Origin: Shinella pollutisoli
Lineage (GTDB): Bacteria > Pseudomonadota > Alphaproteobacteria > Rhizobiales > Rhizobiaceae
Assembly: GCF_024609765.1 (NCBI RefSeq)
Contig: NZ_JANFDG010000026.1
Location: 1 to 64,000 of the forward strand
Direction: 5' to 3'
DNA length: 64,000 nt
A program made the position numbers and the translations under genes. Below the pieces are notes generated by a model. The model saw only the letters and a list, made by a program, of their open reading frames with translations, ran no database searches and was not told the origin of the DNA. Positions 1-64,000 of the stretch are shown here, piece after piece. The first letter of the stretch is position 1. The number at the start of each line of letters is the position of its first letter.

Positions 1-1375
1 GTTCCAGCGCTCGATCGTCGGCAGTGACGGCTTCTCCGGCTTCGTCCAGGGGCAGGGCGAGCTCGTCATCTCGAATGCGGACGGCGCTTACGATTTCCTG
101 CCGCAGTTCTATGCGCTTGACGGACGGGACCAGCAGGTGCGCCTGGGGCGCGCCGACCTGCCGTTCCGGCAGTGGCATGTGATCTTTACCGGCACGGCGA
201 CGGATTCGCACATCGACGAGACGGACTTCCGGATCTCGCTGCAGGACTATGGCTACAAGCTCGACGTGCCGCTGCAGACGGCGACCTATGGCGGGGGAGG
301 CGGCGTCGACGGCGGCGCCGACCTTGCGGGCAAGCGTAAGCCGCGGTGTTTCGGCTACGTCTCCAATGCAATGCCCGTGCTGGTGCGCGCGCAGGCGCAG
401 CTCTATCAGGTCAATGACGGGCCGGTGCGAGCGGTCTCGGCCGTCTACGCCAACGGAGCTGCCCTTGGCCATGATGGGGACTATCCGTCAGCTTCGGCGT
501 TGCTCGCCGCGACGATCACCGAGGGGCGCTATGCCACCTGCCTCGCCGAGGGACTGTTTCGCATCCGCTTCCTGCTCGATGGGCAGGTCATCACATGCGA
601 TGTCGAGGGGGACGCAAGCGGATCGGGCTTTGCCGCGACCGTCGGGCAGGTCGTACGCAGGATCCTGTCGCTTGCGACGGTCATCGCCGATCCGGACGGC
701 CTCTACCTGCCGTCCTTCGCGGCCTTCGACGCTGCCTACGGGCGAGACTGCGGCTACTACGCCGACCAGGGTAGCAGCGCGACCGTCTCGGAGGTCCTTT
801 CCCTGCTGGTTGGTTTCGGCGGCTATATAGGCTTCCGGCGGAACGGCAAGCTGCAGATCGCGCGTTTCGCGCGGCCTGTCGGGCCGCCGGCCATGCGCTT
901 CGACGAGACGCATATCCGCGATATCCGCCGGGAGAAGCTGCCCTCGGGGCTTTCCCCGCCGCCGTGGCGCTGGCGTGTCGGCTACGGGCGCAACTGGACC
1001 GTCCAGGACAGCGACGTGGCCGGCTCGGTCTCCGCCGCGCGACGGGCCTTCCTGAAGGAGGAGATTCGCTTCGCGATTGCGGAGAGCAACGGCGTGAGGA
1101 CGAACCATCCCTTCGCGCAGGAGCGCGAGGTGGGCGGCTATCTCCGCAACGAGGCCGACGCGCTTGCGGAGGCGCAGGCGCTGCTCGCCATGCATGCCAC
1201 GTCCGCCTCGCTCTACCGCCTGTCGCTCGACGCGCAACCGTTCGGGCTGGAGATCGGCGACGACGTGTTCGTGGCGTTTCCTCGCTTCGACCTGGCCGCC
1301 GGCAGGCTGCTGACCGTCGTCGAGATCAACGAAAACGCCGCCGAGGATGCGGCCGAAATCGTGGGGTATGGCTGA
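1..1375 (+). CDS. Phage tail-tip / baseplate protein, 5' end missing
   Basis: The frame is open from position 2 to the stop at 1373-1375, so the gene begins before the window; the GTG at 137 is only an internal codon. About 457 residues are visible. The content suits a siphophage tail-tip or host-specificity protein (alternating beta-rich segments, a late stretch on field-independent values such as EIGDDVFVAFPRF near the end). It overlaps the next gene by one base, in keeping with a tail operon. Family assignment is by context and composition; no catalytic motif was seen. Confidence 0.7.
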   Translation, partial: FQRSIVGSDGFSGFVQGQGELVISNADGAYDFLPQFYALDGRDQQVRLGRADLPFRQWHVIFTGTATDSHIDETDFRISLQDYGYKLDVPLQTATYGGGGGVDGGADLAGKRKPRCFGYVSNAMPVLVRAQAQLYQVNDGPVRAVSAVYANGAALGHDGDYPSASALLAATITEGRYATCLAEGLFRIRFLLDGQVITCDVEGDASGSGFAATVGQVVRRILSLATVIADPDGLYLPSFAAFDAAYGRDCGYYADQGSSATVSEVLSLLVGFGGYIGFRRNGKLQIARFARPVGPPAMRFDETHIRDIRREKLPSGLSPPPWRWRVGYGRNWTVQDSDVAGSVSAARRAFLKEEIRFAIAESNGVRTNHPFAQEREVGGYLRNEADALAEAQALLAMHATSASLYRLSLDAQPFGLEIGDDVFVAFPRFDLAAGRLLTVVEINENAAEDAAEIVGYG

Positions 1376-2127
1376 TGCCCGCCGCTGTCGTCTTCGAAAA
1401 TCTGGCGGACGCCGCCTCGGTGCGCGCCTCGTCGAGCATCCTGCTTGCCCAGCCGACGCTGGTGCAGCAGGTCCATGTCGAGCGGCGTTGGCGCGCGCTC
1501 AACAATGTGGCCTGGCTCGTCCTCGACCTCGGCGCGGAGACCCCGATCGACACGGTCGCGGCGATGGGGCTGACGGCGACCGCGGCCCGCGTGCGCGTCT
1601 CAGTGGCCGATCCTTCGGGTGCGGCCGGCGAGCTCTTCGACAGCGGCCAGCTCACGGTGGATCAGGCCTATCTTGCGCTCGTCGTGCTGAGCGAGGCGCC
1701 GGTCTCCGGGCGGTATGTGCGGATCGACCTCTCCAACGAGGGAGCGCCCTATGTCGAGGCCGGACGGGTCTGCATCGGGCTCCGGTCGACCTTCGCCTAC
1801 AATTTCGACTACGGCTGGAGCTACGGCTACGTCGATCCCTCGACGCGCTCGAAGACCCGCGGCGGGCAGACGCAGGTGACGCCGCGCCGGCCCTATCGGA
1901 CGATCGACGTGACCTTCCCGCGCGTGACGGCGGCCGACCGATATTCTTTTGTCGAGACGATCGAGCGTGAGAATGCCCTGCAGCGGGACGTTCTCTTCAC
2001 CACCGATCCTGAAAGCGACAATCTCGCGCGGGACACGATCTGGGGCCTGATGAGCGAAACGACAGCGATCGTCCAGCCCTTCATCGAGGATTTCACCAAG
2101 CAATACCGAATAGAGGAGCGGCGCTGA
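1375..2127 (+). CDS. Phage tail protein, discoidin-like/adhesion type, 250 aa
   Basis: Starts at the ATG overlapping the stop of the preceding gene (TGATG). The protein has a beta-sandwich-like composition with repeated short strands (VAWLVLDLGAETPIDTVAAM, RYVRIDLSN), resembling discoidin/F5-8-type surface-binding modules, and a conserved-looking C-terminal half rich in Tyr and Arg. It lies between the tail-tip protein and a fibre-like protein and overlaps the next ATG (GCTGATGG), so it is probably a distal tail component. Function is inferred from position. Confidence 0.7.
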   Translation: MPAAVVFENLADAASVRASSSILLAQPTLVQQVHVERRWRALNNVAWLVLDLGAETPIDTVAAMGLTATAARVRVSVADPSGAAGELFDSGQLTVDQAYLALVVLSEAPVSGRYVRIDLSNEGAPYVEAGRVCIGLRSTFAYNFDYGWSYGYVDPSTRSKTRGGQTQVTPRRPYRTIDVTFPRVTAADRYSFVETIERENALQRDVLFTTDPESDNLARDTIWGLMSETTAIVQPFIEDFTKQYRIEERR

Positions 2128-3047
2128 TGGCGTTGAGATTTCCTGACATGGTGGCGGAGACCTCCGTCACCACCGGCACGAACGACATGGAGCTCGCCGG
2201 CGCCGTCGCCGGCTTCCGGGCGTATAGCGACGTATTGTCGGACGGCGACACGGTGCCCTATGCGATCTCCTACGGCGACGAATTCGAGACGGGGCTGGGT
2301 ACCTGGAACGAGACGACGGGCCGCCTTGAGCGCACGACCGTGTTCCAGTCGAGCAACAACAACAACAAGGTGTCGTTTTCGTCCGGCACCAAGAAGGTGA
2401 TCGTCGGCCCTCTCGGCAGGCACATCAATCCGGGCCTCGCCAGCAAGTCGGCCGACTACACGGTGGTTGCGGCCGACTTCGGCGCCGTCATCGCCGTCGA
2501 CGCAAGCGGAGCGGCGCGCACCGTCACATTGCCGCCGGCCGCAACGGCTGGTGCAGGCTTCAGGATCGTCGTCAAGAAAACCGACGGCTCGTTCAACACC
2601 GTGACGATCGTTGCCGACGGTTCGGAAACCATCGATGGCGCGGCGACCTTTGTCCTGCGCCTGCCTAACCAGAGCGTCACTCTGATCTGCGACAGCACGA
2701 AATGGTATGTCCTCGATGAGGCCGGGACGGAGTATCGCGGCAGCAACGGCAACGGCTCCTACGTACGCTACGCCTCCGGCGTGCAGAAGTGCTGGGGGAC
2801 GATCACATTCACCGGCGGAGATACGGCTACCGTGTCGGCCACGTGGAACTATCCGGCGCCGTTCTCGGCCGCGCCGTTCTCGACGTTCCGGTCAACCGCA
2901 GCGCCAGCCGCCGGCGCCCGTGAGCGTTCGTATTGGGGCAATGCGCCCGGAACGTCGAGCAGCTTGTTCGCCATGTCGATGAACGCAAACTTTCCGAGCG
3001 GCTTCTCCGAAACGGCCGTCTGCTCTGCAGAAGGGGTGTGGTTCTGA
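2127..3047 (+). CDS. Phage tail fibre-like protein, 306 aa
   Basis: Residues 1-95 (pattern VAETSVTTGTND, SYGDEFETGLGTW, FQSSNNNNKVSF) form the N-terminal module often seen in tail proteins of rhizobial and rhodobacterial siphophages. The rest is Gly/Ser/Thr-rich beta structure, expected of a receptor-binding or fibre protein. Start and stop overlap the neighbours by one to four bases. Family memory supports a tail role; the receptor is unknown. Confidence 0.75.
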   Translation: MALRFPDMVAETSVTTGTNDMELAGAVAGFRAYSDVLSDGDTVPYAISYGDEFETGLGTWNETTGRLERTTVFQSSNNNNKVSFSSGTKKVIVGPLGRHINPGLASKSADYTVVAADFGAVIAVDASGAARTVTLPPAATAGAGFRIVVKKTDGSFNTVTIVADGSETIDGAATFVLRLPNQSVTLICDSTKWYVLDEAGTEYRGSNGNGSYVRYASGVQKCWGTITFTGGDTATVSATWNYPAPFSAAPFSTFRSTAAPAAGARERSYWGNAPGTSSSLFAMSMNANFPSGFSETAVCSAEGVWF

Positions 3048-3340
3048 TGATTATCTCTTTCTCCCCGGCCATCATGGACGGCGTTCTGGCGGTCACCAGG
3101 TCCGGCGACGCGCTGACCATCGATGGCGAGGCATACGATTTTTCCACGCTGCCCGATGGCGCGACGATCCCGGCCGGTGAGGTGCCGTCCGACTGGATCA
3201 CCGGCCCGGTCGAGCGGATCGACGGCGATCTGCACCTCACGCTGCTGCTGCCTTGTCGCTACGACGCGCCGCACGAGAGGCTCTATCCGCAACCCATCGT
3301 CGATCCGGCCGACGGTCCGATCGTGTTCCCGGGAGATTGA
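3047..3340 (+). CDS. Small phage tail-associated protein, 97 aa
   Basis: ATG at 3047 overlaps the stop of the fibre-like gene (TGATGATT). The 97-residue protein is acidic, has no Cys and no membrane segment, and contains LPDGATIPAGEVPSDWITGP, a pattern I associate with small proteins found just after tail fibres in alphaproteobacterial phages. It may be a fibre chaperone or accessory, but I cannot name a family. Confidence 0.6.
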   Translation: MIISFSPAIMDGVLAVTRSGDALTIDGEAYDFSTLPDGATIPAGEVPSDWITGPVERIDGDLHLTLLLPCRYDAPHERLYPQPIVDPADGPIVFPGD

Positions 3341-3342
3341 TC

Positions 3343-3678
3343 ATGTGGACTGTTGATCCTGCAAAAATCATCACCGCCGAGGCCAAGGCCGCCGCTGCCA
3401 CCGCGGCAACCCTGCACGCCTTTGAGGAGGCCATCCAGGCGCACGTCGACGCCACGGCGCGAGAGCGGACGTTTCGCGACGGCGTGACGCTCGCCTCCTA
3501 TGTCGCCTCGACCAATCCGCAATGGGCGGCCGAGGCGCAGGCGTTCGTCGCCTGGCGGGACGGCATCTGGGCGTACGCCTACGGCGAACTCGCGAAGGTG
3601 CAGGACGGTATTCGCGAGCAGCCGGCCATCGAGGACTTCCTGACGGAGTTGCCGGCCATCGTGTGGCCGACGGCCTGA
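3343..3678 (+). CDS. Small phage protein, fibre-assembly-like, 111 aa
   Basis: ATG lies two bases after the preceding stop. The N-terminus is Ala-rich and helical; the C-terminal half carries Trp residues in the pattern WAAEAQAFVAWRDGIWAYAY, similar to the C-terminal part of DUF4376/fibre-assembly proteins of phages. Last gene of the tail operon before a structured 130-bp spacer and the endolysin. Function is inferred. Confidence 0.6.
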   Translation: MWTVDPAKIITAEAKAAAATAATLHAFEEAIQAHVDATARERTFRDGVTLASYVASTNPQWAAEAQAFVAWRDGIWAYAYGELAKVQDGIREQPAIEDFLTELPAIVWPTA

Positions 3679-3687
3679 AACGAATGA

Positions 3688-3754
3688 GACCCGGGAGCGC
3701 CTCGTACGCTCGACCGGGTCCCCCTCACGGTCACTGGAGGGTGCTGTGACCGTG
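3688..3754 (+). promoter_or_regulatory. Two hairpins upstream of the endolysin
   Basis: GACCCGG/GAGCG at 3688-3699 can pair with CGCTC/CCGGGTC at 3708-3720 with a small bulge. CACGGTCAC at 3726-3734 is a perfect 9-bp inverted repeat with GTGACCGTG at 3746-3754. Neither is followed by a T-run, so a simple rho-independent terminator is unlikely. The pair lies between the tail operon and the lysis genes, where control of lysis timing would be expected. Confidence 0.45.
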
Positions 3755-3805
3755 CCGGCGTAACGGCCGGACGGCATTTCTGTTCCAACACCAAAGGACA
3801 TCACC

Positions 3806-4633
3806 ATGAACCGCGCAGCATTTTATGCCAGCGTGCGCTCCCGCACGTCTGGGGTCTTCGGCACGTCTCTATCTGAGGGGCAGGTAGATGGCACCGAGGC
3901 CATCCTGAATGAAGCGGAGAGGAGAGGGACGTCGCTGAAGCAACTCGCCTACATCCTCGCCACGGCCTACCACGAGTCCGCCCACACCATGCAGGCGGTG
4001 CGGGAAACGCTGGCCAAGACCGATGACGGCGCGATCAACGCGCTGGATAAGGCGTGGAAGGCCGGGAAGCTCAAGTGGGTGAAGACGCCTTACTGGCGCA
4101 AGGACGCGGAGGGCAAGTCGTGGTTCGGCCGCGGTCTCGTCCAGATCACCCACAAGGCGAACTACCAGAAGCTGGGCCTCATCATCGGCGTTGATCTCGT
4201 CAAGGACCCGTCCAAGGCGCTCGACCTCGGGACGGCCGTCCAGATCCTGTTCGAGGGCATGGAGCTTGGCAGCTTCACGGGTAAGAGCCTTCGCGACTAC
4301 ATCGTGGACGGCCGCGCCGACTACGAGGGTGCCCGCCGCATCGTCAACGGCACGGATAAGGCCGCGCTGATCGCTGGTTACGCACGAGCCTTCGAGAAGG
4401 CGTTGACGGACGCCGGCTACAAGGCCGTGAAACCGGCTGCCCCCGGCGCTGAACCGACTTCAGCGCCGCCTACGCCCGTCACACAGGTCGCTCCAGCGCC
4501 GGCCATCCCCGCCGTGCAGCCCACACCAGAGCCGCCGGCCACCCCCGCCACCATCGAGCAAGGACCGGTTCCGTCCGGCAACTGGCTCTCCGCCTTCTTC
4601 ATCAAGCTCGCCAACCTCCTGAAAGGAGCATGA
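3806..4633 (+). CDS. Phage endolysin, glycoside hydrolase family 19 (chitinase/lysozyme-like), 275 aa
   Basis: Cleaves peptidoglycan at the end of the lytic cycle. Residues 1-200 form a GH19-like domain: a helix with the catalytic-type Glu in AYHESAH (E57), then FGRGLVQIT at about 108-116, the conserved substrate-cleft motif of the family. Residues about 205-260 are a Pro/Ala linker, and the C-terminus (WLSAFFIKLANLL) is amphipathic or membrane-seeking. No signal peptide is visible, so export would need a holin; candidates follow immediately. The start has AAAGGACATCACC upstream. Confidence 0.88.
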   Translation: MNRAAFYASVRSRTSGVFGTSLSEGQVDGTEAILNEAERRGTSLKQLAYILATAYHESAHTMQAVRETLAKTDDGAINALDKAWKAGKLKWVKTPYWRKDAEGKSWFGRGLVQITHKANYQKLGLIIGVDLVKDPSKALDLGTAVQILFEGMELGSFTGKSLRDYIVDGRADYEGARRIVNGTDKAALIAGYARAFEKALTDAGYKAVKPAAPGAEPTSAPPTPVTQVAPAPAIPAVQPTPEPPATPATIEQGPVPSGNWLSAFFIKLANLLKGA

Positions 4634-4635
4634 CC

Positions 4636-4800
4636 ATGGGAAACTACGAGCAACTCATCCGCATCGCCCTCTACACCGTCGGCGGCTTTGTCCTCGGTGA
4701 CGGGATCGCCAACAGCGCAGAGTACCAGGCGGCCGTGGGTGGCCTGATCCATGTCGTCACCTTCGCGTGGTGGCTCTACCGGAACCGCAGGGCGGCATGA
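4636..4800 (+). CDS. Putative holin, Pam3-gp28-like, 54 aa
   Basis: Starts three bases after the endolysin stop with GAAAGGAG as ribosome site. The 54-residue protein has two hydrophobic segments (LIRIALYTVGGFVLG and GGLIHVVTFAWWLY) and a basic tail (RNRRAA), the size and layout of small phage holins. Adjacent position to an endolysin supports a role in membrane permeabilisation at lysis. Not confirmed by homology. Confidence 0.65.
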   Translation: MGNYEQLIRIALYTVGGFVLGDGIANSAEYQAAVGGLIHVVTFAWWLYRNRRAA

Positions 4801-4862
4801 TCTCGCCTCACATCCTCTTCGCGGTGGCCTGGATCACGGCCGCCGCTTCCCTTCTCCTGTGA
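4797..4862 (+). CDS. Micro-ORF, single hydrophobic segment, 21 aa
   Basis: Its ATG overlaps the stop of the holin-like gene (ATGA at 4797-4800), and the 21 codons encode one membrane-like stretch (HILFAVAWITAAASLLL). Position in the lysis cassette and translational coupling suggest a real peptide, perhaps a lysis accessory, but so short a frame could be chance. Confidence 0.35.
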   Translation: MISPHILFAVAWITAAASLLL

Positions 4863-4869
4863 GGCCAGC

Positions 4870-5112
4870 ATGAAAGACCAAGCAGAACCCGTACGCGCAA
4901 TGGCCGAACTTCCCGAGGCGACAAGGGAGTTCTTGGCGCGCCTCCGGCCTGAGGATCTGCAAACCCTCGAAAACGGCCTGCGCCTCATCAACTCCGTCCT
5001 GACCGTGGGCAAGTTCGTCAAATGGCTGGTGGTTGGCATCCTCGGCCTGGTGGTCGGGGTCCAGATGTTCTGGGATTCCGTGGTCAAGCTATATGGATGG
5101 GTGAGAGGGTAG
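4870..5112 (+). CDS. Small phage membrane protein, 80 aa
   Basis: Preceded by GAGG at 4860-4863. Residues 1-45 are soluble and charged; residues about 50-70 form a membrane segment (FVKWLVVGILGLVVGVQMF) followed by a short tail. The N-out or N-in topology cannot be decided. As the last gene of the lysis block it may be a holin, antiholin or superinfection-type protein. Confidence 0.65.
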   Translation: MKDQAEPVRAMAELPEATREFLARLRPEDLQTLENGLRLINSVLTVGKFVKWLVVGILGLVVGVQMFWDSVVKLYGWVRG

Positions 5113-5152
5113 GGTCGATCTCGCCTCTGAGGAGAGGAGCCGCCGGCCGCCA

Positions 5153-5398
5153 TCACCTCCGCCTAACAAGGTTGCTCGACATCGGCCCCTCAAATATCGG
5201 CGACACGATGCTGTGCCCGAGCCCTCCGCATTGGCTACACCGGAACTTCACGCCAATGGCTTTCCCCTCCGGCGGGAATTTCGTCAGATCTAGCTCGACA
5301 CTGCGATTGCATGGCGTGCAATAGACTGTGACACGCATTCGCAGCGCTATCATCCCAGCCCAGGTGGAGTTCGACGTGTGCTTACGTTCTTCGGACAT
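5153..5398 (-). CDS. Small zinc-ribbon protein, 81 aa
   Basis: Antisense to the prophage block. Two CxxC knuckles (CTPC near residue 27 and CSQC near 53) in the arrangement YCTPCNRSVELDLTKFPPEG...KFRCSQCG match small zinc-ribbon proteins common in rhizobia. The ATG at 5398 has GGAG seven bases upstream; a second in-frame ATG exists at 5353. Function unknown. It may be host or the last gene of the prophage. Confidence 0.6.
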   Translation of the reverse strand: MSEERKHTSNSTWAGMIALRMRVTVYCTPCNRSVELDLTKFPPEGKAIGVKFRCSQCGGLGHSIVSPIFEGPMSSNLVRRR

Positions 5399-5645
5399 GC
5401 GGCTTCTCCAACACGAAGGCCGCACCCTTCGTTCTCTATGTGTTCACGTTCCCCTGTGGGGTAGATGATCCGGGTAAGAGGAAGAGTCAAGGGGTGAACG
5501 GCTAGAGAACAGCGCTGTGTCGCTGGTGTGTCGCCAACCGAATATCGTTCGCGCATCGTTCTGCATGAACTTGCAGAATCTCACAGCTATCTCATTTTCC
5601 CTATTGCCAGATTTCCGGCGCTTCCGTATATGCGGCGGCGGGACA

Positions 5646-5683
5646 CCCTTCCCCAACGAAGGGCTTTCTATCTGGAAGGATAG
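5646..5683 (+). ncRNA. serC-type RNA leader (two hairpins before serC)
   Basis: CCCTTC (5646-5651) pairs with GAAGGG (5658-5663), and CTATC (5668-5672) with GATAG (5679-5683); the second hairpin ends five bases before the serC ATG. Two short stems directly before serC in an alphaproteobacterium is the layout of the described serC RNA motif, a cis-regulatory element of unknown ligand. The conserved 5' part probably starts near 5630 (GGCGGCGGGACA). Call made from memory of the motif. Confidence 0.6.
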
Positions 5684-5688
5684 CCATC

Positions 5689-6870
<1,182 letters not shown>

Positions 6871-6948
6871 TCTTTCGCGACCGGCTTCGTCCCCGGGGCG
6901 AAGCCACCTTTGATCTCATCTTCCAGGACTTATTGAAGGAGGCCTATC

Positions 6949-8544
6949 GTGGCACCTCGCGTACTCGTATCCGACGAACTCTCGGAAACCGCCGTCCAGA
7001 TTTTTCGCGATCGCGGCGTCGAAGTAGACTTCCAGCCGAAGCTCGGCAAGGACAAGGAAAAGCTCGCCGAGATCATCGGCAATTATGACGGCCTCGCCAT
7101 CCGTTCCGCCACCAAGGTCACGGAGAAGCTGATCGCCGCGGCGAAGAACCTCAAGGTCGTCGGCCGCGCCGGCATCGGCGTCGACAATGTCGACATCCCG
7201 GCCGCCTCGCGCCGCGGCATCATCGTCATGAACACGCCCTTCGGCAACTCGATCACCACGGCGGAGCACGCCATCGCGCTGATGTTCGCCGTCGCCCGCC
7301 AGCTTCCCGCCGCAGACAGCTCCACCCAGGCCGGCAAGTGGGAGAAGTCGAAGTTCATGGGCGTCGAGATCACCGGCAAGACGCTCGGCGTCATCGGTGC
7401 CGGCAACATCGGCTCGATCGTCTGCGCGCGCGCCATCGGCTTGAAGATGCACGTCATCGCCTTCGATCCGTTCCTGTCGAAGGAGCGCGCCGAGGAGATG
7501 GGCATCACCAAGGTCGAGCTCGACGAACTGCTGGCGCAGGCCGATTTCATCACGCTGCACGTGCCGCTCACCGACAAGACGCGCAACATCCTGTCGGCCG
7601 AGGCGCTGGCGAAGACCAAGCCCGGTGTGCGCATCGTCAACTGCGCGCGCGGCGGCCTCGTCGACGAGAAGGCGCTCGCCGATGCCATCAGGTCGGGCCA
7701 CGTCGCCGGCGCCGGCTTCGACGTGTTCGAGGTCGAGCCCGCCACCGACAGCCCGCTCTTCGGCCTGCCGAACGTCGTCTGCACGCCGCATCTCGGCGCA
7801 TCCACCACGGAGGCGCAGGAGAACGTCGCGCTGCAGGTCGCCGAACAGATGTCGGACTATCTCGTCAAGGGCGCTGTCTCCAACGCCATCAACATGCCGT
7901 CGATCACGGCGGAGGAGGCGCCGATCCTGAGGCCCTTCATCCGGCTCGCCGACGTGCTCGGCGCCTTCGTCGGCCAGGTCACGGAGAGCGCGATCAAGGA
8001 GATCGAGATCCTCTACGACGGTGCGACCGCGGCGATGAACACCAAGGCGCTGACGAGCGCGGTGCTGGCAGGGCTCATCCGCCCGCAGGTGGCGGACGTC
8101 AACATGGTCTCGGCGCCGGTGATGATCAAGGAAAAGGGCATCATCCTCTCCGAGGTCAAGCGCGACAAGTCGGGCGTCTTCGACGGCTACATCCGCCTCA
8201 CCGTGAAGACGGCGAACCAGACCCGCTCGGTCGCCGGCACCGTCTTCTCCGACGGCAAGCCGCGCTTCATCCAGATCAAGGGCATCAACCTCGACGCCGA
8301 CGTCGGCAGCCACATGGTCTACATCACCAACACCGACGTGCCCGGCATGATCGGCTTCATCGGCACCATGCTCGGCGAGGCGAAGGTCAACATCGCCAAC
8401 TTCCAGCTCGGCCGCGAGAAGGAAGGCGGCGACGCGATCGCGCTCCTCTATGTCGACGGCCCGGTGTCGGAAGAGGTGCTCGCCAGGCTGCGCGAGAACC
8501 CGGCGATCCGCCAGGTGAAGTCGCTGGTCTTCAACGTCGACTGA
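6949..8544 (+). CDS. serA: D-3-phosphoglycerate dehydrogenase
   Basis: Catalyses the first committed step of serine synthesis, 3-phosphoglycerate to 3-phosphohydroxypyruvate with NAD. 531 aa, the long form with catalytic, intervening and ACT regions. Rossmann motif GAGNIG at 150-155; catalytic Arg/Glu/His region seen as CARGGLVDE and TPHLGAST (H281). The C-terminal about 80 residues (DVPGMIGFIGTMLGE) form an ACT domain, the usual serine-feedback site. GTG start with GAAGGAGG seven bases upstream (6935-6942). Confidence 0.95.
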   Translation: MAPRVLVSDELSETAVQIFRDRGVEVDFQPKLGKDKEKLAEIIGNYDGLAIRSATKVTEKLIAAAKNLKVVGRAGIGVDNVDIPAASRRGIIVMNTPFGNSITTAEHAIALMFAVARQLPAADSSTQAGKWEKSKFMGVEITGKTLGVIGAGNIGSIVCARAIGLKMHVIAFDPFLSKERAEEMGITKVELDELLAQADFITLHVPLTDKTRNILSAEALAKTKPGVRIVNCARGGLVDEKALADAIRSGHVAGAGFDVFEVEPATDSPLFGLPNVVCTPHLGASTTEAQENVALQVAEQMSDYLVKGAVSNAINMPSITAEEAPILRPFIRLADVLGAFVGQVTESAIKEIEILYDGATAAMNTKALTSAVLAGLIRPQVADVNMVSAPVMIKEKGIILSEVKRDKSGVFDGYIRLTVKTANQTRSVAGTVFSDGKPRFIQIKGINLDADVGSHMVYITNTDVPGMIGFIGTMLGEAKVNIANFQLGREKEGGDAIALLYVDGPVSEEVLARLRENPAIRQVKSLVFNVD

Positions 8545-8632
8545 GCAACTCCCGGACAGGCGGGAGCCGGTATTCCGCGGGGAATTGCGGGAAACAAATA
8601 CGCGTTCGTCCTCCCAAGACGGAAGATGCGAG

Positions 8633-8658
8633 GGCCCGTCCGGTCTGCCGGGCGGGCC
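8633..8658. terminator. Terminator between serA and the EamA transporter
   Basis: GGCCCGTCCGG (8633-8643) pairs with CCGGGCGGGCC (8648-8658), one G-T wobble, loop of four. It is placed between two convergent genes and can serve both strands. The T-run is weak (TTCG). Confidence 0.6.
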
Positions 8659-8662
8659 TTCG

Positions 8663-9553
8663 TCATCGCGCCGTCTTCGGCCGCCCCCATTCCGCCACCG
8701 CGATGCCGCCGAGCACGAGGACGAGCGCGATGACGTGGAACATGTGGAGCGTCTCGCCGATCATCAGCACCGAGAGCAGCGTGCCGAAGACGGGGATCGC
8801 GTTGATGAAGAGGCCCGCGCGGTTGGCGCCGATCAGCTCGACGCCGCGCACATAGAAGATCTGCGAGATCAGAGACGGGAAGAGGCCCGCATAGAGCACG
8901 ACGAGCCAGCCGGTCGCGTCGGGGTATATCACGTCGCCGCGGGCTATCTCCCAGGCGAGCAGCGGCAGGGCGCTGATGAGCGCGCCGAAGGCGGGCGCGG
9001 CGATGAAGCTCTGCCAGTGGATGGCCGGCTTCCAGCGCAGCGAGATCGTGTAGAGGGCGTAGACCACGGCGGCGACGAGCATCAACGCATCGCCGAAATT
9101 GAGCTCGAGGTTGCGCAATGCCGAGAAATCGCCATGAGAGGCGGTTAACAGCACGCCGACGAAGGTGATCGTGAAGCCCGCGACCTGCGCGAGCGAGGCC
9201 TGCACGCGGAAGAGCAAGAAGTTGAAGACGAAGATCAGCATCGGGATGCCGGCCTGCACGATGACGGAATTGATGGCGCTGGTGTAGTTGAGCGCCGAGT
9301 AGAGAAGCGCGTTGAAGCCGGTGAAGCCGGCCGCGCCGTAGAGGAAGAGCAGCAGCCAGTGGCGGCGGATCTCGGTCCAGTCACGCCGCACCTGCGGCAT
9401 CATGAAGGCGAGGATCACGAGCAGTGCCGCGGCCCATCGCAGCGTCGTCAGCGCCAACGGGCTGATATGGCCGACGGCGATCTTGCCGGCGACGGCGTTC
9501 GCGCCCCAGAAGAGCATGGTGACGGTGAGATAGGCATAGGCTCTTCTGTTCAC
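8663..9553 (-). CDS. EamA/DMT-superfamily transporter, 296 aa
   Basis: Inner-membrane drug/metabolite transporter; substrate not predictable. About ten hydrophobic segments in two similar halves, each an EamA domain. The first opens with [20 protein letters not shown] and ends near 140; the second ([15 protein letters not shown] to [14 protein letters not shown]) contains the usual Pro-Val-x-x-x-L end-of-domain pattern ([11 protein letters not shown]). GTG start. The gene is convergent with serA and divergent from purA. Confidence 0.85.
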
Positions 9554-9750
9554 GGCGGATCATCCGGAGAAGGCAAGGTTGCGCAGGGCGCGCTGGCGGG
9601 CCGCGCCACATAGGCCCAAAAACGGCGGAATGTCATGCAAAAAGAAAAGATGGCTTGCCGGACGGAGTCGCTTTCCCGGGAGCAACACAGTATAGATGCG
9701 CGGGTTTGTGTCAGGCGCACGGCGATGTGCGCGAAAACGGGAAAGACGAA

Positions 9751-11055
<1,305 letters not shown>

Positions 11056-11124
11056 TCTCAAGCTCAACACCAGTTCCGTGCCCTATCCCAGCAGAAAGAC
11101 GGCCGGACACGACGGAAAGTTCTG

Positions 11125-13425
11125 ATGGCGGATTTTGTAGCAGTCATTCGGAGGGCCGTGGACGGCCTCTCGGACAACAATCCCGAGATGCGGTCGAAGG
11201 TCTACGAGAAAGCGCGCGGCGCGGTGCGCCGGCAGCTCGAGGCGATGAACCCGCGCCCTTCCGATGACCTCATCAAGCGCCAGCTCGACAAGCTGGAAGC
11301 GGCGATCGGCAGCGTCGAGAGCGAGCATGCCGAGGCCCTGCCCGCCGAGGAGGCGACGCCCGAGCCCGTCTTCGAGGCCGTGGAGCCGGAGCCCGCCGAG
11401 CCCGAACCCGTCGAGGCGCAGGCCGAGGAGCCGCAGCCCGTCGAGTCCGAGCCGGAACCGGTCGAACCCGAACCGGAGCCCGTCGCCGAGGAGCCGCAGG
11501 CCTGGGAAGAGCCCCGGTCCGTTCCGGAACCCGAGCCCTACGAGGAGCCGGTACGATACGAGGAGCCCCCGTCTTACGAGGAACCCGAGCCCTACGAAGA
11601 GCCCGCACGATACGAGGAGCCTGCGTCCCACGAGGAGCCTGCGCCCTATGAGGAACCCGTGCCGGTCGAGGCGGAGCATGCCGCGCCCGAGCCGGCCGCG
11701 GAGGAGAGCGCTGCGGAAGCCTATATCGAGCCGGAAGAGCCGGTAGCCCAGGCTTACGCCGAAGAGAGCCTTCCGCCGGAAGAGGCCGCTCCCGTCGAGG
11801 TCGAGGCGACCGCCGAGCCCGTCTGGCATGCGGAGCCCCAGCCGGCCGACGATTACGTTCCCTCCTGGCAGACTGACGAGGAGCCCGTCGCCGCCGCGCC
11901 GGAGCCGGAGGCCCAGGCCTCCGATCGCGACCATGCGGACGAGCCGGCCGCCGCCGAGGCGTCGGGGCCGGAGACGGACGAGCATCTCTACTGGCAGGAC
12001 CCGGCGCCCGAGCCGCCGCCGGCGGAGGAACAGCCGCAGGAGGCCGCCGCGCGGCCCGTCGAGGATTTCAGCTGGGACTGGCCGGAGGAGAAGCCCGCGC
12101 CGACCGAGGCGCGGCAGGAAATGCCGTCCGCGGGCGCCAGCGAATGGGGTGATCTCGACGATCTCCTCGGCGCGCCGCAGAAGGCCGTGCCGGCGGATGA
12201 GCCGGCATCCGCCGCGGCGGATGCCGGCCTTGCGGAAGGCGCTGCCGCGGCCGCGGTGGCGGAAACGGCCGCCCGCGGGCCCCAGCGCTCCTTCCGGGCC
12301 GAGCCGCGCAAGTCGCGGCGCAACCTCGGCGCGGCCGTGGCGCTCGTCGCGCTGCTCGCCGTCGTCGGCGGGGCAGGGGCGGCCTACTGGTTCAACCGGG
12401 ACAAGGTCGACGCGTGGGTCGGCGAGCTGGTGGCGTCGGCCACGGGACCGGCGACCACGACGACGGAGACGGCCGACACGACGCCCGCCGACGATGCGGG
12501 CGCCGACCGCAGCCTGCCTTCGGCCTCCGCCGACGGGCAGCAGCCGGCGGCCGGCGGCACCGAGGTCGCCGCCGTGGCGACCGGCCAGGACAGCAGCGGC
12601 AAGTTCACGCAGCGCCTGCTTGCCGACGGCACCGAGGTGGACGAGGGCCCGGCCCCGTCGCTCGACGCACAGGCGGCGGAAGGCAAGTCCGTCTCCCCGC
12701 AGAGCGACGAGACGGCGGCGCTCGCGACCGAGGAAACCCCGGCCGTGACCGACGGTGCCGCCGGCGGGACGGACGTCGCGCAGGACGGAGGCACCGGTGC
12801 GGCGTCCTCCGGCACGACTGACACGCAGGTGCCGGCGGCGGATGCCGGCCAGGCCGCCCTCGGCGTGGCGCAGAAGATGTTCCTCTACGAGGAGCGGCTC
12901 GGCCAGACCGGCCCGACGGCGATCGAGGGAACGGTGATGTGGTCGCAGGCCGAGGAATCGCCCGGCGCCGACGCGCGGGCGGAGCCGGTGGTGCGCGCGC
13001 AGATCAACGTGCCCGCGAGCGGGCTGACGGCGCTGATCACCTTCCGCCGCAACGCCGACCAGTCGCTGCCGGCGAGCCATATCATCGAGATCGTCTTCTC
13101 GCTGCCGGCCACCTTCGAGGGCGGCGGCATCGAGAGCGTGCAGCGCGTGGCGATGAAGCGGACCGAGCAGGACCGCGGCGACCAGCTCATCGCCGTGCCG
13201 GCGAAGATCACCGACGACTTCCACATGATCGCCCTCAACGACTTCCCGGAGGCGATCGCCAAGAACACCGAGCTCCTGCGCACCCGCGAGTGGATCGACA
13301 TCCCGATCACCTATCGCAACGGCCGGCGCGCGCTGATCACGCTCGACAAGGGCGCAAGCGGCGCGGAAGCCTTCGACACCGTGATGAAGGCCTGGGGGAC
13401 GCAAGGCTCGCCGAACAGCCAGTGA
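11125..13425 (+). CDS. Large acidic Pro/Glu-rich single-pass membrane protein, 766 aa
   Basis: Residues 1-75 are a helical, conserved-looking domain (FVAVIRRAVDGL, SKVYEKARGAVRRQL). Residues about 75-390 are very acidic and Pro-rich, with a run of YEEP/EEP repeats at about 138-180. One membrane segment lies at about 400-423 (GAAVALVALLAVVGGAGAAYWF) after a basic stretch, so the acidic part is probably cytoplasmic. Residues 425-575 are low-complexity, and 575-766 form a folded domain (MFLYEERLGQTGP, IEGTVMWSQAEE) outside. Found between purA and rpoH in rhizobia as I remember. No function known; a scaffold or polar organiser is one idea. Confidence 0.8.
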   Translation: MADFVAVIRRAVDGLSDNNPEMRSKVYEKARGAVRRQLEAMNPRPSDDLIKRQLDKLEAAIGSVESEHAEALPAEEATPEPVFEAVEPEPAEPEPVEAQAEEPQPVESEPEPVEPEPEPVAEEPQAWEEPRSVPEPEPYEEPVRYEEPPSYEEPEPYEEPARYEEPASHEEPAPYEEPVPVEAEHAAPEPAAEESAAEAYIEPEEPVAQAYAEESLPPEEAAPVEVEATAEPVWHAEPQPADDYVPSWQTDEEPVAAAPEPEAQASDRDHADEPAAAEASGPETDEHLYWQDPAPEPPPAEEQPQEAAARPVEDFSWDWPEEKPAPTEARQEMPSAGASEWGDLDDLLGAPQKAVPADEPASAAADAGLAEGAAAAAVAETAARGPQRSFRAEPRKSRRNLGAAVALVALLAVVGGAGAAYWFNRDKVDAWVGELVASATGPATTTTETADTTPADDAGADRSLPSASADGQQPAAGGTEVAAVATGQDSSGKFTQRLLADGTEVDEGPAPSLDAQAAEGKSVSPQSDETAALATEETPAVTDGAAGGTDVAQDGGTGAASSGTTDTQVPAADAGQAALGVAQKMFLYEERLGQTGPTAIEGTVMWSQAEESPGADARAEPVVRAQINVPASGLTALITFRRNADQSLPASHIIEIVFSLPATFEGGGIESVQRVAMKRTEQDRGDQLIAVPAKITDDFHMIALNDFPEAIAKNTELLRTREWIDIPITYRNGRRALITLDKGASGAEAFDTVMKAWGTQGSPNSQ

Positions 13426-13432
13426 CAAACGA

Positions 13433-13460
13433 AAAGGCCCGGCATCGCTGCCGGGCCTTT
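13433..13460. terminator. Bidirectional terminator, 766-aa gene / rpoH
   Basis: AAAGGCCCGGC (13433-13443) and GCCGGGCCTTT (13450-13460) form a perfect 11-bp stem with a six-base loop and an A/T tract on each side. It sits between convergent genes. Confidence 0.9.
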
Positions 13461-13486
13461 CTCTTTCCGTCTCTGTCTGTCCCGCT

Positions 13487-14392
13487 TCAGGCGTCTTCGA
13501 TCACGCGCAGCGACTGCGCCTGCTCGAGGGCGTATTTCTGCACGGCTTCCTGCACCTTCTCGAAGGCGCGGACCTCGATCTGGCGGACGCGCTCGCGGCT
13601 GATGTCGAACTCGGAGGAGAGTTCCTCCAGCGTCACCGGATCCTCCGACAGGCGCCGGGCCTCGAAGATGCGGCGCTCGCGCTCGTTCAGCACGCCCATG
13701 GCGCGCGCCAGCATGGCGCGGCGCGTCTCGAGCTCGTCCTGCTCGATCAGCGTCTCCTCCTGGCTGTCGTGCTCGTCGACGAGCCAGTCCTGCCACTGGC
13801 CGGATTCGCCCTCGCTGGCGCGGATCGGCGCATTGAGCGAGGCGTCGCCGGAGAGCCGGCGGTTCATCGACACGACCTCGTCTTCGGAGACGTTGAGCTT
13901 GGTCGCGATCTCCTTGACCTGGTCGGGCCTGAGATCGCCGTCGTCGATCGCCTGGATCTTGCCCTTCATCCGGCGCAGGTTGAAGAACAGGCGCTTCTGG
14001 TTGGCGGTCGTGCCCATCTTCACGAGCGACCACGAGCGCAGGATATATTCCTGGATCGAGGCCTTGATCCACCACATCGCATAGGTCGCGAGGCGGAAGC
14101 CGCGTTCCGGATCGAATTTCTTGACGGCCTGCATCAGGCCGACATTGCCCTCGGAGACGACCTCGCCGATCGGCAGGCCGTAGCCGCGATAGCCCATGGC
14201 GATCTTCGCCACGAGCCGGAGGTGGCTGGTGACGAGCTTGTGGGCGGCGTTGCGGTCGCCGTGCTCCTGGTAGCGCTTGGCCAGCATGTATTCTTCCTGC
14301 GGCTCAAGCATCGGAAATTTGCGGATCTCGTCGAGATAGCGGTTGAGACCGCCTTCGCCGGCCGTGATCGACGGCAATGTGTTTCGGGCCAT
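13487..14392 (-). CDS. rpoH: RNA polymerase heat-shock sigma factor (sigma-32)
   Basis: Directs RNA polymerase to heat-shock promoters. 301 aa. Region 2 is seen as LRLVAKIAMGYRGYG...EGNVGLMQAVKKFDPERGFRL and the WWIKASIQEYIL -10 recognition helix; the RpoH box QKRLFFNLR (region C, chaperone/FtsH control) follows; region 4 helix-turn-helix is FDISRERVRQIEVRAFEK. Rhizobiaceae usually have more than one rpoH; this one beside purA resembles the major RpoH1. See the upstream promoter entry for control. Confidence 0.95.
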   Translation of the reverse strand: MARNTLPSITAGEGGLNRYLDEIRKFPMLEPQEEYMLAKRYQEHGDRNAAHKLVTSHLRLVAKIAMGYRGYGLPIGEVVSEGNVGLMQAVKKFDPERGFRLATYAMWWIKASIQEYILRSWSLVKMGTTANQKRLFFNLRRMKGKIQAIDDGDLRPDQVKEIATKLNVSEDEVVSMNRRLSGDASLNAPIRASEGESGQWQDWLVDEHDSQEETLIEQDELETRRAMLARAMGVLNERERRIFEARRLSEDPVTLEELSSEFDISRERVRQIEVRAFEKVQEAVQKYALEQAQSLRVIEDA

Positions 14393-14511
14393 TCAGCACC
14401 CCTTTCTGAGACGGCTTCCATTCCGGCAAGCCTTGGCCGGGAGCCTGATCCAGAGCGGACCCCGTGTGCAACCATGCTCCCCGTGGGTCGTTGCGACCCC
14501 ACCGAGCTTAC

Positions 14512-14540
14512 AGATAGGTATGGCGAAACAATGATTCAAG
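14512..14540 (-). promoter_or_regulatory. rpoH promoter, heat-shock-like
   Basis: On the minus strand CTTGAA (14540-14535), a 17-base spacer and CTATCT (14517-14512) fit the alphaproteobacterial RpoH/sigma-70 overlap consensus. Transcription from here gives a leader of about 110 bases containing GGGTCG/CGACCC pairing at 14485-14499. The CTTGAA box suggests self-activation by RpoH; inferred from sequence only. Confidence 0.6.
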
Positions 14541-14629
14541 GTTCGCGGGCTTCACGATGCGCGTGAGAGCGGGCGAGGCAGACGGTCCTGCGGCGATGTC
14601 CCCATAATCTGGGGATCGGCCGGCGCAAA

Positions 14630-15670
14630 TCAAGGGTCGGCGGTTTCCATCGCCCGCAGCGCCTCGATCAGCCGGGCCATATCCTTCGGCGGCGGCGTCT
14701 CGAAATGCAGGGTCTCGCCGGTCGAAGGGTGCTCGAACTGCAGCAGGAAGGCATGCAGCGCCTGGCGGCGGAAGCCGTTCACCACGGCGCGGGCGGCCTC
14801 CGGCAGGCGGTTCGCCTTGGTGCGGAAGGCGGCACCATATTCCGGGTCGCCGATCAGCGGATGGCCGATATGGGCCATGTGCACGCGGATCTGGTGCGTG
14901 CGGCCCGTCTCCAGGCGGCATTCGACCAGCGCGGCGAGCGCGGTGCCGTCCGAAGCCTCGCCGTAGCGCTCCACCACCTCGTAATGGGTGATTGCCTCGC
15001 GGGCGTCCTCGGCGTCCTCGTGCTTGACGGCGCGCCGGACGCGGTCGGCGGAGCGGCCGAGCGGTGCGTCGATGACCCCGCGCAGCTGCCGCGGCCTGCC
15101 CCAGACGACGGCCTGATAGGCGCGCTCCAGCGGCCCGGTGCGGCCGTGGTCGGCGAACTGCTCGGAGAGGTGGCGGTGCGCCGCGTCGTTCTTGGCGACG
15201 ACCATGACGCCGCTCGTCTCCTTGTCGAGGCGGTGGACGATGCCCGGCCGGCGCACGCCGCCGATGCCGGAGAGGCTCGCGCCGCAATGGTGGATCAGCG
15301 CGTTGACGAGCGTGCCCGTCCAGTTGCCGGCGGCGGGATGGACGACCATGCCGGCCGGCTTCACCAGCACGATCAGGTCGTCGTCCTCGTGGAGCACGTC
15401 GAGGGGGATCGCCTCGCCGCGCGGCTCGGGATCGCGCGGCGCGGGCATGGTGAACTCGACGACGTCGCCCGGACGCACCTTGCGCTTCGGCTCGCTCATC
15501 GGCTCGCCGTTGACGAGTGCCGCCCCTTCCTCGATCAGCGTCTTGATGCGGCTTCGCGAATGATCGCCGGCGAGCGTCGCGGCGAGCCAGGCGTCGATGC
15601 GGCCGCTGGCGTCCTGCGGCACCGTCAGGACTTTCCTTGTCGCCTCGGCTTCTTTAAAGGGGTCGTTCAT
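14630..15670 (-). CDS. rluD: Large-subunit rRNA pseudouridine synthase, RluD/RluA family
   Basis: Converts specific uridines of 23S rRNA to pseudouridine. 346 aa. N-terminal S4 RNA-binding domain (about 20-75, LIEEGAALVNGEP...VRPGDVVEF), then the synthase domain with the catalytic Asp in HRLDKETSG (D149), followed by RTHQIRVHMAHIGHP. RluD is favoured over RluC by the S4 domain and position, but RluA-family members are hard to tell apart. Divergent from the 128-aa membrane protein gene, 35 bp apart. Confidence 0.9.
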   Translation of the reverse strand: MNDPFKEAEATRKVLTVPQDASGRIDAWLAATLAGDHSRSRIKTLIEEGAALVNGEPMSEPKRKVRPGDVVEFTMPAPRDPEPRGEAIPLDVLHEDDDLIVLVKPAGMVVHPAAGNWTGTLVNALIHHCGASLSGIGGVRRPGIVHRLDKETSGVMVVAKNDAAHRHLSEQFADHGRTGPLERAYQAVVWGRPRQLRGVIDAPLGRSADRVRRAVKHEDAEDAREAITHYEVVERYGEASDGTALAALVECRLETGRTHQIRVHMAHIGHPLIGDPEYGAAFRTKANRLPEAARAVVNGFRRQALHAFLLQFEHPSTGETLHFETPPPKDMARLIEALRAMETADP

Positions 15671-15705
15671 CGTTCGATCAAACCTGGTTTGCGGAAGGGC
15701 GCTTC

Positions 15706-16092
15706 ATGACCAACGTCGACAACGAAGATCAGGAAGACAAGCCGCTCGATCCGGTGATGGAGAATGTCCGCCGCAAGCTGATGCGTCTCCAGCTCGTCTC
15801 CGGCGGCCTCATGCTGCTCATGTTCATGGCGGTGCTCGCGGCCATTGTCTACAAGGTCACGACGCGGGATGGCAAGCCGGTCGCCGACGCCGGCAGCACG
15901 CTCACTATCCCGAGCGACGCGCCGCTCACCGCGACGGCGACGCTGCCGGCGGGCTTCGCCGTCTCCGCCGTCTCGCAGGACGGCGGGCGCATCCTCTTCT
16001 ACGGCGTGATGCCCGACGGCGGCCGCAAGGCGCTGCTCTTCGACATCGCCGCCGGCCGCATCGTCGCCGACGTCGACGTCAGGGGCGACTGA
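15706..16092 (+). CDS. Small membrane protein with C-terminal beta domain, 128 aa
   Basis: Residues 1-26 are acidic and helical; one membrane segment at about 28-50 (LQLVSGGLMLLMFMAVLAAIVYKV); then about 75 residues of beta-rich sequence (GFAVSAVSQDGGRILFYGVM) that look like a beta-propeller-type strand pair outside the membrane. It ends eight bases before the methyltransferase gene, so the two are likely co-transcribed. Conserved hypothetical of rhizobia; role unknown. Confidence 0.75.
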   Translation: MTNVDNEDQEDKPLDPVMENVRRKLMRLQLVSGGLMLLMFMAVLAAIVYKVTTRDGKPVADAGSTLTIPSDAPLTATATLPAGFAVSAVSQDGGRILFYGVMPDGGRKALLFDIAAGRIVADVDVRGD

Positions 16093-16099
16093 ACCCGCC

Positions 16100-16930
16100 A
16101 TGGCGGCGCTCGCGATCCGTATCGACGATCCGTCGGACCCGCGCATCGCCGGCTTCGTCGCGATCCGCGAGCGCGACCTGACGGGCCGCGAGGGCCGCTT
16201 CGTCGCCGAGGGCACCGTGGTCCTCCGGGTGCTCGCGCAGGCCGGGGCCGGGGGGCGGGGCTTCGAGGCGGAGGCGATCCTGCTCCTCGAAAACCGCGTG
16301 GCGGGGGTTGCGGACATCCTTGCCGGCTTCCCCGCAGACGTGCCGGTCTACGTCGCCTCGGCCGCCGTCTTCGATGCCATCGCCGGCTTTCACATGCATC
16401 GCGGCGTGCTGGCCCTCGGTCGCAAGCCGGAGGGGGTGACGGCCGCCGACCGGGTCGCGGCCTTGCCTTCGGAAAGCCTCGTGCTCGTCGGCTGCGGCCT
16501 GTCGAACCACGACAATGCCGGGGCGATCTTCCGCAATGCCGCCGCCTTCGGCGCGGATGCGGTGTTCCTCGACGAGACCTCCTGCGATCCGCTCTACCGC
16601 AAGGCGATCCGTGTGTCGGTCGGCTCGGTGCTGATGGTGCCCTTCTCGCGCGGCCTCCCGGCGGAGGAACTGCTGGCGACGCTCGCCGGTGCGGGCTTCG
16701 AGATCTGGGGCCTGTCGCCGCGCGGGGAGGTCCCCGTCGGCGCCATTCCGGCGGCGCGGCGCATCGCGCTCGTCGTCGGCGCGGAAGGCGAGGGGCTGCC
16801 GCAGGCGATCCTGTCCTCCTTCCGTACCGCGCGCATCCCGCAGAGGCCGGGGCTCGACAGCCTCAACGTCGCGACGGCGAGCGGCATCGCGCTCTACCAG
16901 ATCGCCCTTGCCATGGGCCGGATAGACTGA
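16100..16930 (+). CDS. TrmH/SpoU-family RNA 2'-O-methyltransferase, 276 aa
   Basis: Transfers a methyl group from S-adenosylmethionine to a ribose of rRNA or tRNA. N-terminal substrate-binding segment with GRFVAEGTVVLRVL; the SPOUT knot domain follows with motif 1 in NHDNAGAIFRNAAAFG, motif 2 in LVVGAEGEGLP and motif 3 in LNVATASGIALYQ. Target nucleotide not predictable. ATG lies just after the membrane protein stop. Confidence 0.9.
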   Translation: MAALAIRIDDPSDPRIAGFVAIRERDLTGREGRFVAEGTVVLRVLAQAGAGGRGFEAEAILLLENRVAGVADILAGFPADVPVYVASAAVFDAIAGFHMHRGVLALGRKPEGVTAADRVAALPSESLVLVGCGLSNHDNAGAIFRNAAAFGADAVFLDETSCDPLYRKAIRVSVGSVLMVPFSRGLPAEELLATLAGAGFEIWGLSPRGEVPVGAIPAARRIALVVGAEGEGLPQAILSSFRTARIPQRPGLDSLNVATASGIALYQIALAMGRID

Positions 16931-16940
16931 GCGGTGCCCG

Positions 16941-18044
16941 TCAGGCCTCGTCGCCGAGCCGCTCGCGCGCGCGGCCGGCGAGGCTCTTGCCGTCGCCCTC
17001 GAGCGCCGGGTCGATGGAGCCGATCAGCGTGCGCACCGGCGAGGACGGCCCTTCGCGCGTGGCGGTGAGCACGATCATCTTGGTGGCGATGTCGGCCATC
17101 TCCTCGCGCAGCGCCGCGTCGTTGCTGCCGTCCGCCGCGGAAAGCAGCCGCTCGGAGAGCGCCGTCGCCTGGTTGCGCACGTCCTCCTCGAGGGCGTTCA
17201 CCTCCACGAGCGGCGGCGCCTTGACGGCGTTGCGGCTCGTGCGGGCGGTCTTCGCCGGTGTCTTGCCGTCCCCCGTCAGCGCCTTCACCTTGTCGCGCAG
17301 GCGAGCGATCTCGGCGGTCCGCCGCTCGATCACGCTGTCCCTGTCGGCATTGCCCGCGACGGCGCGGGACAGGCGGCCTTCGAGCCGGCGCACGCGCTCC
17401 TCCTCGTTCGACAGCCGGATCTCCAGCGCCTTCGCCTGCTCGGCGGCGGCCTTCAGCTCCTCGCGCAGGCGGTCGCGCTCGTCGCGGAGGCCAGCGAGCC
17501 GGCTCTTCAGGTTCTCCTCGGTCGTGTCGTGGGTGGCGAGATCGATGCGCATGTTGTCGATGTCGGCGACGAGATGGTTCGCCTGGCCGGTCAGCCGCTC
17601 GATCTCGAGCAGGCTGTTGCGGTTCTCACGGTCGGCGGCATTGAGGGCGGTCTTGAGCTGGACGATGGTGAGCTCCGCCCGGCGCAGCGCCGAGCGCATG
17701 TCGGCGGCCTCGATGTTCATGTCGGCGATCTGGGCGTGCAATTCGGCGTTCTCGGTGCCGATCGCTGCGGCCTGGGCGAGAAGCTTCTCGTTGCGCACCC
17801 GCTCGAGCGTGTGCTTCTCGCGCTCGCGCGCCACGCTCTGGGCAAGGCGCGCGTTCTCGGCGGCGAAGGCGGCACGCGCCATGTCCTTCTGCGCACGCAC
17901 CTCCTGGGGGCTCAGCGGCATGGTCGCGAGAAGGCGGCTTTCCGTGAAGCGGACGATGCGCTTGTGCACGGCCGGCGCGACCATCAGGCCGGCGAGCGTG
18001 GCGGCGAGGAAGCCGAGCGCGAAGAGGAGGGCGTACTCGATCAC
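16941..18044 (-). CDS. Membrane-anchored coiled-coil protein, about 367 aa
   Basis: One N-terminal membrane segment (IEYALLFALGFLAATLAGLMV) then basic residues and a long coiled coil from about 55 to 245 (heptads through AENARLAQSVAREREKH, LRDERDRLREELKAAAE), and a Lys/Ala linker before a shorter C-terminal helical domain. GTG at 18044 (VIEYALLF) is preferred because it places the membrane segment at the very N-terminus; the frame stays open to 18107, with TTG at 18050 another choice. Resembles rhizobial envelope/division scaffolds; role unknown. Confidence 0.75.
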   Translation of the reverse strand: MIEYALLFALGFLAATLAGLMVAPAVHKRIVRFTESRLLATMPLSPQEVRAQKDMARAAFAAENARLAQSVAREREKHTLERVRNEKLLAQAAAIGTENAELHAQIADMNIEAADMRSALRRAELTIVQLKTALNAADRENRNSLLEIERLTGQANHLVADIDNMRIDLATHDTTEENLKSRLAGLRDERDRLREELKAAAEQAKALEIRLSNEEERVRRLEGRLSRAVAGNADRDSVIERRTAEIARLRDKVKALTGDGKTPAKTARTSRNAVKAPPLVEVNALEEDVRNQATALSERLLSAADGSNDAALREEMADIATKMIVLTATREGPSSPVRTLIGSIDPALEGDGKSLAGRARERLGDEA

Positions 18045-18190
18045 GGTCAATTCGTTCCAAAACGGTCCGCGGACGCCCGCACTATAGCGGCCCCGCCGCG
18101 ATTGCACAGGGGGCGTGCCCGCGTTTTCAACTCTCGGTTAACCGGACGGGCGAGGGCGGCCTTTCATTCGCCCGCCGATGCGAAACGCGC

Positions 18191-18775
18191 TCAGAAGGGA
18201 TTCCAGGTGGGCTGCTGCGTGAGCTTCAGGTAGCCGGCATTGATGCCGAGGCGGGCGCCGACGCCGGTGCGGATCGGCACCAGCACGAGGTCGTCCTTCA
18301 CCAGCACCGTCATGCCGACGCCGGCGACGACGTAGGCCGAGCCCGAGACGCCGGCGAAGCGGTCGTAGAGGCTGTTCACGTCGGGAAGATTGTAGACGAG
18401 CATCATCGCGCGGCTGCCCTGCCCGCCCCAGTCGAGGCCGAGGGAGGGGCCCTGCCAGAAGACCTGGTGCTGGCCTGCGTTCTTGGTGTTCAGCGTGCCC
18501 TCGCCGTAGGTGAGGCCGGCGACGAAGGCGCCGGAGCCCTCCTGGCCGAGGATGTAGCCGTTCGGCAGGCCGTAAGATTCGAAGGCGCGCTCGACGACCT
18601 TGGCAAGCCCCCCCGAGGTGGAGCCGAAGAAGCCGTGGCCGGCGTCGACGATCTCCTGCATCGAGTACTGGTTGCCGCCGGAGGATTGCGCGGAAGCCGG
18701 AAGGGCCGCTGCCGCGATCAGGGCAAGGGCCGCCACGAGCCGGGCGGCCGCCGTGAACAGTTTCGAAACACCCAT
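18191..18775 (-). CDS. eipA: Envelope integrity protein EipA (DUF1134), periplasmic
   Basis: 194 aa with a signal peptide (residues 1-29, LVAALALIAAAALPASAQ, cleavage after ASA). The mature domain has the DUF1134 signatures GLTYGEGTL, WQGPSLGLDWGGQGSR, MMLVYNLP, VGMTVL, VPIRTGVGARLGINAGYLK, which build a small beta-barrel. In Brucella, EipA supports envelope stress resistance and its gene is directly activated by CtrA. Here the gene is divergent from chpT and shares an intergenic CtrA-like box, which agrees with that control. Confidence 0.88.
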   Translation of the reverse strand: MGVSKLFTAAARLVAALALIAAAALPASAQSSGGNQYSMQEIVDAGHGFFGSTSGGLAKVVERAFESYGLPNGYILGQEGSGAFVAGLTYGEGTLNTKNAGQHQVFWQGPSLGLDWGGQGSRAMMLVYNLPDVNSLYDRFAGVSGSAYVVAGVGMTVLVKDDLVLVPIRTGVGARLGINAGYLKLTQQPTWNPF

Positions 18776-18836
18776 GTCCCGTTCGCCTTCCTTCTGTTCC
18801 GGACGCGGTTCCATGCAGCAATTTGACCTCAGGGTC

Positions 18837-18851
18837 TTAACAATCGGTTTA
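18837..18851 (+). promoter_or_regulatory. CtrA-like box between eipA and chpT
   Basis: TTAA (18837-18840), seven bases, then TTTA (18848-18851): one mismatch from the TTAA-N7-TTAA CtrA site. It lies 60 bp from the eipA start and about 105 bp from chpT, so it could serve either gene. Confidence 0.6.
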
Positions 18852-18956
18852 CCAAATGTGGTGTCATTATGGCTGTCTTCAATTCGGGCACGCCGCGGAT
18901 TCGCGCGGCGTGCTATGCGTCGCGCCGGTTGGTCGCGCGGCCTTGGGAGAAACCTT

Positions 18957-19616
18957 ATGGCGAAGAATCCGAACCTCACGTTGACCGGTCCCGATCTGGC
19001 GGCGCTCCTGTGCAGCCGGGTCTGCCACGACATCATCTCGCCGGTGGGCGCCATCAACAACGGCCTCGAACTGCTCGACGAGGGCGGCGCGGACGCCGAG
19101 GCGATGGACCTGATCCGCACCAGCGCGCTGAACGCCTCCGTCCGCCTCAAGTTCGCCCGGCTCGCCTTCGGCGCCTCCGGCTCGGTCGGCGCGTCGATCG
19201 ACACCGGCGAGGCGGAGAAGGCGGCACGCGATTTCGCAGCCGCCGAGAAGAAGACGGAGATCACCTGGACCGGCCCGCGCGCCATCGTCGCCAAGAACCG
19301 GGTGAAGCTGCTGCTCAACCTGTTCCTCGTCGCCTACGGCGCCATCCCGCGCGGCGGCTCGATCGACGTGACGCTGGAGAACCCTGAATTCGACGCGACC
19401 TTCCGCCTCGTCGCCAAGGGGCGCATGCTGCGCGTGCCGCCGAAGTTCACCGAGATCCTCTCCAGCACGCCGGAGGAGGCGGTCGACGCCCATTCGATCC
19501 AGCCCTACTACACCGTGCTGCTGGCCGAGGAGGCGGGCATGGCGCTCGACGTCGAGACGGGCCCGGAGGAGATCGTCTTCTCGGCCCGCTCCGTCGCGAC
19601 CGGGGACGCGGCGTAA
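18957..19616 (+). CDS. chpT: Histidine phosphotransferase ChpT
   Basis: Relays phosphate from the hybrid kinase CckA to CtrA and CpdR. 219 aa. Phosphoacceptor H24 lies in SRVCHDIISPVGAINNG, the histidine-kinase-like dimerisation helix; the C-terminal half resembles a degenerate kinase ATPase domain without working nucleotide motifs, as in Caulobacter and Brucella ChpT. Start at ATG 18957 with GGGAGA eight bases upstream. Upstream of the receiver gene and ctrA, so the whole output branch of the phosphorelay is adjacent. Confidence 0.93.
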   Translation: MAKNPNLTLTGPDLAALLCSRVCHDIISPVGAINNGLELLDEGGADAEAMDLIRTSALNASVRLKFARLAFGASGSVGASIDTGEAEKAARDFAAAEKKTEITWTGPRAIVAKNRVKLLLNLFLVAYGAIPRGGSIDVTLENPEFDATFRLVAKGRMLRVPPKFTEILSSTPEEAVDAHSIQPYYTVLLAEEAGMALDVETGPEEIVFSARSVATGDAA

Positions 19617-19718
19617 CGGAGCGTTAGGCATGTCCGCTAACGGTTTGTTTTCCAGACGTCGGTAGAGTCGCCTGTCATATCGTTCCCGTCCTGCGTGCGG
19701 GAGACCTAGGAGCAGACA

Positions 19719-20081
19719 ATGCAGCGACTGATGATAGCCGATGGTTCCGATGTCGTCCGCAAGGTCGGCAAGCGCATCCTCTCGGGCCTCGACTTCCTCG
19801 TGCTGGAAGCCTCCAGCGCGCTCGAGGCCCTGGCCCGCTGCGAAGCCGAGCTGCCGAACATCCTCATCGTCGACGCGACGATGGACGGCGCGCTCGAGCT
19901 CATCTCCAACGTCCGGGCCATGCCGCAGGGCAAGTCGGTGCGCATCTACTACTGCGTGGTCGAGGCGGACCTCAGGAAGATGATGATGGGCAAGCGCGCC
20001 GGCGCCGACGACTTCCTGCTGAAGCCCTTCGACCGCAAGATCCTGACCCAGGTGTTCGGCAGCCTCTCGGCCGCTGCCTGA
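19719..20081 (+). CDS. Stand-alone receiver-domain protein, degenerate active site
   Basis: 120 aa, receiver domain only. The phosphoacceptor Asp is present (D52 in ILIVDATMDG) and the conserved Lys is K102 in LLKPFD. But the usual acidic pair is DG rather than DD near residue 8-9, and the conserved Thr/Ser before the fifth strand is Cys (C79), so Mg binding and signalling may be altered. Between chpT and convergent ctrA; not CpdR or DivK by sequence. Probably a partner in the CtrA network. Confidence 0.85.
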   Translation: MQRLMIADGSDVVRKVGKRILSGLDFLVLEASSALEALARCEAELPNILIVDATMDGALELISNVRAMPQGKSVRIYYCVVEADLRKMMMGKRAGADDFLLKPFDRKILTQVFGSLSAAA

Positions 20082-20103
20082 ACGCCGGACATCCCTAAAC
20101 CCG

Positions 20104-20137
20104 ACGCGGCCCGCTTCCCGACCGAAGCGGGCCGCGT
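20104..20137 (+). terminator. Rho-independent terminator of the receiver gene
   Basis: Perfect 14-bp stem (20104-20117 with 20124-20137), six-base loop, then TTTTCGTTT. Confidence 0.92.
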
Positions 20138-20170
20138 TTTCGTTTGCGGGGCGATATCCCGGCAAAACGA

Positions 20171-20192
20171 AACCCGCCGTCGCCGGCGGGTT
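20171..20192 (-). terminator. Rho-independent terminator of ctrA
   Basis: AACCCGCCG and CGGCGGGTT (9 bp, loop of four). On the minus strand the stem is followed by TCGTTTT, so it ends ctrA transcripts. Confidence 0.88.
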
Positions 20193-20220
20193 CGCGATTG
20201 CATGGGGCGGGGAAGGGAGA

Positions 20221-20919
<699 letters not shown>

Positions 20920-21005
20920 ATCTGTCCCCTTTTCCGCCGCTAAAGGTCCCTGGCCCCCTACGCGATACGGATCCAGTCGTTGCCTGATTTGGAGGCTGCC
21001 ACGGA

Positions 21006-21198
21006 ATGGTTAACAAATTCTGATTCCCTCTGGCAAGGTGTATCGGAATGTTAAATATTTTAGGCAGACTCCTGATTTCATACATGAATTGGAAACGGAA
21101 TTCTTAATCTTATAGATTAGGAAACGCCGCTAACCGACTCTTTCGACTCATCAATGGGAGCACCTGTTTTTTCGTGCCGACCATTTACCGAGCCTTAA
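21006..21198. promoter_or_regulatory. ctrA / FliJ-like intergenic control region
   Basis: The 526-bp gap between ctrA and the FliJ-like gene is AT-rich against its surroundings. It holds four GANTC sites (21022-21026, 21067-21071, 21136-21140, 21145-21149), the CcrM methylation sequence; a CtrA half-site TTAACCAT on the minus strand (21006-21013); and TTTA-N7-TTAA at 21184-21198, one mismatch from a full CtrA box. Both autoregulation of ctrA and CcrM timing are known in relatives. The remaining gap (21200-21440) shows no gene. Confidence 0.6.
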
Positions 21199-21445
21199 AT
21201 CATCGCACCTATGATTAACGATGCCCGTAAACGAAAGGTTACCAGCGGTAGGGTTTTATTAATATCGCTAGATTTTTTGCGGTCCGGCCCGGAGGGGAAC
21301 GGTCCGCGGGCGAAAATGCCGGCCATCGGCGATGCGGCAACAGGCCGCGCGGCGAGGGCCGTTCGAATGCGGGGCATGCGGTTGCCGTCCATCGGGCGTC
21401 GCCTGCCCGAATGCCGGGGTCTCGCTATCCACGGGAGTATTGCGT

Positions 21446-21796
21446 ATGAAGTCGCGTGAGAGCCTAGTCCGCCTGAAGGAATTTCAGGTCAAAGAAAAAA
21501 GACGGCAACTGGCCCAGCTCCAGCTCATGATGTCCGAGTTCGAACGGATGTCGAAGGAACTGGAAAGCCAGATCGCCGTCGAGGAGAAGAAATCGGGGAT
21601 CACCGATCCGAACCACTTCGCCTATCCAACGTTCGCCAAGGCCGCGCGCCAGCGCTCGGACAACCTTCAGGTCTCGATCCGCGAGCTGAAGGTCCAGCAG
21701 GATGCCGCGGAGCTGGCGCTGGAGGAGGCGGAAGCCGAATACAGCAAGGCCGCCGCCCTCGAGGAGCGCGACAACGCGGTGCGGATGCGCGCCTGA
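21446..21796 (+). CDS. FliJ-like coiled-coil protein, 116 aa
   Basis: Almost entirely helical and coiled coil, opening KSRESLVRLKEFQVKEKRRQLAQLQ, the layout of the flagellar export chaperone FliJ, which in flagellar systems delivers chaperones to the export ATPase. No other flagellar genes are in view, but a FliJ-like gene next to ctrA is usual in rhizobia. Start ATG 21446 with GGGAG about ten bases upstream. Confidence 0.75.
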   Translation: MKSRESLVRLKEFQVKEKRRQLAQLQLMMSEFERMSKELESQIAVEEKKSGITDPNHFAYPTFAKAARQRSDNLQVSIRELKVQQDAAELALEEAEAEYSKAAALEERDNAVRMRA

Positions 21797-21822
21797 GCGT
21801 ACGGGTTTCATGAGGCGAGGAG

Positions 21823-21853
21823 CCTCGCGGGCGATGGCTGACCGCCCGCGAGG
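21823..21853. terminator. Bidirectional terminator, FliJ-like / acetyltransferase
   Basis: Perfect 11-bp stem CCTCGCGGGCG (21823-21833) with CGCCCGCGAGG (21843-21853) between convergent genes; TTCCTT follows on the + strand. Confidence 0.75.
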
Positions 21854-21865
21854 GTTCCTTGCGTT

Positions 21866-22147
21866 CTAAAGATCGACGATGTCCTGCCAGTCCTTGTGGC
21901 GCATCGCCTGGGCGCGGAAGAAGGGGCAGAGCGGCATGATCTTCCAGCCGCCCGCCCGCGCCGCCTCGACCGCATGGGCCGCGAGCGCCTGGCCGACGCC
22001 CTTGCCGCGTAGCGCGTCCGGCACGCCGGTATGGTCGACGATGACGAGCTTCGGCGAGGTGCGCGAATAGGTGATCTCCGCCTCGTGCCCGTCGACGATC
22101 GCGTAGTAGCGCCCCTTGGCGCCGTTGTCTTCCGTCAGGATGTCCAT
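21866..22147 (-). CDS. Short GNAT-family N-acetyltransferase, YidJ/Gcn5-like, 93 aa
   Basis: A minimal acetyltransferase: acetyl-CoA pyrophosphate-binding motif DALRGKGVGQALAAHAVEAAR at about 44-64 (R/Q-x-x-G-x-G/A pattern) and the C-terminal PLCPFF strand typical of the short YjdJ/GNAT group. Substrate unknown. No operon partner is clear. Confidence 0.85.
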   Translation of the reverse strand: MDILTEDNGAKGRYYAIVDGHEAEITYSRTSPKLVIVDHTGVPDALRGKGVGQALAAHAVEAARAGGWKIMPLCPFFRAQAMRHKDWQDIVDL

Positions 22148-22272
22148 TGCCGTTTCCGTGGCTTCGTTGCGATCCGGCCATCCTTCCGCTTTCGCGGCGC
22201 CGGCGCAAGGCGCAACATGCGCGGGCGGCGGCGGGATGCTATGGAGGAGCGAATCGAAACTCCGGCGCGCCC

Positions 22273-22716
22273 ATGGTCCTGATCGTTCCCGTCCTCCTCG
22301 TGCTTTCGGCCTTCTGCCTGGCGCTCGGCCTCGTGCTGCCGCTCGTCCGCTTCGAGAAGCTCTACGTCTTCAAGGAAACGCCCTCGCTCATCGACCTGAT
22401 GCTGTCGCTCTGGACCGGCGGCAACGCGGGGCTTGCCGCACTCGTCGCGCTGTTTTCCATCGTCTTTCCGGCGGTGAAGCTGGTGGGGATCGCCGTGGAG
22501 GCGACCGCGAGGGACGGGGAGGGCGCGCTTCTGCGCCGCCTGCTGCCGCTCCTGTCGAAATGGTCGATGATGGACGTGATGCTGGTGGCGCTCGTCATCG
22601 TCGCGGCGAAGACGAGCGGCATGGCGACGGCCTTCACGCAGCCGGGCCTGTGGTTCTACGCGGCGTCCGCGATCCTCGCCGGGCTCCTGCAAATGCGACT
22701 GCGGCCGCGCGGGTAG
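22273..22716 (+). CDS. Paraquat-inducible protein A-like (PqiA half), 147 aa
   Basis: Four hydrophobic segments with the pattern LVLPLVRFEKLYVFK in the first loop and FPAVKLVGI in the third, the PqiA domain; only one such domain, against two in E. coli PqiA. PqiA proteins belong to lipid-transport/envelope systems, but no pqiB or MCE gene is nearby. ATG 22273 gives the expected N-terminal membrane segment. Confidence 0.8.
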   Translation: MVLIVPVLLVLSAFCLALGLVLPLVRFEKLYVFKETPSLIDLMLSLWTGGNAGLAALVALFSIVFPAVKLVGIAVEATARDGEGALLRRLLPLLSKWSMMDVMLVALVIVAAKTSGMATAFTQPGLWFYAASAILAGLLQMRLRPRG

Positions 22717-22727
22717 CGCGGCCGCAG
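22699..22727. terminator. Stem-loop at the pqiA-like / sciP junction
   Basis: CTGCGGCCGCG (22699-22709) pairs perfectly with CGCGGCCGCAG (22717-22727) around the stop codon of the pqiA-like gene. No T-run, so either a weak terminator or RNA end-protecting hairpin for convergent genes. Confidence 0.5.
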
Positions 22728-22746
22728 GAGCAGGATAACGAAGCTG

Positions 22747-23022
22747 TCAGTGGCGGTACTGCTGGATGCGCGTGGTGCGCAGGCCGGCAAGGCCGTGGTC
22801 GTTGATGGAGGACTGCCAGGAGAGGAATTCCTCGACCGTCAGCGTGTAGCGCTCGCAGGCCTCCTCCAGGCTGAGCAGACCGCCGCGCACGGCGGCGACG
22901 ACTTCCGCCTTCCGTCTGATCACCCAGCGCCGCGTGTTGGCGGGCGGCAGGTCGGCGATCGTCAGGGGGCTGCCATCGGGGCCGATGACGTATTTCACGC
23001 GGGGTCGTATCAGGTCGGTCAT
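22747..23022 (-). CDS. sciP: CtrA inhibitor SciP (DUF1153)
   Basis: 91 aa. A Trp/Arg-rich helix-turn-helix protein with RRWVIRRKAEVVAAVRGG, SLEEACERYTLTVEEFLSWQ, the DUF1153 signature. In Caulobacter SciP binds CtrA/DNA in G1 and blocks CtrA-activated promoters. Its own promoter region carries a CtrA-like box, matching the known CtrA-SciP feedback. Only 1.8 kb from ctrA. Confidence 0.93.
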   Translation of the reverse strand: MTDLIRPRVKYVIGPDGSPLTIADLPPANTRRWVIRRKAEVVAAVRGGLLSLEEACERYTLTVEEFLSWQSSINDHGLAGLRTTRIQQYRH

Positions 23023-23075
23023 TGGACTCTCTACATAAACTCAAGACCATATGCCGGCACTCTAGCCCGCCACAT

Positions 23076-23090
23076 TTAAGATTTGCCTAA
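23076..23090 (-). promoter_or_regulatory. CtrA-like box upstream of sciP
   Basis: TTAA (23076-23079), seven bases, CTAA (23087-23090); one mismatch from TTAA-N7-TTAA, 54 bp before the sciP start. Confidence 0.6.
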
Positions 23091-23311
23091 GCCCGGCGTA
23101 ACAATTTTCTAATCATTTGAGCAGCTTCGCTCCCCGCGGCCCGGCGCGCCAAGCCCCGGCTTTCCCGCGTTCCGGCGCATTATTGACGGCGCGCAGAAAT
23201 AAACGGTTCCAATTTTAGTCGAACTCTGATAGGAGCAGCGCAAAATCGGAGGCCGGCATCGGTTCGATGCCACCGGAAGCCTCCAGGACGCATCCACAAG
23301 TTCGTGCCCGA

Positions 23312-23432
23312 TACGCCGTTTTCCAAAAGAGGGGAATGGCGTAGGCGGTGTTTTTGACGTTGTCGATTCCGTACGGGTGCTCCTGAAATTTTCCGGACCG
23401 GGAATGCACATGCGCCGGCGCGCCGCGCCGGC
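23312..23432. other. Structured gap before the LuxR-type gene
   Basis: In the 425-bp gap between sciP and the LuxR-type gene I see no convincing gene, but two stems: 23312-23324 pairs over 13 bp (with wobbles) with 23331-23343 around an AAAAGA loop, followed some bases later by GTTTTT; and GCCGGCGCG/CGCGCCGGC at 23414-23432 is a near-continuous palindrome right before the ribosome site. They could be an sRNA/terminator and an operator or leader hairpin. Confidence 0.45.
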
Positions 23433-23447
23433 TGTTGGAAACGGAAA

Positions 23448-24197
23448 ATGAGAGACCCAGACAAGATGCTCATGCAGCAGGGCTGGTCGCCGGACGTCCT
23501 GACTACAGCCAATATCGAAGCCGTGCAGACCGAATATGAGGTGCTCCACCTCATGCGCCGCTGCGCCGCCCATTTCAACTTCAGCCATTTTCTCGTCTCG
23601 CGCCACCCGGGCAGCGGGCAGCATCGCTTTTCCGAGCGGCTCCTCGTCAGCAACTGGCCGGCCGACCTCGTGCGCAAATATGATTCGGCGGAGATCTTCC
23701 ATCTCAGCCGGCTCGCGCTGGAGGCCGGCGCGACGAAGCTGCCGGTGCATGGCGGCACCGCGCTGCTTGCACCGGCCGATGGCGGCGGCGAAGAGGTACG
23801 TGCGGCAATAGCCCTTGCCGACGGCTACGGCCTCGACCGCTTCACCGCCTTCCTGCTGCATTCGACGGCGGCCGATCCCTACCTGATGGTCTTCGCCGGA
23901 ACGCGCCCGCCGCTGGAGCGGCCTGAGCTTGCCGACCTCTACTATACCTCGGTCCAGCTCTTCGAATGCCTGGAGAAGACCTTCTCCACCGGCACGGCCA
24001 GCCGCGAGAAGCTCTCCAGCCGCGAGATCGAGTGCCTGCGCTGGGCGGCGGCCGGCAAGAGCAGCGACGAGATCGGCATCATCCTCGGCATCTCGGCCTA
24101 CACGGTGAGCAGCTATTTCAAGAGCGCGACGCGCAAGCTGCAGGCGGTCAACCGCATGCAGGCGATCGCCTGTGCGCTGCGGCTGAAGCTGATCTGA
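23448..24197 (+). CDS. LuxR-type transcriptional regulator, 249 aa
   Basis: N-terminal about 165 residues resemble an autoinducer-binding-like domain ([34 protein letters not shown]), followed by a LuxR helix-turn-helix at about 185-245 ([37 protein letters not shown]). The ligand pocket Trp/Asp pattern [10 protein letters not shown] resembles AHL receptors, but no acyl-HSL synthase gene is in the window, so it may be an orphan. ATG preceded by GGAAACGG. Confidence 0.85.
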
Positions 24198-24426
24198 TCC
24201 TTCCCGATCGCGCGGAGCCGTTTCCCTTCCAGGCGGACCGGGAGGGCGGCGCGTTCCGTGCCGCCGGAAGATCGAGGCTTCCGGCCTTCTCTTGCCCTCG
24301 GGGCGGCAAGTTTCTATATGTCGCCCCGAAGGCGCCAGCAGGCGCCGCGGCCGCTTGCGGCCCCAGCGAAAAGGTGCCCGTGCGACCGCCCGTGACGGCG
24401 GCGGGCGGCGCCGGAACGGACCCCGC

Positions 24427-25623
24427 GTGAACAGTCTCGATTTCGACCGGAAGCCAGAAGATACGCGCGTCGTCGTCGCCATGTCGGGCGGCGTCGACAG
24501 TTCCGTCGTGGCCGGGATCCTGAAACGCGAGGGCTACGACGTCCTCGGCATCACGCTGCAGCTCTACGACCACGGCGCCGCCGTGCACCGGGCCGGCTCC
24601 TGCTGCGCGGGGCAGGACATCGACGACGCCCGCCGCGTCTGCGAGACGCTCGGCATCCCGCACTACGTGCTCGACTACGAGAAGCGGTTCCGCGAGACGG
24701 TGATCAATCCCTTCGCCGAGAGCTACGTCGCCGGCGAGACGCCGATCCCCTGCGTGGCCTGCAACCAGACCGTCAAGTTCGCCGACCTGCTGGCGACCGC
24801 TAGGGAGCTCGGCGCCGACGCGCTCGCCACCGGCCACTACATCCGCTCGCGCCCGAACCCGACGCCGGACGCGCCGCATCGCCGCGCGCTCTACCGGCCC
24901 GTCGACGCGGAGCGCGACCAGAGCTACTTCCTCTTCGCCACCACGCAGGAGCAGATCGACTACCTGCGCTTTCCCCTCGGCCATCTCTCCAAGGCCGAGA
25001 CGCGGGCGCTTGCCGAGGAGATGGGCCTCGTCGTCGCGAAGAAGGCGGACAGCCAGGACATCTGCTTCGTGCCGCAGGGTAAGTATTCCGACATCGTCAG
25101 CAAGCTGAAGCCGAACGCGGCCCTTTCCGGCGACATCGTCCATATCGACGGGCGCTTGCTCGGCCGGCACGAGGGCATCCTGCACTACACGATCGGCCAG
25201 CGCCGCGGCATCGGCATCGCCACCGGCGAGCCGCTCTACGTCGTCTATCTCGACGCGCGCTCGCGCCGGGTGATCGTCGGCCCGAAGGAGGCGCTGGAGA
25301 CGCGCCGCCTTTATCTGCGCGACGTCAACTGGCTCGGCGACGGCGCCATCGAGGCGGCGGCCGAGCAGGGCTTCGACTGCTACGCCAAGGTGCGCTCGAC
25401 GCGCCCGCCGCGCCCCGCGCGCCTGCTGTCCGGCCACGGCGGCCTCTATGTCGAGCTCGCCGAGGGCGAGCCCGGCGTCGCCCCCGGCCAGGCCTGCGCG
25501 CTCTATTCCGGCGAGGGCGAGGACGCCCGCATCTACGGCGGCGGCTTCATCCTGCGCTCGGAGCGCGAGCCGGCTGCCGAAGCGGCCCTGAAGCGCATCC
25601 TCGCCGCGCCCGCCGCCGCCTGA
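24427..25623 (+). CDS. mnmA: tRNA-specific 2-thiouridylase MnmA
   Basis: Puts sulfur on U34 of tRNA-Lys, -Glu and -Gln. 398 aa. PP-loop SGGVDSS (20-26) for ATP; catalytic Cys pair C112 (in [10 protein letters not shown]) and C213 (in [10 protein letters not shown]); the C-terminal beta domains bind tRNA ([11 protein letters not shown]). GTG start at 24427 is chosen because it yields the usual short N-terminus before the PP-loop; an in-frame extension to 24292 is compositionally odd. Confidence 0.94.
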
Positions 25624-25638
25624 AGCCCGGCGCCGGAG

Positions 25639-25661
25639 GCGCCTGCGGAGGCGCGATTTTT
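25639..25661 (+). terminator. Terminator of mnmA
   Basis: GCGCCT (25639-25644), loop GCGG, AGGCGC (25649-25654), then GATTTTTG. It lies just before the tRNA promoter. Confidence 0.75.
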
Positions 25662-25675
25662 GTGCGAAACGTCGC

Positions 25676-25704
25676 TTGACACCCCTCCGACCGCCATCCT
25701 ATAA
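25676..25704 (+). promoter_or_regulatory. Sigma-70 promoter of tRNA-Met
   Basis: TTGACA (25676-25681), 17-base spacer, CTATAA (25699-25704), about 50 bp before the mature tRNA. A near-consensus housekeeping promoter for a stable RNA. Confidence 0.85.
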
Positions 25705-25755
25705 GCCGCCCACCCGGACGGCGAACGGCGACGTTCTCGAACCGTCCAGCCCGGC

Positions 25756-25832
25756 GGCGGAGTAGCTCAGTAGGTTAGAGCAGAGGAATCATAATCCTTG
25801 TGTCGGGGGTTCGAATCCCTCCTCCGCTACCA
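25756..25832 (+). tRNA. tRNA-Met (CAT), elongator
   Basis: 77 bases with encoded CCA. Acceptor GGCGGAG/CTCCGCT, D-arm AGCTCAGTAGGTTAGAGC, anticodon loop ATCATAA (anticodon CAT), T-loop TTCGAAT. The C-G first pair of initiators is absent and G1 pairs, so it is the elongator; tRNA-Ile2 (lysidine) is less likely from the body sequence. tRNA 3' ends are common attachment sites, but no second copy of its 3' end was noticed. Confidence 0.95.
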
Positions 25833-25896
25833 TAAGCTTCCTTATAAACTAGATGTCTGCGGGCTTTATGAATGTAGCTTGCCGCGAAATTTCGGA

Positions 25897-25948
25897 ATTT
25901 TGACACGAGAAATCGGAATTTTCGTTTTTCCGATCGGGGTGTCAAAAT
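25897..25948. repeat. Nested inverted repeat downstream of tRNA-Met
   Basis: Outer arms ATTTTGACAC (25897-25906) and GTGTCAAAAT (25939-25948) are perfect; inner arms ATCGGAA (25912-25918) and TTCCGAT (25928-25934) are also perfect, with four-base internal loops between. AT-rich compared with the flanks. It lies between the tRNA and the convergent 129-aa gene; could be a terminator, a MITE remnant or a recombination site. Confidence 0.6.
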
Positions 25949-25970
25949 CACTCGCTGGCCATCGAGTAGC

Positions 25971-26360
25971 CTAATGCCCGAGAAGATGTCCGGGTGTCCT
26001 GATTTCCCGCGACACTTGATACCGCTCAATGATGGCGTCGGCCGCCCGCAGACCTATCTCCTTCCCCGCCCTCCGGGACGCCTCGCCGTCTTTGCCTGCG
26101 AAGTCCTTGCTAAGATCGTCCGGCATGCCATTGAGGACGTCGGCCAACCAAGGAACGAAGCAGGGCTTCGTCACCCGCTCGCCATCTCGATCGGCGACTA
26201 TCCAAATCTTGAGGAGGGTATCAGCGAGGCGCTCCGCGATCATCAGGCCGGATGACGGTTCGCGCCTTCGCGACGTGCTCGTGCCGCCGTACGCCCTGAT
26301 GAGGGTCCTGGGCGCGGTCAGCATCCGGATGTAAAGATGTTCGGCAAGGTCGTCTCGCAC
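25971..26360 (-). CDS. Unrecognised small protein, 129 aa
   Basis: GTG start at 26360 with AAAGGGAG eight bases upstream. Soluble, mixed charge, helical middle (LMIAERLADTLLKIWIVADRDG) and C-terminal RAADAIIERYQV. Less GC-rich than the core genes. No family recognised; convergent with tRNA-Met and near the Mu-like prophage end, so possibly acquired. Reality supported by the ribosome site and coherent sequence. Confidence 0.55.
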   Translation of the reverse strand: MRDDLAEHLYIRMLTAPRTLIRAYGGTSTSRRREPSSGLMIAERLADTLLKIWIVADRDGERVTKPCFVPWLADVLNGMPDDLSKDFAGKDGEASRRAGKEIGLRAADAIIERYQVSREIRTPGHLLGH

Positions 26361-26493
26361 GGGGCACTCCCTTTGTGTCTGTGGCTAGACACGAATTCGC
26401 GTGTCGGAGTTGAAATGCGGTTTCCCGGTACTTCCTCCCTTATATGTCTCTCCAGGCTCATGATAAGGTACGCCCCTTCTGGAGGAGGAAAAC

Positions 26494-26724
26494 ATGGCCA
26501 AAGTTATCCGTGATCATTTTAAGGTCGAGAGTTCCGTCTGCGTTATCCATCTGCCCAGCGGAACTAAAATATCTACCTATCCGTACAAGGATAAGAAAGA
26601 CGTCGGCGATCTAAAAATCCGTAACCTACACGACAACGATCATGCGGATGAATATGATCCCGACGAGGTGAGGGCAATGGCTCTTGAGCTGCTCAAGGAG
26701 CTCGCCGAAGATAACAACGATTGA
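26494..26724 (+). CDS. Unrecognised small acidic protein, 76 aa
   Basis: Strong ribosome site GGAGGAGG seven to fourteen bases before ATG. Acidic protein with a beta-strand start (VCVIHLPSGTKISTYPYKDKKD) and helical acidic end. AT-rich codon use unlike the core genes suggests transfer. It ends 48 bp from the last phage gene, on the opposite strand, so it could be a right-end cargo gene of the prophage or host DNA at the insertion site. Confidence 0.6.
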   Translation: MAKVIRDHFKVESSVCVIHLPSGTKISTYPYKDKKDVGDLKIRNLHDNDHADEYDPDEVRAMALELLKELAEDNND

Positions 26725-26771
26725 GAGGGGCAATCGCGAGCTTGCTGTCAGCATCGTATCGACGCGGCAGC

Positions 26772-27359
26772 TTATTGCGATGGCCAAGGCACAACAGCTG
26801 CGGCCTTCGCTTCCTCGGCCGTCGTCGCCGCTTCCACGGCCGCTTTCGCACCGAGCCTAGCCGCCTCGATCAGTGCGCCGACGACGAGCCACTGCCCGTA
26901 GGCGGCGGAAACGACCTCCGCGACGCCGGTCAGCGTCTCCGCGGTGATGCCGATCTCGCCGGCGAGCAGCGGATAATGCTCCGGCTGCGGATCCTCGGCG
27001 GCGAGGCACTGACGTGCCTGCGCGGCTTTTTCCGCGTAGGTCATCGCCTGGCCGGCGCCGGGTGTGATGTATTTGAGGCGCTCCCGTTCGGCCGCCTCAT
27101 CGATCGTGCGGCGCAACTGCGCCTTGACCTCATCAAGGCCAGGTGCCCAGAGCGAGAGCCCATAGGGCGCGAGCACCTCGGTGAGCGCTGCATCCGTCTG
27201 CTCGCCTTCCCCGTCGATAGGCCAGCGCGTCGGACGGTGCTCTTGCGACCACTCCATATACGCGGGTTCATCGGAATCGAGCAGCGCCTGCGCGGCCGAC
27301 GAATAGAGCCGGCCGTCGTCGGCCAGCCAGTACCAGTCTCGCGGATTGTAGGTCATCAT
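26772..27359 (-). CDS. Tail fibre assembly protein, 195 aa
   Basis: Helps fold or attach the fibre of the preceding gene. Opens MMTYNPRDWYWLADDGRLYSS, then WSQEHRPTRWP, with a helical C-terminal half, as in DUF4376/phage fibre-assembly proteins. Its ATG overlaps the fibre stop (ATGA, first of two adjacent ATGs at 27359). Last gene of the late operon. The longer frame to 27533 runs into the fibre gene and is not used. Confidence 0.8.
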   Translation of the reverse strand: MMTYNPRDWYWLADDGRLYSSAAQALLDSDEPAYMEWSQEHRPTRWPIDGEGEQTDAALTEVLAPYGLSLWAPGLDEVKAQLRRTIDEAAERERLKYITPGAGQAMTYAEKAAQARQCLAAEDPQPEHYPLLAGEIGITAETLTGVAEVVSAAYGQWLVVGALIEAARLGAKAAVEAATTAEEAKAAAVVPWPSQ

Positions 27360-28588
27360 ATGTAATTCCCCGCTGTGGTGACGACGCCGGCTGCATTGCC
27401 CGGAAAATAGTTTTCGCCGGAGCCGGCGGTGTAGATCAGGCCGTTGAGTGCAGTGCGATAACGGACGCCGGAGGTGCCGGCGAAGGTGCAGCCGGATGAC
27501 ATGATCGTGCCGTTGTTCGCGAATGCGAAACAATTCGAGAATGTCAGGCCGGCATTGATGCCCACATTGACGTCGAGGATGGACAGCAGGCCGTAGGCGC
27601 TCGCGCTGAGATGCAACGGAGCCGCGCCGACGATCTGGTAATTGGATCGCGCCCAGACGGTGCTCAGGTTGATGCAGTAGATGTGTGCCCGGACGGCCGT
27701 CCCGAAGCGGAGGTTGGCGAATTCGATGCCGGCCCGGTCGGATGCGGCGAGGCAGTCATTGTTGCCGGCCGCGTTGATCTGAAATCCGTCTATATATAAC
27801 GATCCGCCGCGGGTGGCATAGACCGTGCCGTTGATGGCGCACAGCGCAGGAGACGCGGGATTGCCCTCCAGGATGACGCGCAGCATCGAGCCGAGGACGG
27901 TCACATTTTCCGCGTAGGTGCCGCTGCCGACCTTGATCTTGACGGCAAAGCCGGCCGCGACGAACCGGCGCTGCGCGAAGTTGATGGCCGCCTGGATGGT
28001 CTTGAATGCGGCAGCGGCGGAGTCCGTGCTGCCGTCGTTGAGATCGCTGCCGTCGGTACGGACGTAGAGCGTCGTGTCGGCGCGCAACGGCGTGGGCGAT
28101 GCATCAGCGAGCAGGCCGGTGAACACCCAGGCCGTGCCGGTGCAGACCAACTCGACAATACCGTCCGTCGGCAGCGCCGCGGGAAGGAGCGGCTCTCCAT
28201 ACATGCTGAGGACAGGCAGGACGCCCGCGCCGAGGTCGAGCGTCACGGGTCCCTTGTTGGTGACCGCGCCGGTGCGTACGCGCACGACCATGCCCGGCGT
28301 GTTTGCGGAGGGTGCTGGCGTGAGCGCCCCGGTGAGGGCCTCCGATGTGCCGCCGGCGACCACATAATTGAGGGCGCTGCGCTGTAGCGCCTTGCCGAGC
28401 TGCGTCCAGTCGGCGTTGGATAGCGGCAGGCCCGCACCCTCGATGATGGAGGCCAGCTCCTCCTGGATGGCGTTGAGCCAGAGTGCGTCCGCGACGGTGC
28501 CGAGAATGCCGTTCGGGAGGTTCTCGTCGCGAAACCCCCGGCGGCCGCCGCCGAGGTCGATCCAGTCTGCTGCGTTGATGCGATCCAT
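27356..28588 (-). CDS. Tail fibre protein with beta-helix, 410 aa
   Basis: Residues 1-75 are the N-terminal attachment module of Mu-type fibres (INAADWIDLGGGRRGFRDENLP, LWLNAIQEELASIIE). The rest is a right-handed beta-helix: a pectin-lyase-like start (TDGSDLNDGSTDSAAAAFKT) and repeated short Gly/Asn strands to the end. Receptor unknown. ATG overlaps gp48 stop. No sign of an invertible G-segment or a second fibre set was seen. Confidence 0.88.
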   Translation of the reverse strand: MDRINAADWIDLGGGRRGFRDENLPNGILGTVADALWLNAIQEELASIIEGAGLPLSNADWTQLGKALQRSALNYVVAGGTSEALTGALTPAPSANTPGMVVRVRTGAVTNKGPVTLDLGAGVLPVLSMYGEPLLPAALPTDGIVELVCTGTAWVFTGLLADASPTPLRADTTLYVRTDGSDLNDGSTDSAAAAFKTIQAAINFAQRRFVAAGFAVKIKVGSGTYAENVTVLGSMLRVILEGNPASPALCAINGTVYATRGGSLYIDGFQINAAGNNDCLAASDRAGIEFANLRFGTAVRAHIYCINLSTVWARSNYQIVGAAPLHLSASAYGLLSILDVNVGINAGLTFSNCFAFANNGTIMSSGCTFAGTSGVRYRTALNGLIYTAGSGENYFPGNAAGVVTTAGNYI

Positions 28589-29271
28589 CAGGGCGCTCCA
28601 TAGTTAAAGACGACGTGGGTGTGCGCGGGCTTGATCCGGCGCAGCTCGCACTCGATGGGGGACAGCTCAAAGGTGCCGAGCCTGTGGCCTGCGCGGCTGA
28701 CACCCGCCCGGAACTTGGTGACGGTAATGAAATCCGAGCCGATCCCACCGATGAGGGAAGAACCGAGCCTGTGGCCGGCGCGGCCAACGCCCGCACGGAA
28801 CTTTACGGGCGTGAAGCGACCGGGCAGGTTGACGCGCCAGACGAACTGGCTGCCCTCGGGCCGAAGGCGCTGGCCGGCCCGCATGCTGCCGGCCCTGGAC
28901 GGCCAGAACTCGTCGATCGTGATGGCGCTGCCGAGCCTGGAGGCTGTCTCCACCATGTAGGGGATCGACTGTCCGCCACGGGCGGTCCAGCGCTGGTGGG
29001 CGAGGCGCTGGCGTTGCTCGATCGTCAGGGTCTGCCGATCCCGGCCGCAGGGGTCCGGCCCGAGCACCCGCTCGAAATCCGGTAGGAGAGCCTTTGCCGT
29101 GCGCGGGTCGATCTCGTCCATCATCCGTTCGGCAGCACCCTCTGCATCATGCAGGAGACCGCCGGCCGCGCCAAGCACCGTGTCCAGGACCCCGTCGCGG
29201 CGGCCGAGCGCAAAGCCGGTCGGCAGCTTGCGGATGAGGCTTTGGCTGATCGTCCGGAGGTCGCGGGCCAT
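28588..29271 (-). CDS. Baseplate/tail protein gp48 (DUF2313), 227 aa
   Basis: Mu gp48 family: links baseplate to fibre. N-terminus LIRKLPTGFALGRRDG and PDPCGRDRQTLTIEQRQRLAHQRWTARGGQ are family signatures. Odd: the C-terminal part holds an imperfect internal duplication, KFRAGVGRAGHRLGS and KFRAGVSRAGHRLGT, 28 residues apart. Overlapping frames on both sides. Confidence 0.88.
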   Translation of the reverse strand: MARDLRTISQSLIRKLPTGFALGRRDGVLDTVLGAAGGLLHDAEGAAERMMDEIDPRTAKALLPDFERVLGPDPCGRDRQTLTIEQRQRLAHQRWTARGGQSIPYMVETASRLGSAITIDEFWPSRAGSMRAGQRLRPEGSQFVWRVNLPGRFTPVKFRAGVGRAGHRLGSSLIGGIGSDFITVTKFRAGVSRAGHRLGTFELSPIECELRRIKPAHTHVVFNYGAP

Positions 29272-29272
29272 G

Positions 29273-30409
29273 TCAAACTCCGAAAACCGGCTCGCCGGCC
29301 ACCGGATACTCGGTGCGGGCGAGCGTGTAGGTTGCGGCCGGCGTGATCAGATCGTGCGCATATTCGCCCGCGGCCGCTGAGATCGCTTCGCCGATGCGCG
29401 ATTTCTCGATGCGTGCGCCAATGGGGCCAGCGTTCTCCTCGTCCTCCGCGTCGCCGATCGTCGCGACGAAGCGCTTCCATGCCTCCTTGACCGCCGCGCG
29501 GGTGAGCGGCGTGTCGGGACGCACGCGGACTGTCAGCGGCAGTTCGACGATCTCTCCGGCGACGACGACGACACGGGCCGTGACGGGGCGCACGCCGGTC
29601 TGGCTGCCGGGCGCGCCGAGAAAATCCTGCATGGCCTCGACCTCGCCTGCGGACGGTACGCGGGGCGAGCCGTCGGCGTCCCGCATCATGACGACGATGC
29701 CGACCGAGCCGCGGCCGATCCAGTCCTCGACGACGTTGACGGCGGCGACGGGAAACCGGGAGGCAAGCCATGTCGGATAGTCGAAGGCGGCGCCGCCGTG
29801 CGGGCGCTGGCGGATATGGGCGAGCGTGGCGGCGGCGAGCTCCTCCATGGTCCACTCGCCGACGCCGCCGACGAACGGACCGTCGACCGAGGCGCGAGCG
29901 ATCCTCGGCTCGGCCACGACTGTCGTCAGGCGGATGCCGGCCTCCAGGTTGCCCTCGGGACCGGCCTCCACCGCGACGGCTGCGACCGTCACCGTTCCAG
30001 CGGGTCCGATGACGGCCGCCTCGGTGGTGCGATAGAGCACGCCGTCGCCGGAGGAAAATTCCGTCGAGACCGGGATCGGGAAGCCGGGGTCGCCCTCGAG
30101 GAGCACGGAGCCGATGGCGGCGACCGGCGTACGCTGATCGATGCCCCATATGCCGGCATGCCGCAGCACGTGCTCGTCCTCGGCGGTGTCGGGGAAATAT
30201 TGCCGCGCCCAGTAGGCGACATGCTCGTGGATCTCGGAGACGACCAGGACGACGGCCCGGCCGAGCTGGGCGAAGACGCCGCGCGGCGAGCGGACGGCGC
30301 GCGACAAGGCCACCGGGTCGAGATCCGGCCGGATGGCGAGGAGCCCGTCCTCGACGGATGCCGCGAAGCGCGCGGCGAGTTCCCTGGCTTTGGGGATGAT
30401 CAAGCCCAT
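29273..30409 (-). CDS. Baseplate J-like protein gp47, 378 aa
   Basis: Baseplate wedge of contractile tails. Contains the Baseplate_J pattern RQYFPDTAEDEHVLRHAGIWGI and the later GPEGNLEAG, PHGGAAFDY and IGRGSVGIVVM motifs. Length fits Mu gp47. Starts one base after the gp46 stop. Confidence 0.92.
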   Translation of the reverse strand: MGLIIPKARELAARFAASVEDGLLAIRPDLDPVALSRAVRSPRGVFAQLGRAVVLVVSEIHEHVAYWARQYFPDTAEDEHVLRHAGIWGIDQRTPVAAIGSVLLEGDPGFPIPVSTEFSSGDGVLYRTTEAAVIGPAGTVTVAAVAVEAGPEGNLEAGIRLTTVVAEPRIARASVDGPFVGGVGEWTMEELAAATLAHIRQRPHGGAAFDYPTWLASRFPVAAVNVVEDWIGRGSVGIVVMMRDADGSPRVPSAGEVEAMQDFLGAPGSQTGVRPVTARVVVVAGEIVELPLTVRVRPDTPLTRAAVKEAWKRFVATIGDAEDEENAGPIGARIEKSRIGEAISAAAGEYAHDLITPAATYTLARTEYPVAGEPVFGV

Positions 30410-30410
30410 G

Positions 30411-30872
30411 TCAGGCGTCCAGTCTGCGCGAGAGCGACAGCGTGGCGTCGGCGATCCGGACGCGGTAGGCGAGGCGCGCGCCCTCCCGCCATTCCACCTC
30501 GACCTCGGCGGCCGTGCCGGTTTCGCGCGCCACCCAGCCGAGCCCCTCGTCGAGCCAGAACCTGTAGAGCTGGCGCGTCGTCTCGGTTTCCTTGGCGCGG
30601 TCGAGCAGCCAGGTGCGGCAGCCGGTGAGATCTCCGAACGGGTCGAGGGCGTCGCCCGGGCAGCCGCGACGCTCGGAAAAGCTGACGGGCGCCAGGAACG
30701 CGGAGCGGCCCTCGGGAAGCTCGTCGTCGGGAGCGGCGCGGCGTTCGAGGCCGACGGACATCAGCATGGCCGTAACGGGTGTTTCGTCGATCAGGAGGTC
30801 GCAGTCGTCGCCGAGCGCGAGATCGCACCGGCGGGTGTCGGGGTCGAAGACGAGGGCGAGATCGAAGAACAT
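30411..30872 (-). CDS. Baseplate protein gp46 (W/GP46 family), 153 aa
   Basis: Phage GP46 family wedge protein (CDLALGDDCDLLID, CRTWLLDRAKETETT, FWLDEGLGWV). I take ATG 30872: it gives the usual MFFDLAL start, and it falls at the predicted transcription start of the upstream late promoter, implying a leaderless message. A TTG nine bases upstream is possible. Confidence 0.88.
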   Translation of the reverse strand: MFFDLALVFDPDTRRCDLALGDDCDLLIDETPVTAMLMSVGLERRAAPDDELPEGRSAFLAPVSFSERRGCPGDALDPFGDLTGCRTWLLDRAKETETTRQLYRFWLDEGLGWVARETGTAAEVEVEWREGARLAYRVRIADATLSLSRRLDA

Positions 30873-30879
30873 GCGGGCC

Positions 30880-30928
30880 AACCTATCGCGCGCGCGAAAG
30901 AGCGTTCATGCCCGCCATGGCGGGCATG
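30880..30928 (-). promoter_or_regulatory. Predicted late promoter before gp46
   Basis: Palindrome with arms CATGCCCGCC and GGCGGGCATG (30907-30928), then on the minus strand AAC, 18 bases, TAGGTT (30885-30880) as -10. Same layout as two other sites in the prophage. The palindrome centre would lie near -45. Confidence 0.7.
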
Positions 30929-30931
30929 TCG

Positions 30932-31444
30932 TCAGCCTCCAACCGGTGGACCGGGCGGCCCCTCGGGTGCGGAGACGTGCCCATGGGTCTTGTCGATGAT
31001 GACGCCGTCGTGGGTTATCGTGCCGCCGGAAAAGGCGAAGCCGCCGCCGGACATGGTGAGCGTGCAACCGCCGGCCTTGAACGTGATGGAGCCAGCCGCG
31101 ACGACTTCGATCCCGCCGCCCGGCAGGACCACGACCCTGTCGCCCTTGGCATTGGCGATGCCGACCGTCCCGGGGTCCGTCTTGCCGGTGCGCGTCGAGG
31201 GGTTGCCTATCGGCAGGATGACCATGTCGCCCTGGTCGCCGCCGAGCGACAATGCGATCGCCAGCCCGCCGTCCTCCGGCGCGTGCGACACCTGCCCGAA
31301 AGCCTGGAGCACCTCGACGTCCTCGCGGACGATGCCGTCGGCGACCTCGACGGAGGCCGTCTGCATCTCCCCGTCATCGTTGATCTTCTTGATCGTCACG
31401 CGCCGCGCGATGCCGCGCAGGGCGTCCGCCGTTTCCTTGTCCAT
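30932..31444 (-). CDS. Baseplate spike protein gp45, 170 aa
   Basis: Membrane-piercing spike of the contractile tail. N-terminal OB-like domain (VTIKKINDDGEMQTASVEV), a beta-helical shaft (VVLPGGGIEVVAAGSITFKAG, GGCTLTMSGGG), and a tip with HGH (THGHVSAPEG), the His pair that binds iron in Mu gp45. ATG 31444 follows gpP by two bases. Confidence 0.92.
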   Translation of the reverse strand: MDKETADALRGIARRVTIKKINDDGEMQTASVEVADGIVREDVEVLQAFGQVSHAPEDGGLAIALSLGGDQGDMVILPIGNPSTRTGKTDPGTVGIANAKGDRVVVLPGGGIEVVAAGSITFKAGGCTLTMSGGGFAFSGGTITHDGVIIDKTHGHVSAPEGPPGPPVGG

Positions 31445-31446
31445 GC

Positions 31447-32649
31447 TCAAAGCCTCTCTGCTGTTCCGTCGAGCGCGCCCGAAGACGAAGCCCGGCGCGT
31501 GCCGCGCGACGGTGCGTTGGCGCGGCGGGACCCCGTGCTGCCCTTGTCGAAGGCCTCCGGCGAGGTCACCGTCAGCGTGGTCGTCCGCCCGCCGTCGTCC
31601 TCGCGCATCTCGACGCGCGAGATCAGCATGTCGCGGTTGATGCCGTTGTAGACGTCCGAGACCGTCGTCAGCTCGTTGATGCGCCACGGCCGCCCGCCGA
31701 CGCCGAAACCGTGTACCGTGTAGGAGAGCTGCTCGCCCTTGGCGCGGGCCGTGCGCATGCGCCAGTCGGCCTCGTCCCGGGCGCTCATCTGGTCGGCCTT
31801 CGACCTGGCGAGATGCGTGATGGGCCGGTAGCGCGTGATCTCGCCGTCCTCGGCAATGCCGGTGGCGGCCGTGCCCTTGCGCTCGCGCTCGGTGGCCGAG
31901 CCGTCCGTGGGCTCGCGGTCCTCGACGGAAACCGGCTCTGCCGTGACATCGAGGGGCGCGGCGCGGCGCTCCTTCGAGGCGCGCTCCGACTGGCCGCGCA
32001 CGATGGTCTTGGAATAGCGGCCGGAATGGTCGAACTCGCCTTCAGCCGAGAGCACGTTGCCCGGCAGGGACAGGTCGGCCGGCGCCCGGGTCGCGCCGGT
32101 ACGGGTGATTACGATGCCGCCGATGCCATCCGACAGGATCAGCGCGTGACGGGACCGTGCGCCCTTCTCGATCGCCGAATGCGCAGTCTCCGAAAGGTCG
32201 ATCGAGTAGCGTTGGAACGGCTCGCCGGTATCGATCTCGCAGTTGACCGACAGCCCGAAGGGGCTTGAAATGCGCTTCACGGCCTCTTCGAGCTTCACGT
32301 TTTTGAACTCGGCGACCTTGCCGTCGCCGATCGCATCGCAGTCGACCAGGTCGCCGGTCTTGTCCCGTCCGGTGATGGTGACGCGCGCCTCGCCCTCGCC
32401 GATCGACGTGCTGACCTTGTCGACATAGCCGACGAGCACCGGCGCGCCGTCGGCCGAGATCGTCGCGTCCATGCCCGGCCGCGCGAGGATCGCCGCGGCG
32501 TAGGTCGAGTTCGGCAGCGCGGCGTTGATCCGGAGATCGCGCAATTCGATCGTGAAGGAGCCGGAGAGGTCCTCCATGTCCCGGCTCACCTCGCAGGACG
32601 TCCAGGCCGTGAACGGTCCGCCGCCGATCGAGACCGTGAGGCCGGTCAT
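31447..32649 (-). CDS. Baseplate hub protein P (gp44), 400 aa
   Basis: Mu gpP family, hub between tube and spike. Starts TVSIGGGPFTAWTSCEVSRDME, with LVGYVDKVSTSIGEGEARVTITGRDKTGDLVDC as the conserved central motif and RPITHLARSKADQMSARDEADWR later. The last 45 residues are Ser/Arg-rich and probably disordered. ATG overlaps the gpN stop. Confidence 0.9.
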   Translation of the reverse strand: MTGLTVSIGGGPFTAWTSCEVSRDMEDLSGSFTIELRDLRINAALPNSTYAAAILARPGMDATISADGAPVLVGYVDKVSTSIGEGEARVTITGRDKTGDLVDCDAIGDGKVAEFKNVKLEEAVKRISSPFGLSVNCEIDTGEPFQRYSIDLSETAHSAIEKGARSRHALILSDGIGGIVITRTGATRAPADLSLPGNVLSAEGEFDHSGRYSKTIVRGQSERASKERRAAPLDVTAEPVSVEDREPTDGSATERERKGTAATGIAEDGEITRYRPITHLARSKADQMSARDEADWRMRTARAKGEQLSYTVHGFGVGGRPWRINELTTVSDVYNGINRDMLISRVEMREDDGGRTTTLTVTSPEAFDKGSTGSRRANAPSRGTRRASSSGALDGTAERL

Positions 32650-33899
32650 CTGAGCACCTCGACTGGCCCGTCCATATGGGCGGGATGGCGCGGCCGGTTG
32701 CGGCGGACGATGTCGCGGAAGGCCGGCTCGACGCTCTGCGGATCGTCGCCGAAGAGATGATGGGCGACCTGCCAGGCCTCCACCGGCATGTCCGGCCGGA
32801 TGAAGAGGACGTCGGGGAGACGGCCGATCCGCTCGTTGATGTCGGCGGCGATCGCCGCCTGCAGCGTGGCGAGCTCGCGGCGCAGGCTGCCGGTCTCCCC
32901 GGCGTAGGCGGAGGCGCTCATCGTCTCAAGCGCAGCCACCACGTTGCCGATCGCCCCCCCGAACCGGCTGCGGTAGGAGAGTGCCTCGCGGCGGCTCTCA
33001 TAGGAGGCGTAGATCGACTGGCCCGCGCCCGCCGCCAGCGCCCGCACGCTTGCGGCCGCCAGCAGCACCGCATCCGGCGGCGACGGCGCCAAGAGGATCT
33101 GTGTCGTCAGCGCCTCGCCGAGGTCGAGCGCCATCGTCATCAGGGCGAGCGGCGACGGCGATGCCTCGACGGCGGCGCCCGCTGCGGGAGAGACGGCCGG
33201 CGTCAACGCCGGCGCCGCGAGAATGGCGACGGCCGAGGAGACCATCACGTCATAGCCGTGCGCGCCCGTGGGAGCGACGGTCGGGATCGACGCCAGCAGA
33301 CGGGGCAGCGCCCGCCGTGCACGGGCCGGAGGGGCGAGCGCCGCGGCGGCCGAACGGAAGATGCGCGTGGCGCGGTTGACCGATCTTTGCCTTGCGGCTG
33401 AGATCGTCCGCCGGTCGTGGGCGGCGGCGAGCGTGCCGACGACGGCGCCGATCGACGTGACGGCGGCGGTCAGCGCCGACAGGCTTCCGGCGAGGCGGCC
33501 GAGCCCGCCGAGCCCGCCGAGGGGAAGACGCTTGAACTGCACCGAGAAGCGCGTGACGCGCAGCTCCCGGTCGGAGAAGAAGACCTGCCCGGGCTCCTCC
33601 AGCATGACGGTCATCGGCCCGAGCCACGGATGCACGAGGGTCGCCGGCCCCGGCATCTCCATCGCCGCGATCAGCGCGGCGCCCTTTGCCGCATAGTCGT
33701 CGCCGACGATCAGGCCCTCGATGGAGACGATCGCCGGCGCCGTCCCGAAGTCGTCATAGGCGGGCAGGTCGACGCCCGGGAAGAGCTGCTCGGCAATCCG
33801 GCGGCCGGCGGCCGTCGACGTGTCCGGAACGTGGAACCCGACGCCCCGCCAGAAGCCGGGCAACAGGCCGGGAAGAAGCGCGCCGTCGTCGCCGAACAC
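32646..33899 (-). CDS. DNA circularisation/tail protein N (gp43), 417 aa
   Basis: Mu gpN family (circularisation N-terminal domain): RGVGFHVPDTSTAAGRR, LFPGVDLPAYDDFG, HPWLGPMTV and REL-VTRFSVQF patterns at 17-130; the remainder is Ala-rich helix. In Mu it is a tail component and in infecting particles holds the DNA ends together. GTG start two bases after the tape-measure stop. Confidence 0.85.
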   Translation of the reverse strand: MFGDDGALLPGLLPGFWRGVGFHVPDTSTAAGRRIAEQLFPGVDLPAYDDFGTAPAIVSIEGLIVGDDYAAKGAALIAAMEMPGPATLVHPWLGPMTVMLEEPGQVFFSDRELRVTRFSVQFKRLPLGGLGGLGRLAGSLSALTAAVTSIGAVVGTLAAAHDRRTISAARQRSVNRATRIFRSAAAALAPPARARRALPRLLASIPTVAPTGAHGYDVMVSSAVAILAAPALTPAVSPAAGAAVEASPSPLALMTMALDLGEALTTQILLAPSPPDAVLLAAASVRALAAGAGQSIYASYESRREALSYRSRFGGAIGNVVAALETMSASAYAGETGSLRRELATLQAAIAADINERIGRLPDVLFIRPDMPVEAWQVAHHLFGDDPQSVEPAFRDIVRRNRPRHPAHMDGPVEVLR

Positions 33900-33902
33900 G
33901 CC

Positions 33903-36482
33903 TTACACCCTCCCGACGCTGCGGCCGGTATTGCCGGCGGCGATCGCGACCTTGCGATTGTCGCTCTCGGTGCTCACGACCTTGCCGGGGCCGTCGACGA
34001 CGATGCGCACCGTTCCCCCGACATCGACCTGCTGGCGCGGAACGGCCTGGGCGAACCGCGTCGCGGCTGTGTTGGAGTTGGCAGCGGCCTTCTTGAAGGG
34101 GATTTTGGGCGGGCCACCCATATAGTCGTCATGGGCGGCATCGCGGTCACTGCCGTCCTCGCTGGAGCCGGCCGTGCCGCCGTTGGGCAGCATGTCGCCG
34201 GGCGCGGCATTGCCCCTCAGGCCGGAGAGCGCGCTCTTCACCCGTTCGATCGCGCCGGCGAAGCTGTTCCAGGCGTCGATGATCGTCTGCGGCAGCAGGC
34301 TTTCCCACTTGATCCCCTCCGCGACGGTGGCGGCGAGATTGCGGTGGAGCGCGATCACCTTGTCGATAAGCCCCGTGAAGTCCCGCCACAGGTCGATGAC
34401 CGTCTGCGGCAGCAGCGCCGACCAGTCCGGCTTGCCGTCGCGGACGCTCTCGATGAAATCGGCGAGCGCCTCCGCGCCGCTCGCAAGCCCGTCGGCGAAG
34501 CCGCTGACGAGCTGGGTGGCGAGCGCGATCGAGCCGCCGGCGAGGTCGCCGATGAACTTGAAGAGCCCCGTGCCCTTGCCGCTGTCGAGGCCGTAGATCG
34601 TGTCCAGGGCGTCGCCGATCCGCTTGAACGCATCGGCGAAACGGCCGATCGACTTGAACGTGGAGCCGACGTTCTCGCCGATCCTCTCCAGCCAGGGCGC
34701 GAAGCCGGAGCCGAAGTCCTTCAGCGCGTTCCACGCGTCGGCGATCCCCGTCAGTGCCGTCTCCAGCACCCTGAATGCTCCGATCTTCACGTCGTCGATC
34801 GTGATGCCGGAAAGATCGACGTCCAGGTTGAGGCCCCTGCCGAAGCCCTCGAAGAGCCCTCGAAGGTTCTTCAGACCGGCCTTCACGTCCGTCCAGGCGC
34901 TGGCCAGTCCCCGCCGCACCGTCGGCCCGTACCGCTCCCATGTCTCCCGGCCGGCCTGGACGATGCGCCGCCCGCGGGCGCGCATGTCCTCGGCCAGGCT
35001 GCGGAAACCCTGCTTTGCGCGATCCCATATCCGCATGACGCGCGGACCGTAGGTGTTCCAGTTGCGGTAGACGTGCAGGCCGGCGGCCGCGATCAGCCCG
35101 AGCGCGATCCCGACCGGCGAGATCAGGGCGGCAAGCGCGGCGAACCCCGCGCCGATGATCGGCAGAGCGATGCCGAGCGCGCCGAAGGCCGCCGCCAGCA
35201 TGACGCCGCCGCCGGCAAGCGCGACGATGCGGGTGCCGAGCCCGCCGCTCTCCTTGTTCCACGCCCGATACCACTTGAGCCCGTCCATCAGGTAGCCGTT
35301 GATGGTCGGCAGCCACGTGCCGAAGCCGAAGCCGACCTCGCGCGCGGCCTGCGTGCCGATCTCCCGGAACGTTATGAGCTGGCGGTTCATGCCGGCCATC
35401 TGCGTTTCGAAGTCCTCGTCGATGATCGCGCCGCTCGCCTTCGCGACCTCGTCCTTGATGCGCTTGTACTCGTCGACGTTGGTGAGGAACGGGATCAGGA
35501 AGTCCATGACCTGCTGGTCGGAGAAGAGATTGCCGAGGGCGCCGGCGCCGTGGATCGCTTCGAGCTGCTCGCGCACGAAGCCGAGCGCATCGGCCCCTTC
35601 CAGGCCGTTGGCCTTGGCCTTCTTCATCAGCTTTTCGATTTCGCCGCCGGACACGCCCGTCAGCTTGACGATCTTCTGCATGACGGCCTCGATCGGGTTG
35701 ATGCCCTTCACCGCCGCGTCGGCCATGACCGCCTGGATGTCGACGCCGGCGTCCTTGAAGTTCTTGATCGTCGCGGGCGCCGCGATCTTCGACAGGAAGT
35801 TCTTCAGGTTGTTGGCGGCCTCGCTCGGGTCGGCCGTGCCCTTGCGGGCGATCTGCAGCGCGGCGCCGAGGAAGTCGACGGCCTCACGGCCGACCACGCC
35901 GTACTTGGCCATCTGGCTGGTCAGCGTCGGGAAGTAGCGCGCCATGTCCTTGAGCTCGAAGGCGCCCTCCTTGCCGGAGACGACAAGGGCGCCGATCGCA
36001 TCGTTAAGCTGGTCGGCGGGAAGCTTCAGCGTCTGGAGCATGGAGGTCGCGACCTTGGACATGTCCGAGAATTCGGCGTTCGCCGCCGTCGCGGCCTTGC
36101 CGATCGTGCCGATCGACTGGTCGATCAGCGCGCGGTCGAGGCCGGCGGCGATCATCTCCCCGGCGCCGGCGGCGATCGTGTCGGAGACCTGGCCGATCGA
36201 AAGCGCCAGTTCCTCGTATTCGGAGCGTGCCTGCGCCACGAAGCTGAAGGCGGCCTTGCCCGACAGATTCGCCGTCGCGGCGATGTCGATCAGCTTCTGC
36301 TGGAACGCGGCCGCCTCGTTGATCGGGCCCATGAAGGAGATGGCGGCGACGGCCGTGCCGAGCACGCCGATCTTGGTGGCAAAGGACGCGAGCCCCTTGA
36401 GCGTGCCGGTGAGCCGGCGCAGCGGGCCGGTCAGCCGGTCGCGCAGGCGCACAAGGACGTCGAGGTTCATCGACCGTGCCAT
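33903..36482 (-). CDS. Tape measure protein (gp42), 859 aa
   Basis: Sets tail length and enters the host membrane during injection. Long helical protein: N-terminal region LRDRLTGPLRRLTGTLKGL, phage tail tape-measure core ALSIGQVSDTIAAGAGEM, KYFPTLTSQM-like segment, then a hydrophobic centre with two to three membrane-like helices at about 415-475. The C-terminal third is soluble. Largest phage gene, as expected. ATG overlaps the chaperone-extension stop. Confidence 0.93.
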   Translation of the reverse strand: MARSMNLDVLVRLRDRLTGPLRRLTGTLKGLASFATKIGVLGTAVAAISFMGPINEAAAFQQKLIDIAATANLSGKAAFSFVAQARSEYEELALSIGQVSDTIAAGAGEMIAAGLDRALIDQSIGTIGKAATAANAEFSDMSKVATSMLQTLKLPADQLNDAIGALVVSGKEGAFELKDMARYFPTLTSQMAKYGVVGREAVDFLGAALQIARKGTADPSEAANNLKNFLSKIAAPATIKNFKDAGVDIQAVMADAAVKGINPIEAVMQKIVKLTGVSGGEIEKLMKKAKANGLEGADALGFVREQLEAIHGAGALGNLFSDQQVMDFLIPFLTNVDEYKRIKDEVAKASGAIIDEDFETQMAGMNRQLITFREIGTQAAREVGFGFGTWLPTINGYLMDGLKWYRAWNKESGGLGTRIVALAGGGVMLAAAFGALGIALPIIGAGFAALAALISPVGIALGLIAAAGLHVYRNWNTYGPRVMRIWDRAKQGFRSLAEDMRARGRRIVQAGRETWERYGPTVRRGLASAWTDVKAGLKNLRGLFEGFGRGLNLDVDLSGITIDDVKIGAFRVLETALTGIADAWNALKDFGSGFAPWLERIGENVGSTFKSIGRFADAFKRIGDALDTIYGLDSGKGTGLFKFIGDLAGGSIALATQLVSGFADGLASGAEALADFIESVRDGKPDWSALLPQTVIDLWRDFTGLIDKVIALHRNLAATVAEGIKWESLLPQTIIDAWNSFAGAIERVKSALSGLRGNAAPGDMLPNGGTAGSSEDGSDRDAAHDDYMGGPPKIPFKKAAANSNTAATRFAQAVPRQQVDVGGTVRIVVDGPGKVVSTESDNRKVAIAAGNTGRSVGRV

Positions 36483-36483
36483 G

Positions 36484-36648
36484 TCAGTCTCCCTTCGAGA
36501 GCTCCAGCTCCTCCGCGCGCCACGACATGACGCAGTTCCACCAGAAGCTCAGGCGGTCGATGTCGAAGCTTTCGAGCTCGGCCGCGCTGAAGCCGGTGGC
36601 GCTGGCAATCGCACCTAGGCGCGTTTGCCAGTCCTCTGGCCACTCGCC
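36484..36648 (-). CDS. Tail assembly chaperone extension, reached by -1 frameshift, 54 aa
   Basis: Open reading frame with no start of its own; it continues gp41 after the slippery heptamer T-TTT-TTG (36654-36648). Sequence begins GEWPEDWQTRLGAIASATG and holds FSAAELESFDIDRLSFWWN, the GpT-type chaperone domain. The fusion is about 204 aa. A G/GT pair by frameshift is a conserved feature of long-tailed phages. Confidence 0.75.
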   Translation of the reverse strand, partial: GEWPEDWQTRLGAIASATGFSAAELESFDIDRLSFWWNCVMSWRAEELELSKGD

Positions 36649-37097
36649 AAAAAATGGTTGAGCACCTGGCCGGCCGCCGTGATGTCGGCGGCATCCATCT
36701 TGTCGTAGAGCTTGTTCATCACGGCGAGGTTGGTCTTGGTGGACTGGCCGATCGCGACGACGGCCATGTCCGCGTCCCCGGCCGCCGCAATCGCCCGCTG
36801 GTCGGCGCCCGTCAGCCGGTGGAAGACCAGCTCGCGATACTCCCGCTCGCGGATCTTGCCGTCCTTGCGCGACGTGATCGTCTGCGGATAGAGGAGCGGC
36901 AGCGTCACGGACCCGTCGCGGTTGCGCACGGCGCGGTCCGGCAGGCGGTCCTCCGGATAGAGATCCTCGTCCACGATGTCGGGGTCGACGAGGTCGCCGG
37001 CGGGCAGCTTGGCGTCCTCCTCGACGATGTCGGTGTCTGCCGTCCGGCCGGGCTTGTCCTCGTCGAGGTCGATGGTGACGTGGGTGTTCGGCTTCAT
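36615..37097 (-). CDS. Tail assembly chaperone gp41 (G), 160 aa
   Basis: Made before the tape-measure gene, as in all long-tailed phages. Mu gp41 family: VTLPLLYPQTITSRKDGKIREREYRELVFHRLTGADQRAI. The first 60 residues are acidic. It ends at 36615 in zero frame; a fraction of ribosomes should slip at 36648. ATG 37097 overlaps the tube-protein stop. Confidence 0.88.
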   Translation of the reverse strand: MKPNTHVTIDLDEDKPGRTADTDIVEEDAKLPAGDLVDPDIVDEDLYPEDRLPDRAVRNRDGSVTLPLLYPQTITSRKDGKIREREYRELVFHRLTGADQRAIAAAGDADMAVVAIGQSTKTNLAVMNKLYDKMDAADITAAGQVLNHFLASGQRTGKRA

Positions 37098-37459
37098 CCG
37101 ACGATCTCCTCTGCCGCCGAGCCTTCCCACTTGAGCTCGATCTTGCCGCCTTCGCCGCCGGTTACATCGGGGATGTCGTCGGAGAGGAACGCGTCCGGGA
37201 TGACGAAGGTCTGCCCGGTGTCGCAGAGCACCTGCAGCTCGCCTTCGCCGGGCGAAAGCAGGTTGCCGAGACGCTGGCCGCGTTCCAGGTTGGTGGTCGC
37301 CGTCACCTGCGAACCCTGGAACTCCTGGGCGCGGCCGACCTTGCGGCCGTAGGTGACGGGGTTGTTCTTCATCCCGCCCTTGCGCAGCTTCGCGCCCTTC
37401 TCGACCGGCAGGTTGCGCCCCCGCCAGACGATGTCCACGATGCCCAATACCTGAGCCAT
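37094..37459 (-). CDS. Tail tube protein M (gp40), 121 aa
   Basis: Mu gpM family inner tube subunit: IVDIVWRGRNLPVEKGAKLRKGG and VTATTNLERGQRLGNLL, with a beta-rich fold. The gene sits between sheath and chaperone as in Mu. Confidence 0.9.
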   Translation of the reverse strand: MAQVLGIVDIVWRGRNLPVEKGAKLRKGGMKNNPVTYGRKVGRAQEFQGSQVTATTNLERGQRLGNLLSPGEGELQVLCDTGQTFVIPDAFLSDDIPDVTGGEGGKIELKWEGSAAEEIVG

Positions 37460-37493
37460 GACGTTTCCTTTCTCCTTCAGCCGGCGGCGCCGG

Positions 37494-38987
37494 TCAGACC
37501 TGGAATTCGAGCGAGCCGGCCGAGACCATCAGGGACCCGACGATCATGACCTGCTGGCGCGAGTTGAGGCGATTGCGATCGTCCGCGTCGACCTCGAAGG
37601 CGCTCTCCTTGATGGTGCGGTCGACGTCGGTGATCCAGGCACGCTCGCCGTAGAGCCGGCAACGCGCCGCCCAGGAGCCGTGCACGCGGCGCGGCGAGGC
37701 GACCGCATTGCCGGTCTCCTCGTCGTCATCCTCGCGAGTGGCGAAGGCCGCCTCGTGCTCGTCCTCGATCAGCTTGGCGCGCGGATACATGAGCGACATG
37801 TAGCCCCGCCAGTCGTAGCGGATGCGGCTCATGGTCTTGGGCACCATGATGTCCAGCCAGGCGCGGTCGGCGATGTCGAGCGCCGATCTGCGATAGGTGG
37901 TGATCATGCGCCCGATCGTCACCGTGCCGTCCGCGAGGCATTCGAGCATGGTGACGCCGGTGCGCAGCAGGAGTTCGCTTTCGAGGTCCGAATACTGGTC
38001 GGCCGGGTCCGGGGCGACGACGCCGGGCAGCACGAGCGAGCGGAGCTGGCGGGCCGGATCGTTGGTGAGATGGAAGGCGGCGATGCCGTGTGCCGCCGCC
38101 GCGATCTCCCAGCTCGACGTCGGCGAGGCCTTGAGCGCCAACGCCGAAAGGAACGGGCAGTTGGTGAGCTGGCCGAAAGTGCCGGCCTGGCCGTAGGTTG
38201 CGCGCTTGGCGACATAACCGTGCACGTCGAGCCGGGCGAGCGCCGCGAAGCGGCCGATCGCCCAGGCCGCGAAGGCCTGCACGTTGGTCGCGTCGTTGAA
38301 CGGGAAGGAGACGTCGGTGTACCAGGCGCCCGGCAGCAGATCGAGCGCGTCCTCGATGTCCGGATTGCCGGTCCCGCCCGCCATGGCGGCGACGGTCACC
38401 GTCAGGCCGGCGGGCACCGCCTGGGCGGCGACGTCGACGCGCAGGTCGATGTCGTTGCCGACCTCGCCGCCGTGACGCGCCGTGCAGGTGACGACGCCGA
38501 GCGCCGAGGCGGCGGTGGCGGCGCAGGCCGTGTCCGCGTTGATCGCCGCGGCAAGCTTGGTTGCGAGCTGGGTCACCGTGTCCGCCGGCGCCGCCGTGAT
38601 GCGGACCTGCCGGCCGCCGACGCGGAAGCGCAGCACGACCGGCTGCGGCACGGCGCCGGCGAAGGTGAAGGTGCCGGTCGCCTTGACGGAATCGACCGCG
38701 TCGGCCAGTGCCGTGACGAAGAGCGGCTGGGTCTTGTTCGCCTTCCTGAAGGCGGAGACCATCTCCGCGCCGATCGAGCCGAGGCCGAAGAGCGCGATCG
38801 CCTCCTCGGGCCGCGTGATCTCGACGATCTGGCCCGGCGCGAGCGTGCCGGCGGCGAGCTTCTGGCCGATGATCAGGTTGCGCACCGGCCAGGGCAGGAC
38901 GCCTACGGTGCGGTAGTTCGGCTTCACCTCCATGAAGGTGCCGGGGGCCAGCCAGTCGGCCGGGATTTCGTCGAACGTGAACGTCAT
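37494..38987 (-). CDS. Tail sheath protein L (gp39), 497 aa
   Basis: Contractile sheath subunit. Mu gpL pattern: FDEIPADWLAPGTFMEVKPNYR, LIIGQKLAAGTLAPGQIVEITR, GLGSIGAEM, and the C-terminal domain with VDVSFPFNDATN, LRSLVLPGVVAPDP, and the insertion-strand end SAGSLEFQV. Length is normal. Confidence 0.94.
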   Translation of the reverse strand: MTFTFDEIPADWLAPGTFMEVKPNYRTVGVLPWPVRNLIIGQKLAAGTLAPGQIVEITRPEEAIALFGLGSIGAEMVSAFRKANKTQPLFVTALADAVDSVKATGTFTFAGAVPQPVVLRFRVGGRQVRITAAPADTVTQLATKLAAAINADTACAATAASALGVVTCTARHGGEVGNDIDLRVDVAAQAVPAGLTVTVAAMAGGTGNPDIEDALDLLPGAWYTDVSFPFNDATNVQAFAAWAIGRFAALARLDVHGYVAKRATYGQAGTFGQLTNCPFLSALALKASPTSSWEIAAAAHGIAAFHLTNDPARQLRSLVLPGVVAPDPADQYSDLESELLLRTGVTMLECLADGTVTIGRMITTYRRSALDIADRAWLDIMVPKTMSRIRYDWRGYMSLMYPRAKLIEDEHEAAFATREDDDEETGNAVASPRRVHGSWAARCRLYGERAWITDVDRTIKESAFEVDADDRNRLNSRQQVMIVGSLMVSAGSLEFQV

Positions 38988-39169
38988 TTCTCACTGGCCT
39001 CCTTCGGCGCGGGTTTCGGGGCTGCGGGGACAAGGTCCTCGTCCCTGATCCGGCGGCGCACGAAGGCCGTGTCGGGCGCCTCCATGCCATCGGCCGGCCA
39101 GGGCGTCCCGTCCTCCTGGAGGACGGTGCGGCCGGGACCGGGTTTGAGGGTGCGGGCTTTCTTCGCCAT
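38984..39169 (-). CDS. Small protein gp38 (DUF2635), 61 aa
   Basis: Pro- and Arg-rich with KPGPGRTVLQEDGTPWPADG, VRRRIRDEDLV: the DUF2635 family. Located between gp37 and the sheath gene as in Mu. Function unknown, required position conserved. Confidence 0.85.
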   Translation of the reverse strand: MAKKARTLKPGPGRTVLQEDGTPWPADGMEAPDTAFVRRRIRDEDLVPAAPKPAPKEASEK

Positions 39170-39179
39170 CTCGGGCCTC

Positions 39180-39770
39180 TCAGGGTTGTGTAAGGTCGAT
39201 GTCGTCGGCGGGCGACGGCGCGCCCTCGACGGCGGGATTGACGATCCAGCTCGCGCCGATCGCCGCGAAATCGGCGAGATCCACGAGCTTGTAGACGGCG
39301 GGCGTCGAGGTGAAGCGGACCTCGAAATCCACCTGGGCGATGACCAGGGCGTCGTCGGTCCAGCCGTCGGCGATGACGCTGTTGGCGAGCGTGACATGCG
39401 AGGTGCCGATGCCCGGAAACTCCGCGCCGTTCATCAGCACGATCGACACGTCGACCATCGCGTCGAGGCCGAGGCCCCTCGCATCGCCCTTGAAGCGGGT
39501 TTCAAGGGAGCTCGACGCCTTGAAAATCAAAATGAGCCGCCAGAGCATGACGCCCTTGGTGATGCGGTTGTTGTCGCCGTCCGGCTTGAACCCGGTCCAG
39601 GCAAGACCGATGAAGGGCGACAGCCGCGAGAGGCGCTCGAATTCCTTCAGCGTCAGCACCTGCGGGATACGCTCGATCGTGAAGTCCTTCTCCGGGAAGG
39701 CGAGCCGCAGGCGCTCGACGATCTTCGGGGCCATGGTGCGGATCGGCTGGCGGGCGAGGTCGAGCGCCAT
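39180..39770 (-). CDS. Tail completion protein gp37 (DUF1834), 196 aa
   Basis: Mu gp37 family (tail terminator-like): IVERLRLAFPEKDFTIERIPQ and LARLSPFIGLAWTG-type region, then beta strands (WTDDALVIAQVDFEVRFTS). Likely sits at the head-tail junction. ATG overlaps gp36 stop. Confidence 0.87.
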   Translation of the reverse strand: MALDLARQPIRTMAPKIVERLRLAFPEKDFTIERIPQVLTLKEFERLSRLSPFIGLAWTGFKPDGDNNRITKGVMLWRLILIFKASSSLETRFKGDARGLGLDAMVDVSIVLMNGAEFPGIGTSHVTLANSVIADGWTDDALVIAQVDFEVRFTSTPAVYKLVDLADFAAIGASWIVNPAVEGAPSPADDIDLTQP

Positions 39771-40204
39771 CAGAAGCCCCGCAAGGTTTCGTCGGTGAAG
39801 ATGCGCGGGCGGTCCGACATGCGCGGACCGGAGCCGACGGCCGGACCGGCCGGGGCCGCGGCGGGCAGGTCGAGATGCACCAGCTCCTTCGCGATGTTCT
39901 CCAGCCAGGTGATGATGTCCTTGCGGCCCTTGCCCATCTCCTCGGACGGGTCCGTATGCTCGCCCTGGGCGAGGTCGTATCGGGCGAGGATGCACGCGGC
40001 GCGGACGATCTCCTCCGGCGGGCTGGCGATCGGCACGTGATAGCGGCCGCGCACATAGCCGTTGATCACGCCCGTCGCATCGGCAAGCGCGATCTCGACC
40101 TTGGCGACGTCGACGGTCTCCGCCGTCCGGTCCTCGGGCCGGGACAGGCGGATGATCTGCGTCTCGCCGAAGCGGGCGATCATGTCGGCGACGGTGGCGT
40201 ACAT
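39770..40204 (-). CDS. Head-tail connector gp36 (DUF1320), 144 aa
   Basis: Mu gp36 family: MYATVADMIARFGETQIIRLS, DATGVINGYVRGRYHVPI, VRAACILARYDL. The C-terminal 30 residues are Pro-rich. It is preceded by a 139-bp gap on the gp35 side holding a small ACGTT/AACGT palindrome but no gene. Confidence 0.88.
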   Translation of the reverse strand: MYATVADMIARFGETQIIRLSRPEDRTAETVDVAKVEIALADATGVINGYVRGRYHVPIASPPEEIVRAACILARYDLAQGEHTDPSEEMGKGRKDIITWLENIAKELVHLDLPAAAPAGPAVGSGPRMSDRPRIFTDETLRGF

Positions 40205-40343
40205 TGACGTTCCTGTTTCAGAAAATGCGGGAGGCGGGATGAACCCCTACGTTCGTAACGTCCCCTAACCGGACCTCTGGCCTCCGGATCGATGGGTGCT
40301 GACGGCCTCGCGAGCCGGACCAGACCTCCCTCTCGGGGTATTC

Positions 40344-40766
40344 CTACTTCTTCGCGCCGGCCTTCGCGGCCGACGCCTTCAACTCGGCGGAAAGCTTCGT
40401 TATCTCCTTGTTGGCCGCACCGAGCTCGGCCTGGAGATCGAGCAGCTTGCCCTGGTACTCCTTCACGGCCTTGTCGGTGGCCTCGTCGAGCTTCTCCGCA
40501 ACCTTGTCTTCGACGGCTTTGTCGAACCGCGCCTGGAGGTCATCGACCGCAATCTTCACGCGGGCGGCGACGGCGGCTTCGATGTCCGCGCCCTCGACCT
40601 GGACGCCGGCTTCGGCGACCTTCAGGACCGTGAATGCCGGGTCGGCCTTGAATGCCTCGATCTGGTCTTCCGTCCAGCGGCCGGCTTCGTAGATGGCCGA
40701 GGAGGGATGCACGATGCCATGGCGACGCATGCCGGGCGACGAGCAGATGATCTGGATTTTCGACAT
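40344..40766 (-). CDS. gp35/HI1506-like head protein, 140 aa
   Basis: Short N-terminal domain with IICSSPGMRRHGIVHP and WTEDQIEAFKADPAFTVL, the FluMu/HI1506 pattern, followed by a coiled coil (about 85-135) rich in Ala, Glu and Lys. Probably a minor head protein. Separated from the major head gene by a strong hairpin region. Confidence 0.8.
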   Translation of the reverse strand: MSKIQIICSSPGMRRHGIVHPSSAIYEAGRWTEDQIEAFKADPAFTVLKVAEAGVQVEGADIEAAVAARVKIAVDDLQARFDKAVEDKVAEKLDEATDKAVKEYQGKLLDLQAELGAANKEITKLSAELKASAAKAGAKK

Positions 40767-40808
40767 GGGAGCTTCTTCCTTCAGGTTGCGCTGCGGGTCT
40801 TGAGAAAG

Positions 40809-40866
40809 CGGCGGCACCGCCGTTTTCCGAAGACCCGCCGCCGGCTGGGAGGAGCGCCGGCGGCGG
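40809..40866 (-). terminator. Attenuator-like hairpins after the major head gene
   Basis: Two stems in the 128-bp gap: CCGCCGCCGG/CCGGCGGCGG (40835-40866, perfect 10 bp) and CGGCGG/CCGCCG (40809-40822) followed on the minus strand by CTTTCTC. May trim transcripts after gpT so that the major head is made in excess. Strength untested. Confidence 0.45.
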
Positions 40867-40894
40867 TAGGGCGGCGCGCGGCCGCCTCCCGGGA

Positions 40895-41788
40895 TCACGC
40901 GAGATGCGGGATGACTTCCACCCTGGCCGTCTTCGCCCAGACGTTCGTCTCGCCGCCGTTGATGAGCGCGGCTTCGACGATTTTGCGAGCGGGAGCTTCG
41001 AGCGTCGGAGGCACGAACAGCGTCGTCGGACGGATCGGCATGATGGTGCCGTCGCGGCGCCGGATACTCTGCATTGCCGTGCGTGCTGCCGAGAAATTCG
41101 TGTCCGTGAGCTCCAGCTTCGACTTGTAAGCCATCTGCCAGAGGCCGTAGCCGGCATTGCCGCGGGTGTCGGCGCCCCAGACGTATTCGTCACGCCAGAA
41201 GACGTTCGGGTCGGTCTCGGCGAACATCTGCGTCAGCTTGATCGGCTTACGGCTCTGCCAGATCATCGGCTTGACCACCTGGGTATCGTCGACGAGATAC
41301 CAGGCCGGCTGCGCGCCTGCCGCGTAGTTCGACACCGAAATCTGGTTGCCCTGCTCGTTGTAGCCGGGGTGGTCCGTGTCGAAGTAGTACTGGCCGTCAT
41401 AGCACTTGGTGAGTTCGCCCTTCTTGAAGAGCGGCCAGACGAGCGTGTCCGGGAAGGCGGCGCCGTCCTGCCCGTACTGCGCCGCGATCGGGGTGAAGAT
41501 GCCGATCTGATCGTCCTCGATCATGCGGCGCCTGATGGCGATCGTCTTTTCGAACGAACGGTTCTGGATCGAGTAGAGCGTGGCGCCGACGTCATGGGCA
41601 ATGCGATCGCCGATCCACTCCCGGAAGCCCGGCAGATCGTCGAGGCGCGGGTACTCGTTGGCGAACGTCGTCGACGGCACGGTCATTGCGATCTTCTGAT
41701 AGAAGGAAGGCGTCGCCGCCATCGCCGTGTTGAAGAGCGTCGAAAGCGAGGTGTAGATGCCCCGCAGGTTGGCAATCGTGATATCCAT
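40895..41788 (-). CDS. Major head subunit T (gp34), 297 aa
   Basis: HK97-type capsid protein of Mu. Signatures: LSTLFNTAMAATPSFYQKIAM, FREWIGDRIAHDVGATLYSI, FEKTIAIRRRMIEDDQIGIF, YFDTDHPGYNEQG. Length is close to Mu gpT (305 aa). Follows the decoration and scaffold genes as expected. Confidence 0.95.
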   Translation of the reverse strand: MDITIANLRGIYTSLSTLFNTAMAATPSFYQKIAMTVPSTTFANEYPRLDDLPGFREWIGDRIAHDVGATLYSIQNRSFEKTIAIRRRMIEDDQIGIFTPIAAQYGQDGAAFPDTLVWPLFKKGELTKCYDGQYYFDTDHPGYNEQGNQISVSNYAAGAQPAWYLVDDTQVVKPMIWQSRKPIKLTQMFAETDPNVFWRDEYVWGADTRGNAGYGLWQMAYKSKLELTDTNFSAARTAMQSIRRRDGTIMPIRPTTLFVPPTLEAPARKIVEAALINGGETNVWAKTARVEVIPHLA

Positions 41789-41797
41789 TTCGCTCCC

Positions 41798-42187
41798 TCA
41801 GCGCGTCTTGAGCCAGACGCCGTCCGCGTCGATGGCGTCGATGGTCCCGGCGACAAGCAGCGAGCCTGCCGTCAGGGTGAACGTATCGTCGGCCGAGGCG
41901 TAGACGGTCGCGCCGATGTTGGCGGGCGTCGCTCCGGCAAGCGGAATGTGCGTGATGCCCTTCCGGAGGGTCACTGTCTGGTCGCCGGTGGCGCCGCCGA
42001 CGTTGTTCACGCTCTCCTCGGCAAATCCGACAAGAGCCACGGCGTCCGCATGGCCGGCCGGCACGGCCGCGAGCGCGGCCGTCACACCGACCATGGTGCC
42101 GCCGAAGATGCGGACGTTGGCGAGGACCGGGTAGCCGTAGCTATCCCCTTTGCGCCACTTGCGACGGATGTCTGCGCTTGCCGCCAT
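41798..42187 (-). CDS. Capsid cement/decoration-like protein, 129 aa
   Basis: Beta-rich, Ala/Gly/Val-rich: FGGTMVGVTAALAAVPAGHADAV, LRKGITHIPLAGATPANIG, ATVYASADDTFTLT, the DUF2190/capsid-cement pattern. Lies between protease/scaffold and major head. Function inferred from fold pattern and position. Confidence 0.78.
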   Translation of the reverse strand: MAASADIRRKWRKGDSYGYPVLANVRIFGGTMVGVTAALAAVPAGHADAVALVGFAEESVNNVGGATGDQTVTLRKGITHIPLAGATPANIGATVYASADDTFTLTAGSLLVAGTIDAIDADGVWLKTR

Positions 42188-42188
42188 G

Positions 42189-43223
42189 TCACTGCCCCTT
42201 TCCGAAGAGAGCCTTGTGCTCTTTCTTGAACGCCTCCGGGTCGACGCCCATCACGGCGGCAACGGAGAGCTCGTCGCTCGTTGCGGTATCACCGCCCTCG
42301 GGTGGCTTGCGGCCGCCGAGCCCGCCGGCGTTGATGGAGACCAGATGCTGGATCTCCGTCTCGACCTCGGCCGGTGCCTTCATGTGGCGGGCGATCATGT
42401 GGTCGCGCAGGGCCGGCACGATCTTGCCGTCCTTGATCGCCTGGTCGACGGTCGCCTCCGCCTTCTCGCGCGCGGTGGACGTCACGAGCGTCGAGATCTG
42501 CGACTGCAGCGAGACGACCTGCGCCTTGAGCTCGGCGTTCTCGGTCTCGGAGGTCGGCGAGGCGCCGCGTGCCTGGACAGCCTTGACCAGGTCGTCGGCG
42601 GCAACGTCCTTCGCGACCCCGGCCGCCTCGGCGATCCGCGCCATCAGCGCGGCGTGGCTGGTGGAGGCGGCATGCGCGGCGGTGACGGCGGTCATCACCG
42701 CCGCCTCGTCCGCCGTCTCGGGAAGGCCGAGCGCCTTCCGAAGCTCTTCAAGCATGGTTTGATCCTCTTTTGAGTGGAGTGATTTCAGGAAAGGGAGGTT
42801 CGGATCGTTCGTCAGCGCGACACGCTCGATGCTGCCGATCCGGTGGGGTTTCGAGCGCGAGTGGAAGAACACCGGCGAAACGAAGCCGTAGGACTTGCCG
42901 GCGACCAGGCTGCGACCTTCCTCGGTCCACTCGACCTTGCCCCACACGCCGTCGGCACGGGCCTGCAGCTCGACGATCCAGCCGCGCGCCGGCGACGGGT
43001 GACCGGCCTTGCCGGCGAGGTCGATGGAATGGTTCTCGTCGACGGGGAGCCGGCGTCCCTCCGCCTGAAAGCGGGCGACGATCGCGGCCGCGTCCGGAGC
43101 CGCATAGGGGCCACGGCCGTCCGCACCGACGAACGATGCTGCCGGCAACAGCTGCAGCCACTCGGGCGCATCGGCGCCGGCGGCGTTGAGGGCAAGGACA
43201 TGGGTTCCGAGAACATTCGACAT
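42189..43223 (-). CDS. Head protease/scaffold (Mu I/Z), 344 aa
   Basis: N-terminal about 165 residues form the Mu I-type prohead protease (FQAEGRRLPVDENHSID, GWIVELQARADGVWGKVEWT, SYGFVSPVF); the C-terminal half is the helical scaffold with a coiled coil at about 230-270. The ATG at 43223 (SNVLGTHVLALN) lies at the predicted start of the late transcript, so the message may be leaderless; the frame upstream merely reads through the palindrome (PALAGM). Confidence 0.9.
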   Translation of the reverse strand: MSNVLGTHVLALNAAGADAPEWLQLLPAASFVGADGRGPYAAPDAAAIVARFQAEGRRLPVDENHSIDLAGKAGHPSPARGWIVELQARADGVWGKVEWTEEGRSLVAGKSYGFVSPVFFHSRSKPHRIGSIERVALTNDPNLPFLKSLHSKEDQTMLEELRKALGLPETADEAAVMTAVTAAHAASTSHAALMARIAEAAGVAKDVAADDLVKAVQARGASPTSETENAELKAQVVSLQSQISTLVTSTAREKAEATVDQAIKDGKIVPALRDHMIARHMKAPAEVETEIQHLVSINAGGLGGRKPPEGGDTATSDELSVAAVMGVDPEAFKKEHKALFGKGQ

Positions 43224-43229
43224 GGCCGG

Positions 43230-43278
43230 AAACTGCCATGTCGGCGCGGCCGCGTTCATGCCCGCCAAGGCGGGCATG
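43230..43278 (-). promoter_or_regulatory. Predicted late promoter before the protease/scaffold gene
   Basis: Palindrome arms CATGCCCGCC and GGCGGGCATG with AA/TT centre (43257-43278), then AAC, 18 bases and CAGTTT (43235-43230) on the minus strand. Mu places its PI promoter in the same gene interval. Confidence 0.72.
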
Positions 43279-43286
43279 AGAGAGGG

Positions 43287-43793
43287 TCACGGTGAGGAGG
43301 GGACGTACCGTTCGAGGAAGTCGATGATCGTCTCCGCGATCATGGTCTCGTCGTCCGCACTAATACCGAGGTACGGCCGCGCCGGCAAGGTGACGCTGTC
43401 GGCCCGGACGAGCGCGCCGCCGAAGCGAAACCAGAGATGCGAGGCGTTCTTCGGCTTGATCGTCCCGCCGAACTGGTGGATCGCGGCATAGATGACGTTG
43501 GTCCCGACGCGGACTTCCCGAGGACCAGGCCGTGAATTGATGCTGTCGCGCAGCCGACCGCTCTCGGTGAGGATGCGGGTGTTGCGCTTGCCTTGCGCGT
43601 ATTCCGGATCGAGCGCCGCCCACGCTGCGCCGTCCGGGTCCGTCTGCCGCACGAACCGCATGTGTGTCGAGCCGACGAGGCCGGTCCCGATCGCCGACAT
43701 CACCGGCGTCGTGGTCTCCATCGCGCCTTCGAGGCGGCGGAAACCCTCAAGAGCCGGACCGCTGACGGTGACCGAGATGCTGGCGCCGCTCAT
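43287..43793 (-). CDS. Virion morphogenesis protein G (gp31), 168 aa
   Basis: Mu gpG family, tail completion/connector: opening ISVTVSGPALEGFRRLE, then DPDGAAWAALDPEYAQGKRN, ILTESGRLRDSI, YAAIHQFGGTIKPKN and RPYLGISADDE. All family motifs are in order. Confidence 0.92.
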   Translation of the reverse strand: MSGASISVTVSGPALEGFRRLEGAMETTTPVMSAIGTGLVGSTHMRFVRQTDPDGAAWAALDPEYAQGKRNTRILTESGRLRDSINSRPGPREVRVGTNVIYAAIHQFGGTIKPKNASHLWFRFGGALVRADSVTLPARPYLGISADDETMIAETIIDFLERYVPSSP

Positions 43794-43896
43794 GTTTGCC
43801 TTTCCGCCCTGCCGGGCCTATATTCGAAGGGTCGCGCCGACCAGGAAGGACCGCCTTCAGGTGGATTGGGATCAGCATTTCCGGCTCCCCGGCGCG

Positions 43897-44982
43897 TCAT
43901 CTCCCCTTCAGCCGCCTCAACTGGTCCTTGTTCGTCCGCCTGAGCGACGTGAGATAGATCTCCGTGCGCTTCTCCCGCCGCACGATCTTGACCGCGGCGA
44001 GATAGGCCTGGCCCTCATGTTCCCCGACCATCGACCAGCGGCCGTCTGCGTCCTGGATCAGCTCGCCATGCTCGGCCAGCCACTTGGGCAGCACGCCATA
44101 GGCATCGGGCGTGGCGATCGCGTGCTTGACGTGACTGCGGATCGTGTCGGCCGACAGACGCACCTCCGTCCCGGCCGGCACGTCGAGCAGGGCGGCCTGC
44201 GCCTTGGAGGTGACGGCGACCGGTGTCCAGCTCCCGTCCGGCCATTTGCCGCGGAGTGCCGATCGTACGAAAGCGGCAACGGTCGCCTCGCTGGCGCTGA
44301 CCGCCACCGGCCCGGGCGCCGTCTGCTGCAGCCAGGCCATGCCGGGATTGTACGCAAAGGACGGATCGACGCCGCGCGGTTGGTCGGTTCCGAGCTGGTC
44401 GAGATCGGGCATGGTGTCCGGGCCGGCCTTGCCGCGGCGTCGCAGCTCTGCGCGCGAAACCGGTGTCACGAAACAGCCGCAGCCGAAGCCGTTCGGCGGA
44501 TACATCACCGACCAGGCGGGGTCGTCGGCTGCGAACACCTGGCCATCGAGGGCCTTGTGATCAAGGCGGGGATGGAGCGCGCCGGAATGGTTGTATTGCC
44601 AGTACGGAAAGGCCGAGAGCGTGTCCGGCGCTGTCATCTGCGCGTACCGCCCGGCGGCATAGGCGGTGCGCATGTTGGTCTCGAAGATCGTACGGGTCCG
44701 CCATCCCCGCTCACCGCGATAGCTCCAGCCGTGTTTCTTGACGATCGCGTCGAAATCGCCCCGGAACGTCTCCAGCGTGGTGCCTTGCTCCAGCGCCTTG
44801 GCGATCGCCTCCTGGAAGTCCTCGACGAGCGCCACTGTGTTGGCGCCGGCCACCATGAACGACTTGGCATGCGCCGCATCCCAGACGTCGCGCCAGCTCT
44901 CCGTCGGCACGGCGGCTTTTTCGCGCAGGAACGCGATCGCCTCGTCGAACGGCAGGTCGAGCGCCGAAACCGCCGAAGCCAT
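43897..44982 (-). CDS. Minor head protein F (gp30, SPP1 gp7-like), 361 aa
   Basis: Head morphogenesis protein that sits at the portal. Signature RTIFETNMRTAYAAGRYAQM and HPRLDHKALDGQVFAADDPAWSVMYPPNGFGCGCFV at about 110-185, followed by a C-terminal PBECR-like nuclease-type domain (LTSLRRTNKDQLRRL end). ATG 44982 is the first good start; the frame upstream has no ATG, GTG or TTG, leaving a 95-bp gap after the portal gene. Confidence 0.88.
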   Translation of the reverse strand: MASAVSALDLPFDEAIAFLREKAAVPTESWRDVWDAAHAKSFMVAGANTVALVEDFQEAIAKALEQGTTLETFRGDFDAIVKKHGWSYRGERGWRTRTIFETNMRTAYAAGRYAQMTAPDTLSAFPYWQYNHSGALHPRLDHKALDGQVFAADDPAWSVMYPPNGFGCGCFVTPVSRAELRRRGKAGPDTMPDLDQLGTDQPRGVDPSFAYNPGMAWLQQTAPGPVAVSASEATVAAFVRSALRGKWPDGSWTPVAVTSKAQAALLDVPAGTEVRLSADTIRSHVKHAIATPDAYGVLPKWLAEHGELIQDADGRWSMVGEHEGQAYLAAVKIVRREKRTEIYLTSLRRTNKDQLRRLKGR

Positions 44983-45077
44983 CCGAGCAAGGAAACCCCG
45001 GATCGATTTTGAAGATGGTTTGAAGCCCGTGGAGAGGCTTTCAGGGGGGCGGACGGTTGATGCCCCGTCCGGGGGCG

Positions 45078-46709
45078 TCAGGCGCGCCGTGTGGACGCTT
45101 CTATGGCCTTTTTTTTTAGCTCGTCCATGAGGCTCGCCTGGCCGGCGAGATGGGCGAGCGCCATGCCGCGGGCCATCGCCTCGGCGAGTTCGTCGGCCGA
45201 CAGGTCCAGCGCCGCCAGCCGGCCGGCCGCGTCGCGCAGGTCGGTCGCCGCCATCAACGCGGCGCGGACCTCTCCGACCAGGCCGTCCATAGCGTCCGCC
45301 GCCTCTTCCTCGAGGCGGGCGGTGAGACGATCGACGGGGTCCGGATCGGCGGAGGCATGGAGCGAGAGCCTCGGCTCCGAGAACAGTCGATCGAGGGCCT
45401 GGCGGGCCGTCTCGTCCTTGGGCTTCGGTGGTTCGCCCCCATCGCCGCCGGTAGCTGCGGCCGACGGCGCTTTCCCGCCCACCAGCTCGTCGCCCTTTTT
45501 CGGGGCCGGGATGCCCATCCGGTCGCGCAGGTAGCTCGCAGACGCGGTCAGGCCCTGCGGCGCCAGCTTGGCGAATGCATCGGCGAACTTGTCGAGCGGC
45601 ACCTCGTCCGGCCGGCCGATATGGACAGTAGGATAGGCATCCTGCGGCCCGAAATTGAATGCGACGATATTGTACACCACCTGCTCGTTGACGCTGCCGG
45701 CGACATCGCCGGCGTCTGCCCGCTCGATGTCCTCCTGTACCAGGCGGTGCTCCTGGCTGACGGCGTGTCCGCCCGAGATCGCATCCGTCGTCGTCGTCTG
45801 GCCTAACACGAGCTTGGACACCTGCCGATCGAGCCAATCGGCGCGCCGTTCGAACATGTCGGTGGAGCTGCTCTTCGATCCGACCTCGTGGAACTCGATC
45901 AGCATCTCGCGGGGAACGATGGCGGCGCAGTCCCCGGCGATGCCCGTGACCGCCCGCCAGAGGACGTCCTTCTCCGCCTCCGTCGCCCCGCGGCCGTACT
46001 TGCCGATTCGGATCGGCTGGCCGTAGTTCTGGACGAAGATCGCCCAGTCCTTCGTCGTGAAGCTCTTGAACATCCATGCCCACAGCGCGACGCGGGCGAT
46101 GCCGCTGCGGATGGTGAGACCTGACTTCGTCTTGTGGCGGTGGACGATGAACTTGTGCGGTAGCAGCGGTACGCCCGAAGCACCCTCGCGGAGCAGGACG
46201 GTCTCGCCGTCATCGGGATCGAAGGTGAACCAGCGCGGCGTCCGCCAGATCAGCTTGCGCGGCAGGAGATGGCCGCCCTGCGCCTGCCAGTCGATCTCCA
46301 TGACGGAGATGCCCTTGCCGATCGCATCCAGCATGTCGAAGAGCGAGGCGCGCAACACGCCGCTGTCGATCCACGTCTGCACGAGCTCGGCGTGCTTCTT
46401 GTGCTCCGGCTTGTCGGAGGCGGCCTTCACCGTGATCGGCAGCTGCGCCACCGAACGCTTTCGGGTCGCCATTACGGCCGCATAGTGCAGGTCGCGCTCC
46501 TCGATGTCCTCGGCGAGCTCGAAATATGCCTCCGGCTCGCCCTGGGCCGCAGCGCGCAGGATCGAGGCCAGCCTCTGCGGCGTCAGCCCTTCTGCCGGGT
46601 GCCCGGAGATCACCTGGCGAACGCCGCCGATCTTCGGTCCGGCGATCATCTCCTTCAGGCTCGACGCGTTGACGATGTGGTTCAGCCAGTCGCGCAGCGA
46701 CGCCATCAC
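45078..46709 (-). CDS. Portal protein (gp29, DUF935), 543 aa
   Basis: Portal through which DNA is packaged. DUF935 motifs: LTPQRLASILRAAAQGEPEAYFELAEDIEERD, RKRSVAQLP, WRTPRWFTFDP, LLPHKFIVHRHKT, GQTTTTDA. GTG at 46709 overlaps the terminase stop; the next codon is ATG (46706), an equal choice. The C-terminal 150 residues are helical and variable. Confidence 0.94.
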   Translation of the reverse strand: MMASLRDWLNHIVNASSLKEMIAGPKIGGVRQVISGHPAEGLTPQRLASILRAAAQGEPEAYFELAEDIEERDLHYAAVMATRKRSVAQLPITVKAASDKPEHKKHAELVQTWIDSGVLRASLFDMLDAIGKGISVMEIDWQAQGGHLLPRKLIWRTPRWFTFDPDDGETVLLREGASGVPLLPHKFIVHRHKTKSGLTIRSGIARVALWAWMFKSFTTKDWAIFVQNYGQPIRIGKYGRGATEAEKDVLWRAVTGIAGDCAAIVPREMLIEFHEVGSKSSSTDMFERRADWLDRQVSKLVLGQTTTTDAISGGHAVSQEHRLVQEDIERADAGDVAGSVNEQVVYNIVAFNFGPQDAYPTVHIGRPDEVPLDKFADAFAKLAPQGLTASASYLRDRMGIPAPKKGDELVGGKAPSAAATGGDGGEPPKPKDETARQALDRLFSEPRLSLHASADPDPVDRLTARLEEEAADAMDGLVGEVRAALMAATDLRDAAGRLAALDLSADELAEAMARGMALAHLAGQASLMDELKKKAIEASTRRA

Positions 46710-48361
46710 AGCGATCCTCTCAGGTAGACGTCGACCGACCGGCGGGGCTCGTCATCGTGACGCCGGCGGGCGGCTTCTGCCTGCGCTGCGGCTGCTCGCG
46801 TGGTTTCGTAGGCGTAGGCGATGAAGTCCTGATTGCTCGCGAAATACATCAGCGCGCCGGCGGGCGCGGTGTCGCCGTGCCGCTCGTATCCATCAGCTCC
46901 AACAGTCCTGTGATCGTCGGGCACTCTGATGATGCCCTTGACATAGGCAAGCCCCTGATGGTCAGCGAGCACATCGGCATCCCGCGGCAAGAGGATGGTC
47001 TTGTCGCTGAAGGCCTCGATATAGGCCGGCATATTCAGCGAATACCATTTCTGGCTCAGCCACACCTCGACGATGCACTCGCCGTAACGCTGGCGTGCTT
47101 TCTCCGCGAGGAAGGCACCGTTGCCCGTGGCATCGAGCGCACCGCCCATCAAGCGCGGCAGACGATCGACGATGTAGAAGAGGATGTCGCGCTGCTGATC
47201 GAAAGGGACGTTCTTCAGCTCCAGAATGAAGCATGCGCGGCGGACAAGGTCCGTGCCGATCTCGGCGGGCATGAAGGCCGTCTTGTCGCCCTTACGCGCA
47301 AAGTCTCCTCCCAGGCAGTGCTCACGCTCCGGATCGAGACGGTCTAGAAGTGGTCTCAAAACCGTTTCACAAAACTCCAGCGCCTGTTCTTCGCGCTCGA
47401 AATCCTCCAAGTCCTTGAATTCGTCCGGCCGATCCCACCGGATGACGGGAATGTCTGCCGACATGCAGCTCTCGATCAGTACCCGCGTCAGCGCCGCGCC
47501 CTCGGCTTCGGCCGGGATGGCGTCCAGCTCCTGGCGCATCTTGGCGGTTCGGTTGCCGTAGGCGCTGCGGATCTCCGCCTCCCACGCCTGTTCCTTCTCC
47601 GCGCTCCAGTCTTCGCCCTTCATCAGGCAGACGCGCCGGTAGAGGCCGTTGCGGACCGCATCGTGGAAGCTGTAGGTGTGGACCTTGAAGCCGTTCTTCC
47701 CGGCCTCGGCCTCCTTGATCAGCTCGTTGAAGGGATTGGAAACGCCGTTGTGGGACGAGATGATGCGGATTTTGCCGCCCCAGATGAGGAGCGCGCCCAC
47801 GGCATCGATGACATCTCGGACGTCGCGGTGGAAGGCCGCCTCGTCGATGACGACGGTGCCCTGCAGGCCGCGGATGTTCTCCGGCCTGGACGAGAGCGCC
47901 TCGATGCGAAAACCCGAGGCGAAGCGGATGATGTAGCTGGAAATCGCTTTCGTCGACCCGTCGGCCTTCTGGTCGAAAAAGATACCGTCCTCGATCGTGA
48001 GCAGCTCGCCGGCCACCGTCTTCGCGAAATGCGCCGCATAGCCGATGAACTCGCGGCCCTTGGGTTTGGTGTCGGGAATGTAGAAGACGTTCTGCCCGCC
48101 GGCCGAGCGCTGCGCTGCGGCGATCAGGGTGCAGTCGAGCGCCTCGGCGAAGGTGATGCCGGTACGTCGCCCCTTCGCGCAGATCTTCAAGGTGCTGTCG
48201 TCGCCGATCCACTCAGCCTGGTGCGCCATCAGGACGCCTTCGGCCAGCGGATCGAGATCGTCCGGGATGTCGGCGCCGCGCGGCAGCTCGGCCGGCAGTT
48301 CCTCCGGATCCATCGCCATGACCGGAGGATCACGCCATTCGCCTCGCGGCAGCTCAGTCAT
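46706..48361 (-). CDS. Terminase large subunit (gp28), 551 aa
   Basis: Packages DNA by ATPase and nuclease action, using headful packaging in Mu. Walker A-like CAKGRRTGIT at about 61-70 and Walker B VVIDEAAFH at about 170-178; the RNase-H-like nuclease region contains LGGDFARKGDKT and LDATGNGAFLAEKA. ATG 48361 overlaps the small terminase end. Confidence 0.95.
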   Translation of the reverse strand: MTELPRGEWRDPPVMAMDPEELPAELPRGADIPDDLDPLAEGVLMAHQAEWIGDDSTLKICAKGRRTGITFAEALDCTLIAAAQRSAGGQNVFYIPDTKPKGREFIGYAAHFAKTVAGELLTIEDGIFFDQKADGSTKAISSYIIRFASGFRIEALSSRPENIRGLQGTVVIDEAAFHRDVRDVIDAVGALLIWGGKIRIISSHNGVSNPFNELIKEAEAGKNGFKVHTYSFHDAVRNGLYRRVCLMKGEDWSAEKEQAWEAEIRSAYGNRTAKMRQELDAIPAEAEGAALTRVLIESCMSADIPVIRWDRPDEFKDLEDFEREEQALEFCETVLRPLLDRLDPEREHCLGGDFARKGDKTAFMPAEIGTDLVRRACFILELKNVPFDQQRDILFYIVDRLPRLMGGALDATGNGAFLAEKARQRYGECIVEVWLSQKWYSLNMPAYIEAFSDKTILLPRDADVLADHQGLAYVKGIIRVPDDHRTVGADGYERHGDTAPAGALMYFASNQDFIAYAYETTRAAAAQAEAARRRHDDEPRRSVDVYLRGSL

Positions 48362-48992
48362 CGCCACTCTCCACCTTCTTTTTCTTCGGGCGGACGCCGA
48401 GGAACTTCTCGCGGGCACGCTTGATCGCTGCCTTGGAGACGCCGGGTTCGCTTTCCAGCAGGTCGAGCGCCGCCTCCGCCTTGGCCTTCATGTCGGCCTC
48501 GATCTGTTTGGCCTTCTGTGCTGCCTCCAGTTTCAGACGGCGGTTCGACGACGTGATCTGCGCGGCCGATGCGGCGCGCAGCGCGTTCGCCAGCTCCATC
48601 GCGCCCTTCGGGCTGATCCCTGCCTCGCCGCTCGACTGGAGCACTTCGAAGATGAGCGTCTTGATCGCCTCGGCCGCGATCAGGGTGAGATCGTCGGACC
48701 CGGCCGCATCCATCCGATCCGACAGGGTGGCGGCGATCTCGCGGGTCTGCTCCAGCCGGCGCGAGAGCATGGCCAGGCGGATCGAATAGCGGTTGAACGC
48801 AGAAAACGAAGGGATGTCGAAGGCAAGGCCCTGCTCGCCCTGGAGCGCGATCAGCTTCTCCTTGAAATCGCCGTAGATATCGACCTGTGAACGTTCGCGG
48901 CCGGCCAACTCCTGCTGGGCCCAGGCAACGATATCGTCGCACTCGTCCGGCAGCATATCGATTGCGGTGAGACGGCCGCGCCCCCTGGCCAT
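48354..48992 (-). CDS. Terminase small subunit (gp27, DUF3486), 212 aa
   Basis: Recognises the packaging site. DUF3486 features: GRGRLTAIDMLPDECDDIVAWAQ and an N-terminal helix-turn-helix, then IPSFSAFNRYSIRLAMLSRRLEQ, and a long basic helical C-terminus (KKKKVESGDD). Confidence 0.92.
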   Translation of the reverse strand: MARGRGRLTAIDMLPDECDDIVAWAQQELAGRERSQVDIYGDFKEKLIALQGEQGLAFDIPSFSAFNRYSIRLAMLSRRLEQTREIAATLSDRMDAAGSDDLTLIAAEAIKTLIFEVLQSSGEAGISPKGAMELANALRAASAAQITSSNRRLKLEAAQKAKQIEADMKAKAEAALDLLESEPGVSKAAIKRAREKFLGVRPKKKKVESGDD

Positions 48993-48993
48993 G

Positions 48994-49299
48994 CTACACC
49001 CGATCGCGAGCGCTGGGGGGCTGCACGCCCGGTATGGTGACGATGCCTTGGAGATGGTATTCGCCCCGCTCCGCCAGTCGGGCGATCTTGACGGTATCCG
49101 CCTGCAGCAGGGTGACGGCGTTCATGTCGCGCAGGTAGAGGTACTGGACTTCCACCCACTCACGCGGCTTGTCGATCCAGAGCTTCGTCAGCAGGATCTT
49201 CTGCATCCTGGCCGACGACATGGCCTTGTTGTCCTCGTTGGCGAGTTCCCTGAGGATGGCGAGACGGGCTTCTTCTTCCATGATGCTCTCCAAGCTCAC
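48994..49299 (-). CDS. gp26-like phage protein, 101 aa
   Basis: Mu gp26 family: EARLAILRELANEDNKAMSSARMQKIL, DKPREWVEVQYLYLRDMNAVTL, GEYHLQGIVTIPGVQPP. Winged-helix-like, just before the terminase genes. GTG start overlapping the gp25 stop (GTGA). Confidence 0.85.
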   Translation of the reverse strand: MSLESIMEEEARLAILRELANEDNKAMSSARMQKILLTKLWIDKPREWVEVQYLYLRDMNAVTLLQADTVKIARLAERGEYHLQGIVTIPGVQPPSARDRV

Positions 49300-49631
49300 T
49301 TCTGCGCCTGTTCCAGCAGGAATTCCTGCAGCCGGCCGCTGGTCGCGGCGATCGGCTTCAGCCGCTCGTCGAGCGTGTCGAGGCGGCCGGAGATCTTCTC
49401 CATCGTCAGTTCCAGGCGGTGCGCCGTGTCCCGGTCCGGCATGTGGCGCATCTCGCTCTCAAGCGTCTGGACGCGGCGGTCGTATTCGACGAGCTTGCTC
49501 TCGGCCTTCGTCAAGCGCTCGTCGAGCTTCTTCTCGCCTGACGACAGGATGGATCGGACCTGCGTGCCGAGTGCGATGAGGGAAAGCACAAAGGCGACGA
49601 TCGGCGTGGCGGTCGCGATATCGAAATTCAT
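49296..49631 (-). CDS. gp25-like membrane coiled-coil protein (DUF2730), 111 aa
   Basis: One N-terminal membrane segment (IVAFVLSLIALGTQVRSIL) and a coiled coil at about 35-105. DUF2730 family of Mu-like phages, in the lysis region; may be a spanin-like or lysis accessory protein. ATG overlaps the stop of the 28-aa peptide. Confidence 0.82.
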   Translation of the reverse strand: MNFDIATATPIVAFVLSLIALGTQVRSILSSGEKKLDERLTKAESKLVEYDRRVQTLESEMRHMPDRDTAHRLELTMEKISGRLDTLDERLKPIAATSGRLQEFLLEQAQK

Positions 49632-49714
49632 GGGAAGGTATCCGGCGCGAATGTCAGGACGAGCGTGGCGGCGAATATCATCGCCGCCACGACGAGAAGG
49701 GCTGCGATCCGCAT
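49628..49714 (-). CDS. Micro-protein, one membrane segment, 28 aa
   Basis: Starts at the TGATG junction after the holin-like gene and ends in an ATGA junction with gp25, so it is coupled on both sides. Almost all hydrophobic (IAALLVVAAMIFAATLVLTFA). Coupling on both ends and position between lysis genes argue that it is real. Confidence 0.5.
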   Translation of the reverse strand: MRIAALLVVAAMIFAATLVLTFAPDTFP

Positions 49715-50022
49715 CACAGCACCTTGAGGGCCGCCATGTGAGGCCGCAGCAGCTCTTCGATTCGCTGTCGGGTGCTGATCCCGAACGCGTCGAGCGCATC
49801 CGGAGCCGCCTTGCGGACATAGATCACCGCCTCGTCGATCGAGCCGCCGGCAAGCATCAGCTTGGCCGCATTGCCGAGCGCGCTCTGAAGCGTCGCCATA
49901 TGCTTGCCTTCAATTTGGACGCCGGCATAGCGCCGAAACGTGACCAGGACGAAGCCGATCAGCACCGGCAAGAGCAGGTCGATGAGAAGTGGAAGGACGT
50001 GGATCAGGAAGAGGTCGCGCAT
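49714..50022 (-). CDS. Putative holin-like protein, 102 aa
   Basis: N-terminal membrane segment (HVLPLLIDLLLPVLIGFVLV) followed by about 75 soluble residues with VQIEGKHMATLQSALGNAAKL and VIYVRKAAPDALDAFG, the pattern of LLH-type phage holins. Next to the endolysin, with AAAGGAAA ahead of ATG. Confidence 0.7.
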   Translation of the reverse strand: MRDLFLIHVLPLLIDLLLPVLIGFVLVTFRRYAGVQIEGKHMATLQSALGNAAKLMLAGGSIDEAVIYVRKAAPDALDAFGISTRQRIEELLRPHMAALKVL

Positions 50023-50036
50023 GTGCGCTTTCCTTT

Positions 50037-50735
50037 CTACCGGGTTGCGGCTGCGCCGGAGATCTTGACGGCGGAGCCCTTGAGGGCCGGATAGGCCTTG
50101 ACGGGATAGGACCGTGGCCAGCGCCACCCGATGAAATCCGAGCGTGCGAAGGTTGCGACGGTGATGGCGTTGGACTGGTTGCCACCGAGCAGATGGACGG
50201 TCGAGCCGGTGAAGCCGGCGACGATGCCGACGTGGCCCGAGGACGGATCCCACCGGATCACGCCGATCGAGCCGACGATCGGGTCCTTCACGTCGACGCC
50301 GAAGGTATTCCAGGCCTGCGCCCAGAAGGGATTGGACGGTACGGGCTCGCTCGGCAGGGTCTTGGCGATGCAGGTCTCGATCGCGTCGCCGCACCAGGGT
50401 AGCTTCGCCGGGTTGCCCAGGAACCGGCCGAAGCGCAGCCATTCGGCGAGCGTCTTGTTGTCCCGCACCTCGTGCAGCCCCATGCGGCGGTGCATCTCCG
50501 CCATCCAGGGCGGCATCGTCTCGGCGGGCGCCGGCGCGGCCGGCACGCCCTTGGCGACGGCGGCTTTGAGAGCGGCGATGGTGGCTGCGTCGGAAACGCA
50601 GGTGGCCGGCAGGCCGTAGGCGATCTGGAACTGCTTGAGCGCGGCGACGGACAGGGCGCCCCAGTCACCGTCGATCTCGGCCTTGTAGTAGCCGAGCTCC
50701 TTGAGCCGGGTCTGCAGCCAGATAACGAAATCCAT
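50037..50735 (-). CDS. Endolysin: peptidoglycan-binding plus Cys/His peptidase (TIGR02594-like), 232 aa
   Basis: Residues 1-55 are a PG_binding_1 domain (WLQTRLKELGYYKAEIDGDW). Residues about 75-205 are a NlpC/P60-CHAP-type peptidase of the TIGR02594 group with C115 in LPWCGD and H168 in SSGHVGIV; it probably cuts peptide stems. GGAGG is eight bases before ATG 50735. First gene after the predicted late promoter, like lys in Mu. Confidence 0.9.
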   Translation of the reverse strand: MDFVIWLQTRLKELGYYKAEIDGDWGALSVAALKQFQIAYGLPATCVSDAATIAALKAAVAKGVPAAPAPAETMPPWMAEMHRRMGLHEVRDNKTLAEWLRFGRFLGNPAKLPWCGDAIETCIAKTLPSEPVPSNPFWAQAWNTFGVDVKDPIVGSIGVIRWDPSSGHVGIVAGFTGSTVHLLGGNQSNAITVATFARSDFIGWRWPRSYPVKAYPALKGSAVKISGAAATR

Positions 50736-50783
50736 GAGAAAACCTCCGGGAGGAAGCGCCCGCAGATGGGCGGCATCGGAGGC

Positions 50784-50833
50784 AAACTACCCTCGCAGAG
50801 GGTGCAGGGTTCATGCCCGCCATGGCGGGCATG
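50784..50833 (-). promoter_or_regulatory. Predicted late promoter before the endolysin
   Basis: Palindrome arms CATGCCCGCC and GGCGGGCATG (50812-50833), then AAC, 19 bases and TAGTTT (50789-50784) on the minus strand. Lies between the Mor/C-type gene and the endolysin, the place of Plys in Mu. Leader of about 42 bases with a Shine-Dalgarno. Confidence 0.72.
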
Positions 50834-50836
50834 TGG

Positions 50837-51226
50837 CTATTCTTCGTCGCCGAGCAGATCGAGAAGACTGGTTTGTCGCGGGTCCTTCGGCCTTGCAAAG
50901 GCCTTGGGTGAGCGCCTTTTCCCACGCCGAACAATCTTGTCGACCGAGCTTTCCGTGCAACCGAGCGCCTTGGCGATGTCGCGGTTGCTCATGCCGGCCT
51001 GCCTATACCGGCCGGCCCGGAGCTCGCGGGCGAGCGGAACCCGTATATATCCGCCTGGATATCGCTTGGAAAGCCGGGTGGCGATGTCGGAACCGACGAT
51101 GGTGGTCAGCTCGGATCTGGCGATGTCGCCGGGCACGAACAGGCGCAGCCCGCCATAGTGCTCGACCAGCGTCACGAAATCGGCTTCGCCGAGAATGTCC
51201 AGCAGCTCGTTAGTGAGGTCGGCCAT
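50837..51226 (-). CDS. Mor/C-type late activator, 129 aa
   Basis: Mor/C family DNA-binding activator: N-terminal dimerisation part, the beta-strand region LRLFVPGDIA...YPGGYIRVPLARELRAGRYRQ, and a helix-turn-helix (MSNRDIAKALGCTESSVDKIV). Family members activate middle (Mor) or late (C) Mu promoters by binding dyads near -40. Only one such gene is seen. ATG 51226 has GGAGG five bases upstream; a GTG at 51238 is less likely. Confidence 0.92.
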   Translation of the reverse strand: MADLTNELLDILGEADFVTLVEHYGGLRLFVPGDIARSELTTIVGSDIATRLSKRYPGGYIRVPLARELRAGRYRQAGMSNRDIAKALGCTESSVDKIVRRGKRRSPKAFARPKDPRQTSLLDLLGDEE

Positions 51227-51422
51227 GCCGGCCTCCACCCAGTTGCGTCTCCAGGACGATGAGACGTAGCGTCAGCACGCGCAGCCGCTCTTCGAGCGAG
51301 ATCCGCTTGTGGGCATGAGGGCGGAGTCTCGCTATCCGCTCGCGTAGGCGCTCGCGATCCTGCAGTGCCCGCTCGTGCTCTGCCTGGAGCTGCCAGTTGA
51401 AAAGCGGAAGCGGAGTCGTCAT
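51210..51422 (-). CDS. Small basic helical phage protein, 70 aa
   Basis: Two predicted helices (QAEHERALQDRERLRERIARL and LEERLRVLTLRLIVLETQL), very Arg-rich. Overlaps the Mor/C-type gene by 17 bases. No family recognised; perhaps a regulator or DNA-associated peptide. Confidence 0.6.
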   Translation of the reverse strand: MTTPLPLFNWQLQAEHERALQDRERLRERIARLRPHAHKRISLEERLRVLTLRLIVLETQLGGGRHGRPH

Positions 51423-51460
51423 TAGTTGAGTACTCCGTTTGCAAGCCGAGAGAATGATCG

Positions 51461-51841
51461 ATGAGAATCGCCGTTGTCGCCTGCACCCTCGTCCTCTCGA
51501 TCACGGCAACGGAAGCGGCGGAGGAAACCCGATCGCGGGCGGAGATCATCTCCAGCGGCCTTGGTATCTTGGCCGCTTTGACTGCTAGATGCGGAGACTT
51601 TTCTATCGACGAAGACCGTCTCGCGGCGTTCTTGCAGAGTGAGGAGATGCCGGACCCGCGGAGGAACGCCGACCTCGATGAACACTGGTCCAGCGGTTCG
51701 CTCAAAATGGAGCGAGAATTCAAACTTCTGGAATACGAAGGACGGGATGACAGGCAGATATCGGCATGGGCCTGCGCCAGTGTTCTCAAGGGGCTCGCGG
51801 ACCCTGAGAACATCTACCGTGATGTGGTCGTCAGAAACTGA
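51461..51841 (+). CDS. Exported small protein, phage moron candidate, 126 aa
   Basis: The only gene on the + strand inside the phage middle region. A signal peptide (RIAVVACTLVLSITATEAA) is followed by a soluble domain with two Cys (ARCGDF, WACAS). The lower GC and independent orientation mark it as cargo (moron) that could alter the lysogen's envelope. GAGAGAA is upstream of ATG. Confidence 0.6.
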   Translation: MRIAVVACTLVLSITATEAAEETRSRAEIISSGLGILAALTARCGDFSIDEDRLAAFLQSEEMPDPRRNADLDEHWSSGSLKMEREFKLLEYEGRDDRQISAWACASVLKGLADPENIYRDVVVRN

Positions 51842-51873
51842 CGCATGCTCAGTCACGATATGGGGCAGCGTCG

Positions 51874-52116
51874 TCATCTGCCACCTCCTGGGCGCGTCGG
51901 CCACGTGGCCTTGAGCGCGGTGATGACGGTGGTGTCTCCGTCCCTGGTGGCGAGGACGAACTTGACGTGCTCGACCACGACGCCGATCGCGCCGAGCTGC
52001 GCACCGGTCGCGCACTGGCCGGCGATGTGACGGCGGATCGCCTCCACATCAAGCCCGTGGGCGCGCTCCAGGTAGCGCAGGACGGCATGGTCGGTGACCT
52101 GGACGGGAGGAGTCAT
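51874..52116 (-). CDS. Small phage protein, 80 aa
   Basis: Opens PPVQVTDHAVLRYLERAHGLDVEAIRRHIAG, then VVEHVKFVLATRDGDTTVITAL: a pattern shared with short phage and toxin-antitoxin-neighbour proteins of DUF4258-like type (HA.LRyLER motif). ATG overlaps the methylase stop (ATGA). Function unknown. Confidence 0.6.
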   Translation of the reverse strand: MTPPVQVTDHAVLRYLERAHGLDVEAIRRHIAGQCATGAQLGAIGVVVEHVKFVLATRDGDTTVITALKATWPTRPGGGR

Positions 52117-52847
52117 CCGAACAGCCCCCCGAAATGATCGGGCCTTTCGCCCTGCTTGCGCAGTTTCGCGCGGCGGGCGGCCTCGCCCGGCGTGGCAAGC
52201 GCGAGATCCTCGATGCGGGAATATTTCCGCGCCATCCCGGGCGGCAGGTGGAAGACGGGCTGCGGCGCCATGCCCTTGATCCACACGAACCAGGCGTAGT
52301 CCGTCGCGCTGGAAGCCTCCGGGTCCCAAGCGCCCTCGATGAGCGAGACACGCTCGGCGAACGCGCAGAGATAGGTGACCGGCTGCGGCCGGTAGATGCT
52401 GGTGTAGCGGTCCTGCCCGGCAAGGAAACCGAGCCGGCAGAAGAAGGCCACGCCCTCGGCCGCGATCGTTATGGCCCGCTCGAAGAAGGTGGAGGCCACG
52501 TTGAAGGGCGGGTTGGTAATGATCCAGTCCGGCCGCTCTATGCCATCGGCTGCCAGCGTCGCCGGCGTCTCGAAGAGAAAATCGCGGATCGGCGGATTGA
52601 TCCCCCAATCCGCGACGTCCGAATAGTCGACAGCGCCGAACACCTCGCCGAGCGGTCCGAGCAGGTGCCCGCCGCCGGCGGCCGGGTCGCGCACGCGCTT
52701 TCGGCCAAGGTCGAGGCCGAGGGGCAACAGAAGCTCGTGCAGAGGCGCGCGCGCCGCCCAGGGCGGCGTCGGGAAATAGTCCAGCGCATCCTTTGGCGAT
52801 GTGCGGGACTGCATCACGGCACTGGACTGGCGGGCGCTGGAGGTCAC
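52113..52847 (-). CDS. Adenine-specific DNA methyltransferase, 244 aa
   Basis: S-adenosylmethionine-binding motif I DPAAGGG at about 54-60 and catalytic motif NPPF (112-115, in IITNPPFN), the N6-adenine pattern; start of motif X in YFPTPPWAAR. No partner endonuclease, so probably an orphan methylase for anti-restriction or for tuning host regulation. GTG start (GTGA overlap with the upstream gene). Confidence 0.88.
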   Translation of the reverse strand: MTSSARQSSAVMQSRTSPKDALDYFPTPPWAARAPLHELLLPLGLDLGRKRVRDPAAGGGHLLGPLGEVFGAVDYSDVADWGINPPIRDFLFETPATLAADGIERPDWIITNPPFNVASTFFERAITIAAEGVAFFCRLGFLAGQDRYTSIYRPQPVTYLCAFAERVSLIEGAWDPEASSATDYAWFVWIKGMAPQPVFHLPPGMARKYSRIEDLALATPGEAARRAKLRKQGERPDHFGGLFG

Positions 52848-53035
52848 GGCGTCGGGACCTCCTGCGCGGCGAGCTCGTGAAACTCCAGCGCCAGCTCCGC
52901 AAGCCGGTGCGCGGCGGCCAGCGGGCCCACCCTGTGGGCGAGGATGGCCGCGGCCGACGCAAGTTCCTCCTGGGCAGCCGCAACGGTCCGCTCGGCATCG
53001 TCGATGATAGCCTGCAGGGTGGAGATGTCCGACAT
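52844..53035 (-). CDS. Small helical phage protein, 63 aa
   Basis: Ala-rich, wholly helical (LQAIIDDAERTVAAAQEELASAAAIL), ends overlapping the methylase start. No family recognised. Confidence 0.55.
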   Translation of the reverse strand: MSDISTLQAIIDDAERTVAAAQEELASAAAILAHRVGPLAAAHRLAELALEFHELAAQEVPTP

Positions 53036-53038
53036 GCC

Positions 53039-53254
53039 TCACTCCATCATCTGCATGCCGCAACCGCCGTCGCAGGCCATGTGCAAGTGATTGCGCGCGC
53101 CGGCAAGCGTGGCCCGGATGGTGCCACCGCAGCGCGGGCAGACGCAGCGGGCGCGCTTCAGGCCCTTCTTGTTCATCACGCTCTTGAGCTTCATGCCGGT
53201 GGCGAGGACCTCGGCGATCCCCTTCGTGTCGATTTTTTGCACTGGCCTGGTCAT
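53039..53254 (-). CDS. Small zinc-ribbon phage protein, 71 aa
   Basis: Basic N-terminus (GMKLKSVMNKKGLKRARC), then CVCPRCGG and CDGGCGMQM as a likely zinc ribbon, followed by a short end. ATG overlaps GemA stop. Role unknown; such proteins often bind RNA polymerase or DNA. Confidence 0.7.
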   Translation of the reverse strand: MTRPVQKIDTKGIAEVLATGMKLKSVMNKKGLKRARCVCPRCGGTIRATLAGARNHLHMACDGGCGMQMME

Positions 53255-53907
53255 GTCCGCTTTCCCTTCTTCGCCGCGCGGACCTCTTCGCCGAGCGCGT
53301 TCATGACTGCCTGCCAGTCCTTGGGCTTCAGATCGCCGAGCCACGCACGGCGAACGCCGAGGATCGAATAGACGACCTCGTCGAAACCGCGGCGCAGGAT
53401 CAGATCGACGCCCGGATGGAGGATGCGCCATTGCGCCCAGGCGATCTTGGCGCCATCGGCTGCGAGCCACTCCTGGCCGCAGGTCGTGCCGAACCGGACA
53501 CCCGCCTCCCGCTTCAGCCACGCCTTGAGCCCCTCGACGGCGGCGCGGCCATCGGCCGGGTCGTGGAGGAAGCGCGTATCGTCGACGCCGGTCTGATCCT
53601 TGACGAAGCCAAGCATGGCCCTGTCGTCGCGGTCGTGGATGACGCCGAGGTTCCAACCGGCGATCCAGAGCGCCTGCAATTTTTTCGCGTATTTGCCGGT
53701 GAGCTGGCGTCGGCCGGCCGGCCGAGCGTCGGCCGAGGCAAAGCCGAGCCGGCGCAGCTCCGCCAGCACGGCGTCCTGCTGGGCCGGCTTCATCAGCGAC
53801 AGCCGCGGCTCGCCCGTCACGCGGACATAGAGCGACCGCTTGTCATCGTCCTCGGTGATGCCGAGTTGGCGGAAGCCGGTATGGATGGCACGAATTGCGG
53901 TGCTCAC
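53251..53907 (-). CDS. GemA-like regulatory protein (DUF1018, Mu gp16), 218 aa
   Basis: Mu gp16/GemA family: AIRAIHTGFRQLGITEDDDKRSLYVRVTGEPRLSLM and the ELRRLGF helix. In Mu, GemA affects host gene expression and DNA topology-related functions. Normal position before the late activator. Confidence 0.88.
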   Translation of the reverse strand: MSTAIRAIHTGFRQLGITEDDDKRSLYVRVTGEPRLSLMKPAQQDAVLAELRRLGFASADARPAGRRQLTGKYAKKLQALWIAGWNLGVIHDRDDRAMLGFVKDQTGVDDTRFLHDPADGRAAVEGLKAWLKREAGVRFGTTCGQEWLAADGAKIAWAQWRILHPGVDLILRRGFDEVVYSILGVRRAWLGDLKPKDWQAVMNALGEEVRAAKKGKRT

Positions 53908-54383
53908 AGTCCCGCCTCCTCAAGCAAGGTTGCCGCCTGCTCCGAGATCTCGGGCCGGAAAAAGCCGAGCCGGATTTCCAGCGGAGACGAAAAGCCACCG
54001 ACCTCGTCCCGGCCGGTCAGCAGCGGCGTGTCGATGCAGGCTGCGAGGCAAGTTGCCAGCCGGCGCTCCAGCGGCTCGACGGTCGGAACGTCGACGCCCA
54101 TCTCGCGGTCGATCGCGCGATCCAGGTCCTCGCCGCCGAGAATCCGGTTTTCCGGTATCTGGCCGGCGAATATCCCCCCGCAGGCAATGTCGATCGCCCG
54201 CGTCTGGCGGTCGCGCAGGTGGCGATAGCGGGCGGCATCCTTCACGAGCTGCTCGTGCAGGTAATCGGCACATCGAGAGCAAAGGTCGTTATCGTGCCAG
54301 CAGAGGGGCTGACCGTCGATCTCCATCCCGGGTTCGATATGGTCGATGCCGCACTCGCGGCATTTGCGAGCCGTGGCCGTCAT
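53904..54383 (-). CDS. Unrecognised phage protein with Cys cluster, 159 aa
   Basis: Starts with CRECGIDHIEPGM and CSRCADYLHEQLV, two Cys pairs that could form a zinc site, then a helical domain (LATCLAACIDTPLL, FFRPEISEQAATLLEEAGL). Overlaps neighbours at both ends. I cannot name it. Confidence 0.65.
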   Translation of the reverse strand: MTATARKCRECGIDHIEPGMEIDGQPLCWHDNDLCSRCADYLHEQLVKDAARYRHLRDRQTRAIDIACGGIFAGQIPENRILGGEDLDRAIDREMGVDVPTVEPLERRLATCLAACIDTPLLTGRDEVGGFSSPLEIRLGFFRPEISEQAATLLEEAGL

Positions 54384-54718
54384 GCGCGGTTTTCCCTGTC
54401 TTTGAGCCTGTAGCCCTGGCCCCAGACGGTCTCGATAGCGACACCGTGGAGCTGAAGCTTGCGGCGGATTTTGCAGACGAGGACATCGACGATCTTCTCT
54501 TCGGGTTCCTCCATCCGGTCGCTGTAGAGCACGGACATCAGGTAGCTCTTTGTGGCGAGTTCCCTCTTCATCAGGGCGCCGACCAGCCGGCTTTCGGTCG
54601 GCGTCAGCCCCCACTCGACCGGGGGATGCCACTCGGCCACGAGCAATTCCTCCAACTGGCGGACGCGTTCGGCGAGGCTCTCGTTCTTGGCGATCAGGGC
54701 TGCGACCATTTCATCCAT
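54380..54718 (-). CDS. CtrA-like winged-helix protein, receiver-less, 112 aa
   Basis: Residues 1-27 form a coiled coil (IAKNESLAERVRQLEELLV). Residues 34-110 are an OmpR-type winged helix with MEEPEEKIVDVLVCKIRRKL and IETVWGQGYRL, near-identical to the host CtrA block [20 protein letters not shown] and [11 protein letters not shown]. No receiver domain. It may bind CtrA sites independently of phosphorylation, dimerised by the coil. ATG 54718 overlaps the upstream gene stop. Confidence 0.85.
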   Translation of the reverse strand: MDEMVAALIAKNESLAERVRQLEELLVAEWHPPVEWGLTPTESRLVGALMKRELATKSYLMSVLYSDRMEEPEEKIVDVLVCKIRRKLQLHGVAIETVWGQGYRLKDRENRA

Positions 54719-55082
54719 GGCTGGCCGCCTTTCGGCGATAGCTTTGCCGATCGGCAAGCCGATAGCCCACGAAACGCTCACCGGTGATCACGACACCGAA
54801 CGGTCCCACCTTGGCCCGAAGTTTGCTTACGTGGCTCTCGACGACGGAGCTCGCAGGAGACTCCCCGAAGAGGAGCCGGTCGCCATAGAGCGCTTGGTAG
54901 AGCATGTCCTTGGTGACGATGTCGCGCACTGTCAAAGCGGCGAAGACGCGCCGTTCGGCGTTGGTGAGGCTCCACTCGACCGGAATGTTGACATCGTCGG
55001 GAACGAGGAGAGCTTCCAGCTCCCTCACACGCTGACGCAGAACCTCAATCTCGTCCTGCTGTGCCTGAATGAGGTCATCCAC
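54711..55082 (-). CDS. CtrA-like winged-helix protein, paralogue, 123 aa
   Basis: Same layout as the next gene: coiled coil (IEVLRQRVRELEALLV), then PVEWSLTNAERRVFAALTVRD, TKDMLYQALYGDR and VVESHVSKLRAKV, ending FVGYRLADR. The recognition helix is more divergent from CtrA (ESPASSVVESHVSKLR against [15 protein letters not shown]), so its DNA target may differ. GTG start. The two genes look like a tandem duplication. Confidence 0.8.
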   Translation of the reverse strand: MDDLIQAQQDEIEVLRQRVRELEALLVPDDVNIPVEWSLTNAERRVFAALTVRDIVTKDMLYQALYGDRLLFGESPASSVVESHVSKLRAKVGPFGVVITGERFVGYRLADRQSYRRKAASHG

Positions 55083-55887
55083 GGGCCTTCCTCCTGTTCA
55101 TGAAGAGGACGGAGGCGTAAGCGCGCCAGAAGGGAACCTTGCGCTCGATCGCGAAGCGCTTGGCCTCCCTTTCCAGCTCCTCCCCTTTCACCCTGATGAT
55201 CAGCGAAATGCGGTCGTCGTCGATCTCGCCCGCATACTCTTTCGCGAAAACAAGGCATTCGACGCCTCGGATCATGTGGGCGGAAACGGGTGCGGCACCC
55301 GATCTCACGCAAATGTCCAGAACACGGCGGGCGCCTACCGCGTAGCGCCGGCTCACCAGGCTGGCGATGGTGGAGATCGCCATCGTGTCGCCCGGGCGAA
55401 AGCGGGAGTACGGCGGTGGGTTCTTGAGGATGGTGACACCCGCTCGCTCGCAGACTTGGGCGATCGTCATCGCGTCCTCGTCACCGGCGGCGACGAGGGC
55501 GGAATGGAGCTGCGTCGGCGTCACGGAGATGCGGTCGCGGTTATGCCGAACGAACGCCCCGGCCCGCTTCTCCTCTTCCGGGGCTGCGACGACCAGCACA
55601 GGTATCAGCGGGATACCGCCGTGCGTGACCGCGGCGATCGCCGTGTGCTGGCCGTCGAGCACGTCGAGCCGCTCGTCGACGCGCGCAACGACCGGCGGCT
55701 TGAAGGCCGTCCAATCCCATTCCGAGACGATTTTGCGGATGAGACGGATCGACCGTTCGGAGAGGTCGCGTTGGTAGCGCGGATCGATGAAGAGCGACGC
55801 GGGCGGCACGATCTCGATTTCCGGCGGTGTTCCGGGCGCAGTCGCCGGTACGAGGTCGCCGAGCTGGAGAGGAGCGATCTGTCTCAT
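55075..55887 (-). CDS. ParB-like nuclease-domain protein, 270 aa
   Basis: ParB/Srx-like fold: IDPRYQRDLSERSIRLIRKI, PPVVARVDERLDVLDGQHTAIAAV (the DGQHT box replaces GERR), then RNRDRISVTPTQL. No clear helix-turn-helix for parS binding. Such proteins are common in transposable phages of rhizobia; role unknown. The C-terminal 130 residues are helical. Confidence 0.8.
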   Translation of the reverse strand: MRQIAPLQLGDLVPATAPGTPPEIEIVPPASLFIDPRYQRDLSERSIRLIRKIVSEWDWTAFKPPVVARVDERLDVLDGQHTAIAAVTHGGIPLIPVLVVAAPEEEKRAGAFVRHNRDRISVTPTQLHSALVAAGDEDAMTIAQVCERAGVTILKNPPPYSRFRPGDTMAISTIASLVSRRYAVGARRVLDICVRSGAAPVSAHMIRGVECLVFAKEYAGEIDDDRISLIIRVKGEELEREAKRFAIERKVPFWRAYASVLFMNRRKARG

Positions 55888-56195
55888 GGCTGCCTCCCGC
55901 CCGTGGATAGGGCGGTGAGGCGTTTCGCCAGTTCGGCCATGAAGCGACTGAAGTCCGGATCAAGCTGCTCGCGGGATTGTGCGCGGCACTCAGCTGCAAA
56001 ATCCATCAGTGTCCATGCCTCGAAACGCCCTCCATCGATGCGGCTGGCATCGGCTGTCTCGACGGCGGCAATTCTCCACCGCAGCAATTCGCTCGCAACG
56101 TCGCCAATGTCGTCTTCCGACAAAGGGGGAACATTCGCCCAGTTGCGGGTGGCGCATTCAAGGAAATGCACCGCTTCTTCGCGAGAAACGCTCAT
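55884..56195 (-). CDS. Unrecognised small phage protein, 103 aa
   Basis: Helical, acidic (REEAVHFLECATRNWANVPPL, VASELLRWRIAAVE). ATG overlaps the previous stop; conserved-looking but nameless. Confidence 0.6.
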   Translation of the reverse strand: MSVSREEAVHFLECATRNWANVPPLSEDDIGDVASELLRWRIAAVETADASRIDGGRFEAWTLMDFAAECRAQSREQLDPDFSRFMAELAKRLTALSTGGRQP

Positions 56196-56446
56196 GCCTG
56201 ATCCTTTCCGGAAGTGTCGAGGGCGTAGCCACCGCAGGTGTTAACAGCCAGGGCAATCCAGAGAGCGATCTTGCAGGCTTCGTCGTCGGAGCGCTGGCGG
56301 TGAAGGTCGACGGTCAGAACGTCGCGGCCGTCGGCATCGACGAGCGTCGCATGGCATTCGTCGGAAACCGTCAATGGGAGACGGACGCCCACCTTGAGGA
56401 GGTCTGCCGCGTATCGAGCGCGGGGTGCATTGGTTTCGCGGTTCAT
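56192..56446 (-). CDS. Unrecognised small phage protein, 84 aa
   Basis: Starts NRETNAPRARYAADLLKVGV; mostly beta then one helix (ACKIALWIALAVNTCG). ATG 56446 overlaps the previous stop. Function unknown. Confidence 0.6.
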   Translation of the reverse strand: MNRETNAPRARYAADLLKVGVRLPLTVSDECHATLVDADGRDVLTVDLHRQRSDDEACKIALWIALAVNTCGGYALDTSGKDQA

Positions 56447-56700
56447 GGCGCACCTGCCATTTCCCGCACGGCCTTGAGAGCCTGCTGGTTGAGCGCGCGG
56501 GCGGCGACGTAGGAGCCGGACGGGCAGACGCTGATCGGCATGACCTCGGCATTGGCGTCGAGGCCGAAGACAGCGTTGCATGCAAAGGCGACGGCCGCGG
56601 CCCGGCCGCCGGAGGAGGAGACGCGGCCGGCGCCGCAGCACGGGCACCGCGTCAGCTTCAGGAGAGCGCTTTCGCGCGCGGAGACGAGGGCGCGGGTCAC
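56443..56700 (-). CDS. Small Cys-containing phage protein, 85 aa
   Basis: RCPCCGAGR near residue 17 and a later single Cys pair partner (VAFACNAVFG, PISVCPSG) suggest a metal-binding knuckle. GTG start overlaps the stop of the upstream gene (GTGA). Unrecognised. Confidence 0.6.
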   Translation of the reverse strand: MTRALVSARESALLKLTRCPCCGAGRVSSSGGRAAAVAFACNAVFGLDANAEVMPISVCPSGSYVAARALNQQALKAVREMAGAP

Positions 56701-57053
56701 AGGACAAACCTCGCGTCGATAGCGGCATTTCTGGCTCTCAAGCCGAGCTTGTTCGCCTGATCGGGGAACTTTCCGACGAACCAATCGACGGCTCGGTCAA
56801 AATCCTCGGCGGTGGCCTCGATCCACCACTCGCGTTTTGGTGACCGCCCTTCCAAGCTGCAGGCGGAAAGCATTCCCACCCGAGCGGCGCAGGTCATAAA
56901 GGCGCCGATTTCGACCTGGCAGGCCAGCACCTTCTGCACGCCGATCGCCTCTAACTGTTCGGCAAGGCTGAACATCAACGGGTTGGACCATGCGCAGATC
57001 ATCCGCGCCGCCTCGGCGCGGATGGCGGAAGGCAAGGTGAAGATCTTCTCCAT
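56697..57053 (-). CDS. Unrecognised phage protein, 118 aa
   Basis: ATG 57053 (EKIFTLPSAIRAEAARMICAWS). Helical start, Cys-rich middle (ACQVEIGAFMTCAARVGMLSACSL), then a basic end. The frame is open to 57101 but the ATG fits the gap after the DUF3164 gene. No family known. Confidence 0.6.
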   Translation of the reverse strand: MEKIFTLPSAIRAEAARMICAWSNPLMFSLAEQLEAIGVQKVLACQVEIGAFMTCAARVGMLSACSLEGRSPKREWWIEATAEDFDRAVDWFVGKFPDQANKLGLRARNAAIDARFVL

Positions 57054-57064
57054 CGTCCCGCCCC

Positions 57065-57718
57065 TCACGCCTTGGCGAGGTCGATCGTCACCGGGCGCCA
57101 CCCTTCGGTGACGCTATCGCGACGATAGAACCGCATGTACTGCTTGGTGCCGGTGACGCGCATCGAATCGCGGATCGCGTCCATGGCCCGCTGCCAGCGC
57201 TCGTCGGCGATGTCCTGGCGTAGCAGCATGAAGATCTCGGCCCGGTTGATCCTGCCCTCCTTGTCGGTATTGAAGGCACGCGTCACGATTGACTGGATTT
57301 CCGGCCGGGCCTCGGCCGACCATTCGTTGAGGCACTCGTCGATCAGGCTCTTGGCGATATGCAGCTCCGGCCCGAAATCGATCTGGTCGGCAACCTGCAC
57401 CTGGACCTTCATGAGGCCGTCGAAGGTCTGATAGGTCCGGTTGCCCTTCACGCCGCCGATCCTCGCGCCGTATTCCTGCGCGAGAAGCGCGTCGAGGTCG
57501 CCGAGATCGACATTGCTGTAGCCGAGGAAGCGGCTGATCTGTGCGTTGAGCGCGATGGCATGCCCCATGATCTTGCGCACCACCTCGTCCTGCAGCTTGT
57601 CCTGCGGCTTGATGAGGGAAAGCGGCACCAGGGCGCCCTTGGCGTCCGGCATGTATTCCTTGCCGTTGACGATGACGACGCCGGTTTCGGGCTGTTCTTC
57701 GAGAATGCAGGTGTCCAT
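57065..57718 (-). CDS. DUF3164 protein of Mu-like phages, 217 aa
   Basis: DUF3164 signatures: GKEYMPDAKGALVPLSLIKPQDKLQDEVVRKI and NRAEIFMLLRQDIADERWQRAMDAI. Usual gene after the B protein block in transposable phages; function unknown, possibly DNA-metabolism related. Confidence 0.87.
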   Translation of the reverse strand: MDTCILEEQPETGVVIVNGKEYMPDAKGALVPLSLIKPQDKLQDEVVRKIMGHAIALNAQISRFLGYSNVDLGDLDALLAQEYGARIGGVKGNRTYQTFDGLMKVQVQVADQIDFGPELHIAKSLIDECLNEWSAEARPEIQSIVTRAFNTDKEGRINRAEIFMLLRQDIADERWQRAMDAIRDSMRVTGTKQYMRFYRRDSVTEGWRPVTIDLAKA

Positions 57719-57730
57719 GGCGCAGATCCT

Positions 57731-58030
57731 TCAGCGTTTCGTGAGGTGGGGGAGAGTTGGCCGGAAGGCGGTCACGTTGTCGCTCGTGCCGACGTCCGTG
57801 ATGTCCGCTGCCGCCTTCCGGTTTCTGAGAGCGTCGTTGCCGACCCTGAGGCGATGTTCGAGGATGCGGTTCTCCTCCTCGATCTCCTGGGCGAGTGCGA
57901 CGGCCGTGTTGAGCTTTCCGGCGATGACAAGGGCCTCGCCGTATCCGACGGCGCGGCCCGGCTGGAGGGCCGCTACAACGGTCCTCCGCAAATCTGCGAG
58001 GTGGTCGGAAAGGAGGGAGGCGAGGTTCAT
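57731..58030 (-). CDS. Unrecognised small phage protein, 99 aa
   Basis: Opens NLASLLSDHLADLRRTVVAAL, then a coiled-coil-like stretch (ALAQEIEEENRILEHRLRV) and a flexible end. Overlaps its neighbour's start. Similar in layout to the next gene, so possibly old paralogues. Confidence 0.6.
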   Translation of the reverse strand: MNLASLLSDHLADLRRTVVAALQPGRAVGYGEALVIAGKLNTAVALAQEIEEENRILEHRLRVGNDALRNRKAAADITDVGTSDNVTAFRPTLPHLTKR

Positions 58031-58314
58031 GACTTCCTCCCCTTGTCGAAATCGACCTGGACGATCTTGCTTTCCAGGGCGGCCGTCGCCTCGCTTTCGA
58101 GCGCGCGAGCGATTGCGTTCGCTTCTCCGGAACGAAGGATGGCGATCTCGCGCTCCAGGAGGGAGGCGAGCTTTAGGGCGTGCGAAAGCTCGATGACGAT
58201 GTCCCGCGCCTTGTGGGCCGGCAGCGCCTTGCCTTCTGCGGTGTACGGCAGGATGCTGCCGGTCACGTTCATGATGGTGGCGCTGAGTGTGGTGTCGTAG
58301 ACGGGGGACATCAT
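58027..58314 (-). CDS. Unrecognised small phage protein, 95 aa
   Basis: First ATG 58314 overlaps the MuB stop (ATGA). Middle is a helical bundle (HKARDIVIELSHALKLASLLEREIAIL). No family recognised. Confidence 0.6.
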   Translation of the reverse strand: MMSPVYDTTLSATIMNVTGSILPYTAEGKALPAHKARDIVIELSHALKLASLLEREIAILRSGEANAIARALESEATAALESKIVQVDFDKGRKS

Positions 58315-59333
58315 GCCAGTTCCCCCATGTCGCGGTTGCGCCAGGCCGCCGTCAGGTGCTTGAGCGAGATATCCTCGCCGGCACCGAGGGCGGACACGGC
58401 GGCCGCCCGGACCGTGCGGTCGATGTTTCGCAGCGCGCCCGGCTTGGAAGCGATGCCCGAAAGGAACCTGACGCAATCGGCATCCTCGATCCCCCAGGCG
58501 TCGATCAGCATACGGGCGTCTCCCGCAGGATCGCGTTCCGTCGCCAGGCGCAGGTCGAAGCGCGTCAGGACCTGGGCGCGGCTGGCGATCGAGCCGCGAT
58601 CCTTCAGGAAAGCCGTGCCTGTGTCCTCGTTACCGATCAGGGTGACGCCGCACTTGTAAATGTCTACGAAGTGCCGGAGCTGGTTGATCGCCTCGGGAAC
58701 GAGATTCTGCGCCTCGTCGACGATGAGCAGCGAACCTTCGCCGATCCGTTGGAGCTTGCGGCCGATGGCCCGCACGAGGCGGGCCGGATTGTGTTCGTGC
58801 ACGTCGAGTTCCATCGCCAGCTCGACCAGCATGCCGTGGACGGTTTTCGTATGGGGGCTCACCGTCGCGATCCAGCAATGCGGGCGTGTGTCGACGAAGT
58901 GCCGCGCGGCGGTCGTCTTGCCCGCGCCGGAGGGCAGCACGACCATCGTGAAACCCGCGGTAAGCTGCGACTGGAGCAGAACGTTGTAGACCTCGGCGCC
59001 GGTCGCCGTGCGAATGAACTTCGGCGATACGGGCAGGCTGGCGGCGATGCCCGCGCTCTCCTCCAGTGCATCCAGCCAGTTGTTGACGTCGTCGTTGACG
59101 TTGGCGAGCACACCCGGATAGTTCCCGTTGGACCATTGGCTGAAGGTGCCGTCTTTCACGCCGGTACGGCGGCTGACCTCGGCCTTGTTCCAGCCGTGTT
59201 CGCGGGCGACGTCGATGACGCGGGAAAGCAGCTTCCGCCACCGCTCGATCTCGGCGGGACCGTGCTTGGATACGAAGTCCTGCGCCGGGGCGGGAAACTT
59301 CCATTCCGGAATTGTGTTCATAGGCTTTTTCAT
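58311..59333 (-). CDS. Transposition target ATPase MuB, 340 aa
   Basis: AAA+ ATPase that picks target DNA and stimulates the transposase. N-terminal helix-turn-helix at about 46-70 (EHGWNKAEVSRRTGVKDGTF); Walker A LPSGAGKTT (133-141) and Walker B LLIVDEAQN at about 197-205. ATG 59333 has AAGGA eight bases upstream; a second ATG at 59321 would drop four residues. Confidence 0.93.
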   Translation of the reverse strand: MKKPMNTIPEWKFPAPAQDFVSKHGPAEIERWRKLLSRVIDVAREHGWNKAEVSRRTGVKDGTFSQWSNGNYPGVLANVNDDVNNWLDALEESAGIAASLPVSPKFIRTATGAEVYNVLLQSQLTAGFTMVVLPSGAGKTTAARHFVDTRPHCWIATVSPHTKTVHGMLVELAMELDVHEHNPARLVRAIGRKLQRIGEGSLLIVDEAQNLVPEAINQLRHFVDIYKCGVTLIGNEDTGTAFLKDRGSIASRAQVLTRFDLRLATERDPAGDARMLIDAWGIEDADCVRFLSGIASKPGALRNIDRTVRAAAVSALGAGEDISLKHLTAAWRNRDMGELA

Positions 59334-59358
59334 TTAGGGTTCCTTCTGTTTCATTGGT

Positions 59359-59386
59359 GCGGGCCTTTTGGCCCGCTATTTTTTTT
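59359..59386 (+). terminator. Terminator on the + strand between muB and muA
   Basis: GCGGGCC, loop TTTT, GGCCCGC, then TA and eight T. On the + strand this is a textbook rho-independent signal, oriented against the A-B operon; read on the minus strand it lacks a T-run. It would stop antisense transcripts coming from the muB side before they enter the transposase gene. Confidence 0.75.
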
Positions 59387-59399
59387 GGAACCGAACGCA

Positions 59400-61400
59400 C
59401 TACTTCTCGGCCCTGTGCTTGCGGCCCGGCGCGATAGCTGCCGGTCGATCCCCTTGCGGGAATGGGAGGATGGCGGCGTCGCCGCCTGCCAGGCGCGCGA
59501 GCCCCCGGCTTAAATTGTCCTGGTATTGATGCGCGTCGATCGTCTCGACCGGAGCGGCCTGCCGGCGCGTGATGAGGCGCGTGACCTTCGGCCGGGCGGT
59601 TTTCGGCGCCGGGGCGTCGGCGCGCTCGCCGCGCCTCATCAACTCCTTCAACTGCACGTCGCCGAGCCGGCGCGCAGCGTCCTTCTGCGCCTTCAGGGAC
59701 TTCGCGGCCGCGCTCTCCGCACGGGCTGTCTCTCGGGCGGACGCCTGGCAGTCGAAGCCGGTCTTGGCGACGCAGGCAGCGTCGCAGATAAACCGATCGT
59801 CCTTGTCGTAGACCTTGACCGTCCCGTGCAGATCGGAAGGATCGAAACGCACCGTCAGCTTCCTGCCGATCCACTCGTTCAGCTCGCGCGCGTGGTAGCG
59901 GTTGCCGAAGAGATGGACGGCGCCTGCGGGCTTGCGTGCGGTCACGGTCTCGGCGGTGAGCATCCAAAGGGACCGCTGCATGGGGCTGGCGAAGCGCACG
60001 AGGTTTGCCGGATCGGCCATGCTCTCCGCGAAGGTGGCGTCGAAGCTGCGGCCCCTGGCGGTCTCGGTCTCGCGGCCGATGCGGGCATTGTGTTCGGCGA
60101 TCCGGGCGGCGACGTGCTTTTCGAGCTGCTCGATCGGCACGGCCCACTTGCCGTAGTTCTCCGGCTTGTGCGCCGGACTGCGCCCCGTATAGGCGCCGGC
60201 CATGTCGGGATGTTTGCAGATTTCCTCGGCGAGGTCGCGCCAGGCGCGCTCGATCGGCTTGGATCGGCCGGAATAGGGCTTCACGAAGCGGCCCTCGATG
60301 CCGAGCGTCTTCAGGAGGCCCGAGACCTCGTCCTCCGTGATCTTGAAACGGAAACGGCGTCCTGTCTTTCCCGATATCTTCTTCGAGGCGAAGGCCTTTC
60401 CGTTGTCCATGTAGAGACGCTCGGGAATGCCGTGTTCCTCGACCATCCGGCCGACGATGGTGCGGACCGCCTCCCAGGTCTCGGCCTCGGTCAACGTCCA
60501 TGAGAGGATCTTGCGCGAATAGAGGTCCTGCGTCGCCATGAGATAGACGCGGGTCGGCTTGTCGCGCCCGGGGAACTGCACATGCAGGTCGAGCTTGTGA
60601 CCGTCCGTATTGACATACTGCATCGCCATCAGATGGGCGACCGAGCGCTGCTGGGCGGGGAGGAGCTTGCGCGCCTCCTCCTTGCCCTTGCGGGCGAGGA
60701 TCTGTACGGCGCGGGGAACCTTGACGTTCATTCGCCGGCGCAGGGCCCACTCGGCGGGGATCGGCGCCCAGCCCTTCTCCTTTGCAACCTCGACCATGCG
60801 GCGGTAGCAGGAGGAGAACGTCGCCCCCTCTGGCCGCAGATAGTCGGAGGCAAGCACATCCCAGGCGTCGGGATGGCATTCCGCCGTCTGTGTCTCCTCG
60901 CCGTTCGCGGCTGCGCTCTCTGGGGCCAGCGCGGCAAGCCAGTCCTGCCGCGCCTTTCCCTCGACCTTCTTTCGCCATTCGTAGAGCGACGAGCGGGCGA
61001 TCTCGAACTTGTCTTCGCAGAAGGCCGTGGCCTGCCTGGCGCTGATACCGGCCGCGCGCATGCCGTCCCAGGCGGTCAGCACGTCGAGACGCCTCTGGCA
61101 GACGGCGCGCTGCGCATCCGTCAGGGCTTCGAAGCGCCGCCAAAGCAGGTTTGAATCCGCCTTTTCGGGGATGGCGGGTGCGGCTTCGAGAAAGGCAAGC
61201 TTCGAGCGCGCCGCCTCGGGCAGCAGGGAATAGTGGTACTCGTAGCCGCCGCCACCATCCCGGCCTGAGAGCTTCCGGCATTTTGTCGTGTTCAGGCGCC
61301 ATCCCTCGCGGATGACGATCCTGGCGAGGCTTGGCACCGCTGCCGGCAGGCCGGGCAGCTTCGCGGCGGCAAGCTCCGCGAGGGTGAACCACTCCTTCAT
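59400..61400 (-). CDS. Transposase A (MuA-like), 666 aa
   Basis: DDE recombinase that cuts and joins the prophage ends. N-terminal HTH_Tnp-Mu domains (FTLAELAAAKLPGLPA; a Leu-rich HTH_Mu_2-like part at about 95-145), integrase core with D266 (YVNTDGHKLD), D332 (LYMDNGKAF) and E384 (IERAWRDL), spaced as in Mu, then the Mu-transposase C-terminal domain (FGNRYHARELNEWIGRKLTV). All catalytic residues are present. Confidence 0.96.
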   Translation of the reverse strand: MKEWFTLAELAAAKLPGLPAAVPSLARIVIREGWRLNTTKCRKLSGRDGGGGYEYHYSLLPEAARSKLAFLEAAPAIPEKADSNLLWRRFEALTDAQRAVCQRRLDVLTAWDGMRAAGISARQATAFCEDKFEIARSSLYEWRKKVEGKARQDWLAALAPESAAANGEETQTAECHPDAWDVLASDYLRPEGATFSSCYRRMVEVAKEKGWAPIPAEWALRRRMNVKVPRAVQILARKGKEEARKLLPAQQRSVAHLMAMQYVNTDGHKLDLHVQFPGRDKPTRVYLMATQDLYSRKILSWTLTEAETWEAVRTIVGRMVEEHGIPERLYMDNGKAFASKKISGKTGRRFRFKITEDEVSGLLKTLGIEGRFVKPYSGRSKPIERAWRDLAEEICKHPDMAGAYTGRSPAHKPENYGKWAVPIEQLEKHVAARIAEHNARIGRETETARGRSFDATFAESMADPANLVRFASPMQRSLWMLTAETVTARKPAGAVHLFGNRYHARELNEWIGRKLTVRFDPSDLHGTVKVYDKDDRFICDAACVAKTGFDCQASARETARAESAAAKSLKAQKDAARRLGDVQLKELMRRGERADAPAPKTARPKVTRLITRRQAAPVETIDAHQYQDNLSRGLARLAGGDAAILPFPQGDRPAAIAPGRKHRAEK

Positions 61401-61624
61401 ACCCGGCCGCCCTTCTTCTCGGCCATCCAGGCACGAATGTCGGCCTCGTGTTCGCGGCAGAACATCAGCGTGGCCCGGATCGCGATGATGCGGTCCATGA
61501 GCATGACGCGCTGCTCTTCCTTCATCCGGCCCTCGCGCACCAGGCGTGGATAGAGCTTCTGCCGCTCGGCGATTTCCCGGTCGACCTCGGCGATCTGTCC
61601 GATAATGGAGATTTTCCCGGCCAT
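61397..61624 (-). CDS. Small coiled phage protein upstream of MuA, 75 aa
   Basis: Mostly helix: GQIAEVDREIAERQKLYPRLVREG and AIRATLMFCREHEADIRAWM. Overlaps muA (ATGA) and the preceding gene, so one transcript. Role unknown. Confidence 0.65.
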   Translation of the reverse strand: MAGKISIIGQIAEVDREIAERQKLYPRLVREGRMKEEQRVMLMDRIIAIRATLMFCREHEADIRAWMAEKKGGRV

Positions 61625-62085
61625 CAGCGTTCTCCGCGCCGGATGCGGACGGGCGTCGCCGTCAGCTTGCGGATCTCGGCGGTGATGGCCCGTTGCTCCT
61701 GGCGGAGCCGCTCGACTTCCGCGAGCCGTGCCTCGTCGCCCTGAAGCAGGAGAAGGCCGTCCTCGGAAACGATGACGTCCCAAAGCCACACGGCGCCCGT
61801 CGCCCGCACGAAGGCCTTGAACCGCACCAAACTGACGTCGTGGCCTTCCTTGCTTTCGGCCGTATAGGCGTCGAGCGAGGCCTTGGAGATGGAGGGCAGG
61901 CCGAGATAGGTCGCCATGCGGGCCGCGATCGTCGGGCGGTCGAAGGGGCATTCGCGGATGGCGCGGGCCATCTCGCGCCGCAGGCGGCTGCGGAAACGCG
62001 CGATGTCGATCCGCTCGACGGGCGAGCGGGTCGGATAGACCGGCTCGGCGAAGAAATCGGCCTGGGCGGGGTCGGGCTTTGTCAT
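61624..62085 (-). CDS. Unrecognised early phage protein, 153 aa
   Basis: Helix-turn-helix-like core (AIRECPFDRPTIAARMATYLGLPSISKASLDAYTA) suggests DNA binding, followed by a helical C-terminus rich in Arg/Glu. Between ParB-like and MuA-linked genes. Could be an early regulator; similar proteins occur beside MuA in rhizobial phages as I recall. Confidence 0.65.
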   Translation of the reverse strand: MTKPDPAQADFFAEPVYPTRSPVERIDIARFRSRLRREMARAIRECPFDRPTIAARMATYLGLPSISKASLDAYTAESKEGHDVSLVRFKAFVRATGAVWLWDVIVSEDGLLLLQGDEARLAEVERLRQEQRAITAEIRKLTATPVRIRRGER

Positions 62086-62933
62086 GCCGCTTTCCCTTCC
62101 CGCTTGATCTCGCCCATGAGGTCGGCAAGGCCGGTATCCGGCTCGACGCCGATATGGACGAGGAATTCGTGCCGCGTCTGCTCGCTGGCGCCATCCCAGG
62201 CGGCGATGAGCTTGTTCAGGAGCGCCGCCTGCAGGTCGACCGCCGGCTTCTCCGGCTTCAGCCAGGAGAGCGCCAGCTTCAGGTCCGGCTTTTCCTTCAG
62301 CGCGGCGGCGATGCGCAGCTGGTCGTCGGCCGGCAGCTTTGCAAGCTTCAGGAGCTTCGACTGGTCCGTCTCCGCTTCCGTGCCGCGCACGGCCGCGCGT
62401 AGGATCGGGTGCAGGTTCTGGCCGATGCGGTTGGCGCGCTTATACTTGTCGGGACTGAAGCCGAGGCGCTCTTGAACGCTCTTTGCAAGCTCGCGTCCGT
62501 TGGAGAATACCGAAGGGGCATAATGCCCCTTCGGGTCACGATCACTGTTTTTCTCGATCTTTCCGTGCTGATCTTCCCAAAGCTCACGGTATTTCAGCAC
62601 GAAGATGGCGCGGTCGAGGGCGGAAAGCTCGTTGCGATAGAGGTTCTCAGCAATCTCCATCATCTGCGCCTCGGCGCCGTCCGCCTGCACCACGAGCGCG
62701 TCCAACTCCTCCCAACCGATAATGTCGGCGGCGGCGCAGCGGTGCCCGCCTACGATCAGGGTGAAGGGCGTGGCGCCCTTGTTCTTCGCGGGCGTGCGGC
62801 GCACCGTGATAGGTGAAATCTGCCCGCGCTCCTCGAAGGATGCGCCGATGGCGGCCGCTACGTCCATGTCCACCGGGCGCAGGCGCTCGCCGCGGAAGAG
62901 GTCTTTCAGTTTCAGTCGGATGAGTTCGGCCAT
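62082..62933 (-). CDS. ParB-like protein, 283 aa
   Basis: N-terminal ParB/Srx nuclease-like domain: LRPVDMDVAAAIGASFEERGQISPITVRR and VGGHRCAAADIIGWEELDALVV, with an NLYRNELSALDRA helix as in chromosomal ParB. A helix-turn-helix (LAKSVQERLGFSPDKYKRAN) follows. Resembles plasmid/chromosome partition ParB, but no ParA is seen. May bind phage DNA or the ends. Confidence 0.83.
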   Translation of the reverse strand: MAELIRLKLKDLFRGERLRPVDMDVAAAIGASFEERGQISPITVRRTPAKNKGATPFTLIVGGHRCAAADIIGWEELDALVVQADGAEAQMMEIAENLYRNELSALDRAIFVLKYRELWEDQHGKIEKNSDRDPKGHYAPSVFSNGRELAKSVQERLGFSPDKYKRANRIGQNLHPILRAAVRGTEAETDQSKLLKLAKLPADDQLRIAAALKEKPDLKLALSWLKPEKPAVDLQAALLNKLIAAWDGASEQTRHEFLVHIGVEPDTGLADLMGEIKREGKAA

Positions 62934-62935
62934 GC

Positions 62936-63331
62936 CTATGCGGCCTCCGCGTCTTCGGCCAAGGCCGTCATGAAATTGTCCCTGGCCCGCGCGGCGATGC
63001 GCTCGTAGGCCCGCTCGAAGACGGGTTCCAGCCGGCGCGTGTCGACCGTGCGGATCGACTGCAGCACCATCGCCCGCCCGACGCCGATGAGCTTTGTCAG
63101 CCGGCGGCGCGGGATGTCGAACTCGACATTGAGGATGTGGATCGTGATCTGCCGCGCGAGCTTCGCGTCGAAAAGCTCGACGGGTGGGTCGATGAGAAAC
63201 CGGATCGGCAGGTGGTTGAAGTGCGAGCGGGTGGCGCGGAAGGTGGCGCTCACCATCGCCGTCAGCCGTTCGTCTTCGGAATAGGGATTACGCAAAACAA
63301 AAACTCCCTTTGGTTGTGCCGCGAGACTCAT
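62936..63331 (-). CDS. DnaA domain IV-like DNA-binding protein, 131 aa
   Basis: Residues about 60-110 (LARQITIHILNVEFDIPRRRLTKLIGVGRAMVLQSIRTVD) resemble the helix-turn-helix of DnaA domain IV, where RDHTTV..A...ID is normal; here the basic contact loop reads GVGRAMVLQS. No AAA+ region. It may occupy DnaA boxes or a phage origin-like site. ATG 63331; inverted repeat 63343-63376 lies just upstream. Confidence 0.55.
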   Translation of the reverse strand: MSLAAQPKGVFVLRNPYSEDERLTAMVSATFRATRSHFNHLPIRFLIDPPVELFDAKLARQITIHILNVEFDIPRRRLTKLIGVGRAMVLQSIRTVDTRRLEPVFERAYERIAARARDNFMTALAEDAEAA

Positions 63332-63342
63332 GACAAGCTGGC

Positions 63343-63376
63343 GGCGCCAGGTGGGGCGGCAACCCGACCTGGCGCC
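63343..63376. promoter_or_regulatory. Inverted repeat between divergent early genes
   Basis: GGCGCCAGGT (63343-63352) and ACCTGGCGCC (63367-63376), perfect 10-bp arms, 14-base centre, in the 85-bp gap between the minus-strand early operon and the + strand 121-aa gene. A possible operator or RNA hairpin. Confidence 0.55.
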
Positions 63377-63416
63377 TGGCATCCCCAAGCGAAGCGACCA
63401 CTTGGAGACGATTGAA

Positions 63417-63782
63417 ATGGATGAAGAAACGGACGAGCTGATTTTGGCTACGCAATCCATGCTGGACGGGCAGCAGATGGCGATCGCAGCGGTTGCTCTC
63501 GCACTCATCGACAAAGGCTCGATCGACCGAGCGAGGCTGCTAGGCATCATTGAGAGCCTCCACGGAATTTTGGCTGCTGACTACGTCGGCGCGCTTGGCG
63601 ATGTTGGTGACGCAGAAATTGGCCTGTCCCGTCTGCGTGAATGGCTAGACGTTTCTGACTGGAAAGAGGGACAGGTGCTGGAAGAACTCCACAAACTAGA
63701 GAGCGCAGAGTTTCTTCGCAGCCAGCTGAAACTAGCAAACTCGAAACGTAAGCGGCCACCACCGGCGCAGAGAACCGATTGA
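63417..63782 (+). CDS. Divergent small acidic protein, 121 aa
   Basis: ATG 63417 with GGAG nine bases upstream; an ATG at 63330 in frame would cover the repeat and is rejected. N-terminal half helical (ILATQSMLDGQQMAIAAVALALIDKGSID), later WLDVSDWKEGQVLEELHKLESAEFL, then a basic tail. No helix-turn-helix, so probably not the phage repressor. Function unknown. Confidence 0.65.
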   Translation: MDEETDELILATQSMLDGQQMAIAAVALALIDKGSIDRARLLGIIESLHGILAADYVGALGDVGDAEIGLSRLREWLDVSDWKEGQVLEELHKLESAEFLRSQLKLANSKRKRPPPAQRTD

Positions 63783-63809
63783 AGGGGTCGAAGTCCGAGG
63801 CGTGCCCCA

Positions 63810-64000
63810 TCACATCGCCCTCTGCAGGACGATGGCGAGCACCGCCGCCAGCGAGGCGAAGGGCACCCCGCAAAGCAGCAGCGCCTCCGCCCTGCGGCAG
63901 AACGCCGAGTGCGAAGGCACAAAAGGAACGACGTCGATTTTGGCCGCATGTTTTGCCCTATCGGCAGCGGTCGCCCTCTGCGATTGTCCGGATGTGGCGT
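63810..64000 (-). CDS. Partial small membrane protein at window edge
   Basis: Frame open from the edge to the stop at 63810-63812. The visible C-terminal 62 residues end in a membrane segment (EALLLCGVPFASLAAVLAIVLQRAM). Upstream part is outside; probably an early phage gene between the repressor region and the DnaA-like gene. Modest support. Confidence 0.45.
   Translation of the reverse strand, partial: ATSGQSQRATAADRAKHAAKIDVVPFVPSHSAFCRRAEALLLCGVPFASLAAVLAIVLQRAM

Follow-up and report, generated by a model that had tools for sequence, protein, structure and literature searches.

In many Alphaproteobacteria, cell cycle and motility are under the control of CtrA, a regulator that phosphorylation normally switches. 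Phages of these bacteria are linked to it in several described systems. Roseobacter phage RDJLPhi1 encodes a CtrA that has kept its DNA-binding part but not the receiver (PMC6363796). The same source models unphosphorylated CtrA as the activator of gafA in Rhodobacter, and the phosphorylation state of CtrA seems to matter for infection by phage Jorvik (PMC10589892); a phosphorylation-free CtrA head could therefore matter to phages. Host CtrA also acts on phage promoters, a relationship termed "lytic deferment" (PMC9437464); that paper mentions a GcrA homologue in phiCbK, and the terms "phage-encoded" and "receiver" are absent from its text.

In the window, as we call the whole 64,000-nucleotide stretch of DNA analysed, a Mu-like prophage carries two adjacent genes, A and B. 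Like RDJLPhi1 gp37, A is a phage-borne CtrA-type DNA-binding domain (DBD) with no receiver. Unlike A, gp37 has a short N-terminus without a coil pattern and is sister to host CtrA in our tree (99/94), whereas A branches off further out, carries a coil and is accompanied by a second head and a ParB-like gene; the RDJLPhi1 stretch examined (L028) gave no ParB-like match. The lytic-deferment system likewise ties phages of Alphaproteobacteria to CtrA sites, but there host CtrA sits on phage DNA, while in our case the CtrA-type head is itself a phage product, and the genomes that carry it are not enriched in CtrA boxes. A receiver-less phage CtrA is thus known (PMC6363796); the coil-mounted CtrA head, the paired Rem/FtcR-type head and the ParB-like linkage did not turn up in our searches of the open-access literature, in which few subscription papers are covered. 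The relevant features are:

54380..54718, minus strand: gene A, 112 aa, ATG start; predicted coiled-coil helix 2-26 followed by an OmpR-type winged helix; CtrA-type reading head KIVDVLVCKIRRKL, wing ETVWGQGY
54711..55082, minus strand: gene B, 123 aa, GTG start; chassis as in A; reading head VVESHVSKLRAK / ERFVGY, nearest host head that of a Rem/FtcR-type regulator
55075..55887, minus strand: ParB-like gene, 270 aa; phrog_1033; frequent partner of the A/B gene family
53904..54383, minus strand: gene after A, 159 aa; all PHROG matches weak
53251..53907, minus strand: GemA (Mu early gene)
57065..57718, minus strand: DUF3164, Mu-type early region
58311..59333, minus strand: MuB-like transposition protein
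59400..61400, minus strand: MuA-like transposase
50837..51238, minus strand: Mor/C-like late activator; phrog_836; Pfam Mor 12.3 bits, below cut-off
20221..20919, minus strand: host CtrA, full length, 232 aa, in the same window, for comparison

The earlier note on this DNA had reported two adjacent genes, and A and B are indeed overlapping minus-strand open reading frames (ORFs) at the coordinates that it gave. The ParB-like gene overlaps B by 8 bases, B overlaps A by 8 bases and A overlaps the 159-aa gene by 4 bases, which suggests a single operon. The pair lies between DUF3164 and GemA, and terminase and portal genes are also found in the prophage around it; together with the MuA-like, MuB-like and Mor/C-like genes, these neighbours mark the surroundings of A and B as the early region of a prophage of the Mu kind. 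Just past the window end come a divergent repressor and a Ner-like gene, both read from the sequence. By its Mor/C-like gene the prophage seems to have a late activator of its own, and we rejected that role for A and B because this gene, whose Pfam Mor match is below cut-off, is already present. The ParB-like protein matched phrog_1033 (E 5.8e-14) and fell 0.1 bit short of the DUF6551 cut-off (26.7 against 26.8 bits); it had no sequence relative in the PDB at E 0.01, and defence-system models at E 0.01 matched neither it nor A nor B. Upstream of its transposase, the prophage has a second ParB-like gene (phrog_3264; window 62082-62933).

Both proteins exceeded the PF00486 cut-off of 26.2 bits (A 46 bits, B 30.2 bits). 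Structure prediction with AlphaFold gave a helix at residues 2-26 followed by a winged helix in A (pLDDT 85.7) and in B (pLDDT 77.7), as in the short coil and OmpR-type winged helix first described for the two. Foldseek matched A to the OmpR-type DBDs of SaeR, AdeR, ArlR and PhoB in the PDB. The description of A as receiver-less was likewise borne out: in its 112 residues the helix stands where a receiver would be, and there is no phospho-acceptor aspartate. A heptad pattern read from the sequence (L8-N12-L15-V19-L22-L26) runs along this coil, through which A probably dimerises; a heptad count across the family, which took two leucines as fixed anchors and omits nine rows that were too short and one unmatched row, carries no weight here. 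B also lacks a receiver and is a prophage gene, unlike Rem/FtcR proteins, which are defined by a receiver plus an OmpR-type DBD encoded in a flagellar cluster. The DBDs of A and B are 44% identical.

Against the NCBIfam CtrA model (cut-off 350 bits), host CtrA scored 426 bits and A 47.8 bits, CtrA still outscoring the other eight models listed for A. Outside phage-type genes, host CtrA was also the top match of A in a whole-genome search (E 3e-10). Seven presumed base- and wing-contact positions were mapped onto the heads from the numbering of PhoB. At these positions A has K, L, C, K, R, T and W against K, F, C, K, R, T and W in CtrA, six of seven identical. A and CtrA share the DNA-contact residues of the reading head and wing, but CtrA has a receiver with a phospho-aspartate where A has a coil. 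The earlier note had spoken of two copies of the host CtrA DBD. The sequence blocks that it quoted are present in A, host CtrA is encoded in the same window, no closer kinship of A to an unrelated regulator emerged, and the contact residues were retained save for the exchange of L for F. The head of A is therefore CtrA-type, as proposed, but A is not a copy of this host's CtrA: the two DBDs are 48% identical, compared with 76% between the host's and that of a Rickettsia-titled record, and AU tests place A outside the host CtrA clade. For B the claim fell altogether, as B lacks the KI.DV..CK and TVWG signatures and is 29% identical to the CtrA DBD.

The top non-phage match of B in the genome was a response regulator at C10:75906-76124 (E 1.2e-4), whose neighbours, named by eye from their sequences, are hook, flagellin, motor and flagellar export genes; we take this regulator to be of the Rem/FtcR type. 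FtcR-like genes occur in motility clusters of Rhizobiales (PMC8639532). With A matching CtrA best and B the flagellar-cluster regulator, the pair bears two different heads. B and this regulator share 39% DBD identity, but the regulator has a receiver, whereas B has none and carries a coil. B-type heads have the motifs VESH.SKLR.K and RF.GY in common with the regulator. Nine of ten such heads are closest to it among 11 host regulators, and the ten match it at H198 (10/10), S200 (9/10), K201 (7/10), R203 (9/10) and R219 (10/10), with G or S at position 217 and mostly N at position 193. Joining eight such rows (VESH-type hereafter) and the flagellar regulator in one clade fitted no worse than the free tree (logL 1.6 higher, p-AU 0.53), and grouping B alone with the regulator gave p-AU 0.22. 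The free tree itself put six coil-bearing VESH rows on the CtrA side (99/97), apart from the flagellar regulator, and grouped two zinc-ribbon VESH rows with other regulators. The rem promoter of Sinorhizobium contains a CtrA motif, yet CtrA did not bind it (PMC4433202), so the two heads need not aim at one cascade.

We see about an even chance that A and B act early and free of phosphorylation on the host, by occupying its CtrA promoters and perhaps its Rem/FtcR promoters. Judging from their position in the early operon, they would be made early, A as a CtrA head and B as a Rem/FtcR-type head, each receiver-less on a coiled-coil dimerisation helix. Because no phosphorylation would be needed, both could bind the sites of the host regulators once the early operon is expressed. 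Their probable targets would then be the CtrA promoters of the host's cell-cycle and flagellar genes, and perhaps its flagellar Rem/FtcR promoters, where they would compete with or replace the host regulators, in concert with the ParB-like protein of the same operon. The effect of A on host sites could be either to block or to force.

Near-CtrA boxes in the window were found only at 18-23 kb, around ctrA and its neighbours and outside the phage genes. Three exact boxes, against none for five controls, occurred in 48 kb of host sequence selected to surround ctrA and the flagellar cluster. One of them (C10:76657; L168:10657) lies 92 bases upstream of the Rem/FtcR-type regulator, and two (C10:83228 and C10:83253; L168:17228 and 17253) precede a flagellin gene by 117 and 142 bases. 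Over the whole host genome the excess was small, with 31 CtrA boxes against 22 controls. Among 30 records of module-bearing phages, exact boxes occurred in one, at two sites, and the control AATT-N7-AATT, of the same composition as the CtrA site TTAA-N7-TTAA, also gave two sites, in two of the 30 records. A set of 67 loci (568,501 bases), from which 14 near copies had been removed by hand and loci at or below 55% G+C left out, and in which L131, L134 and L136 represent this genome, contained 2 exact boxes against 0-1 for five controls and 20 boxes with at most one mismatch against 10-56, that is, no enrichment over permuted controls at either level. A half-site test with TTAAC-N6-TTAAC at up to two mismatches found 60 sites, a number equalled or exceeded in 19 of 30 permutations (the motif itself among them). 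The strict box overlooks degenerate sites, for example GTAAC-N6-TTAAC (PMC6363796). A recurrent near-box at about position 1460 in L183, L193 and L195 was discarded as unremarkable, since it falls in the A+T-rich repressor/cro region of related phages.

Because module-bearing phage genomes are not enriched in exact boxes, host sites are the likelier targets, and the simplest fit to the sequences would be that host boxes, not phage boxes, hold the residues of A in place. It is unlikely, though worth real weight, that A and B instead regulate the phage's own promoters, with A reading CtrA-like boxes of the prophage control region and thereby tying phage genes to the host's cell-cycle stage or freeing them from it. 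This prophage does contain one exact box, TTAATGGGACGTTAA, at C19:65125-65139 (L136:1125-1139), about 1.1 kb past the window end, just behind the divergent repressor and about 44 bases upstream of a 68-aa ORF. The receiver-less CtrA gene of RDJLPhi1 is located between gafA and rcc01866 homologues (PMC6363796), and host CtrA binds the promoters of several phages (PMC9437464). Such own-promoter control is at odds, however, with the number of exact boxes in the 30 records, equal to that of the control, with the lack of enrichment in the 67 loci, and with the Mor/C-like activator that the phage already has. Of two roles initially suggested for these proteins, occupying host CtrA sites appears to fit better than gating phage genes; the latter is weakened by the box counts in module-bearing phages and retains the one exact box in this prophage.

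Searches of viral contigs found 22 loci for A, 11 with a B-type alignment and 155 with an A-type alignment, of which the best 80 were used. With six same-contig doubles taken out, the A-type and B-type alignment searches together yielded 84 loci, 68 of them with a ParB-like match and 16 with none. As these searches used reading-head patterns, we repeated them with an alignment of the ParB-like protein, itself built from loci originally found by A- or B-type searches. Among the best 80 of 167 relatives, 56 loci had a winged-helix gene; in 55 of these 56 the winged helix starts on the same strand 77-111 bases past the end of the ParB-like ORF, and in the remaining one both parts form a single ORF. 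With head genes below 40 bits excluded, the 56 loci hold 68 head genes: 53 CtrA-type, 13 VESH (B-type) and 2 other. By locus, 41 have the CtrA-type only, 10 both heads, 3 VESH only (among them L284, whose contig ends there) and 2 the CtrA-type plus another. The gene is absent from 24 of the 80 loci, mostly those with more divergent ParB-like proteins; the next gene, where called, looks unrelated, and in one of the 24, L299, the sequence runs on for 91 bases beyond the ParB-like gene and then stops. A distant ParB-like protein (27.8%) is encoded by Ochrobactrum phage POI1126, where the gene that follows looks unlike this head family. Single ORFs matching the ParB-like model in front and a CtrA-type head behind (L184:621-1268, L214:1-1149, identical to L312, and L251:3143-4354) hint at a physical link and may be gene fusions or sequencing frameshifts.

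Such fused ORFs, on three contigs, would also suit a reading in which A and B form a heterodimer, or join the ParB-like protein, on composite sites, so that neither head alone mimics a host regulator. The common chassis of A and B (44% DBD identity), their 8-base gene overlap and the 10 of 56 loci with both heads are consistent with it. We nevertheless find it improbable: 41 of the 56 loci carry a lone CtrA-type gene and 3 only the B-type, and in a mixed coil the polar Asn12 of A would stand opposite Ile12 of B, which should disfavour pairing.

The same heads recur on a second chassis, with a zinc-ribbon-like N-terminus (CPCCGQ and similar) and the ParB-like gene downstream. It carries both heads in L143 and L254, the CtrA-type alone in L141, L147 and L148, and VESH in L134 and L178; in L134 (contig C8 of this genome, G000) the CtrA-type partner is a short frame and may be truncated. 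This genome has the module at three places: the window prophage, C5 and C8. At G000 C5:79065-79774 (L131) the two heads are swapped, the CtrA-type one coming first; the flanking genes look like methyltransferases by eye, and no window-like Mu genes were found in that prophage. In L183, L193 and L195 the module follows divergent repressor and cro-like genes (by eye), again a position that suggests early expression. A survey of 297 genomes drawn from a larger group returned mainly host CtrA among the matches listed, together with short-frame coil-type genes in G000, G106, G153, G081, G159 and G124. The matches listed in a scan of genome contigs were likewise mostly host CtrA and entered none of the counts. 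Extra coil plus winged-helix genes with heads of neither the CtrA nor the VESH type were seen at L232:4288, L213:512, L234:3048 and L258:3588, and a second, degenerate CtrA-type head (GIVKVIVCNLRKKL) behind a different N-terminal part at L034:6072-6854 and L296:916-1698.

Among described phage proteins, A matched phrog_31800 ("transcriptional regulator" in PHROGs) at E 2.5e-13. The phages collection contained relatives of A in 31 records, 29 of them from Rhodobacter, Roseobacter or Paracoccus phages, annotated as CtrA, CzcR-like, helix-turn-helix or transcriptional regulator; at least 80% of A was covered in only 3 of the 31. The pairing of coil and ParB-like gene was not annotated in the A-type stretches of RDJLPhi1, RcSalem and vB_PmaS-R3, nor in RDJL3. 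Phage RDJL3 encodes a 279-aa "CzcR-like response regulator" (L342:2258-3097) whose CtrA-type head lies in the middle, between N- and C-terminal parts of another kind, and in which no receiver is evident.

The proposal that A occupies host CtrA promoters draws on what the family has retained. We compared 34 phage CtrA-type heads, 33 of them mutually less than 80% identical plus A of the window. Their identity to host CtrA averaged 96% at the seven contact positions and 36% at the other 68, and all 34 were closest to CtrA among 11 host regulators. Because the class was defined by K/R193, C200 and K/H/N201, these three columns are partly circular; at positions outside the definition, F198 was kept in 30, T217 in 33 and W219 in 32 of the 34 heads. 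It is very improbable that A and B are ordinary OmpR-fold phage regulators with unrelated specificities of their own, their likeness to CtrA being one of fold. The PF00486 family is very large and OmpR-type DBDs are numerous among the Foldseek matches, but K193, C200 and W219, present in 34, 34 and 32 of the 34 phage heads (the first two partly by definition), are missing from all 10 other host regulators, and the tree puts the CtrA-type rows with CtrA (99/96).

That tree was built from 61 DBDs and few columns (88); it left out the copies L012, L014, L015, L016 and L137, the too divergent L030, three G000 rows present under other names and two rows removed for length or divergence. One of its 12 "host CtrA" rows, L027, comes from a viral contig (3300035695_000233; L027/L255) that encodes a full-length CtrA-like protein with an extra C-terminal part. 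The 99/96 branch has the CtrA-type phage heads and host CtrA on one side; host CtrA formed a single group (97/81), with two RDJL phages as its sister (99/94). The phage CtrA-type heads are a separate lineage, not recent copies. Given the breadth of the host CtrA set, which includes records titled Rickettsia, Megaira, Holospora, Acetobacteraceae and others, the split between phage and host heads looks old, while rooting and long branches leave its direction either way. A recent theft of the end of this host's ctrA, which the near identity of two short blocks might suggest, has next to no probability, since the AU tests rejected A with its own host's CtrA (p-AU 5e-5) and A inside the host CtrA clade (p-AU 3.5e-4), and the DBD identity of 48% is far from the 76% of the Rickettsia-titled CtrA.

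The occupation of host promoters by A and B may be part of a wider picture, which we put forward tentatively, as a possibility. An old, separate phage lineage of phosphorylation-free heads for CtrA and Rem/FtcR, mounted on interchangeable coil and zinc-ribbon dimerisation modules and made early with a ParB-like partner, would form a lytic-cycle takeover switch for the cell cycle and motility, its CtrA-type branch having split off before the sampled host CtrAs diverged. If true, this would be a phage family that keeps the contacts of CtrA and drops its switch, so that phages act directly on the cell-cycle programme. It would explain the anonymous "helix-turn-helix" genes of many prophages, and small constitutive binders of CtrA sites, perhaps also of Rem/FtcR sites, could serve as tools. 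Whether phages set the cell-cycle stage of their host would then become a simple binding and expression test.
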